Assembly (NCBI RefSeq): GCF_937951745.1
Contig: NZ_CALFBQ010000078.1
Coordinates: 1 to 35,338, forward strand
Length of the DNA: 35,338 bases
Source of the DNA: an uncultured Chloroflexus sp.
GTDB lineage: Bacteria; Chloroflexota; Chloroflexia; Chloroflexales; Chloroflexaceae
Direction of reading: 5' to 3'
The stretch's first letter is position 1. Each line of letters opens with the position of its first letter. Made by a program: the position numbers and the translations under genes. Below the pieces are notes generated by a model, which was not told the origin of the DNA, searched no databases, and saw only the letters and a program-made list of their open reading frames with translations. Shown piece after piece: positions 1-35,338 of the stretch.

Positions 1-298
1 TCCAATCCTTACCGCGCGGCAATGGCGTACCCGCGCGAAAATAGTCGGCAGCGGCGAACGCCATGCCGCCGCACATGCCATAATGGGTCGGCAGGTTGGC
101 ATCGGCCCACATATCGGCCACTCGCTGCACCATCCCGCTAATATCGAACCCGCCGATTGAGGCACGCACGTCGCGTGCCGCCGTCTGCGCTGAACGGCTG
201 AGCGTCTGGCGCAATTCCGCCGTCTGTTCGAGATTGAGCGGCCATGCATTGATGAAGGCAAAGCCGTGTTCTTCCGGGCGAAAGGCTGGGTGCGGCAC
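1..298 (-). CDS. Unknown protein with CGGM motif, partial (N-terminal 99 residues)
   Basis: The minus strand stays open from a GTG at 298 to the window edge, so the C-terminal part is missing. An AAGGAGG sequence sits 5 bases before this GTG, which decides the start. The product begins MPHPAFRPEEHGFAF. Around residues 78-93 it has a cluster reading HYGMCGGMAFAAADYF, followed by a Leu-Pro pair. I remember such CGGM-xxAA-x-DYF blocks from uncharacterised bacterial proteins but cannot assign a function. There is no signal peptide or membrane segment in the visible part. The coding call is strong because of the SD and the uninterrupted frame; the function is unknown. Confidence 0.72.
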   Translation of the reverse strand, partial: MPHPAFRPEEHGFAFINAWPLNLEQTAELRQTLSRSAQTAARDVRASIGGFDISGMVQRVADMWADANLPTHYGMCGGMAFAAADYFRAGTPLPRGKDW

Positions 299-372
299 AC
301 GAACCTCCTTGAACGCGAGCGTATGCTGGCGTATGTGTATGTCACCGCATCGTTTGCGTTGGCGCGCGCTGT

Positions 373-429
373 TGTCATTGCGAGGGTATAAGGCGATGCC
401 AAGCATTGCCCCGCGCCCGAAGCAATCTC
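373..429 (+). repeat. Dispersed TGTCATTGCGAGG...GCAATCTC repeat, copy 1
   Basis: This element starts TGTCATTGCGAGG and ends GAAGCAATCTC. The same ends occur in inverted orientation at 23408-23444. A further partial copy in the opposite orientation lies at about 479-501 (GGATTGCTACGCTTC...AGCGAG). Elements with these ends are widespread intergenic repeats in several phyla. The rest of the 299-581 spacer shows no convincing gene. Confidence 0.6.
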
Positions 430-581
430 CCGCTTTAGCGCATACCATGTCTGAGCTGAAGCAACCGATACGCATAAGGGATTGCTACGCTTCTAGCGAG
501 TGCGGCCGTTGCACTGCCGCATTCCATAGGCTCGGTAAGGGCGCTATGGTCGCCACCGCGTGCCAACCAGCTTGCGCTTTC

Positions 582-2723
582 CTATCGCCACGCTACCACC
601 ACCTCGACGTTGAGCCGGTCGAGCGCAACGCCGGCATAGCGGCTTAGGCCAACCTCCTCTATCACCGGTGTGACCGGCTGGCCAGCCACCGTCATGGTCA
701 CTTCGTCACTGGCATCGGGCGGTAGCATAAAACGCACGTAGGCGGTGCGACCGCTACCGGTAAGGTACAAGCGCAAGCTTTGTGCTTCGCGTTGCCAGCG
801 ATACGCGACGTAACCATCAGAGGCAGGATAGCGGGCGACGACGTATGCCTGCATGATAGCAGGTTCAGCCGGCCAACGGGGGCTAATAATCGCATCATCG
901 TAGCGGCTTGCGGTGTCAACAATGCCGGCTAGCCCTTCAAACAATGCACCAAGCATCGCGCTCGCGCCCCAACCGTCGGTGGGGATCGTGTCGGGGCCAG
1001 AAATGCCGGGCCGGCCATCGGGGTAATACCACAGGTACGAAGCATTGGTCAAGCGCAGTAAGTTGGCGTAGCGGCGGAGCTGATCCAGCCCATACGGCTC
1101 AAAGCCGAAGGTAAATGCGCCACGAGCCAACTCGCCGCCGACTAATGGCATAATCCCGCCATTGACATACTCGCCCGGTTGCTCGCCCTTGCCGCCGGCC
1201 ATACCGAAACTGCCCGGCGGGAAGGGCGGATCGATGCTGTACCATTCGGCAAAGGAACGCGAAAAATCGCGCCGCTCATAGTAGCTGCTGATAATCGCCT
1301 GCGCCTGCGCTGCCGAGAGCACGCCACGGTTAAGCGCATACGCATTCGACAGGCTCAGTTGCTCTGTCGCATCGACTCCCGCCGGGGTAAAGGCCGGGTC
1401 TTCGGGGACGAAATGGGTGAAGAAGCGACCATTCCACGCCAGCTCGTTCAGCCGCTGCATCATTTCATCCGAGAGGCGGAAGTAGCGCTCGGCCCATGCC
1501 GGTTCGCCCACTCGCTGCTCGATGCGGGCCAGCAACATCAACGCTGCCGCTAACCCGGTATTATCGCCGTGGAAGGTCCCCCAAATCGTGTCCGGCTCGA
1601 TCCAGTGGCGTGGGGCGGGTTTGCCGTCGGGACTGATTGTAGTCGGGCCGTAGGCAAAATCCCACATGTCGATGGTGTAGGGCCGGCGCACTAGGCCTCG
1701 TTCGGCATTCCAGCGCAACGGATTGGTAGTAATGTACTCGACTGCGCGGCGCATAGCCGGCAGGTGGCTGCGCAGCCATGCATCATCGCCGGTCATCTGC
1801 CACGCTTCGTAGACCCCTTGAATGTAGAGAAACTCAAGGTCGGATTCGACCTCTTTACGGAACGCTGTAACGTACCGTTCAGGGTAGTCAATCACATCAG
1901 GCAGGCTGCCATCGGGGAATTGGGCATCGCGAAAAGCGTCGAGCAAGCTGGTAACATCGTGCTCGAAGTAGCGAAACCCGCGCCCCTGATAGACGTGATC
2001 GCGCAACCAGAGCAGCGGGTTGTCGGGTGAGCGGTAACCGCTGATGAGGCGGCCATTCAGTTCATACCTCACTCGTGCTTCAGTCATCAGCCGGCGAATG
2101 CGTGGATAGAGCAAGTCGATGTCGCTTTGCCCGCTGATCAGCGCCGTCTGGGCATCGAGGGTGACGATCTGGCTTTGCGCGCCAGCTAGCCGGCCATCGA
2201 TGAATGCCACTGCCCACTGTGGGCCAAGCGCGCCACCCGCCGGCAACGTTATTTCACCCGCGCCATCGGTGACGATTGCCGTGCCTTCGGCGCTGAGCAT
2301 CCCGGCAGCATCGTAGAGTTGCACTGTTGCTGGGCCGCTGTACGCCGGGATGCGCAGCGTGATCGTCACCGGTTGCAGCGGCTGTACCGTTAGGGTTGGG
2401 GTAGTGAGCGCTAGCGAAGCTTGCTGGGGGGCCGGTGGTGTCTCGAACACCGGTGCTGGCGTCTGCGCGCGCCAATCGGCGGGCAGCCGTTCGGCGGCAG
2501 CGCCGCCGTTTTCCAGTGCAACGATCCGTAATGTCGCGAAATACTGTACCAGTGCGCCATCTACCCAGCGCGGTTCGCTGAGTGGCGGGCCGATGCGCGC
2601 TCCGCCAGCGGCTTGCCATGCGCTGCGGAACGGTTCGCGAAGTTGATCGGTTGGGTTTGCAGGGGGCGGACTGCAACTGGCGAGCAGAGCGATCCCAAAA
2701 TAGAAGAGGATAAGCTGCTTCAT
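582..2723 (-). CDS. Lipoprotein, six-hairpin glycosidase-like
   Basis: This is a 713-residue protein. It begins MKQLILFYFGIALLASC, a lipoprotein signal with lipobox Leu-Ala-Ser-Cys and the lipidated cysteine at residue 17, so it is predicted to be anchored outside the membrane. Residues of about 100-190 look beta-rich (Ig-like). Residues of about 200-620 resemble an (alpha/alpha)6 six-hairpin glycosidase barrel, with a WLRDH motif near 238, an HGDNTGLAAAL helix start, and a GPDTIPTDGWGASAM segment near 578. A small beta domain closes the protein. These features fit amylo-alpha-1,6-glucosidase or rhamnosidase-like folds, but I cannot name the substrate. An in-frame ATG three codons upstream overlaps a TATAAT box, so I chose the inner ATG. 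It stands alone, divergent from the lipase. Confidence 0.85.
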   Translation of the reverse strand: MKQLILFYFGIALLASCSPPPANPTDQLREPFRSAWQAAGGARIGPPLSEPRWVDGALVQYFATLRIVALENGGAAAERLPADWRAQTPAPVFETPPAPQQASLALTTPTLTVQPLQPVTITLRIPAYSGPATVQLYDAAGMLSAEGTAIVTDGAGEITLPAGGALGPQWAVAFIDGRLAGAQSQIVTLDAQTALISGQSDIDLLYPRIRRLMTEARVRYELNGRLISGYRSPDNPLLWLRDHVYQGRGFRYFEHDVTSLLDAFRDAQFPDGSLPDVIDYPERYVTAFRKEVESDLEFLYIQGVYEAWQMTGDDAWLRSHLPAMRRAVEYITTNPLRWNAERGLVRRPYTIDMWDFAYGPTTISPDGKPAPRHWIEPDTIWGTFHGDNTGLAAALMLLARIEQRVGEPAWAERYFRLSDEMMQRLNELAWNGRFFTHFVPEDPAFTPAGVDATEQLSLSNAYALNRGVLSAAQAQAIISSYYERRDFSRSFAEWYSIDPPFPPGSFGMAGGKGEQPGEYVNGGIMPLVGGELARGAFTFGFEPYGLDQLRRYANLLRLTNASYLWYYPDGRPGISGPDTIPTDGWGASAMLGALFEGLAGIVDTASRYDDAIISPRWPAEPAIMQAYVVARYPASDGYVAYRWQREAQSLRLYLTGSGRTAYVRFMLPPDASDEVTMTVAGQPVTPVIEEVGLSRYAGVALDRLNVEVVVAWR

Positions 2724-2730
2724 ATCCCGC

Positions 2731-2736
2731 ATTATA
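2731..2736 (-). promoter_or_regulatory. Candidate -10 box (TATAAT) of the lipoprotein gene
   Basis: A perfect TATAAT lies on the minus strand 7 bases before the chosen ATG. If it is used, transcription would begin almost at the start codon, giving a leaderless mRNA, and no SD is present. No good -35 lies 16-18 bases upstream (TTGCCT is 20 away). Confidence 0.35.
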
Positions 2737-2894
2737 GCGGAAGATTACGCTGGCTTAGGCAAGCATTGGTTGCGTCCTAGGGAGCGCATGCGGCAGTACC
2801 ACCGCCGCACTCTACGATATACAGGGGCCAGCAGCGTGCGCCCCGGTGCAGAGGGCAGGAGGCTTGCCCGCCAAGAGGGAAACCTAGCATCATC

Positions 2895-2923
2895 TTGCAT
2901 TTGCCGGATTGCCCGCGTATACT
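2895..2923 (+). promoter_or_regulatory. Sigma-70-type promoter of the lipase gene
   Basis: TTGCAT at 2895-2900 and TATACT at 2918-2923 are separated by exactly 17 bases. Transcription would start near 2930, leaving a leader of about 80 bases before the SD. It is the best-formed two-box promoter in the left half of the window. Confidence 0.6.
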
Positions 2924-3010
2924 GGCTGTAATACCTCAAAACGCTCGGTCGAGCCGTTCAATTCGGTGTGCAGTGCGCCGCTGGGTCAATTCCACATGGA
3001 AGGAACTATT

Positions 3011-4714
3011 ATGTCACGCCTGCCCGTGATCTTCATCCCCGGCTTTACCGGTTCGTTCAACCTGCCGGTGCTACTTGACTGGCGTGGCCCCACCTTGAAC
3101 GGCTGGAATTTTCCGCCGTTCGTTGATTATGGCAAAACACTGCTGCAAACCTTCATGCAGGCCGGCTATCGCCGTAACCGTGATCTCTTTGTCGCCTTCT
3201 ACGACTGGCGCAAGCCGGTGGACGAGAGCGCGCGGCGTTATCTGACCGGCTGGATCGATCGGGCCAAAAAGGCGGCCAATGCCAACAAAGTTGTCTTGGT
3301 CGGCCACAGTATGGGTGGCTTGGTGGCGCGCAGTTATATCCAATCGCCTGAATACCTAAACCGTAACGATGTGGCGCATCTGATCACACTCGGCACGCCA
3401 CACCGCGGCTCGGCGGAAGCTTACACCGCATGGGCCGGCGCCGAACCGCACGCCGACGAGATGCTTCGCACCGTGTTTGCGGTCTATCTGTGGTACTTGC
3501 GCCACATTCACCCGATCCAGACCGAACTCGACAAGGTGAAGACCATCCAGACCCAAGTGCCCGGTGTGCGTGATCTGCTGCCCATCGACGACTACCTGCT
3601 CAGCGGCAATCCGCCGCAACTTAAACCGATTACCGGGATGACGAGTCGCAATCTGTGGGGTGAAATGGCCAATCAAGCCCAAGCGGTGGCGGCGCTGACA
3701 CAGCGGGTTGCGGTGACGACGATCACCGGCGTCGGCTTTAACACCCTTAGTACTATCCTTGTTGGCCCGCCGCCAACCGATCATTCCCTGCGCTACGCCG
3801 ATGGCGTGCCGCTCAGCCGCCATTACGATGCGCAAGGCGATGGCACGGTGTTGCAGCGGATGGCGACAGTGCCGCAGGCCAACAATCTGCCGCCGCTTGC
3901 GGTGAGCCACGGCGCATTGCCCGATAGCCCGCAGGCGCTGGCGCTCGTATTTGATGAGTTGGGGATTAGCCCCGGTGTGTTGGGCGCAGCGCCGGCAGCT
4001 TTGCCAGCGTCGCCAACCCCGCGGCTGGTTGTAATGACCGCATCGCCAATTACAGTCGAGGTCGCAGTGCCAGCCGGGCCGCCGTTGGCGCCGGCTGGCG
4101 TGTTGGGCGCAGCGCCAAGTCGTGCTCTACGCCGGCAGCGGCGGGTGCGCGGGCGCAATTATGGTCATGCGGGCAAGGCGCTCAATCTGGTGGTGATTGA
4201 TAATCCGGCGGCTGGTGACTACCAAATTGCGTTGCATGGCACTGATTACGGTCACTTTGCGGTGGGTGCGATGCTGGTTGGCATGGGTGAACCGCCGGTA
4301 TTGGGTGGCGCTGGCGCCACAGCCGCAGCGGAGCCGGTGATTACCACCGTTGAGGGAGAGATTGCCCGCGAAAGTGATCTCTTTTACACGGTGAGTCTGC
4401 GTAGCGCCGATGAACCGCCGCAGGTGCATTTCGACGCGCGCAGCACAATGGTTGCCGCTGTCGAACGGCTGGGTGCGGCGATGAGCGAGCGCGGCGGGGT
4501 GCTCGGCGCAGCGCCGGCAGCAGACGATCGGCTACAGGACGCGCTCAAGGGTGATGCCACCGCCATCGATGTGATGATGGCGGCGCCGCCAGACCAGCGT
4601 CGCCAGATGATTGGCAATCTCATCGAATTGTGCAAAACGATGGTGGGTGACGAGCGTGAGTGGGCATTGGCGATCATCACCGCGCTCGAGCAGGTGCGGG
4701 AAGCGGTGGGGTAA
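3011..4714 (+). CDS. LCAT/PGAP1-like alpha/beta-hydrolase (lipase/esterase)
   Basis: The 567-residue product starts MSRLPVIFIPGFTGS, with GGAAGGA 6 bases before the ATG. A longer ORF upstream has no SD. Residues 1-310 form an alpha/beta-hydrolase: the PVIFIPG oxyanion strand, the nucleophile elbow GHSMGG with Ser100, GDGTV with Asp277 and SHGAL with His300. Together these give an LCAT-like triad, so an ester or lipid hydrolase is likely. No signal peptide is visible. The C-terminal half is low-complexity and Ala/Pro-rich, with a beta-rich segment (residues of about 380-480) that may bind ligand. The motif GVLGAAP occurs three times in frame, at 322-328, 363-369 and 496-502, probably as linker marks between subdomains. 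The substrate cannot be told. Confidence 0.88.
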   Translation: MSRLPVIFIPGFTGSFNLPVLLDWRGPTLNGWNFPPFVDYGKTLLQTFMQAGYRRNRDLFVAFYDWRKPVDESARRYLTGWIDRAKKAANANKVVLVGHSMGGLVARSYIQSPEYLNRNDVAHLITLGTPHRGSAEAYTAWAGAEPHADEMLRTVFAVYLWYLRHIHPIQTELDKVKTIQTQVPGVRDLLPIDDYLLSGNPPQLKPITGMTSRNLWGEMANQAQAVAALTQRVAVTTITGVGFNTLSTILVGPPPTDHSLRYADGVPLSRHYDAQGDGTVLQRMATVPQANNLPPLAVSHGALPDSPQALALVFDELGISPGVLGAAPAALPASPTPRLVVMTASPITVEVAVPAGPPLAPAGVLGAAPSRALRRQRRVRGRNYGHAGKALNLVVIDNPAAGDYQIALHGTDYGHFAVGAMLVGMGEPPVLGGAGATAAAEPVITTVEGEIARESDLFYTVSLRSADEPPQVHFDARSTMVAAVERLGAAMSERGGVLGAAPAADDRLQDALKGDATAIDVMMAAPPDQRRQMIGNLIELCKTMVGDEREWALAIITALEQVREAVG

Positions 4715-4722
4715 TCAGGGAG

Positions 4723-4751
4723 GGCGCGGCGGTAGCTGTCACCGCCGCGCC
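4723..4751. terminator. Bidirectional terminator-like hairpin between convergent genes
   Basis: An 11-bp perfect stem (GGCGCGGCGGT with ACCGCCGCGCC) with a 7-base loop fills the 38-base gap between the lipase stop and the stop of the convergent gene. No T-tract follows on either strand, so its terminator role rests on position. Confidence 0.6.
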
Positions 4752-4752
4752 G

Positions 4753-5205
4753 TTACTGGGCCGGTTCGGCTGTCACTTCGACCGTGATGACGCCTACATC
4801 CACTGATCCTTGATTAGGTACCTCGACCGGCACCTCCCAAGCCATCCCCGCTAGAGCGACGTATAGCATCTGGCGACCCGCCGGCACATTGGGCACGGTG
4901 AAACTGCCATCGGCAGCAACCGGGATTTCGGTCGGGTTCGGCAGCACAAAGACGACGGCGCCGCCGGTTGGCGCGGCAACACGCCCCATAATATCGCCAC
5001 GCCCGCCGGGTAGCGCGATCAAATTACTGCGCCAGAGCGTGACTGCTCCCATGAACACAAGCGCAACGGCGAGCACGGCAATCGCGATGCGTACCACACG
5101 CCGCCCTTGGCCGGGTGGAATGAGCGGCGGTTTCCATTGAACGTAATAATCGGGATTGACGGAGCCGCCCGATGGTGGTTGCGATGAATTCTGCGGTTCA
5201 GACAT
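4753..5205 (-). CDS. Membrane protein with carboxypeptidase-regulatory-like domain
   Basis: This 150-residue protein starts MSEPQNSSQPPSGG. AAGGAGG lies 6 bases before the ATG, which rules out the longer frame starting at 5244. It has a Pro/Gly-rich cytoplasmic tail (1-50), one hydrophobic segment (about 54-74, VRIAIAVLAVALVFMGAVTL), then a beta-rich domain. That domain has the pattern G-R-V-A-A-P-TGGAVVFV...ADGSFTVPNVPAG, typical of carboxypeptidase regulatory or Cna-B-like folds that bind sugar or protein at the surface. No enzyme motif is present. It follows the prepilin-like gene after 63 bases and is probably co-transcribed. The precise function is unknown. Confidence 0.8.
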   Translation of the reverse strand: MSEPQNSSQPPSGGSVNPDYYVQWKPPLIPPGQGRRVVRIAIAVLAVALVFMGAVTLWRSNLIALPGGRGDIMGRVAAPTGGAVVFVLPNPTEIPVAADGSFTVPNVPAGRQMLYVALAGMAWEVPVEVPNQGSVDVGVITVEVTAEPAQ

Positions 5206-5268
5206 CGCTCGCCTCCTTACATATTCATAACGCAGAGCATACAAACCTCTGTCGCGTATGCGCGTCGC

Positions 5269-5946
5269 TCATGGCCTGCGCACACTGAGATTATCAAAAC
5301 AGGCGCTCGTACTATCCCAACTGCGAAAGCCAATACCACCGCTGGTAAAACTGCTGTCGCGCGCTTGCACGACCGGTTGGCCGTCAATAGAGGCGGTAAA
5401 GGTGTCACCGCGCACTTCAACCTGCACTTTCCGATCAGCGCCATACCAATCGTAGCCACGGGGCGCATCGACACGGGCAATCGGCATCGACAGCTCGTGG
5501 CCGTTGATCCACTTGCGAATGATGAACGCGCCGCGCCCATAACCCGGATCGTATTGGAAGGAATAACCGTTGAATTTGGCCCCACCTGAATCACGGAAGA
5601 AAATGCCGTAACCGTTGCCTTTAGTGATGCGGGCTAGATCAATGTTGATCACATAGTCATTCCGGTCCAGCGGGTGATAGATCCGTCCGGGGCCATCAAT
5701 GCAGAGGCGACCATCGCGGATCTGCCAGCGTCCATTTTGAATTGACCAGTTGTCAAGGCTAGAAAAATCATCTCGTAGCAGATCGTCGCATTCCACGCCA
5801 AACGCGCTGGACGCGCGGCAGAGCGTGTCGCGCGTCCCCTCTCCTGTGAGCGTTAACCCAACCACTACAACGGCTGCCACCAATCCGAGCAGAATTGCCA
5901 ACTCAGTGAACGATTGGCCGGCGTCTCTCCTGCTTGGGGGGGTCAT
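5269..5946 (-). CDS. Prepilin-like membrane protein with LamG/DUF1080-like domain
   Basis: The 225-residue product starts MTPPSRRDAGQSFTELAILLG. AGGAGG lies 7 bases before this ATG; the 32 extra codons upstream lack an SD. The GQSFTELA stretch followed by a hydrophobic helix (residues of about 15-35) resembles a Flp/class III prepilin N-terminus, including a Glu at the fifth position of the helix. The rest (60-225) is a beta-sandwich: DDFSSLDNWSIQNGRWQIRDG, GYGIFFRDSGG, then a final SACFDNLSV strand. These are marks of DUF1080/LamG-like carbohydrate-binding folds. Four cysteines could form disulphides. A membrane-anchored glycan-binding role is an inference. Its neighbours are the molybdopterin enzyme upstream and another envelope protein downstream. 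Confidence 0.82.
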   Translation of the reverse strand: MTPPSRRDAGQSFTELAILLGLVAAVVVVGLTLTGEGTRDTLCRASSAFGVECDDLLRDDFSSLDNWSIQNGRWQIRDGRLCIDGPGRIYHPLDRNDYVINIDLARITKGNGYGIFFRDSGGAKFNGYSFQYDPGYGRGAFIIRKWINGHELSMPIARVDAPRGYDWYGADRKVQVEVRGDTFTASIDGQPVVQARDSSFTSGGIGFRSWDSTSACFDNLSVRRP

Positions 5947-6038
5947 CGTGACGCCTCCTGTGATGACAAAAGCGCAACAGCGCACAGCAATCGGCGGGGG
6001 TGGATCAACGACTACTTCTCGCCTGTTACACTGTTGGA

Positions 6039-8108
6039 TCACTTACTGGCACGCCAAATCCTCACCCGGTTGCTGTGAAAGGTGCTCTGCCCGCCGAGAT
6101 CGGCCAAGGCGTCGGGTGTGGTCCAATTGACGTTGCGGCCATCGGGCGAGAGCGAAGCCCAATGACCCTTGGCAGCAAAAACCACTCCCGGCGGAACGTT
6201 ATCGCTGACCACGGCGCGCAATCGGCATTCGCCGCGTTGGTTACCAACAACCACCTCATCACCGTTACGAATCCCGTGCGCCGCAGCGTCAACTGGATTG
6301 ATTTCGAGGCTCGGTGGCCCTTCTTTGGCGCGCAAACTCGGCTGGTTGGCCATGCTCGACGAGACGAAGTGATGCGGCGCGGCTGAGATCAAGGTCAGCC
6401 AGCCATCTTCCAACGGATGAGCGATATACTCAGCGGGCGGTTCGTAGTGGGGCAGTGGGTCAAGTCCCTGTGCTGCCATGGTCGCGCTCCACAGCTCGAC
6501 TTTACCCGACGGCGTCGGGAAGCGGCCATCGGCGAACGGAACTTCGGTTTCCGGTGTGAACGCTAATCGTACTGTACCCTCGCGGTGCAATCGCTCGTAG
6601 GTAATTCCGGCCAGAAACGGATTACGCGCGCGCGAAGCGTCAAGCACGCCGCGGATCGCTTCCTCGGCGCTCTCGTGCAGCCATGGTTCGGTATAGCCCA
6701 TCGCCGTCGCCAGCAAGCGGGTCACGTCCCAATTGCTCTTCGCTTCCCCCAACGGCGCAATCACCGGTTGGTTAAGCGTAAGGTAGCGGTGGCCGTAGGC
6801 GCGGTGCAGATCAAGATGTTCAAGCTGGCTAGTTGCCGGCAGCACAATATCGGCATAGCGTGCGGTATCGGTCAGAAAGAGGTCATGCACGACGGTGAAG
6901 AGATCGTCGCGCCGCAATCCCTGCTCGATCAAGCTAGCGTTGGGCGACGAAGCCAGCGGGTTAGCGCAATAGACAAAGAGCGACATAATCGGCGGATGGG
7001 TCACTTCGCCGGTCAGCGCTGCCCCCAGCCGGTTCATATTGATCATCCGCGGTGTGGGCGGGCATTCAGCGCTATGCCCAACTGCGGCGCCATCCCACGT
7101 GGCGTAGCCGCCGGTGGAATACGCAAACCCGCCGCCACGCACGCCATACTGCCCCACCACTGCCGGCAGACAGAGCAGCGCGCGGAAGGTTTGGCCACCG
7201 TTCTGGTGGCGCTGAATACCGTCGGCAGTTTTGATAATCGCCGGTTTGGTGGTGGCATAGCGGCGGGCCAAATCGATAATCGTTGCCGCCGGTAAGCCGG
7301 TGATCGCCGCCACCCGCTCAGGGTCGTACTCGGCGGCGCGGGCGCGCAGTTCGCGCCACCCGCTCGTATGCTGTTCCAGCCACGCCTCGTCGTGTAAATT
7401 CTCGGCGAAGATCACATGCATCATGCCGAGTGCCAGCGCGCCGTCGGTAGCCGGATTGATCGGCACATGCAGGTCAGCCGATCGAGCCGTCGCGGTACGG
7501 CGCGGGTCAATCGCCACCACATACGCACCGGCCCGTTGCGCTTGCCGAATGAACGGCATCGCGTGGGGGCCGGCGCTGGCTGGGTTGTGCCCCCAGAGCA
7601 TGATCAGGCGGCTGTGCAACAGATCGTTGTAATCGGGGCTGTGCCGCGCGCCGAGGGTGGCGTAGACGGCGGCGTGGGCAGCGGCGCAGCAGATCGTCCG
7701 ATCAAGACCACTCGCCCCCATCCGGTTCCACAGCCGGGCATCAACGATCGCGGTTTGTAACAGCCCTAGCGTGCCGCTGTACGAATAGGGCAAAATCGCC
7801 GCCGCGCCGTACTCGGCAATGATCGCCTGCCAGCGAGCCGCAATTGTGGCAATCGCCTCCTCCCAACTGATCCGCTCCCACTGCCCGCCTCCCTTCGGCC
7901 CCACCCGGCGCAGCGGGTAGAGCAACCGATCCGGACTGTAGACCCGTTCGAGGTAGGGGCGCACTTTAGCGCAGAGCCAACCTTGCGTGATTGGGTGATC
8001 GGGATCGGCGTAAAACGCCACCGCGCGGCCATCGCGCACTTCGGTGATAGTGCCGCAGGTGTCGGGGCAGTCGTGCGGGCAGCAGCCGCGAATCAGAGTG
8101 GTGGTCAT
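6039..8108 (-). CDS. Molybdopterin-dependent oxidoreductase (DMSO reductase family)
   Basis: This is a 689-residue protein. GGAG lies 7 bases before the chosen ATG; the ATG 11 codons upstream lacks an SD. An N-terminal [4Fe-4S] site is formed by Cys10, Cys14, Cys18 and Cys46 (CCPHDCPDTC and WLCAK). The molybdopterin domains follow, with MLWGHNPASAGPHAMPF, AYVVAIDPRRTATA, and a C-terminal MopB-type domain (LTLISAAPHHFVSSSMAN, GDEVVVGNQRGE). No twin-arginine signal is visible, so it should act in the cytoplasm. The substrate is unknown; formate, thiosulfate/polysulfide and other oxo-transfer roles are all possible. The TICCAAAH segment (near 140) could supply a Mo-ligand cysteine, but this is uncertain. 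The mocA-like gene lies 3 kb away, divergent. Confidence 0.9.
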   Translation of the reverse strand: MTTTLIRGCCPHDCPDTCGTITEVRDGRAVAFYADPDHPITQGWLCAKVRPYLERVYSPDRLLYPLRRVGPKGGGQWERISWEEAIATIAARWQAIIAEYGAAAILPYSYSGTLGLLQTAIVDARLWNRMGASGLDRTICCAAAHAAVYATLGARHSPDYNDLLHSRLIMLWGHNPASAGPHAMPFIRQAQRAGAYVVAIDPRRTATARSADLHVPINPATDGALALGMMHVIFAENLHDEAWLEQHTSGWRELRARAAEYDPERVAAITGLPAATIIDLARRYATTKPAIIKTADGIQRHQNGGQTFRALLCLPAVVGQYGVRGGGFAYSTGGYATWDGAAVGHSAECPPTPRMINMNRLGAALTGEVTHPPIMSLFVYCANPLASSPNASLIEQGLRRDDLFTVVHDLFLTDTARYADIVLPATSQLEHLDLHRAYGHRYLTLNQPVIAPLGEAKSNWDVTRLLATAMGYTEPWLHESAEEAIRGVLDASRARNPFLAGITYERLHREGTVRLAFTPETEVPFADGRFPTPSGKVELWSATMAAQGLDPLPHYEPPAEYIAHPLEDGWLTLISAAPHHFVSSSMANQPSLRAKEGPPSLEINPVDAAAHGIRNGDEVVVGNQRGECRLRAVVSDNVPPGVVFAAKGHWASLSPDGRNVNWTTPDALADLGGQSTFHSNRVRIWRASK

Positions 8109-8141
8109 AGCGCGCTCCAGTAGTTCACTTTTGCTAGGCAT

Positions 8142-8168
8142 ATTGTAGCACCGTAGGCGAACGGTGCT
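8142..8168 (-). promoter_or_regulatory. Extended -10 promoter with abutting operator-like dyad
   Basis: On the minus strand, TGCTACAAT gives an extended -10 (TACAAT at 8147-8142), 33 bases before the start of the molybdopterin enzyme. Directly upstream and sharing one base is a perfect dyad, AGCACCGT-6 bases-ACGGTGCT (8147-8168). It covers the spacer up to about the -35 position, where a repressor or activator would bind. No recognisable -35 is present. Confidence 0.55.
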
Positions 8169-8201
8169 GTTGCAACCCGCCGGATTGACCTTCTATCTTC
8201 G

Positions 8202-8286
8202 TTATCCCCATATATTCCACTACAAGAGATAGAAATGTGGATAACTAGCCGTACTTTGTGGATAATATTTGCATATCGGTGGATTA
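8202..8286. promoter_or_regulatory. DnaA-box cluster with 21-bp phasing
   Basis: TGTGGATAA, the complement of the consensus DnaA box TTATCCACA, occurs perfectly at 8236-8244 and 8257-8265. A two-mismatch copy, GGTGGATTA, lies at 8278-8286, so all three start exactly 21 bases apart. A one-mismatch box in the other orientation, TTATCCCCA, is at 8202-8210. The stretch is AT-rich relative to its surroundings. No dnaA or dnaN is nearby, so this may be a DnaA-regulated promoter or titration site rather than the main origin. The remainder of the 8287-8531 spacer holds only a small hairpin (8330-8344). Confidence 0.55.
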
Positions 8287-8531
8287 CAGGTTGATGACAG
8301 TTTAGTGCGCTTTCCGAATATCAGAGCGCGGGCGCGGAGCGCCCGAAGCCATCTCCTGATTCGCGGAATGCCATGCCTGAGTGGGGACGCATGACTTGCT
8401 CGCACAAGCGCCAGCCAATGTTGTGATCGGTAAAACCACTCTTGCAAGACGTAGATCACTTGCGCCCCAATCTATGCTATGCTGGGAAGGGAACCGAGCC
8501 GGGATCAATTGGCTGTCTTTCCCAAATCCGT

Positions 8532-9773
8532 ATGACCCTTATTCTGTTTGAAGATGAACAGTGGCGCCATTTTGCCACCTTGGTGCAGGCCCGTCCGGTC
8601 TTTGAGCTGCGTTGTGGCGCGTTTACCGCTCGCGAGCGGGCAGCGGTCATCCTTGGCCGCCCGGCGCGTGGATTGGCCCGTCCGCACCTGATGCCGCACT
8701 TTGGGCCGCCGGGAGGGTTGGCCGAGCTGCTCGCCACGAGCGATCCAATCCTGTTTGTGAATGGCCGCGCGCTTAATCTGGAGTGGTTGCCGGCGCTTGA
8801 CTGCGAGCCGGTGAATACGATGTACATCGTGGGTGAGACGTTACTCGGCGCGCGAGTGTCGCCAGCGCTGGCGAGCGCGATCATCTATGATCTGCGTGAG
8901 CAGCAGGGCGAGGCGGCGCGCAATGAGCTGGCGCGGTTTGCGCGGGTGGTGGAGGTGCAGGTTCCGGCAGCGTTGCTCGTTTACCCGTGGGATCTGATTA
9001 CTCAAGCCGGCGAGCAACTGATTCGCGATGAGCCGTTGCTCGCGCGCCAGTTACCGCTCTTTACGGCTGATCAGCCGCACGTGATCACGCATGGCCAGCG
9101 CGTTTATGTCGATCCGACGGCGCAGTTGGTTGGGCCGGTAGTGCTCGATAGCCGCGACGGGCCGGTGTTTGTCGAAGCGGCCCAGATCGAGCCGTTCAGC
9201 TATATTCAGGGGCCGGCCTATATCGGGCCGGGGACGCTAGTTGCCAGCGCGCGCATCCGAGCTGAAACCTGTCTCGGCCCGGTTTGCCGCGTCGGCGGTG
9301 AGGTCGAAGCATCGATCATTCAGGGATACTCGAACAAGCACCACGACGGCTTTCTCGGTCATAGCTGGCTGGGGGAATGGGTCAATATCGGCGCGATGAC
9401 GACCAATTCCGATCTGAAGAACAACTATGGTTCGGTGCGAGTGTTGCTTGAGGGGATCGGTCAAATCGATACCGGCATTCTCAAGTTGGGCTGTTTTCTG
9501 GCCGATCACGTCAAATTAGGGATTGGCTTGCATCTGACCGGCGGCACGATGATTGGCACCGGCTCGAACGTATTTGGCATGCACAGCGTACCCAAAAACG
9601 TGCCGCATTTTACGTGGGGCGGCGAGGTGTTTCGCGAGTACCGGATCGATACGATGATTAGCGTGGCCCGGATTGTGATGGCGCGGCGTAAACGCGAGCT
9701 GACGCCGAGCTACGAGCAGGTGCTGCGCAAGGCGTTTGAATTGACGCAGCCGGGCCGCGATGGTCTGGGGTGA
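8532..9773 (+). CDS. GlmU-like sugar nucleotidyltransferase/acetyltransferase
   Basis: The 413-residue product starts MTLILFEDEQWRHFATL. The opening LFEDEQW...RPVFELRCG...RERA is the hallmark of the alternative GlmU family (TIGR03991), which is proposed to make UDP-N-acetylglucosamine for cell-wall precursors. The C-terminal half is a left-handed beta-helix acetyltransferase with hexapeptide repeats (GPVVLDSRDGPVFVEAAQIEPFSYIQGPAYIGPG, HSWLGEWVNIGAMTTNSDLKNNYG). No SD precedes this ATG. A longer frame from 8442 exists, but its extra 30 residues do not look like family sequence. The gene is followed after 3 bases by selA, so co-transcription is likely. Confidence 0.85.
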   Translation: MTLILFEDEQWRHFATLVQARPVFELRCGAFTARERAAVILGRPARGLARPHLMPHFGPPGGLAELLATSDPILFVNGRALNLEWLPALDCEPVNTMYIVGETLLGARVSPALASAIIYDLREQQGEAARNELARFARVVEVQVPAALLVYPWDLITQAGEQLIRDEPLLARQLPLFTADQPHVITHGQRVYVDPTAQLVGPVVLDSRDGPVFVEAAQIEPFSYIQGPAYIGPGTLVASARIRAETCLGPVCRVGGEVEASIIQGYSNKHHDGFLGHSWLGEWVNIGAMTTNSDLKNNYGSVRVLLEGIGQIDTGILKLGCFLADHVKLGIGLHLTGGTMIGTGSNVFGMHSVPKNVPHFTWGGEVFREYRIDTMISVARIVMARRKRELTPSYEQVLRKAFELTQPGRDGLG

Positions 9774-9776
9774 GCG

Positions 9777-11135
9777 ATGTCGTTTCGTCATTTGCCGAGC
9801 GTTGATGCTTTGATCCGCGAGGTGCGCACTAGCCAGCCCGACGTGCCACACGAGCTGATTCGCGATGCGGCGCGGGCTGTGTTGGCGCAAGCACGGGCAG
9901 CGATTGCCGCTGGCAGCCCGCCGCCTAGTTTGCCGGTGTTAGTGGCAGCGGTGCATGCCGAGCTGGCGACGAACTTTGCCCCAAGCTTGCGCCCGTTGAT
10001 CAACGCCACCGGCGTCGTAATTCAGACCAACCTTGGCCGCGCCCCGCTCAGCGCCGCAGCGCGCGCAGCGATGCAGGCAGTAGGGGCAGGCTATAGCAAC
10101 CTTGAGTACGATCTGGCGGCAGGCGAACGCGGGTCGCGCCACGTCCATCTGGAATCGTTGCTGGTGCGGTTAACCGGCGCGGAAGCGGCGCTGGTGGTCA
10201 ACAACAATGCAGCGGCGGTCTATCTAGCTTTGATTGCGCTGGCCGCTGGGCGCGAAGTGATCATCTCGCGCGGGCAGGCAGTCGAGATCGGCGGCGGCTT
10301 TCGCATTCCCGATGTCTTGCGCGCGAGCGGGGCGACGCTGGTGGAAGTGGGTACCACCAACCGTACCTACGCCCGCGACTACGAAGCTGCCATCACCGAG
10401 CGCACCGCGCTGATCTTGCGCGTCCATGCCAGCAACTTCCGCTTAATTGGGTTTGTGCATGAGCCGAAGCTGGCCGAGCTGGCTGAAGTGGCGCACAAGC
10501 ACGGCTTACCGCTGCTCGACGATTTGGGCAGCGGAACGCTGATCGATACCCGCCAGTTTGGGTTGCAGGCCGAGCCGACGGTGCAAGCGAGCGTTGCCGC
10601 CGGGGCCGATCTGGTGACCTTTTCCGGCGACAAACTGCTCGGTGGGCCGCAGGCCGGCATTATCGTGGGCCGGCGCGATCTCGTTGGGCAATTGCGCCGC
10701 CACCCGCTCGCCCGTGCGCTACGGGTCGATAAGGGTACGATTGCCGGTTTGGCTGCCACGCTGCGCAGCTACCTGCGCGGCGCGGCTCTGCGTGAGATTC
10801 CGGTCTGGCAACTGATCAGCACGCCGGTGGCGGAATTGCAACGGCGGGCGGAAGCGATGGCAGCCACCCTAGTCGCTGCCGGCCTGTCGGCGCGCGCCAT
10901 CGCCTGCGAGAGCGCGATCGGCGGCGGATCGCTCCCCGGCGCGACCCAACCTAGCGCTGGCGTCGCGCTAGTTCCGGCGACCGGCACTGCCACGGCGTTA
11001 GCCGCGCGCTTGCGCGCCGGTGATCCGCCAGTCGTGGCCCGGATTATGGATGAGCAGGTCGTGTGCGACTTGCGCAGCGTCTTTCCCGCCGAAGACGCCA
11101 CGCTGAGCGAGGCGCTGATCGCGGCTTACCAGTAG
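9777..11135 (+). CDS. selA: L-seryl-tRNA(Sec) selenium transferase
   Basis: This 452-residue protein has the SelA family length. It catalyses the PLP-dependent conversion of seryl-tRNA(Sec) to selenocysteinyl-tRNA(Sec). The N-terminus SFRHLPSVDALI is typical. The PLP-binding lysine is Lys286 in TFSGDKLLGGPQAGI. NATGVVIQTNLGRAPLS and LLDDLGSGTLID are also family motifs. It begins 3 bases after the GlmU-like stop and is followed by a mocA-like gene. The partners selB, selC (tRNA-Sec) and selD are not in the window, so whether the organism really makes selenoproteins cannot be judged here. SelA-like paralogues with other amino-acid roles exist, but the motif set here is that of true SelA. Confidence 0.92.
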   Translation: MSFRHLPSVDALIREVRTSQPDVPHELIRDAARAVLAQARAAIAAGSPPPSLPVLVAAVHAELATNFAPSLRPLINATGVVIQTNLGRAPLSAAARAAMQAVGAGYSNLEYDLAAGERGSRHVHLESLLVRLTGAEAALVVNNNAAAVYLALIALAAGREVIISRGQAVEIGGGFRIPDVLRASGATLVEVGTTNRTYARDYEAAITERTALILRVHASNFRLIGFVHEPKLAELAEVAHKHGLPLLDDLGSGTLIDTRQFGLQAEPTVQASVAAGADLVTFSGDKLLGGPQAGIIVGRRDLVGQLRRHPLARALRVDKGTIAGLAATLRSYLRGAALREIPVWQLISTPVAELQRRAEAMAATLVAAGLSARAIACESAIGGGSLPGATQPSAGVALVPATGTATALAARLRAGDPPVVARIMDEQVVCDLRSVFPAEDATLSEALIAAYQ

Positions 11136-11213
11136 CGTGGGCGCGAAGGTGCGCGCGGGGGATTGCGTTGCCGAGCGAGGGCAGAGCGGCGCGCTGCCCA
11201 ACAAGGTGACACC

Positions 11214-11798
11214 ATGAAGATCGTCGGTCTCTTGCTGGCTGCTGGCCAATCGACCCGGATGGGCCAACCCAAGCAGTTGCTAGTTTGGAAAGGCCGGCCA
11301 CTGGTCGCGCATATCGCTACCGAAGCGTTAGCCAGCCAACTGGCCGGACTTACCGTTGTGGTTGGCGCCGCCGAAGCGCAGGTGCGGGTCGCGTTGCGCG
11401 ATCTGTCGGTGCAGATCGTCACCAACTCGGCTTATGCCGAAGGGTTAGGTACCTCGCTCGCCGTAGGGTTGCGCGCGTTGCCGGCCGATACCACTGCGGC
11501 GATGGTCTTGCTGGTTGATCAACCGCTGGTGACGGTGCGGCTCATCAACGAATTGATCAACGCCTATCGCGCCGTGCCGGCGGCACTCGCGCTCGTGCCC
11601 GTCTACCGCAGCCAGCGCGGTAACCCCGTGATCATCGCTGCCGACCTCTTCGCCGAGCTGACAACGCTGCGCGGCGACGCCGGCGCCCGCGCTGTCTTCA
11701 ATCGTTACACCGATCAGATCGTCTGGCATGAAACGAACGATCCGGCGGTGATAACCGACGCCGATACGCCGGAAGCGTGGCGCGCACTGCAAGAGTAG
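11214..11798 (+). CDS. mocA: MobA/MocA-like nucleotidyltransferase
   Basis: The 194-residue product starts MKIVGLLLAAGQSTRMGQPKQLL, with AAGGTGA about 5 bases before the ATG. LLAAGxSxRMGxPKxLL is the nucleotide-binding signature of the MobA/MocA group, which attaches CMP or GMP to molybdopterin. VLLVDQPLV and RGNPVIIAADLF are the usual Mg-binding and substrate segments. The xanthine-dehydrogenase accessory type (MocA, CTP:molybdopterin cytidylyltransferase) fits best, but related enzymes act on other sugar phosphates, so the symbol is tentative. It follows selA after 78 bases on the same strand. A Mo-enzyme gene lies nearby but diverges. Confidence 0.8.
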   Translation: MKIVGLLLAAGQSTRMGQPKQLLVWKGRPLVAHIATEALASQLAGLTVVVGAAEAQVRVALRDLSVQIVTNSAYAEGLGTSLAVGLRALPADTTAAMVLLVDQPLVTVRLINELINAYRAVPAALALVPVYRSQRGNPVIIAADLFAELTTLRGDAGARAVFNRYTDQIVWHETNDPAVITDADTPEAWRALQE

Positions 11799-11848
11799 TG
11801 TGACGCCGTAACGTCGCAGCGGACGGCGAACGCAGCCCAAATAAGATA

Positions 11849-11857
11849 TGGTATAAT
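11849..11857 (+). promoter_or_regulatory. Extended -10 promoter of the rpsF-ssb operon
   Basis: TGGTATAAT is a perfect extended -10 (TATAAT at 11852-11857). The hexamer 17 bases upstream (AACGCA) is a poor -35. Transcription from about 11864 would give a leader of about 115 bases. The identical TGGTATAAT precedes the helicase gene at 35229-35221. Confidence 0.65.
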
Positions 11858-11871
11858 CGCATGATGTCACG

Positions 11872-11960
11872 TGGGAGCGTGAACAGGAATACGCTCCCAA
11901 TCGTCTTTCTGTTCCGCCGTTGCGTCCGGATCGCGCCGCTGGGCGAGAGGCGAGCGGAAC
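11872..11960 (+). promoter_or_regulatory. Structured 5' leader of rpsF
   Basis: The leader holds two perfect stems. One is TGGGAGCGT with ACGCTCCCA (9 bp, 10-base loop, 11872-11899). The other is GTTCCGC (11911-11917) with GCGGAAC (11954-11960), enclosing a GC-rich loop with CCG triplets. rpsF leaders in many bacteria bind the S6:S18 complex for feedback control. This one may be such an element, but I have not matched its consensus. Confidence 0.45.
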
Positions 11961-11979
11961 ATCACCAGAGGAGGCTTTT

Positions 11980-12393
11980 GTGCGCGATCGTCGTCGAGAG
12001 TACGAGCTAGTCATCATCATTAGCCCGCTCTTCGCCAACGAAGAGGGGATCAACGCCAACATCGACCGTGTCAAGCAGACGGTCGAGCAACTGGGGGGCC
12101 AAGTCAACACCGTGAGCCAATCGTCGCCGTGGGGGCGCCGCAAGCTGGCTTACCCGATCCGCGAGTATGTGACCGGCGAAGCCAGCCGCCGCAGCTTCAC
12201 CGAGGGGTATTACGTCTTCTTCACCCTCACCTTGAGCGCGTCGAAGGTGGCCGAATTGGATCGGGCGATTCGGTTGAACGACAACATCTTACGCCACTTG
12301 TTGGTGTTGGTTGAGGACAAAGCCACTCAGTCGAGCCTCGTCGAGCCGGTCGAGCCGGAGTCAGAGGAAGAGCCGGCGCTGAGCGACGAATAA
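11980..12393 (+). CDS. rpsF: 30S ribosomal protein S6 (bS6)
   Basis: The 137-residue protein begins at a GTG with AGGAGG 5 bases upstream; an earlier TTG start lacks support. YELVIIISPLF, SPWGRRKLAYPI and GYYVFFTLTL...RLNDNILRHLLV cover the S6 ferredoxin-like fold. S6 binds 16S rRNA with S18 in the platform of the small subunit. The C-terminal tail is acidic (PESEEEPALSDE). It is followed by ssb after 53 bases. The usual third member, rpsR, is not next to ssb here. Confidence 0.95.
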   Translation: MRDRRREYELVIIISPLFANEEGINANIDRVKQTVEQLGGQVNTVSQSSPWGRRKLAYPIREYVTGEASRRSFTEGYYVFFTLTLSASKVAELDRAIRLNDNILRHLLVLVEDKATQSSLVEPVEPESEEEPALSDE

Positions 12394-12446
12394 CACTTGC
12401 GCCAGCGTGCCGGTGAAGACAGCAGTTCGTCGTGGTGGAGGGCGCC

Positions 12447-12866
12447 ATGGCGCGTGATTTAAATAAAGTCTTGATCATTGGTCGCCTTGGCGCCGATCCT
12501 GAACTACGCTACACTGCTACCGGCACGCCGGTGACTACCTTTCGGGTCGCTGCCAGCCGTCAATGGCGCGATCCCAACGGCAATCTACACGATGAGACTG
12601 AATGGTTTCATATCGTTGCGTGGAACCGATTGGCCGAAATCTGCCACCAGTATCTGAGCCGGGGAGCGCGGGTGTACATCGAGGGCCGCTTGCAAACGCG
12701 GACGTGGGAAGATGCCCAAACTGGGCAAGCTCGTTCGCGGGTGGAAGTGGTTGCGCAAGATATGATCTTGCTTGAGCAGCGCGAATCGCGCACCGACGAC
12801 TCACCGTCACGACCGCCCCGTCGCGAACCGCCGCCAGATATTAGTGATGATGATATTCCATTCTAG
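12447..12866 (+). CDS. ssb: Single-stranded DNA-binding protein
   Basis: The 139-residue product starts MARDLNKVLIIGRLGADPELRYT. GGAGGG lies shortly before the ATG; a GTG five codons upstream is an alternative. The OB fold spans residues of about 4-105 (TPVTTFRVAA, DETEWFHIVAWNRLAEICHQYLSRGARVYIEG). A Pro/Arg-rich linker leads to the acidic tip DDDIPF, which recruits replication and repair partners. It coats single-stranded DNA as a tetramer. Its place after rpsF is conserved in bacteria. Confidence 0.95.
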   Translation: MARDLNKVLIIGRLGADPELRYTATGTPVTTFRVAASRQWRDPNGNLHDETEWFHIVAWNRLAEICHQYLSRGARVYIEGRLQTRTWEDAQTGQARSRVEVVAQDMILLEQRESRTDDSPSRPPRREPPPDISDDDIPF

Positions 12867-12869
12867 CCT

Positions 12870-14396
12870 ATGTCACAAACACCCAAGCCGCCACGGAGCG
12901 TAAAAGCGCCGGCGCAACCTCCCGCGCCGCGTCGCCCATCGCGCCGCCGTCTCGAAGAAGAGCGCCGTCAGCGTCTGGTCATTATCGCTACGGCGAGTGC
13001 GCTGGCGATTGCCCTATTAGCTATCGTCAGCGGGTTGATCTACGAACAACTGTGGATTCCCAGCCGGCCAGTGGCGCAGGTTGGTGCAGCGACCCTCACC
13101 CGCAGCGATTACTGGCGCGAACGTCGCCTTGCCTACGCCCGCGAGATCTATCAGAATTTCCAGTTGCTCGATCTGTTTGGAGCCAGCAACCCACAGATTG
13201 CCCAGCAGTTTCAGGGGCGCAGCATCGTGATCGATCAGCAGATCCGCGGGTTGCGCAATACCGCGATTGAAGATCGGATCGTTTCGGATTGGATTGATCG
13301 GCAGCTTAAACAGCGGGCTGCGGCTGACTTTGGTATCACGATCAGCGACGATGCGGCAATCCAAGAAGCGGTTGCCGATTTGTCCTTTATCTTCATCCCG
13401 CCGCTGCCCGAACCAACTCCGACGCCTGATCCGAATGTAACACCATCGCCGACGGTTGATCCGGCGGCGACAGCAACGCCAGAACCGACGGCGACGCCAT
13501 CGCCGACTCCCGGTGGGCCAACGCCAACCCCAGAACCGTCGCCGACGCCGTTCCCAACCTTTACACCAGTGCCAACACCCCAACCCGCTGAGGCGCGCAC
13601 GCAGTTTGATCAGATTATCGACGAGATTTATCGCCGTTACGAGCTTGAGCTAATCACTACTGAAGCAAATCCGGAGCTGAGCAAAGACGAGTTCCGCCAA
13701 GCGTTGCTCGACCAGTACCGCGATCGGTTGCTCAACAATCAGATTCAGGCCCGGCTGGTGCCGGAAGAAACCTTCGTTGCCAGCACTGAGCCAGAGCGGG
13801 TGCGCGCGCGCCAGATCTTGATCGCGGTCAACCCGCCGGCAGATGCGACGACCGAGCAGATCGATGCGGCCTTTGCTGCGGCGTTGCCGGCTGCGCAAGA
13901 GCTGGCCGACCAATTGCGGTCCGGTGCCGATTTTGCGACGCTGGCCGCCGAACGTTCGGACGATCCCGGTTCGCGCGAGAATGGGGGCGACATCGGTTCG
14001 TTTGATCGCAATGGCTTTGCCGATAACGGTGCTACCTACCCGCCGGAACTGGTGCAGGCTGCCTTCGCGTTGCCGGTGAACCAAATCAGCGATCCGATCC
14101 GAACCCAGTTTGGCTGGCATATTCTGGAAGTGACGGATCAGACGATCCCGTCGAAAGAGGATCAGTTGCAGAAGGCGCGCACCGAAGCGTTCGATCGTTG
14201 GATTGCTGAGCAACGGGCTGCAGCCGACGTGCGGCGCTTCCCCGAGCCAACGCCGACGCCGACGCCATTCCCAACTGAGCCGGTTCCGACATTGGTGCCG
14301 ACCTATTTGCCCGGCCCGCCGACCCCGTTGCCAACGCCGACGCCAGAGCCGACCGTTGCGGTCACACCGGAGCCGACGGCGACGGTGACGCCGTAA
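12870..14396 (+). CDS. Membrane-anchored parvulin-type peptidyl-prolyl isomerase
   Basis: This is a 508-residue protein that begins 3 bases after the ssb stop. Residues 1-35 are basic and Pro-rich, followed by one membrane helix (about 36-56), so the rest lies outside the membrane. A SurA/PrsA-like chaperone region (about 60-170) is interrupted by a Pro/Thr-rich stretch (about 172-240). The parvulin domain (about 310-425) reads [34 protein letters not shown], then [11 protein letters not shown] second Pro/Thr-rich tail ends the protein. It should assist folding of exported proteins. The Pro/Thr linkers look like cell-wall-spanning spacers. The usual rpsR position is taken by this gene. Confidence 0.9.
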
Positions 14397-14438
14397 TTGG
14401 GGAGCGCCGGTTTCGTGAAGGGTGCGTTTGACATCCTC

Positions 14439-14481
14439 AGGGATGGAGTGCGGCAGGTAAAAACTCCCGCACTCCATCCCT
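14439..14481. terminator. Long hairpin after the rpsF-ssb-isomerase operon
   Basis: A perfect 15-bp stem (AGGGATGGAGTGCGG with CCGCACTCCATCCCT) has a 13-base loop. It follows the isomerase stop by about 40 bases. No T-tract comes after it, so it may also be a dispersed palindrome acting as a processing or termination site. Confidence 0.55.
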
Positions 14482-14576
14482 AGGCAGTGCGGCTCGTTTG
14501 ATGAGATGAGGGACGCAATTGCTGCCACAGACCGGCAATGATGCTATTGCGGGCCTGATTGGCTTCATGACGCACT

Positions 14577-15494
14577 ATGCAACGCTGGCGACCAATAGCA
14601 ACAGCTCGTATCTGGCTTGGTCTTATTCTTGCCGTTGTGAGCGCAGCGGGGGCAGGTTGGCTGTTGTTTATGATGAGGGCGGCGCTGAGCGGGCCGCCAG
14701 AGCAGTGGCCGATTGACGGCTGGCTGTTTGGGCAGGCTGTACTGGTGCTTGGCTTGCTAGTGTTGGCCGGTTTCCTCCTCTACCGGACTGCTGCTGCGTT
14801 GACCTTACGGTATAGCCTTGACCGCAATGGGTTGTACATCCAGTGGCTGGGCAGCCGCACAGTCATTCCACTTACCCTGATCGATCGGGTTGAACAGGGC
14901 GCGTTAGCGATCGGCAGTTGGCGTACAGCATTGGCGAGCATCGGCTATTACCATGGCCGGGTACAGACCCATGACGGCATTGTCATTCATCGCTTTACCA
15001 CCCGGCCATTGGCCGAAGCATTAGTGATCTACGCCGGCAATGAAGCCTACGCCATTTCTCCCACCGACCAAGCCGGCTTCGTGCAAGAATTAGAGCAGCG
15101 ACGGCGGCTTGGCGCCATTCAAGCGTTGGCTCCCGGCATTGAAGTTGCCCGCTTTCTGGTCTACGACTTCTGGGCCGATCCGGTCATCCGGCGATTGTTA
15201 CTCGTGACGCTCATTCTTAATCTGGGCTTGTTTGGGGCGATTGCGGTCATCTATCCCTCGTTGCCGCCTCAGATCGCATGGCGGGGTGACCAAATTGGCG
15301 CTGCCGCCGAATTAGCCCCGCGCATCCGTATCTTCTTCTTGCCAGTAGCGGCGGTGCTGACCGCGCTGTTCAATCTCGTTGGCGGTCTGATCGTCTACCG
15401 GCGCAGCCCCTTGGCTGCCCGTCTCTTGCAAGCCTTTTCGGTCGGTGTGCAGTTCTTCTTTGCGATTGCGACAATCGCTGTGTTGCGATCGTGA
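14577..15494 (+). CDS. Membrane protein with PH-like domain
   Basis: The 305-residue product has hydrophobic segments near residues 10-33, 50-70, 206-228, 253-275 and 285-303. Between the second and third lies a soluble part of about 130 residues. The segment YSLDRNGLYIQWLGSRTVIPLTLIDRVE, then YYHGRVQTHDGIVIHRFTTRPLAEALVIYAGNEAYAISPTD, resembles bacterial PH (DUF304-like) domains, which follow the pattern strand, turn, IPL...I. The C-terminal part, including the phrase IYPSLPPQIAW, recalls DUF1648-type helices. The function is unknown. No SD precedes the ATG, so the start is only moderately sure. Confidence 0.75.
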   Translation: MQRWRPIATARIWLGLILAVVSAAGAGWLLFMMRAALSGPPEQWPIDGWLFGQAVLVLGLLVLAGFLLYRTAAALTLRYSLDRNGLYIQWLGSRTVIPLTLIDRVEQGALAIGSWRTALASIGYYHGRVQTHDGIVIHRFTTRPLAEALVIYAGNEAYAISPTDQAGFVQELEQRRRLGAIQALAPGIEVARFLVYDFWADPVIRRLLLVTLILNLGLFGAIAVIYPSLPPQIAWRGDQIGAAAELAPRIRIFFLPVAAVLTALFNLVGGLIVYRRSPLAARLLQAFSVGVQFFFAIATIAVLRS

Positions 15495-15523
15495 GCCGTT
15501 AGCTGCTGGTCGTTGACGCCACG

Positions 15524-15630
15524 TTCATTTGCCTTGAAAATTATCTAATCGCGTGGCAATAACGGTAGGTCTCAAACTTACCCCTACCTTTTCATTTGCC
15601 TTGACAACCATCCAACCAGCGTGGTACGAT
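15524..15630 (+). promoter_or_regulatory. Tandem duplicated promoters of the ABC importer
   Basis: Two copies of TTCATTTGCCTTGA (15524-15537 and 15591-15604), 67 bases apart, each carry a promoter. P1 is TTGAAA (15534-15539), 17 bases, CAATAA (15557-15562). P2 is TTGACA (15601-15606), 18 bases, TACGAT (15625-15630). The downstream parts, GCGTGG in each copy, also match. P2 has the stronger -35. Confidence 0.6.
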
Positions 15631-15663
15631 CGCTCTATCGAATGAGGGAATGTTCCACATAAA

Positions 15664-15720
15664 CTACCTGTATTGCCCGCTCCGTTTCGGTACTGTACCC
15701 GAATCAGGTAGAAAGGAGGT
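15664..15720 (+). promoter_or_regulatory. Hairpin leader with orphan Shine-Dalgarno
   Basis: CTACCTG (15664-15670) pairs perfectly with CAGGTAG (15705-15711). Immediately after the stem is AAAGGAGGT (15712-15720), nearly the full anti-SD complement, but no ATG, GTG or TTG lies within 14 bases of it. A 34-codon frame from ATG 15742 ends at TGA 15844-15846, overlapping the start of the binding protein as ATGA. The site may load ribosomes or control the operon. Confidence 0.4.
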
Positions 15721-15842
15721 CAGGGACGCAGGCTGTTGGCAATGTTCCTCGCATGGATACCCGTAACGATGGTGCAATTCAGGTGTCATTTCCCCGATTC
15801 GATAGGTTTCGCTGTTTTACAGATGCTACAAGGAGTGTGGCG

Positions 15843-17621
15843 ATGAATTCACTTCACTGGCGTCACGCACTCGCTCTTGGGTTGCTCTTTGGGCTATTGT
15901 TGCCCATCTTGGCAGCCTGCGGCGGCGGCAATCCCCCGGCTACGCAAGCAACCGCAGCCCCAGTTGAACAGCCAACGACCGCCGCTGCGCCGCAACCAAC
16001 CGCTGCAACGCGGCCAACCGCTGCGCCAGTTGCTGGAACGGCGCAACCCGGTGTGTTGCGGCTTAACACTGGCTCGGAGCCAGACAATATCGATCCGCAG
16101 AAGGCTAGCTTCGTCAACGAGATCCAGTTCATTATGATGGCCTATCAGGCCTTGATGACCTTTGATCTCGATATGAACCCTATTCCGGGGGCGGCTGAGA
16201 AGGTTGACGTGTCGGCAGATGGAAAGGTGTACACCTTTACCTTGCGCCGCGACGGTAAGTACAGTGATGGTACGCCGTTAACTGCACGCAACTTTGAATA
16301 TGCGTGGAAGCGGCTCGCCGACCCAGAAACGGCGGGCGAGTACCAGTCGTTGCCGTGTGGCATTATTAAGGGCTACAGCGAGTATAGCGCCGCAGCTTGC
16401 CAAGGCTTGTCGATGGAAGAGGTGATGAAACTCGATCTCGACAAGCTGCGCGATGAGTTTGGTGTCAAGGCGCTTGACGATTACACGCTACAGATCGAAC
16501 TGGTCGCGCCGGCGCCCTACTTCCTCAGCATGGCCGCGCTCTGGATTGGCGCACCGGTACGCGAAGAGGACGTGGCGAAAGGTGAGGACTGGTGGTACGA
16601 TCCCGCCAACTACATTGGCAACGGCCCCTTCGTGCTGAAAGAGTGGGAACACGACAGCAAGGCAATCTGGGAGCCGAATCCCTATTACGTGGGACCGCTG
16701 GGGCCGGTCAAGCTCAAGCGGGTTGAGTACTACATGATCACCGATGGCCAAGTGGCCTTCCAAGCTTACCAGAACGGTGAGCTAGATATTCTGGGTGTTG
16801 GCGCCGAGGATTTGGCAACGGTCAAATCAGACCCGGTCTTGAGCCAGCAGATCATTGATGTCCCCGGTTCTTGCACCTTCTATTTCGGTTTCAACCTTGC
16901 CAAGCCGCCGTTCGACAATAAGTTGGTACGGCAAGCCTTCGCACAGGCGCTCGACCGCGAAGCCTACGTGCGCGATGTCTTTCAAGGTCTCGGCTCACCA
17001 ACCTACAGCTTCATTCCGCCCGGCTTCCCCGGCTACCAGCCCGATTTGAAGCTATGGCAGTTTAACCCAGAGAAGGCGAAGCAGACACTGGCCGAGGCTG
17101 GTTATCCTGACGGTAAAGGTTTGCCTGAGATTAAGCTGACCTATTCGGGCACAGCGCGTAACAATGCCCGCTTCGAGTGGGTAGCCAACCAGTTCAAGCA
17201 GAATCTTGGTATCGATGTGATCCTCGATCCTATCGATCCAACTGCCTTTGCTGCGGCCACCAAGGACAACCCGCCGCAGATGTTCTCGCTCGGCTGGTGT
17301 GCTGACTATCCCGATCCACAGAACTGGGTCTCACTCTTCCAGACCAATGGTTTGCTCAGCACGCGCGTCAACTACTCGAACCCGCGGCTCGACGAGCTGG
17401 TACGACAGGCTGATATTGAGCAAGACCCGGTGCGCCGTGCTGAGCTGTATGCGCAGGCGCAGACGATTTTGGTTGAAGACGCGCCGGTGGTCTTCATGCT
17501 TAACGACGGCGGGCCAGTGTTGGTGAAGCCGTATGTGAAGGGGGTGACCAAGGAGACAATCACGCCGCTCGATTACTGGCTCGGCTTCTTCAATTTGCCG
17601 AACGTTGATGTGCAGCCCTAG
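15843..17621 (+). CDS. ABC transporter solute-binding lipoprotein (peptide type, SBP family 5)
   Basis: This is a 592-residue protein. The start has AAGGAG 8 bases upstream (AAGGAGTGTGGCGATG); the longer frame from 15753 is not supported. The signal MNSLHWRHALALGLLFGLLLPILAAC is a lipoprotein leader with Cys26 lipidated. A Thr/Ala/Pro-rich linker (30-70) follows. The mature domain has the DppA/OppA layout: LRLNTGSEPDNIDPQKA, FTLRRDGKYSDGTPLTARNFEYAWKRLADP, NGPFVLKEWEHDS, and LVRQAFAQALDREAYV. It captures peptides or similar solutes outside the membrane. Two permease genes follow on the same strand. Substrate specificity cannot be read from the sequence. Confidence 0.93.
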   Translation: MNSLHWRHALALGLLFGLLLPILAACGGGNPPATQATAAPVEQPTTAAAPQPTAATRPTAAPVAGTAQPGVLRLNTGSEPDNIDPQKASFVNEIQFIMMAYQALMTFDLDMNPIPGAAEKVDVSADGKVYTFTLRRDGKYSDGTPLTARNFEYAWKRLADPETAGEYQSLPCGIIKGYSEYSAAACQGLSMEEVMKLDLDKLRDEFGVKALDDYTLQIELVAPAPYFLSMAALWIGAPVREEDVAKGEDWWYDPANYIGNGPFVLKEWEHDSKAIWEPNPYYVGPLGPVKLKRVEYYMITDGQVAFQAYQNGELDILGVGAEDLATVKSDPVLSQQIIDVPGSCTFYFGFNLAKPPFDNKLVRQAFAQALDREAYVRDVFQGLGSPTYSFIPPGFPGYQPDLKLWQFNPEKAKQTLAEAGYPDGKGLPEIKLTYSGTARNNARFEWVANQFKQNLGIDVILDPIDPTAFAAATKDNPPQMFSLGWCADYPDPQNWVSLFQTNGLLSTRVNYSNPRLDELVRQADIEQDPVRRAELYAQAQTILVEDAPVVFMLNDGGPVLVKPYVKGVTKETITPLDYWLGFFNLPNVDVQP

Positions 17622-17638
17622 GTGACTTGGATAATGCA

Positions 17639-17718
17639 AAACGCAAAGGCGCAAAGGTACGTATGGGAATGGGAAACAGGCTCAACACTGTACGCCCTAG
17701 CGCCTTTGCGTTTCCCAT
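17639..17718. repeat. Inverted repeat with two competing pairings
   Basis: AAACGCAAAGGCGC (17639-17652) pairs perfectly over 14 bases with 17700-17713. ATGGGAAAC (17669-17677) pairs over 9 bases with GTTTCCCAT at 17710-17718, so the two foldings exclude each other at 17710-17713. CGCAAAG-type repeats are common in intergenic DNA of filamentous bacteria. It lies between binding protein and permease and may set the drop in expression between them. Confidence 0.55.
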
Positions 17719-17790
17719 CAGAACAATGTTCGCGGTGCTAGAGGCAAGTGTCGTTGCGTTGCACACCAGCGCTCAAAAGGGAAGAGTGGT

Positions 17791-18795
17791 ATGACCGCTT
17801 ACATTATCCGGCGCATCTTGTGGAATATTCCGGTGTTGATTATCGTTGGCTTTGTCACCTTCGGCATTGCCAAACTGACGCCGGGTGGCCCATTCGACAC
17901 TCAACCCGAACGGCGCCAGCTCTCGCCGCGGGTCGAAGCGATTTTGCGCGAGCGGTTTGGGATGGATTTACCGTTTTGGCGCCAGTTTACCCGCTATATG
18001 TTTTTTGATGTCGTGCCCGATCCGAAAACCGGTGAATGGAAGATACAGTGGGGCGCGATTGCCGGCAATCTCGGCCCAACCTACTCATCGCGGGGGGCGC
18101 GCACGGTGCAGCAAGAGCTGTTTGAAGGCACGCCAACCCGGCCCAGCAAGTTTTATTACTCAGCCCGTTTAGGCGTGCAAGCCCTCTTGTTTGCGGTTAT
18201 GTTCGGCATTCCGTTGGGCATTCTGGCTGCGCTGCGCCAAAATACGTGGCTCGATTACCTGCTCTCGTTGTCATCGACGATCTTCGTCGCGTTAGGGACG
18301 CTGATTACCAGTTTGATATTGGTCATCATTTTTGCCGTGATTCTTAACTGGTTTACGGTCATTCCCGATTGGAACGATCCAGTGAAGCCGTGGATTTTGC
18401 CGACGGTGGCGTTAGGCACAACCAGCATGGCGTTCATTGCTCGATTAACGCGGTCGAGTGTGCTCGAAGTGAAACGGCAAGACTACATTCGCACGGCGCA
18501 GGCGAAGGGCTTGGCCGGGCAGGTGATTGTCTGGCGTCACATGCTCAAAAATGCGCTGCTGCCGGTGGTGACGATTTTGGGTCCGGCGCTGGCCGGTTTG
18601 ATTACTGGTACGCTGTTTGTCGAGACCATCTTTCAAGTACCCGGCATGGGGCGCACCTTTGTTGACGCGATCGGCAAGCGCGACTATTCGATGATTATGG
18701 CCGGGTCACTGATTTATGTCTTCTTTTTGGGGATTGCTAATCTCTTGGTCGATATTGCGTATGGCGTGCTTGATCCACGGATTAGCTATAAGTAA
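17791..18795 (+). CDS. ABC transporter permease (DppB/OppB type)
   Basis: The 334-residue protein starts MTAYIIRRILWNIPVLIIVGFVTFGIAKLTPGGPF, the classic DppB first helix followed by PGGP. About six membrane helices follow. The coupling motif RHMLKNALLPVVTILGPALAGLITG (near residues 250-275) is the EAA-type loop that contacts the ATPase. An insertion of about 60 residues after the first helix (about 60-115) is longer than in enteric DppB. It forms the channel with the second permease and receives solute from the preceding lipoprotein. A purine-rich AAGGGAAGAG sequence lies before the ATG. Confidence 0.92.
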   Translation: MTAYIIRRILWNIPVLIIVGFVTFGIAKLTPGGPFDTQPERRQLSPRVEAILRERFGMDLPFWRQFTRYMFFDVVPDPKTGEWKIQWGAIAGNLGPTYSSRGARTVQQELFEGTPTRPSKFYYSARLGVQALLFAVMFGIPLGILAALRQNTWLDYLLSLSSTIFVALGTLITSLILVIIFAVILNWFTVIPDWNDPVKPWILPTVALGTTSMAFIARLTRSSVLEVKRQDYIRTAQAKGLAGQVIVWRHMLKNALLPVVTILGPALAGLITGTLFVETIFQVPGMGRTFVDAIGKRDYSMIMAGSLIYVFFLGIANLLVDIAYGVLDPRISYK

Positions 18796-18866
18796 TGGAG
18801 AGGAGCGAGGTAGCCAACCGCCTCTCTACGGTGCAGAGGGTTATCGGTTCGTGCGGGCCAGCGGCT

Positions 18867-18956
18867 CGCGCTCTCTGGGTGAATCGCTAAGGGTGATAGA
18901 TGCCTGCGCATAGCAGACGGACGACCCAACGACCCGCGCTCTCTGCGCGAATCGCT
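18867..18956 (+). repeat. Direct repeat between the two permease genes
   Basis: CGCGCTCTCTGGGTGAATCG at 18867 recurs at 18935-18956 with two changes, 68 bases apart. The flanking CAGAGGGTTATCGG and CAGAGAGTTATAGG also match, so the whole unit appears duplicated. It carries no gene. Confidence 0.5.
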
Positions 18957-18995
18957 GTGGTTCAGAGAGTTATAGGCTGAGAGCGAGGAACAGAC

Positions 18996-19973
18996 GTGAC
19001 GTCACCGGCCAAGTCGTTGACCAACCCGATCGATATTCAAGCTCTAAACACCAAACCGCGCAGTTTGTGGTCGGATGCGCTGGCCCGGCTGCGGCGCAAT
19101 CGTGCAGCGATGGTTGGGTTGGTGGTGATTATCCTCTACGTGATCGTAGCGATTGCTGCGCCGTGGCTCGCACCGTATAACCCCGTTCAGCAAATTCCTA
19201 ATAACAGCCTGCGCCCGCCGGCATGGGTAACGGATAACCCGGCTCGTATGGGAGTGCCTGAACATCTGCTCGGCACCGACACGTTGGGGCGCGATGTCTT
19301 GTCGCGGTTGATGTATGCTATCCGGGTATCGCTGATTGTGGGGATTGTGCCGCAGGTTGCGATTCTGCTGATCGGGGTGACAATTGGCCTGATTTCAGGT
19401 TTTGCTGGTGGGTGGCTTGATAATCTGCTCATGCGGTTTACCGAGATTGTGGCTGCCTTCCCCGATCTGTTGTTTATTATCGCGCTTTCGACGGCGTTCC
19501 GTGAGACGTGGCTCGGTCGCACGTTTAACGGGTTGCTGCTGATCTTTGTCGCTGTCTCGCTGGTGAGCTGGACAGGAATTGCCCGCTTGGTGCGCGGGCA
19601 GGTGCTGTCGCTGAAGGAGAAGGAGTTTGTCGAGGCGGCGCGGGCAATTGGGGTGCCGACGGCGGCGATCCTCTGGCGGCACATCTTGCCCAATACGCTG
19701 GCGCCGATTATTGTCTCGACCTCATTTAGCATTCCGGCTTTGATCAGTGCCGAGGCGGTATTGACTATTCTGGGTGTTGGTATGCGGCCCTCGGTCGATC
19801 CCGATAATCCGTTTCCGACCAGTCTAGGAGTGATGTTGACTGAGGGATACAATAACCTGTCGTCGGGGCCGTGGTTGCTGAGCTTTCCGGTGGTCTTGAT
19901 TGCAGGACTGATGTTGTCGTTTACCTTCCTCGGCGATGGGTTGCGGGATGCGTTAGATCCGCGAGAACGGTGA
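18996..19973 (+). CDS. ABC transporter permease (DppC/OppC type)
   Basis: The 325-residue protein begins at GTG with AGGA 6 bases upstream. The N-terminal cytoplasmic tail (1-30) leads into the helix AMVGLVVIILYVIVAIAAPWLAPYNP, which is typical of DppC. EHLLGTDTLGRDVLSRLMYAIRVSLIVG is the family signature. The coupling loop EAARAIGVPTAAILWRHILPNTLAPIIV (near 205-240) contacts the ATPase. The C-terminus FLGDGLRDALDPRER is also standard. It pairs with the preceding permease. No DppD/DppF ATPase follows before the convergent gene, so the ATPase must be encoded elsewhere. Confidence 0.93.
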   Translation: MTSPAKSLTNPIDIQALNTKPRSLWSDALARLRRNRAAMVGLVVIILYVIVAIAAPWLAPYNPVQQIPNNSLRPPAWVTDNPARMGVPEHLLGTDTLGRDVLSRLMYAIRVSLIVGIVPQVAILLIGVTIGLISGFAGGWLDNLLMRFTEIVAAFPDLLFIIALSTAFRETWLGRTFNGLLLIFVAVSLVSWTGIARLVRGQVLSLKEKEFVEAARAIGVPTAAILWRHILPNTLAPIIVSTSFSIPALISAEAVLTILGVGMRPSVDPDNPFPTSLGVMLTEGYNNLSSGPWLLSFPVVLIAGLMLSFTFLGDGLRDALDPRER

Positions 19974-20101
19974 TGGGTTTTGATAGATTGGGACGCTGCT
20001 CGCTTGGATGGCGTTTCGTTTGATGGATCCTATGCCGCTCTCAGTGTACGCTGGATGCTTACCTCTCCGCTATTGTTGACGAGATACACGGAAAGGTAGA
20101 G

Positions 20102-20136
20102 ACCGTAGAGACGTAGCATTGCTACGTCTCTACGGT
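20102..20136. terminator. 16-bp palindrome between convergent genes
   Basis: ACCGTAGAGACGTAGC and its exact complement flank a 3-base ATT loop. GTAGAGACGTAGC palindromes of this kind are known as dispersed repeats in filamentous bacteria. Here it sits 9 bases past the dehydrogenase stop and about 130 bases past the permease stop, where it can end transcription from both sides. Confidence 0.65.
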
Positions 20137-20145
20137 GTAGGCGAG

Positions 20146-21315
20146 TTAGTACAGCCGGATTTTGTAGCCAACCTGCTTCAGCAATTCGCTGGCGATCACG
20201 TGCTTTTGAATTTCGTTGGTGCCCTCGAAGATGCGGGTGACGCGGGCATCGCGGTACATACGCTCAAGCGGTAACTCGCGCGAGAAACCCATCCCGCCGT
20301 GGATTTGGATTGCTTCGTCAATAATCTGGCTGGCCATCTCGGTACAGTAGAGTTTGACGATACTGCTTTCGAGCGTCGCTGGCTGGCCGGCGTCAACCCG
20401 GCGAGCGCAGTCGTAGACGATCTGTTCCATTGTGTAGAGCTTCATCGCCATCTCAGCCAGTTTAAACTGGAGAGCTTGGAATTCGGCGATCGGGCGGCCA
20501 AACTGGTGGCGGGTAACCATATACTTGCGGCTCAGCTCGAAGGCTTCCTTCGCCGAACCGATACTGCTGGCGCCCAAACCGCAGCGACCGATGTCAAGCG
20601 TGCGCATCGCGAGCGGGAAGCCCATGCCAACCTGACCTAGCACATTCTCGGCCGGAACGCGGCAATCCTCGAAATAGAGGCTGGCGGTATGCGAGGCGCG
20701 CAACCCCATCTTTTCTTCGATCTTGCCAACGCGGAAACCGGGCATATTCTTCTCGACGATGAAGGCGGTGATGCCGCCGCGCGCGCCGAGATTTTTGTCG
20801 GTCACGGCATGAACGACGATCACGTCGGCGAAGCTGCCGTTGGTAATCCACATCTTCTGGCCGTTGATAATCCACTCATCGCCGCGGCGCTCGGCGGTGG
20901 TCTGGATGTGGGCGGCATCTGAGCCGGCATTTGGTTCGGTGAGTGCCCACGCGCCCCACATACGCCCTTCGATTAACGCGCGCAGGTAGGTCTCCTTTTG
21001 CTGCTCGGTACCGCCGAGATAGATGCTCATCGCCGCCAATTGAGAATGGGCGCCGATGATGGTGGCGTGGCTGGCGCAGGCCCGGTTAAGCTCTTCCATC
21101 AGCACGCAGTAGCCGGTGATACCGAGTTCGAGGCCGCCATAGCGCTCGGGAAAGGGGACACCGAGCAGGCCTAAGTCAGCGGCCTTCTTCAGCGTCTCGA
21201 ACGGTACGCGCTCTTCTTCGTCAATGGCGCGGGCAATCGGGCGGATCTCCTTGTCGACAAATTCGCGTACCGTCTGGCGTAACATCTTGATTTCTGGGCT
21301 GTGCTCGTACTCCAT
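20146..21315 (-). CDS. Acyl-CoA dehydrogenase
   Basis: The 389-residue product starts MEYEHSPEIKMLRQTVREFVDKEIRP. AAGGAG lies 11 bases before this ATG, and the longer frame gives an atypical N-terminus. It has family length. WALTEPNAGSDAA (signature 1) and IHGGMGFSRELPLERMYRDARVTRIFEGTNEIQ (signature 2) are present. The Glu of FEGT is the usual catalytic base in short- and medium-chain enzymes. It oxidises acyl-CoA to enoyl-CoA with FAD and passes electrons to ETF, in fatty-acid or branched-chain amino-acid breakdown. Chain specificity is not decidable. It lies downstream of the CocE-like gene on the same strand; a palindrome in the 113-base gap makes separate transcription possible. Confidence 0.95.
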   Translation of the reverse strand: MEYEHSPEIKMLRQTVREFVDKEIRPIARAIDEEERVPFETLKKAADLGLLGVPFPERYGGLELGITGYCVLMEELNRACASHATIIGAHSQLAAMSIYLGGTEQQKETYLRALIEGRMWGAWALTEPNAGSDAAHIQTTAERRGDEWIINGQKMWITNGSFADVIVVHAVTDKNLGARGGITAFIVEKNMPGFRVGKIEEKMGLRASHTASLYFEDCRVPAENVLGQVGMGFPLAMRTLDIGRCGLGASSIGSAKEAFELSRKYMVTRHQFGRPIAEFQALQFKLAEMAMKLYTMEQIVYDCARRVDAGQPATLESSIVKLYCTEMASQIIDEAIQIHGGMGFSRELPLERMYRDARVTRIFEGTNEIQKHVIASELLKQVGYKIRLY

Positions 21316-21384
21316 TGTGGGTGTGCTCCTTTGCTTGTTGATGACCAATACAAAACGTGTTAGGACGCATAACAGAGTGTCGAT

Positions 21385-21429
21385 GGGACACCTGACCGGG
21401 TGCCGACAGGGCACACCGTGATGTGTCCC
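21385..21429. repeat. Imperfect palindrome between the CocE-like and dehydrogenase genes
   Basis: GGGACAC (21385-21391) pairs with GTGTCCC (21423-21429). Between them GGGTGCC and GGGCACACC add further partial pairing. It overlaps the stop codon of the upstream gene and may act as an attenuating or terminating structure. Confidence 0.4.
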
Positions 21430-23171
21430 TACGGTTGTGGGGAGTGCGGTGTGTCAACTACCGGCAACACCACTGCCGACGGATGATCAGCGTCGTGGCA
21501 AATGCGGTGCTCGATGACCGGGCCGCCTCGTCCTTGCCCATACGGGCAATCGTCGCCGGGGTGTGCCCCCCAGCGTGGGTTGCCGCCACCGGCAATCTGG
21601 ACACGCAGGCGGTGGCCGGCGCGGAAACGTTGGGCGGTGGCAGTGAGATCAATCTCGATCCGGCGTGTACCGTCAGGCTGGACATCGCCAACGCCGGGTC
21701 GCACGCGCACGATGCCGTCGCAGATATTGATGCTGCGCCCATCGGGGTAAACATCGCAGAGACGGCCAACCAGATCGAAGAAGGGATGATCGGTACAAAT
21801 ATAGACGCACAGGCGCACCGGCCCGATCACATCGAGATCAGCCGCCAGCGGCGGGCTAGTGAAGGTTAGCACATCGGGCCGCGCTTCGAGCGGGCGCTGG
21901 TCGCGGGGGCCGCCCTGTGCGCTAAGCACCGCGCCGCCGATGGCTGGAGTCGGATCGGCAGGATCGTAGTGAAAGCGGCTGGGCGGTGCGCCGGTGGGTG
22001 GTGCTTGGCGAGCAAGACTGCGATCGGGTTGCAAGCAATAGCGCGTCATAGTGGCCGGTGGCGGCCAGAAATCCATCTCGTGCCACTCGTGGCTGCCCAT
22101 CAGGGCGATGCGTACCGGACGACGGGCTAACAGCTCGCGTTGGTCTTTCAAATGAGCATCAAACCACCATAACCCTTCGCGCAGTCCTTCAAAGACCAGC
22201 GCCAGATCGGTATGCGCGCGCGGCAAGACGGTTAGGTAAGGGCGTTTGCCGGCGGCAACCAAGGCAGCGTAGTCGGTCAACTGGCCGGGGAGGAAGATGT
22301 CGTACCAGCCGGCGACCAGATGGACGGCAGCGTTGATCCGGTGCAACGAGCGGTGGTAATCAACCTGCGACCAGTACGGCCCGTATGGATCAGGATCGCG
22401 CAACCAACGTTGGAAAAAGGGCACTGAAGCGCCGGTCGCCAGTGCATCGGCGGCAGCGTAGGGTTGATGATGAAGAGCACGACTTAGGATCCGCTCGCGC
22501 AAGACGAATAAGCGCCAGAGTGCTGACGGATCAAGCCGTTGGCGTTGGCGATTGGTTGCAGCGATGAGAAAGACCCACCGCAATGTTGATTCGAGCGCGA
22601 ACGCGCCGCCGGGGTAGAAGAGCGATGAAAAGCGGGCGCTGGTAACAATCGGCACAATCGCTTTGAGGTAGGGCGGCCCGTCGATCGCTGGCCCCCATTG
22701 AGTATAGCCAACGTAGCTCGGCCCCCAGAGACCGAGACTCCCGTCGAACCATGGTTGTTCGCCGATCCATGCCACTGTTGCCCGGCCATCGGCGGCTTCG
22801 TTGACGAACGGCTCAAACACACCTTCCGAGCGGTAGCGCCCGCGCACGCTCTGCACGATCACGTTGTAGCCGCGTTCGGCAAAAAGCATGCAACCGGTGT
22901 GTTCAAAGATGCCCAGCGGCCCCAATTCACCGGGGCGGCCGTAAGGGGTGCGGATCAGGATGGTGGGATGGGGGCCGCCATCGCGGGGTGCGTAGCGGTC
23001 GGCGTAGAGCACAACGCCATCGGGCATGCGGATGGGTATGTCACGGGTGACGGCCACCCGGTGCTCGGCGGGGCGCAAACCGAGCAGGCGGGCGAGCAAG
23101 GGGCGACGAACCGCAAATACGGTTGCTGCTGTCACCCCAGCTCCGGCCAGAGACCATCCAAGCCAACGCAT
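21429..23171 (-). CDS. CocE/NonD (X-Pro dipeptidyl-peptidase S15-type) hydrolase
   Basis: The 580-residue product starts MRWLGWSLAGAGVTAATVFA, an N-terminal hydrophobic segment that may anchor or export it. GGAGTG lies about 5 bases before the ATG; the longer frame from 23228 is unsupported. IPIRMPDGVVLYADRYAP and the nucleophile elbow GLWGPSYVGYTQW with Ser152 (G-x-S-Y-x-G) mark the CocE/S15 family. YDIFLPGQL probably supplies the acid and RAHTDL the histidine. A C-terminal jelly-roll domain (TFTSPPLAADLDVIGPV, RAGHRLRVQIAGGGNPRW) is the S15 C-domain. It cleaves esters or peptides of unknown identity. Confidence 0.9.
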   Translation of the reverse strand: MRWLGWSLAGAGVTAATVFAVRRPLLARLLGLRPAEHRVAVTRDIPIRMPDGVVLYADRYAPRDGGPHPTILIRTPYGRPGELGPLGIFEHTGCMLFAERGYNVIVQSVRGRYRSEGVFEPFVNEAADGRATVAWIGEQPWFDGSLGLWGPSYVGYTQWGPAIDGPPYLKAIVPIVTSARFSSLFYPGGAFALESTLRWVFLIAATNRQRQRLDPSALWRLFVLRERILSRALHHQPYAAADALATGASVPFFQRWLRDPDPYGPYWSQVDYHRSLHRINAAVHLVAGWYDIFLPGQLTDYAALVAAGKRPYLTVLPRAHTDLALVFEGLREGLWWFDAHLKDQRELLARRPVRIALMGSHEWHEMDFWPPPATMTRYCLQPDRSLARQAPPTGAPPSRFHYDPADPTPAIGGAVLSAQGGPRDQRPLEARPDVLTFTSPPLAADLDVIGPVRLCVYICTDHPFFDLVGRLCDVYPDGRSINICDGIVRVRPGVGDVQPDGTRRIEIDLTATAQRFRAGHRLRVQIAGGGNPRWGAHPGDDCPYGQGRGGPVIEHRICHDADHPSAVVLPVVDTPHSPQP

Positions 23172-23308
23172 GCGCCACTCCGCTCTGATGAATTTATAAC
23201 ACACTGCGTCATAGATGATACCATGCACAAGAGGGGTATGTCAATGATGGGGAATAGGGCGAGGAATGAACGAATAGGGGAACGAATGACAAGTACGCTA
23301 TTCCTCAC

Positions 23309-23331
23309 CCCTCTCCCCACGGGGGAGAGGG
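23309..23331. repeat. Hairpin repeat CCCTCTCCCC/GGGGAGAGGG
   Basis: A 10-bp perfect stem with a 3-base loop lies within a CCTCACCCC...GGCCGGGGTC frame. Such TCACCCCTCTCCC...GGGAGAGGG elements are common bacterial intergenic repeats. A half-copy, GGGGGAGAGCGGG, lies near 23741. Confidence 0.55.
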
Positions 23332-23407
23332 CCGGGGTCAGAGAGCACAGGAATGGGGGCACAGCGGTGCTGCCCCTCTGTCGTTCACTATTCACTACCT
23401 TCAGCCG

Positions 23408-23444
23408 GAGATTGCCTCGGGGGCTGCGTCCCCTCGCAATGACA
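23408..23444 (-). repeat. Dispersed TGTCATTGCGAGG...GCAATCTC repeat, copy 2
   Basis: Read on the minus strand it begins TGTCATTGCGAGG and ends GCAATCTC, like the copy at 373-429. The interior GGGGACGCAGCCCC can form a small hairpin. The copies are in inverted orientation 23 kb apart. Confidence 0.6.
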
Positions 23445-23519
23445 AAAGAGCGCATCCTCCTCTCACCTACTTTCCCCTGCGGGGAGTGGGTCGGCGGGAG
23501 GGGGGCTTCTATCCCGTCC

Positions 23520-23736
23520 GGCAAGGTCACACGGAGGGCGGGATGAAAGCCGTCCTCCGTTGCGAGTGGCTATCACCCCTGCGCGGCATCCCCACACCCC
23601 GCATTCATCCCCCGTCTGGGCAAGGTCACATAGAGGGCGGAGTAAGTTCCGCTCTCCATTCGTTTCTCTTCGGGAAGTCGGGTAACGAGATGGTCAGGGG
23701 TGGGCGGCATGAATTCCGCTCTCCGTTCGTTTCTCT
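23520..23736 (+). repeat. Two interleaved short direct repeats
   Basis: GGCAAGGTCACACGGAGGGC at 23520-23541 recurs at 23619-23640 (two changes in 22 bases). TTCCGCTCTCCATTCGTTTC at 23647-23669 recurs at 23714-23736 (one change in 23 bases). They suggest local duplication inside the spacer. Confidence 0.55.
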
Positions 23737-23850
23737 CCAAGGGGGAGAGCGGGTAAGAATGGTATTGAACGCAAGGGTTGAGTAAAATCGGTGATGTAAC
23801 GAGGCGACTGGGTGTCCTGCTTCGACCTCCATGATCTAACACTCCTCTTA

Positions 23851-23879
23851 TTGCGCATGTTGACGCTCTGGGGTACAAT
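23851..23879 (+). promoter_or_regulatory. Promoter of the fmdB-like gene
   Basis: TTGCGC (23851-23856) and TACAAT (23874-23879) are separated by 17 bases. The start codon lies about 45 bases past the expected start of transcription. Confidence 0.5.
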
Positions 23880-23929
23880 ACAGAACGTGATATGTCAAAC
23901 AACTACGCAATGGAGGTAGGAAGCGCGCT

Positions 23930-24181
23930 ATGCCAACCTACGTATACGCCTGTGATGCCTGTGGCAAGCAGTTTGAACAATTCCAAAGCTTCAAAGACGA
24001 GCCGCTGACCGTCTGCCTGTGCGGCCAGCAAGGCCGGGTGCGCCGGGTGATTCAGCCGGCGGGCATTGTTTTCAAAGGGTCAGGCTGGTACATTACCGAC
24101 AGCCGTGGCGCGAGCAGCGGCTCAGTAACAGGCAGCGACTCGAGCAAAGGTGACAAGAGTGACTCGTCAAGCGACGACTAA
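23930..24181 (+). CDS. FmdB-family zinc-ribbon protein
   Basis: This 83-residue protein starts MPTYVYACDACGKQFEQFQSFKDEP, with CxxC at residues 8-11 and a second pair, CLC, near 29-31. These are the likely zinc ligands of the FmdB/CxxC_CxxC_SSSS family. The second pair is C-x-C rather than C-x-x-C. The segment GRVRRVIQPAGIVFKGSGWYITD closes the typical domain. The tail is Ser/Lys/Asp-rich and disordered. FmdB proteins are proposed regulators, but their role is largely unknown. GGAGGTAGGA lies before the ATG. It is a single gene with its own promoter. Confidence 0.88.
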   Translation: MPTYVYACDACGKQFEQFQSFKDEPLTVCLCGQQGRVRRVIQPAGIVFKGSGWYITDSRGASSGSVTGSDSSKGDKSDSSSDD

Positions 24182-24229
24182 ATCGTTCGCCTCCTTCCCC
24201 CTTCCATTCCCCGGATGCTACTGTCGCTA

Positions 24230-24257
24230 GGGGCGCTGCCCTACTTGGCGGCGCCCC
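24230..24257. terminator. Hairpin after the fmdB-like gene
   Basis: GGGGCGCTGCC and GGCGGCGCCCC form an 11-bp stem with one G-T position and a 6-base loop. It follows the fmdB-like stop by about 50 bases. No T-tract follows, so the role is inferred. Confidence 0.5.
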
Positions 24258-24359
24258 GGCATGTATGCCCGCCGGGTTCGCGCATCGTTGCGCGCTTCCG
24301 GCGCTCTCTCGTTATACCCTTCAGCGGTTAGCAGTTATATTATTCGCCGGAGCAATCCG

Positions 24360-25130
24360 ATGCGTCTGTCACATGCTCTCTGTGTGTTGCGCGACGATAT
24401 TCGCGCCATTTTTCGTAATGATCCGGCTGCACGCAACTTGGCCGAGGTCTTGCTCTACCCCGGCCTGCACGCGATAATTCTGCACCGTCTGGCCCATGCC
24501 CTCTACCGGCGCGAGATTCCGTTCATTCCGCGGCTGATCTCGCAGATCAGCCGTTTTCTGACCGGAATCGAGATTCACCCCGGCGCGCGGATCGGGCGCG
24601 GTTTCTTCATTGATCACGGTATGGGGGTCGTCATCGGTGAGACAACCGAAATCGGCGATTGGGTGATGCTCTATCAAGGGGTGACGCTCGGCGGCACCGG
24701 TAAACAGACCGGCAAGCGCCACCCAACCGTTGAAGACGACGTGGTGATCGGCGTGGGGGCGATCGTGTTGGGAGCGATCAGGATCGGGCGTGGGGCACGC
24801 ATTGGCGGCGGCGCGGTGGTGGTTAAAGACGTGCCGCCCCATTCGACGGCGGTCGGCGTGCCGGCGCGCATCGTGGCCCGCCGCGATCCGGTGACCGGCC
24901 AGTCGCGCCGGGTTGAGCAATTGCCCGACCCCGAAGGCGAGATGCTGCGTGGCCTGCACGACAAGGTGCTAGAGTTGGAAATGCGCATTGCCGATCTCGA
25001 AGCCGAGACGCACGTACATCACGAAGAGCATCGCTTGAGATACGACGCATTGCCTGATCAGCTCTGGCAAACGTTGCTGGATGAAACGCCGTCGGTTGAA
25101 GAAGAGTATAATCAAGGCGCGGGCATTTGA
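24360..25130 (+). CDS. cysE: Serine O-acetyltransferase
   Basis: The 256-residue product starts [30 protein letters not shown] lies 8 bases before the ATG. The N-terminal helices (about 1-70) precede a left-handed beta-helix with hexapeptide repeats. [45 protein letters not shown] is the CysE signature; the His of DHG is catalytic. It acetylates L-serine with acetyl-CoA, the committed step of cysteine synthesis. The C-terminal part (about 190-256) is a helical extension rich in charged residues. cysS follows after 39 bases, so cysteine supply and its loading onto tRNA are co-transcribed. Confidence 0.94.
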
Positions 25131-25169
25131 ACGGACACGGCCCGCCGCAGTGCGAGATAGCGAGTTGGT

Positions 25170-26588
25170 ATGGCGATTCAGCTTTACAATACCCTGACCC
25201 GGCGGCTTGAACCGCTGGAGACAATCGAGCCGGGTGTGGTGCGGATGTATGTCTGCGGGGTGACACCGTATGACGAAGCGCATATCGGCCACGCGATGTC
25301 AGCGATCGTCTTCGACATGATCCGCCGTTACCTTGAGTTTCGTGGCTATCAGGTGCGGCATATCGTCAACTTCACCGATATTGATGACAAGGTGATCGCG
25401 CGCGCGAACGCGATGGGCCAAGACCCGCTAGCGTTGTCAGGTCAATATGCTGCCGAGTTTTTGGCCCAGTTGCAGGCGATGAATGTCTTACCGGCGACGG
25501 CTTACCCGCGGGTTTCAACCACGATGCCGGGAATCATCGCTTTTGTGCAGGGCTTGATCGAGCGCGGCTACGCTTATGTGGTCGATGGCGATGTCTACTT
25601 CCGGGTCCAGCGCGACGAAGACTACGGCAAGTTGTCGGGCCGGTCGCTCGACGAGATGCTAAGTGGCACCCGCTTTGAGGTTGATCCGCGCAAGGAATCG
25701 CCGGCTGATTTTGCCCTCTGGAAGGCGTCTCGTCCCGGCGAGCCGGCGTGGGATAGCCCGTGGGGGCCGGGCCGACCGGGGTGGCACATTGAGTGCTCGG
25801 CAATGGCGATGGAGCACCTCGGCCCGCAGATTGACATTCACGGCGGCGGCACCGACCTGATCTTCCCGCATCACGAGAACGAAATCGCTCAGAGCGAGAG
25901 CCTGACCGGCCAGCCGTTCGCCCGCTACTGGGTGCATAACGGCATGCTGCAATTGGTGAACCCGCAGACCCGGCAGGTTGAGAAGATGTCGAAGTCGCTG
26001 GGGAATGTGGTGACGATCGCCGATTTTCTTAGCCGCTACGATGCCGATGTCTTCCGGCTGATCGTCTTGAGCAGCTCGTACCGTAGCCCGCTGACCTATA
26101 ACGACGAGATTGCCGCCGACAACCAGCGCAAGCTTGAGCGGTTGCTCTCGGCGTTAGCGCCGGCGACCGGCAATGTGCATGAGGGGCCGGCAGTGACGGC
26201 GCTGCGCGACGCTGCCGCCATTGCTCGCGAGCGGTTTATCGCCGCGATGGACAACGACTTCAACAGTCCGGCGGCGCTGGCGGCGTTGTTTGATCTAGTG
26301 CGGGCGATCAATGCGGCGCGCGACGCCGGCCTTGCCGCCGAAGAGTTGGCAGTTGGCCAACAGACGCTGCGCGAACTGGCTGGTGTGCTCGGTTTGCGGC
26401 TCCAGCCGCGCCAAGCGCGTGCTGCCGCCGAAGCGACCCCGTTTATCGAGCTGTTGATCGAGGTGCGCGGCGAGCTGCGCAAAGCCAAGCAGTTCGCGCT
26501 GGCCGATCTCGTGCGCAACCGGCTGGCTGATCTCGGAGTCACGCTGGAAGACGGGCCGCAGGGCACGCGCTGGAAGTGGCAAGGATGA
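25170..26588 (+). CDS. cysS: Cysteinyl-tRNA synthetase
   Basis: This 472-residue class I synthetase has the HIGH motif ([11 protein letters not shown]), KMSKSLGN, and the zinc-site segment [14 protein letters not shown] together with [10 protein letters not shown]. It joins cysteine to tRNA(Cys) in the cytoplasm. Length and domain order are standard: catalytic Rossmann fold to about residue 310, then the DALR-type helical anticodon domain. It overlaps the first possible ATG of prmA (ATGA), so the two are translationally coupled. No T-box leader was seen upstream of cysE. Confidence 0.96.
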
Positions 26589-26593
26589 GCGGT

Positions 26594-27577
26594 ATGGAAA
26601 CGCCAAACACGTGGCTTGAAATCGCGGTTGAAGTCGAGCCAGAGGTCGTTGAAACCGTCTCTGAGATACTGGCACGCTACGGCTACAACGGCGGCGTGGT
26701 GGTGGAACAAGGCTGGATCGCCGGCGATGAAGGGCCAGAGTTCCAATATGACCCCAACCGGCCAGTCTGGCTGCGCACGTATCTGCCGCTCGACGCGCAG
26801 GTCGAAGAGACGCGCCAGCGGATCGAGCACGCCCTCTGGCATGTTAGTCAAATCCGCCCGCTGGGGCCAATCCAGACGAGGACTATCGCCGAAGAGGATT
26901 GGGCAAACGCTTGGAAACAGTTCTACCCGGTACTGCGGATTGGTGCGCGAACAGTGATCGTGCCGTCGTGGCTCGAATACAAACCCCAACCGGACGACAT
27001 CGTGCTCTTGCTTGATCCGGGGATGGCGTTTGGTACCGGCTTGCACCCCACTACCAAACTCTGTCTGCAACTGCTCGAACGGCTGGTGCAACCCGGCCAG
27101 CAGGTGCTTGATCTGGGCACTGGATCGGGCATCTTGGCGATTGCGGCGGCCAAGTTGGGGGCCGGCGCGGTGCTGGCGCTCGACAATGACCCGATTGCGG
27201 TGCGGGTCGCGCAGGAGAATGTCGCGCGCAATCAGGTGGGTGACAGTGTAACGGTAGCTGAGGGCAGCCTTGGGGCTGGGCAAGTGATGGGGCACTGGCT
27301 ATCGGGCGATTTTGGCCCGGCAACGCCTGACCCGGCGCTGAGCGCAACGACTCCGCACGCTGCCTTTGATCTCATTGCTGCCAACCTGATTGCCAAAGTG
27401 CTCGTGCTGTTAGCGCCGGATTTAGCGGCGGCGCTCAAACCCGGCGGTTATTTAGTGAGTAGTGGTATTATTGACATAAAAGAGGCGGATGTCGTGGCGG
27501 CATTTGCTGCCGCCGGGTTGCGGCAGGTTGAACGGTATGTCGAAGGTGAATGGGTAGCGCTGGTACATACACGGTGA
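26594..27577 (+). CDS. prmA: Ribosomal protein L11 methyltransferase
   Basis: The 327-residue product starts [22 protein letters not shown] lies 8 bases before this ATG. The ATG 9 bases earlier overlaps the cysS stop and is the alternative. The N-terminal beta-alpha domain (1-100) is typical of PrmA. The AdoMet-binding motif is [30 protein letters not shown] (about 165-195). [11 protein letters not shown] precedes it and is a family mark; [12 protein letters not shown] (about 262-273) is the substrate-side motif. It trimethylates amino groups of ribosomal protein L11. A short insertion between the last two motifs (near residues 225-260) looks lineage-specific. Confidence 0.94.
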
Positions 27578-27591
27578 TGGTGGGGCATACG

Positions 27592-27672
27592 TAGAGCCGC
27601 ACAGCCGTGCGGCTCTATAAAAGCCGCACAGTAATGGATTACAATGGTGATAGAGCCGCACGGCCGTGTGGC
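27592..27672. repeat. Two copies of a TAGAGCCGCAC palindrome
   Basis: Copy 1 (27592-27617) is a perfect 11-bp hairpin, TAGAGCCGCAC with GTGCGGCTCTA and a 4-base loop; it follows prmA and may end its transcript. Copy 2 (27651-27672) begins with the same 11 bases but its right arm is decayed (GTGTGGC). It ends 17 bases before the manA start. A further half-copy, AGCCGCACAG, lies at 27622-27631. Confidence 0.6.
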
Positions 27673-27688
27673 AATACAGGGTATTAGC

Positions 27689-28723
27689 ATGAGCGGGTTG
27701 TATCCAATTGTGTGCGAGCCGCGGCTGGTAGAGCCGATCTGGGGCGGGCAACGGCTGGCGCCATGGCTGGAATTGCCGCCGCCGCACCCCGAACGGCTCG
27801 GCGAGATTTGGCTGGTCTTTGATAGCAATCGGGTCAGCAATGGGCCATTGGCTGGCGCAACGATGGCCGAATTGGTGCGCGCGTATGGCGCGGCGTTGAT
27901 AGGCACGAGGCCGTTTGCGCGCTACGGGGCCGACCTGCCACTGCTGGCTAAATTTATCGACGCTGCCGACCGGCTCTCGGTGCAGGTGCATCCTGACGAC
28001 GAGTATGCCCACACCGTTGAGGCCCATACCGGCTTCCACGGCAAAACCGAGGCGTGGTACATTCTGGACGCTGAACCGGGGGCGACGGTGACGCTGGGTA
28101 TGCGTGCGCCGGCAGAGCGGGAGGCGTTGGCAGCGGCGATTGCCGATGGCACGGTGGAAGAGCTGCTTGCCCAACAACCGGTCAGCGCCGGTGATTTGAT
28201 CTTTGTGCCAGCAGGGACGATTCATGCGATTAATGCTGGGATTATGCTGTTTGAAATCCAGCAAAAATCGGATCTGACCTATCGGCTCTACGACTACAAC
28301 CGGCGCGATGCGCGCACTGGCCAGCCACGCGAGCTGCATATCGAACAGGCGCTGGCGGTGAGCCGGCGTGAACCGGCTGCCACTGCGCAGCTCCGGCCTC
28401 TGCCGCTCGACGAGCAGCGGGATCTGTTGGTAGCCTGCACATCATTTGCGTTGGAACGCTGGCGGGTGCAGGACAGCCTCAGCGCCGCTACCGATCCCGG
28501 TTCGTTAGAGATTTTGACCGTGATTGCCGGGACGGTGCAACTGGTGTGGGGCAAGGAAACGCTTGAGTTGCGGCGGGGTGCAGCAGTGGTATTGCCGGCA
28601 ATGCTAGGAGCATACCGGATTGCAGCGAGTGACGCCACTTTGTTGCGTTCATACATCCCCGATCTCACAGCATTACTCGCTATGGCCGGCGCTGCATCCG
28701 GCGCCGCCCCGATTTTTCTGTAG
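27689..28723 (+). CDS. manA: Mannose-6-phosphate isomerase
   Basis: The 344-residue product starts MSGLYPIVCEPRLVEPIWGGQRL. A CAGGG lies before the ATG; the upstream frame runs through a palindromic repeat and was rejected. LAKFIDAADRLSVQVHPDD, HGKTEAWYILDAEPGA and VPAGTIHAINAGIMLFEIQQKSDLTYRLYDYNR contain the zinc ligands and active-site residues of class I isomerases. It interconverts fructose-6-phosphate and mannose-6-phosphate for GDP-mannose and polysaccharide synthesis. The C-terminal cupin-like part is short. It precedes rsmE by 8 bases. Confidence 0.93.
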   Translation: MSGLYPIVCEPRLVEPIWGGQRLAPWLELPPPHPERLGEIWLVFDSNRVSNGPLAGATMAELVRAYGAALIGTRPFARYGADLPLLAKFIDAADRLSVQVHPDDEYAHTVEAHTGFHGKTEAWYILDAEPGATVTLGMRAPAEREALAAAIADGTVEELLAQQPVSAGDLIFVPAGTIHAINAGIMLFEIQQKSDLTYRLYDYNRRDARTGQPRELHIEQALAVSRREPAATAQLRPLPLDEQRDLLVACTSFALERWRVQDSLSAATDPGSLEILTVIAGTVQLVWGKETLELRRGAAVVLPAMLGAYRIAASDATLLRSYIPDLTALLAMAGAASGAAPIFL

Positions 28724-28731
28724 ATACTGCC

Positions 28732-29487
28732 GTGGACAACGCAACAACGATACCCAATACCCGGCGCTTCTTCGTTGATCCAGCATGGTTGCGATCTGAT
28801 CAGATCGAGATTGATGACCCGGCGCTGGTGCATCAGTGGGGCAGGGTATTGCGGCTCGGCGCCGGCGATCGGGTGTTATTGCTTGATGGGCAAGGGTGGG
28901 CAGCAGTGGTTGAGATTGCCGCGGTCGATCGTAAACGAGCGCGCGGTCAAGTAATAGCCCGTTGCCAAGCCAGCGGCGAACCAGCCATTGCCTTCGATCT
29001 CTATCTGGCTTTGATTCGACCAGAGCGGTTTGAATGGGCATTGCAAAAAGCGGTAGAGTTGGGTGCGCGCCGGATCGTGCCGGTGGCGTTTGCCCGCTCA
29101 CTGCCTAGTGATCGGGCTGATGAGCGCCGGCTGGCCCGTTGGCAACGGATCGCCACTGAAGCTGCTGAGCAATCGGCTCGGGGCCGGATTCCGGCGATCG
29201 CAGCGCCCCAACCATTCGTAGCGGCGCTGGCTGAGAGCATCACCGCCGATCTGGCCATCTTGCTCGATGAACGGGCAAGCATCCATCTGCGTGATCTGGT
29301 TGGCACCCACGCAACAGCGCGCCAAATCGCGATATTCTCAGGGCCGGAAGGTGGTATTGATCCGACTGAGCGGGAGATGGCGCTTGGGCATGGGTTGCAT
29401 CCTGTCTCGTTGGGGCCGCGAATCTTGCGTGCTGAAACCGCACCGCTGGCAGCGTTGGCGATGCTGCAATACGCACTTCACAGCTAG
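28732..29487 (+). CDS. rsmE: 16S rRNA m3U1498 methyltransferase (RsmE)
   Basis: This is a 251-residue protein. It begins at a GTG 8 bases past manA; no SD is evident, so coupling to manA translation is likely. The N-terminal PUA-like domain (1-70) reads RRFFVDPAWL...HQWGRVLRLGAGDRVLLLDG. The SPOUT-type knot contains ALQKAVELGARRIVPV, IFSGPEGGIDPTE and SLGPRILRAETAPLAAL, all RsmE hallmarks. It methylates N3 of U1498 of 16S rRNA in the assembled small subunit. Confidence 0.94.
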   Translation: MDNATTIPNTRRFFVDPAWLRSDQIEIDDPALVHQWGRVLRLGAGDRVLLLDGQGWAAVVEIAAVDRKRARGQVIARCQASGEPAIAFDLYLALIRPERFEWALQKAVELGARRIVPVAFARSLPSDRADERRLARWQRIATEAAEQSARGRIPAIAAPQPFVAALAESITADLAILLDERASIHLRDLVGTHATARQIAIFSGPEGGIDPTEREMALGHGLHPVSLGPRILRAETAPLAALAMLQYALHS

Positions 29488-29500
29488 AAAAGGCTGTTCC

Positions 29501-30835
29501 ATGGAACGGGCTTGGGTCATTATCGGCAAAATCACGCAATGGGTTGCCGTGATCGCAGTCGCCTTCCTTGGTGGTTGGATCACCGGGCGAATTGTCGGCG
29601 TCTCGCCGATTGATGTCTTCATTACCGGCGTCTCGAATGCCGACGCACGGCTGCTCACTCCCGGCGACCGGCGCCAACAATTTGCCGTCTTTTGGGATGT
29701 CTGGGATTTGGTGGAGGGCAACTTCTACCAACCCGAAGCGATCAATCGCCAGCGTATGGTCTACGGCGCCATCCGAGGCATGCTAGCAACGCTCGACGAT
29801 CCCTATACCTATTTCCAAGAGCCGGAAGAGGCGCGCCAAAACCGCGATTCGATGGAAGGACGCTTTGAAGGGATTGGTGCCTATTTGCGGGTGGAAAACG
29901 GCCAAATCATCATCGACCGCCCGATTCGCAACTCGCCTGCCGAACAAGCTGGCTTGCAACCGGGTGACATTATCGTCGCGGTAGACGACCAACCGCTGGC
30001 TGAGTTGATTGCCGGATTGGACGACAAAGATGCTAGCGCCCGTGCAGTCAGTCTCATTCGCGGCCCGGCGGGCACTGTGGTGCGTTTGACCATCCGCCGG
30101 CCTGCTGACGATCGTGTCTTTACCGTCACCATCACTCGCGCCGCCATCCCGCTGATTACCGTTCATCACGCCCTCTTACCTGACGAGATCGCGTACATCC
30201 AGATCACCGAGTTCAAAGCGAGCACAACCGAACTCCTTGACCAAGCCATCGCCGAACTACGCCCGCAACAACCACGCGCGATCGTGCTCGATCTACGCAA
30301 TAATTCAGGCGGCTTCCTAACCACGGCGCAAGAGGTGTTGGGCCGGTTTTACGACGGAGTCGCGCTCTATGAAGAGGAGCGTGGCGGCGTGAACAAAGAA
30401 TTGCGCACAATTGTCGCCCCTGCCGATCGCCGGCTATACGGCATTCCAATGGTCGTGCTGGTTAATGGCGGATCGGCCAGCGCTGCCGAGGTGGTAGCGG
30501 GCGCGTTGCGCGATGCGCGCCCGAACACCGTATTGCTCGGTGAGAAGACCTTTGGCAAGGGATCGGTACAAAACATCTATACGCTGCGGGATGGTAGCAG
30601 CGTGCGGATTACGATTGCGCGCTGGATTACGCCGGAGGGTGAGGCGATTAATGGGGTCGGGATTACGCCAGAGCACATTGTGTTGGCGTCGAATGAAGCG
30701 GAATATGCCGCGCCATGCGTGCCTGACCGACCAGAGGATAGTAGCTGCGCTGATGCGCAACTCTATTGGGCACTGAAGTTGTTGCGTGAAGGTGTGGCGC
30801 CGCCGGCGGTGACCGAAACAGTAACGGCCCCTTAA
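29501..30835 (+). CDS. C-terminal processing peptidase (S41 family, CtpA-like)
   Basis: The 444-residue product starts MERAWVIIGKITQWVAVIAVAFLGGWITG. One N-terminal hydrophobic helix (about 10-30) anchors it, with the rest outside. AAAGG lies 8 bases before the ATG. A PDZ domain (about 115-200) contains GIGAYLRVENG and AEQAGLQPGDIIVAVDDQPL. The catalytic S41 domain has IVLDLRNNSGGFL, Ser325 in GGSASAAE and Lys353 in TFGKGSVQ, the Ser-Lys dyad. It trims or degrades exported proteins from their C-termini. rsmE ends 13 bases upstream. The stop codon lies inside a palindrome. Confidence 0.93.
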   Translation: MERAWVIIGKITQWVAVIAVAFLGGWITGRIVGVSPIDVFITGVSNADARLLTPGDRRQQFAVFWDVWDLVEGNFYQPEAINRQRMVYGAIRGMLATLDDPYTYFQEPEEARQNRDSMEGRFEGIGAYLRVENGQIIIDRPIRNSPAEQAGLQPGDIIVAVDDQPLAELIAGLDDKDASARAVSLIRGPAGTVVRLTIRRPADDRVFTVTITRAAIPLITVHHALLPDEIAYIQITEFKASTTELLDQAIAELRPQQPRAIVLDLRNNSGGFLTTAQEVLGRFYDGVALYEEERGGVNKELRTIVAPADRRLYGIPMVVLVNGGSASAAEVVAGALRDARPNTVLLGEKTFGKGSVQNIYTLRDGSSVRITIARWITPEGEAINGVGITPEHIVLASNEAEYAAPCVPDRPEDSSCADAQLYWALKLLREGVAPPAVTETVTAP

Positions 30836-30842
30836 GGGGCCG
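30823..30842. terminator. 20-base perfect palindrome overlapping the ctpA-like stop codon
   Basis: ACGGCCCC-TTAA-GGGGCCGT contains the TAA stop. It can form a strong hairpin in RNA of either strand, ending the protease transcript from the left or a minus-strand RNA from the right. No clear T-tract follows on either side. Confidence 0.55.
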
Positions 30843-30848
30843 TACACC

Positions 30849-30991
30849 GGGCGGCGGGCTAAGGGGCAAGCGCGAGGAAGCGGCAGACACCTTGCCGCGT
30901 GGGGCAGAAATTGGGGAGGCAGAGATCCTGACTGGCAGGTAGGACGTGGATGTACGACATCGCATGTCCAATCTCTCAGGCAGCCCGCCAC
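30849..30991. ncRNA. Candidate structured RNA, family unknown
   Basis: The interval folds into a closed multi-branch structure. The closing stem pairs 30849-30859 with 30981-30991 over 11 positions (10 Watson-Crick, one G-U on the minus strand, A-C on the plus strand). Inside are hairpin GCGGCA/TGCCGC (30879-30897), stem AGAGAT/ATCTCT (30920-30925 with 30970-30975), and an inner hairpin 30941-30968. That inner hairpin has 11 Watson-Crick pairs, one bulge, and a position that is G-U on the plus strand. The wobble evidence therefore disagrees on strand. I could not match it to 6S, SRP, RNase P or a known riboswitch. Confidence 0.45.
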
Positions 30992-31006
30992 CAATCGGCA
31001 CAGTTT

Positions 31007-31015
31007 TAGTATAGC
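31007..31015 (-). promoter_or_regulatory. Extended -10 box (TGCTATACT) facing the RNA candidate
   Basis: On the minus strand TATACT is preceded by TGC. Transcription would start at about 31000 and run straight into the closing stem, favouring the minus strand. No clear -35 is present. The rest of this spacer, up to 31276, has a TACAAT (31135-31140) that may serve the next gene. Confidence 0.45.
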
Positions 31016-31276
31016 AATGACGCAGTGCAGAAAAAGAGAATGGGCGGCTACTGCTGGTAGCGATTTGGTCACTGTTGTACGATTTTTCGTTTCAATCAGG
31101 GCTATAGGTGGCAACACCCGATTGACGGGCGAGGTACAATGATAACAAACAAATGTTCTACTAACGATGCATAGTGAGTGAGAGTCGCTGATGCATCAAA
31201 TGACGATCCTATCGCGGCAACCAACACTGTTTTGTGTTTTTCTGCGGCTATACACAACGACGATGCTGAGGTGGCT

Positions 31277-33166
31277 ATGAGTACCCCACGCCCCACCATC
31301 CGCGGCGAACGACATAACGATACGAATGACCTTGAATTGCGCGACTACCGGTTGCACGAACAGGTTGGACAAGATGAGCTGTCAATCATCTACCGTGCCA
31401 CGCACCAAACCCTCAACCGGCCGGTCTATGTTGCGATCTTACGCCGCCACGACTGGATTTCAAACAGCCGGTTTCAACTTGCCGCCCGGCTAGCAGCCAG
31501 CCTCAGCCACCCGCACCTGTTGCCGGTAATCGACGCCGGCCATGACGACCGCTACGGCGACTACATGGTGACGCCGTATATCGATGCCCGCCCGCTGAGC
31601 GACATCCTTGCCGAGGGCATACCCGATTTGTCGTTAGCGATGCGGGTTATTAACCAGATGGCTGCTGCGCTCGATTATCTCCACGAGCAGCAGATTGTGC
31701 ATCGTGATGTACAACCGGCCAACATTCTGGTCACGCCGCAAGGCAATGCCTATCTGACCAACCTGAGCCTTGCCGCAGCGCCCGATACACCGCTCGATCT
31801 GAGCACGTTGAGCGAGGCCGAGTATCTGACCCCCTACTCGGCGCCTGAGCTACACCTTACGCAGACCGAGGCGCATCCTGCGCTCGATATTTATAGTCTG
31901 GGAGCAGTTGCTTACCATCTGCTTAGCGGTGAATTGCCGCCGAGCGGCTTGATCGTTGAACTTGATCTGGCCGGTAAGTCGCCGGCGCTGGCACTGGCCG
32001 AACGGGCGCTGTTGCGGATGCTCTCGCCGCAGCCGAACTTGCGGTTTCCGACCGCTGGTGCAGCAGCGAATGCGCTCAGGCTCGCATTACGCACGTTGCT
32101 TGACCAGACCACGACCGACATGGAGGAGTCACGGTGGGAAACGTGCGCCGAGTGGTTTGAAAATCCGCTGGAATTGGCGCTCACCGCCGAGTTGGCGGAT
32201 TTAGCTGAGCAGTTTAACCACTTCCTGACCGAGTCGCGGAAACGGGCAGATAACCTTCACCGGCGCGACTACCTGCGCAAATGGTTCAACCGTTGGAGCC
32301 GGCAGCATCCGTTTCGCCGCCAATCGCTCGGCCAACTGATCGAGTTTGAGACGATTGCTAGTTATAACATCTACTTCTACGAGCTGGAGGTATTGTACGA
32401 GTTTCGCACGTCGCCGAAGACGCAGATTCGCCCGATGCAGCTCGATGAGCGACCAATCGCTGAACCGGCGCTTGATTTGTGGAAGATGCAGTTACCGCCG
32501 CCAAAAGATTTTGCCTCGGAGGCGGGTGGCGACGTAGTCTTGCCGGGATCGCGGCGATTCTTTACCTGCCCCGATTGCCAAGGTTCGGGTCAAGTCCAGT
32601 GCTCGCAATGCCAAGGCAAAGGAATGATCAAGCCGCGAGCAAAGCAGGGCGAGCCTGATCCGGTCGAGCAGACGTGTACTCAATGCCGAGGTTATGGTAA
32701 AGTTCGCTGCGAGAAGTGTGCCGGCAATGGCAATTTGGTCGAAGAGAAGGTGTTTCATTGGTCACGCAAGGCGCTCGCGTATGAGAATAATGATGATAGC
32801 GAGGGATTGCCGCCTAGGGTGCAAGCATTGTTGCGCCAGCGCGCGCGTAAGGTGTACGAGGCGGAGATTGACCTTTATGATAGCCATTGGCAAAGTGCCG
32901 GGCCGCTGAGCGCGTTGATCGAAAAGGCGATCAAGGAAGCCGGTGAGCAGGGGCAGCCATTGCGGGCATTGTTACAGATCAAGGGCGCGATGGTGACGCA
33001 GATCAACGGCTTGCTTGACGAGCAAGAATGTGAGCTGTACCTCATCGGGCCAGATGAGACCTTGGTGAGCACGATTTCGCTATGGAATTGGGAACGGATT
33101 GCGCTGGTAGTGGTGCTGGCGTTGTTTGTGGTGATGGCGGTGGTGGTAGGGATCATCATGATTTAG
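31277..33166 (+). CDS. Pseudokinase fused to DnaJ-type zinc finger with C-terminal membrane anchor
   Basis: The 629-residue product starts MSTPRPTIRGERHND, with GAGGTGG just upstream; a longer frame from 31178 lacks an SD. Residues of about 28-275 have a Ser/Thr kinase fold (YRLHEQVGQDELSIIYRA, ALDYLHEQQIVHRDVQPANI, YSAPELH, DIYSLGAVAYHLLSGELP). The catalytic residues are altered: the VAIK lysine is Leu55, HRDVKPAN has Gln146, and the DFG triplet reads Asn162-Leu-Ser. Residues 431-485 carry four CxxCxGxG-type repeats (cysteines 431/434, 442/445, 467/470, 478/481) as in DnaJ, which bind two zinc ions. A hydrophobic helix (about 600-629) ends the chain. The DnaJ J-domain is absent. It may be a membrane scaffold; its function is unknown. 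Confidence 0.9.
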   Translation: MSTPRPTIRGERHNDTNDLELRDYRLHEQVGQDELSIIYRATHQTLNRPVYVAILRRHDWISNSRFQLAARLAASLSHPHLLPVIDAGHDDRYGDYMVTPYIDARPLSDILAEGIPDLSLAMRVINQMAAALDYLHEQQIVHRDVQPANILVTPQGNAYLTNLSLAAAPDTPLDLSTLSEAEYLTPYSAPELHLTQTEAHPALDIYSLGAVAYHLLSGELPPSGLIVELDLAGKSPALALAERALLRMLSPQPNLRFPTAGAAANALRLALRTLLDQTTTDMEESRWETCAEWFENPLELALTAELADLAEQFNHFLTESRKRADNLHRRDYLRKWFNRWSRQHPFRRQSLGQLIEFETIASYNIYFYELEVLYEFRTSPKTQIRPMQLDERPIAEPALDLWKMQLPPPKDFASEAGGDVVLPGSRRFFTCPDCQGSGQVQCSQCQGKGMIKPRAKQGEPDPVEQTCTQCRGYGKVRCEKCAGNGNLVEEKVFHWSRKALAYENNDDSEGLPPRVQALLRQRARKVYEAEIDLYDSHWQSAGPLSALIEKAIKEAGEQGQPLRALLQIKGAMVTQINGLLDEQECELYLIGPDETLVSTISLWNWERIALVVVLALFVVMAVVVGIIMI

Positions 33167-33234
33167 GGCGCAGTGCGCTACGCCCGGACAAAGGCGGGGC
33201 GTCGCCTGCTAAAGCGCCGTGCGCTGCGTCCCTA
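33167..33234. terminator. Inverted-repeat gap between convergent genes
   Basis: GGGCGCAG at the left and CTGCGTCCC at the right can pair with one bulge, enclosing GC-rich inner arms. The gap separates the pseudokinase and helicase stops. It may end transcription from both sides, but no T-tract is seen. Confidence 0.35.
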
Positions 33235-35178
33235 CTAGGGTGTCGCACGTGACGCCCCAGCTCGTTCGCGTCCGAAGGCGATAATTTCGTCGAGGAAGCG
33301 GGATGGCTTGAGGCGCTGGCCGCGGTTGCGGCTCGCCGTCCACGATAGATAGAGTCGTTCGGCGGCACGGGTGAGGGCAACGTAACATAACCGCCGCTCT
33401 TCCTCAAGGCTGGCCGGATCGCCGAGGCTGTGTTCGTGGGGCAGGGTGCCTTCCTCTAACCCAACCACAAACACAAATGGCCATTCAAGCCCTTTGGCGG
33501 CGTGAATCGTGAGCAGTTGCACCCGATCACGATCATCGTCGTCGTCGGTGTTGGTCATCAGCGCCACTTCCTGCAAAAACGAACCCAGCTCGGTATGCTC
33601 TTCGGCGGCGCGCAGCAACTCTTGCAGATGGGCGCGCGCTTCGGCCAGCTCTTCGGCGTCGAACCGTTCAGCCAGAGCAGCCATATAGCCACTCTGTTCC
33701 AGCACATCGGCCAATAGGTGATCGGGAGGCATCGTACCGGCGGCTAGTCGCCGCCAGCGTTGGAGGAGGGCAAACAGGCGGCGCGCGCCTTCAACCGCGC
33801 GCGGGCTGAGGCCGGGGATGGCAGTGGCGTGGCCGAGCGCCTCGCTGAGCGGGATCGAGTGGGCAGCCGCAAAGGCGGCGATGGTAGCCAGCGCCTGCCC
33901 GCCCAATCCGCGCGCCGGCACGTTGGCAATCCGGGTCAAGCTTAGGCTATCGGCAGGATTGGCAATACAGCGCAAATAGGCCAGCGCATCGCGCACTACA
34001 GCCCGGTCAAAAAAGCTGACCCCGCCGCGCACGACGTAGGGCAGGCGGGCATGTCGCAACGCCTGCTCAAGCGGGCGGCTCATATGGCGGGTGCGGAAGA
34101 GCACCGCCACCTCGCGCAACCGACGGCCTTGCCGTTGCAGATCGGCAATCGAACGGGCCACCTGTTCGGCTTCTTCGCGGCTATCCTTGGCTTCGCTGAT
34201 CAAGACACACCGCTCGGTGGCGACCGTCGCCGCAGCGCGTAGTTGCATTGGGGCTACGCTGCGGCTATGGCGAATGATGGCATAGGCCGCATCGAGGATC
34301 GGCTGGCGCGAGCGGTAATTGGTTGCTAACTCGATCACCTGCGCGTCGGGAAAATCGGTGGCAAAGCGACTGATAATACTGTGATCGGCATTGCGAAAAC
34401 CGTAGATGCTCTGCATGGCATCGCCAACCACGAACAGCGAACGGGGCCGGTTGGCGGTTGGGCGGGTGAGCAGCTCGATCAGCGCGTGCTGGCTCGGATC
34501 GGTATCTTGATATTCATCCACCAACACGTGCGGCCAACGTTGCTGGTAGGTCGCAAGCAGATCAGGGTCTTCGCTGAGCAGGCGGTAGGCGGTGAGGATC
34601 AGGTCATCGAAATCGAGCGCGTTGGCTTGTTCGAGTGCGCGCTGGTAACGGCGGTAGCATGCGGCGACAAAGCGATCGAGTGGATCGGTGGCGAAGCGGG
34701 CCATCAATCGTGGCGTGAGCATGCGACTCTTGGCGCGAGAAATCAGGCGCAGGACCTCATCGGCCTCGATCATACGCGGCGGCGTTTCGGTGACACCGGC
34801 CAACGCCTCGGCAGCCAATTGCAACTGTTCATCGCCGGCGTAGATCGAGAACGACGCAGTATAACCCTTTAGCCGGCCTTCAATCGACTCGCGCAGCATG
34901 CGGGTGCAAACGGCGTGAAAGGTGCCGCTGGTCAGGCCGCGGATGCGCGTGCCGAGCAGACCGCGCAGCCGCTCGCGCATCTCGCGCGCCGCCTTATTGG
35001 TAAAGGTGACGGCCAATATCTGCGACGGCGACACGCCGTAATGGGTGATCAAATAAGCAATGCGCAGGGTCAGCACGCGCGTCTTGCCGCTGCCCGCACC
35101 GGCCTTGACCAGCACCGGCCCAATTGGCGCGGTGACTGCGGCGCGCTGTGCTGGATTGAGATGGTTGAGCTGTTCCAT
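33235..35178 (-). CDS. ATP-dependent DNA helicase, UvrD/PcrA family
   Basis: The 647-residue superfamily 1A helicase has all the motifs: Walker A AGAGSGKTR (about 25-33), TFTNKAAREMRERL (Ia), VLVDEYQDTD (II), VVGDAMQSIYGFRNAD (III), LATNYRSRQPIL (IV), LLTIHAAKGLEWPFVFVVGLEEG (V) and LCYVALTRAAERLYLS (VI). It unwinds DNA 3' to 5' in repair and replication restart. At 647 residues it is shorter than typical PcrA or UvrD. The chain ends about 40 residues after motif VI, so the C-terminal extension that binds RNA polymerase in PcrA is missing. UvrD, PcrA and Rep are all possible names. Confidence 0.94.
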   Translation of the reverse strand: MEQLNHLNPAQRAAVTAPIGPVLVKAGAGSGKTRVLTLRIAYLITHYGVSPSQILAVTFTNKAAREMRERLRGLLGTRIRGLTSGTFHAVCTRMLRESIEGRLKGYTASFSIYAGDEQLQLAAEALAGVTETPPRMIEADEVLRLISRAKSRMLTPRLMARFATDPLDRFVAACYRRYQRALEQANALDFDDLILTAYRLLSEDPDLLATYQQRWPHVLVDEYQDTDPSQHALIELLTRPTANRPRSLFVVGDAMQSIYGFRNADHSIISRFATDFPDAQVIELATNYRSRQPILDAAYAIIRHSRSVAPMQLRAAATVATERCVLISEAKDSREEAEQVARSIADLQRQGRRLREVAVLFRTRHMSRPLEQALRHARLPYVVRGGVSFFDRAVVRDALAYLRCIANPADSLSLTRIANVPARGLGGQALATIAAFAAAHSIPLSEALGHATAIPGLSPRAVEGARRLFALLQRWRRLAAGTMPPDHLLADVLEQSGYMAALAERFDAEELAEARAHLQELLRAAEEHTELGSFLQEVALMTNTDDDDDRDRVQLLTIHAAKGLEWPFVFVVGLEEGTLPHEHSLGDPASLEEERRLCYVALTRAAERLYLSWTASRNRGQRLKPSRFLDEIIAFGRERAGASRATP

Positions 35179-35220
35179 GGCTTGTCCAGTTCACCGGTCT
35201 GAATGGTCTGCCGGCTGGGT

Positions 35221-35229
35221 ATTATACCA
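35221..35229 (-). promoter_or_regulatory. Extended -10 promoter of the helicase gene
   Basis: On the minus strand, TGGTATAAT is identical to the rpsF promoter box. It lies about 43 bases before the helicase ATG. No recognisable -35 is found 16-18 bases upstream. Confidence 0.6.
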
Positions 35230-35313
35230 GACGGGTGAGGGGGCTCGCGTGGCAATCATAGTGGAACAATGTTTCTGTGCTCGCATACTTGGGTGATGAA
35301 AGGAGGGGATGTG

Positions 35314-35338
35314 ATGAGGACCATGGCTGTTGGAAGCG
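35314..35338 (+). CDS. Start of an unidentified gene, partial
   Basis: ATG follows AAGGAGG by 7 bases, the best SD spacing in this stretch, and the frame (MRTMAVGS) is open to the window edge. Only eight codons are visible, so no function can be given. A GTG three bases earlier, in the same frame, is an alternative start. Confidence 0.5.

Follow-up and report, generated by a model that had tools for sequence, protein, structure and literature searches.

The window analysed here, the whole stretch of 35,338 nucleotides, encodes a member of a bacterial pseudokinase family that is real, conserved and, as far as the literature was searched, undescribed. This family (B) has an active-looking twin (A), and its tail module also occurs alone. 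The member in the window is a protein of 629 residues that combines a Hanks-type kinase fold, a DnaJ/BSD2-like module of eight cysteines and a transmembrane (TM) helix at its C terminus (Table 1).

Gene organization and domain architecture

The start, end and 629-residue frame of the gene are as given in an earlier note on this DNA, and a GAGGTGG run at 31268–31274, two bases 5′ of the ATG at 31277, supports the start. The HRD (residues 142–144), SAPE (188–191) and DIYSLG (204–209) motifs cited in that note were all located in the protein, as were its four CxxCxGxG repeats, each of them literal, at residues 431, 442, 467 and 478, and its C-terminal helix, which hydropathy returned as a hydrophobic segment. 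The ‘spacer’ of approximately 150 residues does exist, but it is part of a conserved module (residues ~287–600) rather than a mere spacer; the module stands alone in other families of the Chloroflexota and, within the order, in four genomes.

Table 1. Positions in the window of the family B gene and of the features of its product.
Feature	Position	Strand	Basis or remark
Gene, pseudokinase-zinc-module-TM protein (family B), 629 aa	31277..33166	+	ATG start; stop ends 33166
Pseudokinase domain, residues 24 to ~275	31346..32101	+	PF00069, StkP/PknB alignments, model matches
Ala53, VAIK lysine position	31433..31435	+	StkP alignment, paralogue alignment
Arg56-Arg57, B-specific constraint (R in 51/53 and 53/53)	31442..31447	+	Alignment
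Ala69, alpha-C glutamate position	31481..31483	+	Alignment
HRDVQ, residues 142–146: Asp144 kept, Gln146 replaces HRDxK Lys	31700..31714	+	Alignment
Asn162-Leu163-Ser164, replacing DFG	31760..31768	+	Alignment
Tail module, conserved N-terminal part, residues 284–425	32126..32551	+	Tail alignment A1; stand-alone tails start nearby
Eight-cysteine module, four CxxCxGxG, residues 431–486 (probably zinc-loaded)	32567..32734	+	BSD2_CRD and DnaJ_CXXCXGXG profiles; invariant Cys
Tail module, conserved C-terminal part, residues 527–600	32855..33076	+	Tail alignment A1
C-terminal TM helix, ~residues 606–628	33092..33160	+	Hydropathy; segment in 53/53 B, 17/17 A

Upstream, on the same strand and ending at 30835, lies a gene whose product we take to be an S41-type processing peptidase; the downstream gene, on the opposite strand, presumably encodes a UvrD-type helicase. 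A GC-rich inverted repeat at 30824–30843 overlaps the end of the peptidase-like gene, and has a terminator-like score on the minus strand only. Across 57 loci, the S41-peptidase neighbour was matched in 20 and UvrD in 11, and a conserved operon was set aside on these counts; the absence of a neighbour says little here, since many flanks extend only ~1.5–2 kb and five of the loci (L033–L037) repeat others. No common partner emerged among the 20 neighbouring proteins scanned. In a search with the whole protein, 467 plasmid records matched, none covering 80% of the query, and the best 10 of these 467 covered 31–38% of it, in the kinase part. Part of a family-C protein had no match among plasmid records, nor had the window’s tail among phage records.

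The kinase fold

Profile search and structure prediction, both proposed in the earlier note, each point to a kinase fold. The Pkinase profile PF00069 scored 84.8 bits (cut-off 31.7) over residues 24–223, which places the protein within that family, and phmmer against solved kinases returned StkP, PknA and PknB as the nearest by sequence (best E 8.7e-25). A structure model of the whole protein was unusable (pLDDT 39.7). The kinase domain was also modelled separately (residues 17–283) from six sequences, with a mean pLDDT of 50.7, a C-lobe of fair quality and a poor N-lobe. This low-confidence model was still kinase-shaped: it matched PknE with Z 14.8 over 140 residues (2.9 Å) and PknB with Z 14.7 over 188 residues (5.0 Å), and the matches listed for it in both fold searches were kinases, which bears on the kinase domain and not on the tail; the Foldseek TM-scores were only ~0.48. 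The outcome that the note had named as fatal to its reading, a predicted structure devoid of a kinase fold, is thus not what was obtained, even at a mean pLDDT of 50.7.

Loss and retention of catalytic residues

The window protein was aligned with 52 orthologues, giving 53 sequences in total; L002 and L003 (the window itself) were left out, as were L033–L037, whose blastp values are duplicates of the ones for L004, L006, L010, L022 and L005. The VAIK lysine, the alpha-C glutamate and the DFG aspartate are missing from all 53 sequences. The column of the VAIK lysine holds H 31, A 9, S 7, R 3, F 1, Q 1 and Y 1, that of the alpha-C glutamate (column 69) A 51 and S 2, and that of the DFG aspartate N 44, G 7, S 1 and M 1. 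Similarly, E (28) or D (25) has taken the place of the second Gly-loop glycine (column 33), and Q (48), R (4) or H (1) that of the HRDxK lysine. Lacking both the VAIK lysine and the DFG aspartate (0/53 for each), B is a pseudokinase family on that definition, and the losses of the alpha-C glutamate and the second Gly-loop glycine go beyond those listed in the earlier note. Conversely, the HRD aspartate, Asp204 and Arg256 are retained throughout the alignment.

The earlier note had assigned Gln146 and Asn162 correctly to HRDxK and DFG, respectively, but its placement of the VAIK lysine at Leu55 is off by two: VAVKVLR of StkP aligns with VYVAILR, which puts the position at Ala53, and all 17 sampled paralogues have lysine in that column. 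The claim of lysine loss survives the wrong register, because none of the 53 aligned B sequences has lysine in the Ala53 column. Homologues with intact lysine or aspartate, which the note had said would imply a local sequence error, did not appear at either of the two key positions (0/53), and the pseudokinase that it proposed is a conserved one, with catalytic losses in every aligned sequence. Nothing was found to suggest that the window had been wrongly sequenced or assembled, and the orthologues rule this out, since the losses are common to all 53 and the frame is open for 629 codons; we regard such an error as vanishingly improbable.

The same residues bear on nucleotide binding, which had been suggested for the protein. 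Judged from the sequence, binding appears less likely, because the VAIK lysine, alpha-C glutamate, Gly-loop glycine and DFG aspartate are gone; an unusual mode of binding could still be accommodated, because the HRD aspartate and Arg56/Arg57 are conserved. By analogy with the DLHK pseudokinases, B might bind nucleotide in a non-standard manner, or catalyse some other transfer, through the HRD aspartate (53/53) and the arginines that follow beta-3 (Arg57 in 53/53, Arg56 in 51/53). A review of bacterial pseudokinases (PMC12599244) describes DLHK proteins as keeping the HRD aspartate and as modelled to bind ATP through arginines. We nevertheless consider this reading quite unlikely, given that the four residues named above are gone from all 53 sequences, that the catalytic-loop Asn149 is retained in only 39/53, and that the pocket is poorly modelled.

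Selection and family-specific constraint

In the window’s genus, the dN/dS of the pseudokinase was 0.056 (ratio of means, 24/28 pairs usable), and that of the tail parts of B was 0.110 for residues 284–425 (18/28 pairs), 0.074 for residues 426–498 (9/28) and 0.144 for residues 499–600 (13/28), compared to 0.076 for the kinase of A (5/6 pairs usable; 1/6 for the A tail); these values are rough, since dS is near saturation (means 1.2–1.8) and many pairs were unusable. The pseudokinase is under purifying selection in this genus, and is not decaying.

Constraint was also compared between 47 non-redundant B sequences and 17 A sequences. Thirty-one positions are constrained in B and not in A, some of which carry the same residue in up to half of the A copies; 24 of them fall in the kinase domain, and 15 of these in the N-lobe. 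The N-lobe excess of B-specific positions has p 0.0017 against a flat expectation, but is not significant when set against the positions that both families conserve (Fisher p 0.13).

The cysteine tail module and membrane anchor

The BSD2_CRD profile PF25436 scored 33.7 bits on the window’s B protein (cut-off 27), a membership that is not uniform, since the cut-off was reached in only 4/9 proteins scanned. The DnaJ_CXXCXGXG profile PF00684 (cut-off 32.7) gave 25.4 bits by hmmscan, where all 9 scanned proteins fell below the cut-off, and 33.6 bits in the genome search with neighbours in frame. On the full-length DnaJ profile TIGR02349 the protein scored 24.9 bits against a required 377.2, which sets it apart from DnaJ (type I Hsp40), and no J-domain occurred among its Pfam matches at E up to 1, in agreement with the earlier note. 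The eight cysteines are invariant in all 28 aligned tails, and the module is probably zinc-loaded, as judged by its cysteine pattern. The C-terminal hydrophobic segment is the sole segment of its kind in 49 of the 53 B proteins.

To follow the tail beyond the order, we used a profile built from alignment A1 (28 rows). Of 400 genomes sampled from the phylum, 104 matched with E no higher than 1e-6, and 40 of these belong to the window’s order; many of the other 64 matches were weak and confined to the cysteine part, and may be plain DnaJ-type proteins. Twenty stronger tail loci outside the order (L118–L137, from other Chloroflexota families) were fetched, with the window and A loci serving as positive controls for kinase detection. 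These homologues have frames of 486–748 residues, additional CxxC motifs and an N-terminal stretch that looks helical. A hydrophobic TM segment was found in 0/20, and a kinase, in frames of at least 80 residues of the fetched DNA, likewise in 0/20. The tail is its own unit, able to stand alone.

The window’s tail (32126–33076) and one of these homologues (L120) may resemble animal SSUH2, in which a W motif, CxxCxGxG repeats and strands at the C terminus follow one another in a similar order. SSUH2 is not known to have a kinase domain. No paper on the architecture of SSUH2 proteins was among the matches listed for the open-licence literature.

An active-looking paralogue

Paralogue A is approximately 30% identical to B and has the kinase fold, tail module, eight cysteines and C-terminal TM segment in common with it (e.g. 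L067, G000:C41:37201-39150, minus strand). We sampled 17 copies from the ~68 genomes with A. Whereas B has lost the VAIK lysine, alpha-C glutamate and DFG aspartate, A keeps these, together with the Gly-loop glycine and the whole of DFG, in 17/17 copies. The HRDxK lysine is replaced in A (S 12, A 3, T 2), and the HRD arginine is cysteine (HCD) in 2/17. A MoxR-type AAA gene adjoins A in 4/17 loci, all in the window’s genus.

A tree was built from 46 kinase domains (17 of the 53 B, 17 A and 12 other kinases of the window’s genome). In it, A and B are each split off by a single branch (support 99/98 and 99/100, respectively), and constitute two ancient clades. A common origin of A and B would follow from the shared tail; the tree itself leaves their nearest-relative relation unsettled. 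The two genes lie at different loci and are unlinked.

Distribution and lineage-specific losses

When the whole protein was searched against the order, presumably Chloroflexales, all 82 genomes gave matches, many of which were ordinary kinases. The tail profile matched 78 of 158 genomes in the class: 78/82 in the order and 0/76 outside it. Within the order, at least two tail matches were found in 65/82 genomes, one in 13 and none in 4. Presence was then counted by hand from the listings, where fragments at contig ends may mislead: A occurs in 68/82 genomes and B in 76/82 (74 by tail, 2 by kinase-domain fragment), the two occurring together in 65, whereas 3 genomes have A but not B, 11 have B but not A, and 3 have neither.

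Loss of B’s pseudokinase domain was seen in one genus, g34. Four of its genomes (G074, G076, G078 and G081) have a tail-only B, encoded by stand-alone tail genes (L138, L140, L141 and L142) that begin near the domain boundary; no kinase was found in the flanking DNA examined, and no A was detected in these genomes. Three others (G073, G075 and G079) have A together with B’s pseudokinase, G077 has B’s pseudokinase with A undetected, G071 has A and a B cut by a contig end, and G072 and G080 (72% and 60% complete) have neither. Outside g34, B’s pseudokinase is kept with A undetected in G057 and G058. In part of one genus the pseudokinase has thus been lost along with A, but the link is not strict. 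A strict need of B for A finds no support, because G057, G058 and G077 retain the pseudokinase with A undetected.

These patterns allow for a dedicated pair, in which B’s dead domain would bind A’s kinase in the membrane and either activate A or position its substrates; the shared tails would join A and B, and client binding by B itself would be secondary. The two proteins have the same architecture and TM segment, both genes are present in 65/82 genomes, the four genomes that lack B’s pseudokinase domain all lack A, and the B-specific constraints are N-lobe-rich. However, the three genomes just named keep B’s pseudokinase where no A was detected, the four tail-only genomes belong to one genus and may reflect one event, and the A and B genes are unlinked. 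We judge this reading to be unlikely.

Two further g34 pseudokinases, L058 and L059, are more degenerate than others, with an altered APE motif and a joint branch length of 1.28, as if in passage to the tail-only state. Could the pseudokinase be a disappearing relic that a useful tail carries along? The loss of the domain in four g34 genomes, its greater degeneracy in two others and the occurrence of the tail alone in other families would fit such a course. Yet its dN/dS in the window’s genus lies below that of all three tail parts (on the rough values given above), the domain recurs throughout the order with its catalytic residues lost in the same way, and it has constraints of its own, so that we consider a relic very unlikely.

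Comparison with known systems

No paper describing a kinase or pseudokinase joined to a DnaJ-type zinc module was found in the open-licence literature searched, which accords with the remark in the earlier note that the arrangement was unfamiliar to its author. Seven families are covered by the review of bacterial pseudokinases, in whose text the words DnaJ, zinc and Chloroflex do not occur (PMC12599244). By the features compared, B stands outside GLW, DLHK, CP1, DYD and ActPs3. GLW proteins have GLW in place of HRD, whereas B has HRD in 53/53. DYD proteins have arginine at the beta-3 lysine, which in B is R in 3/53 and H in 31. CP1 is defined by the absence of a TM segment and by a COG3899 domain, and B differs on the former, with a TM segment in 53/53. 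DLHK proteins are closer, in that they too keep the HRD aspartate and have lost the ATP- and metal-binding motifs; they all lack a TM segment and are frequently joined to a helicase or nuclease domain, whereas B has a C-terminal TM segment (53/53) and a cysteine module. Lastly, the mycobacterial MviN (ActPs3) is, like B, the Hanks-type pseudokinase of a membrane protein, and is described as recruiting a partner and dimerising; its catalytic motifs are wholly degraded and its activation loop carries a deletion, whereas B keeps HRD in 53/53 and carries a cysteine module.

The tail has its own parallels. BSD2 and ZnJ2, the J-domain-less DnaJ-like zinc proteins of chloroplasts, have four CxxCxGxG repeats and no J-domain, as in B, but are small and have no kinase, whereas B is longer and has conserved flanking parts and a TM segment. 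ZnJ2 binds zinc and prevents the aggregation of denatured citrate synthase (PMC5818400). In bacteria, predicted GTPases are fused to a DnaJ-cysteine-rich-like domain in FtsZl1 operons, which also hold protein kinases (PMC2875224). These fusions resemble B in joining a DnaJ-Cys-like domain to a signalling-type domain, but there it is a GTPase rather than a pseudokinase, and the proteins are typically not membrane-associated.

A model for family B

Our preferred interpretation, held tentatively and with a little less than even confidence, is that B’s pseudokinase does not phosphorylate but serves as a docking or allosteric domain, gating a membrane-bound, zinc-containing, chaperone-like module, perhaps together with A. 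B would be tail-anchored, with the kinase fold and cysteine module facing the cytoplasm, a topology that we infer from the window protein, which has a single C-terminal helix and no other such segment. The older, autonomous working part would be the cysteine module together with the parts that flank it, and, probably loaded with zinc, the module may bind unfolded or partner polypeptides as BSD2 and ZnJ2 do. The pseudokinase, with conserved N-lobe residues of its own, would transfer no phosphate; acting as the pseudokinase of MviN does, by recruiting a partner and dimerising, it would decide what the membrane-bound module engages. The scaffold or sensor envisaged in the earlier note is a plausible description of such a protein. 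As for its origin, a gene already encoding kinase and tail may have been duplicated early in the order, one copy (A) keeping an active-looking kinase and the other (B) becoming a pseudokinase, and A would be the first candidate for B’s partner.

A broader extension, which we put forward as speculation and think unlikely, is an order-wide membrane system in which active A and its dead twin B, with the same tail-anchored cysteine modules, would make up a kinase-controlled chaperone or quality-control receptor, with B’s pseudokinase as the switch, shed after the loss of A. In family B a kinase fold is joined to a chaperone-like module at the membrane, an arrangement for which the open-licence literature searched yielded no paper. 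With an active-looking twin, and with lineages that lack either the pseudokinase or the twin, the family makes the role of a dead kinase testable by comparison.
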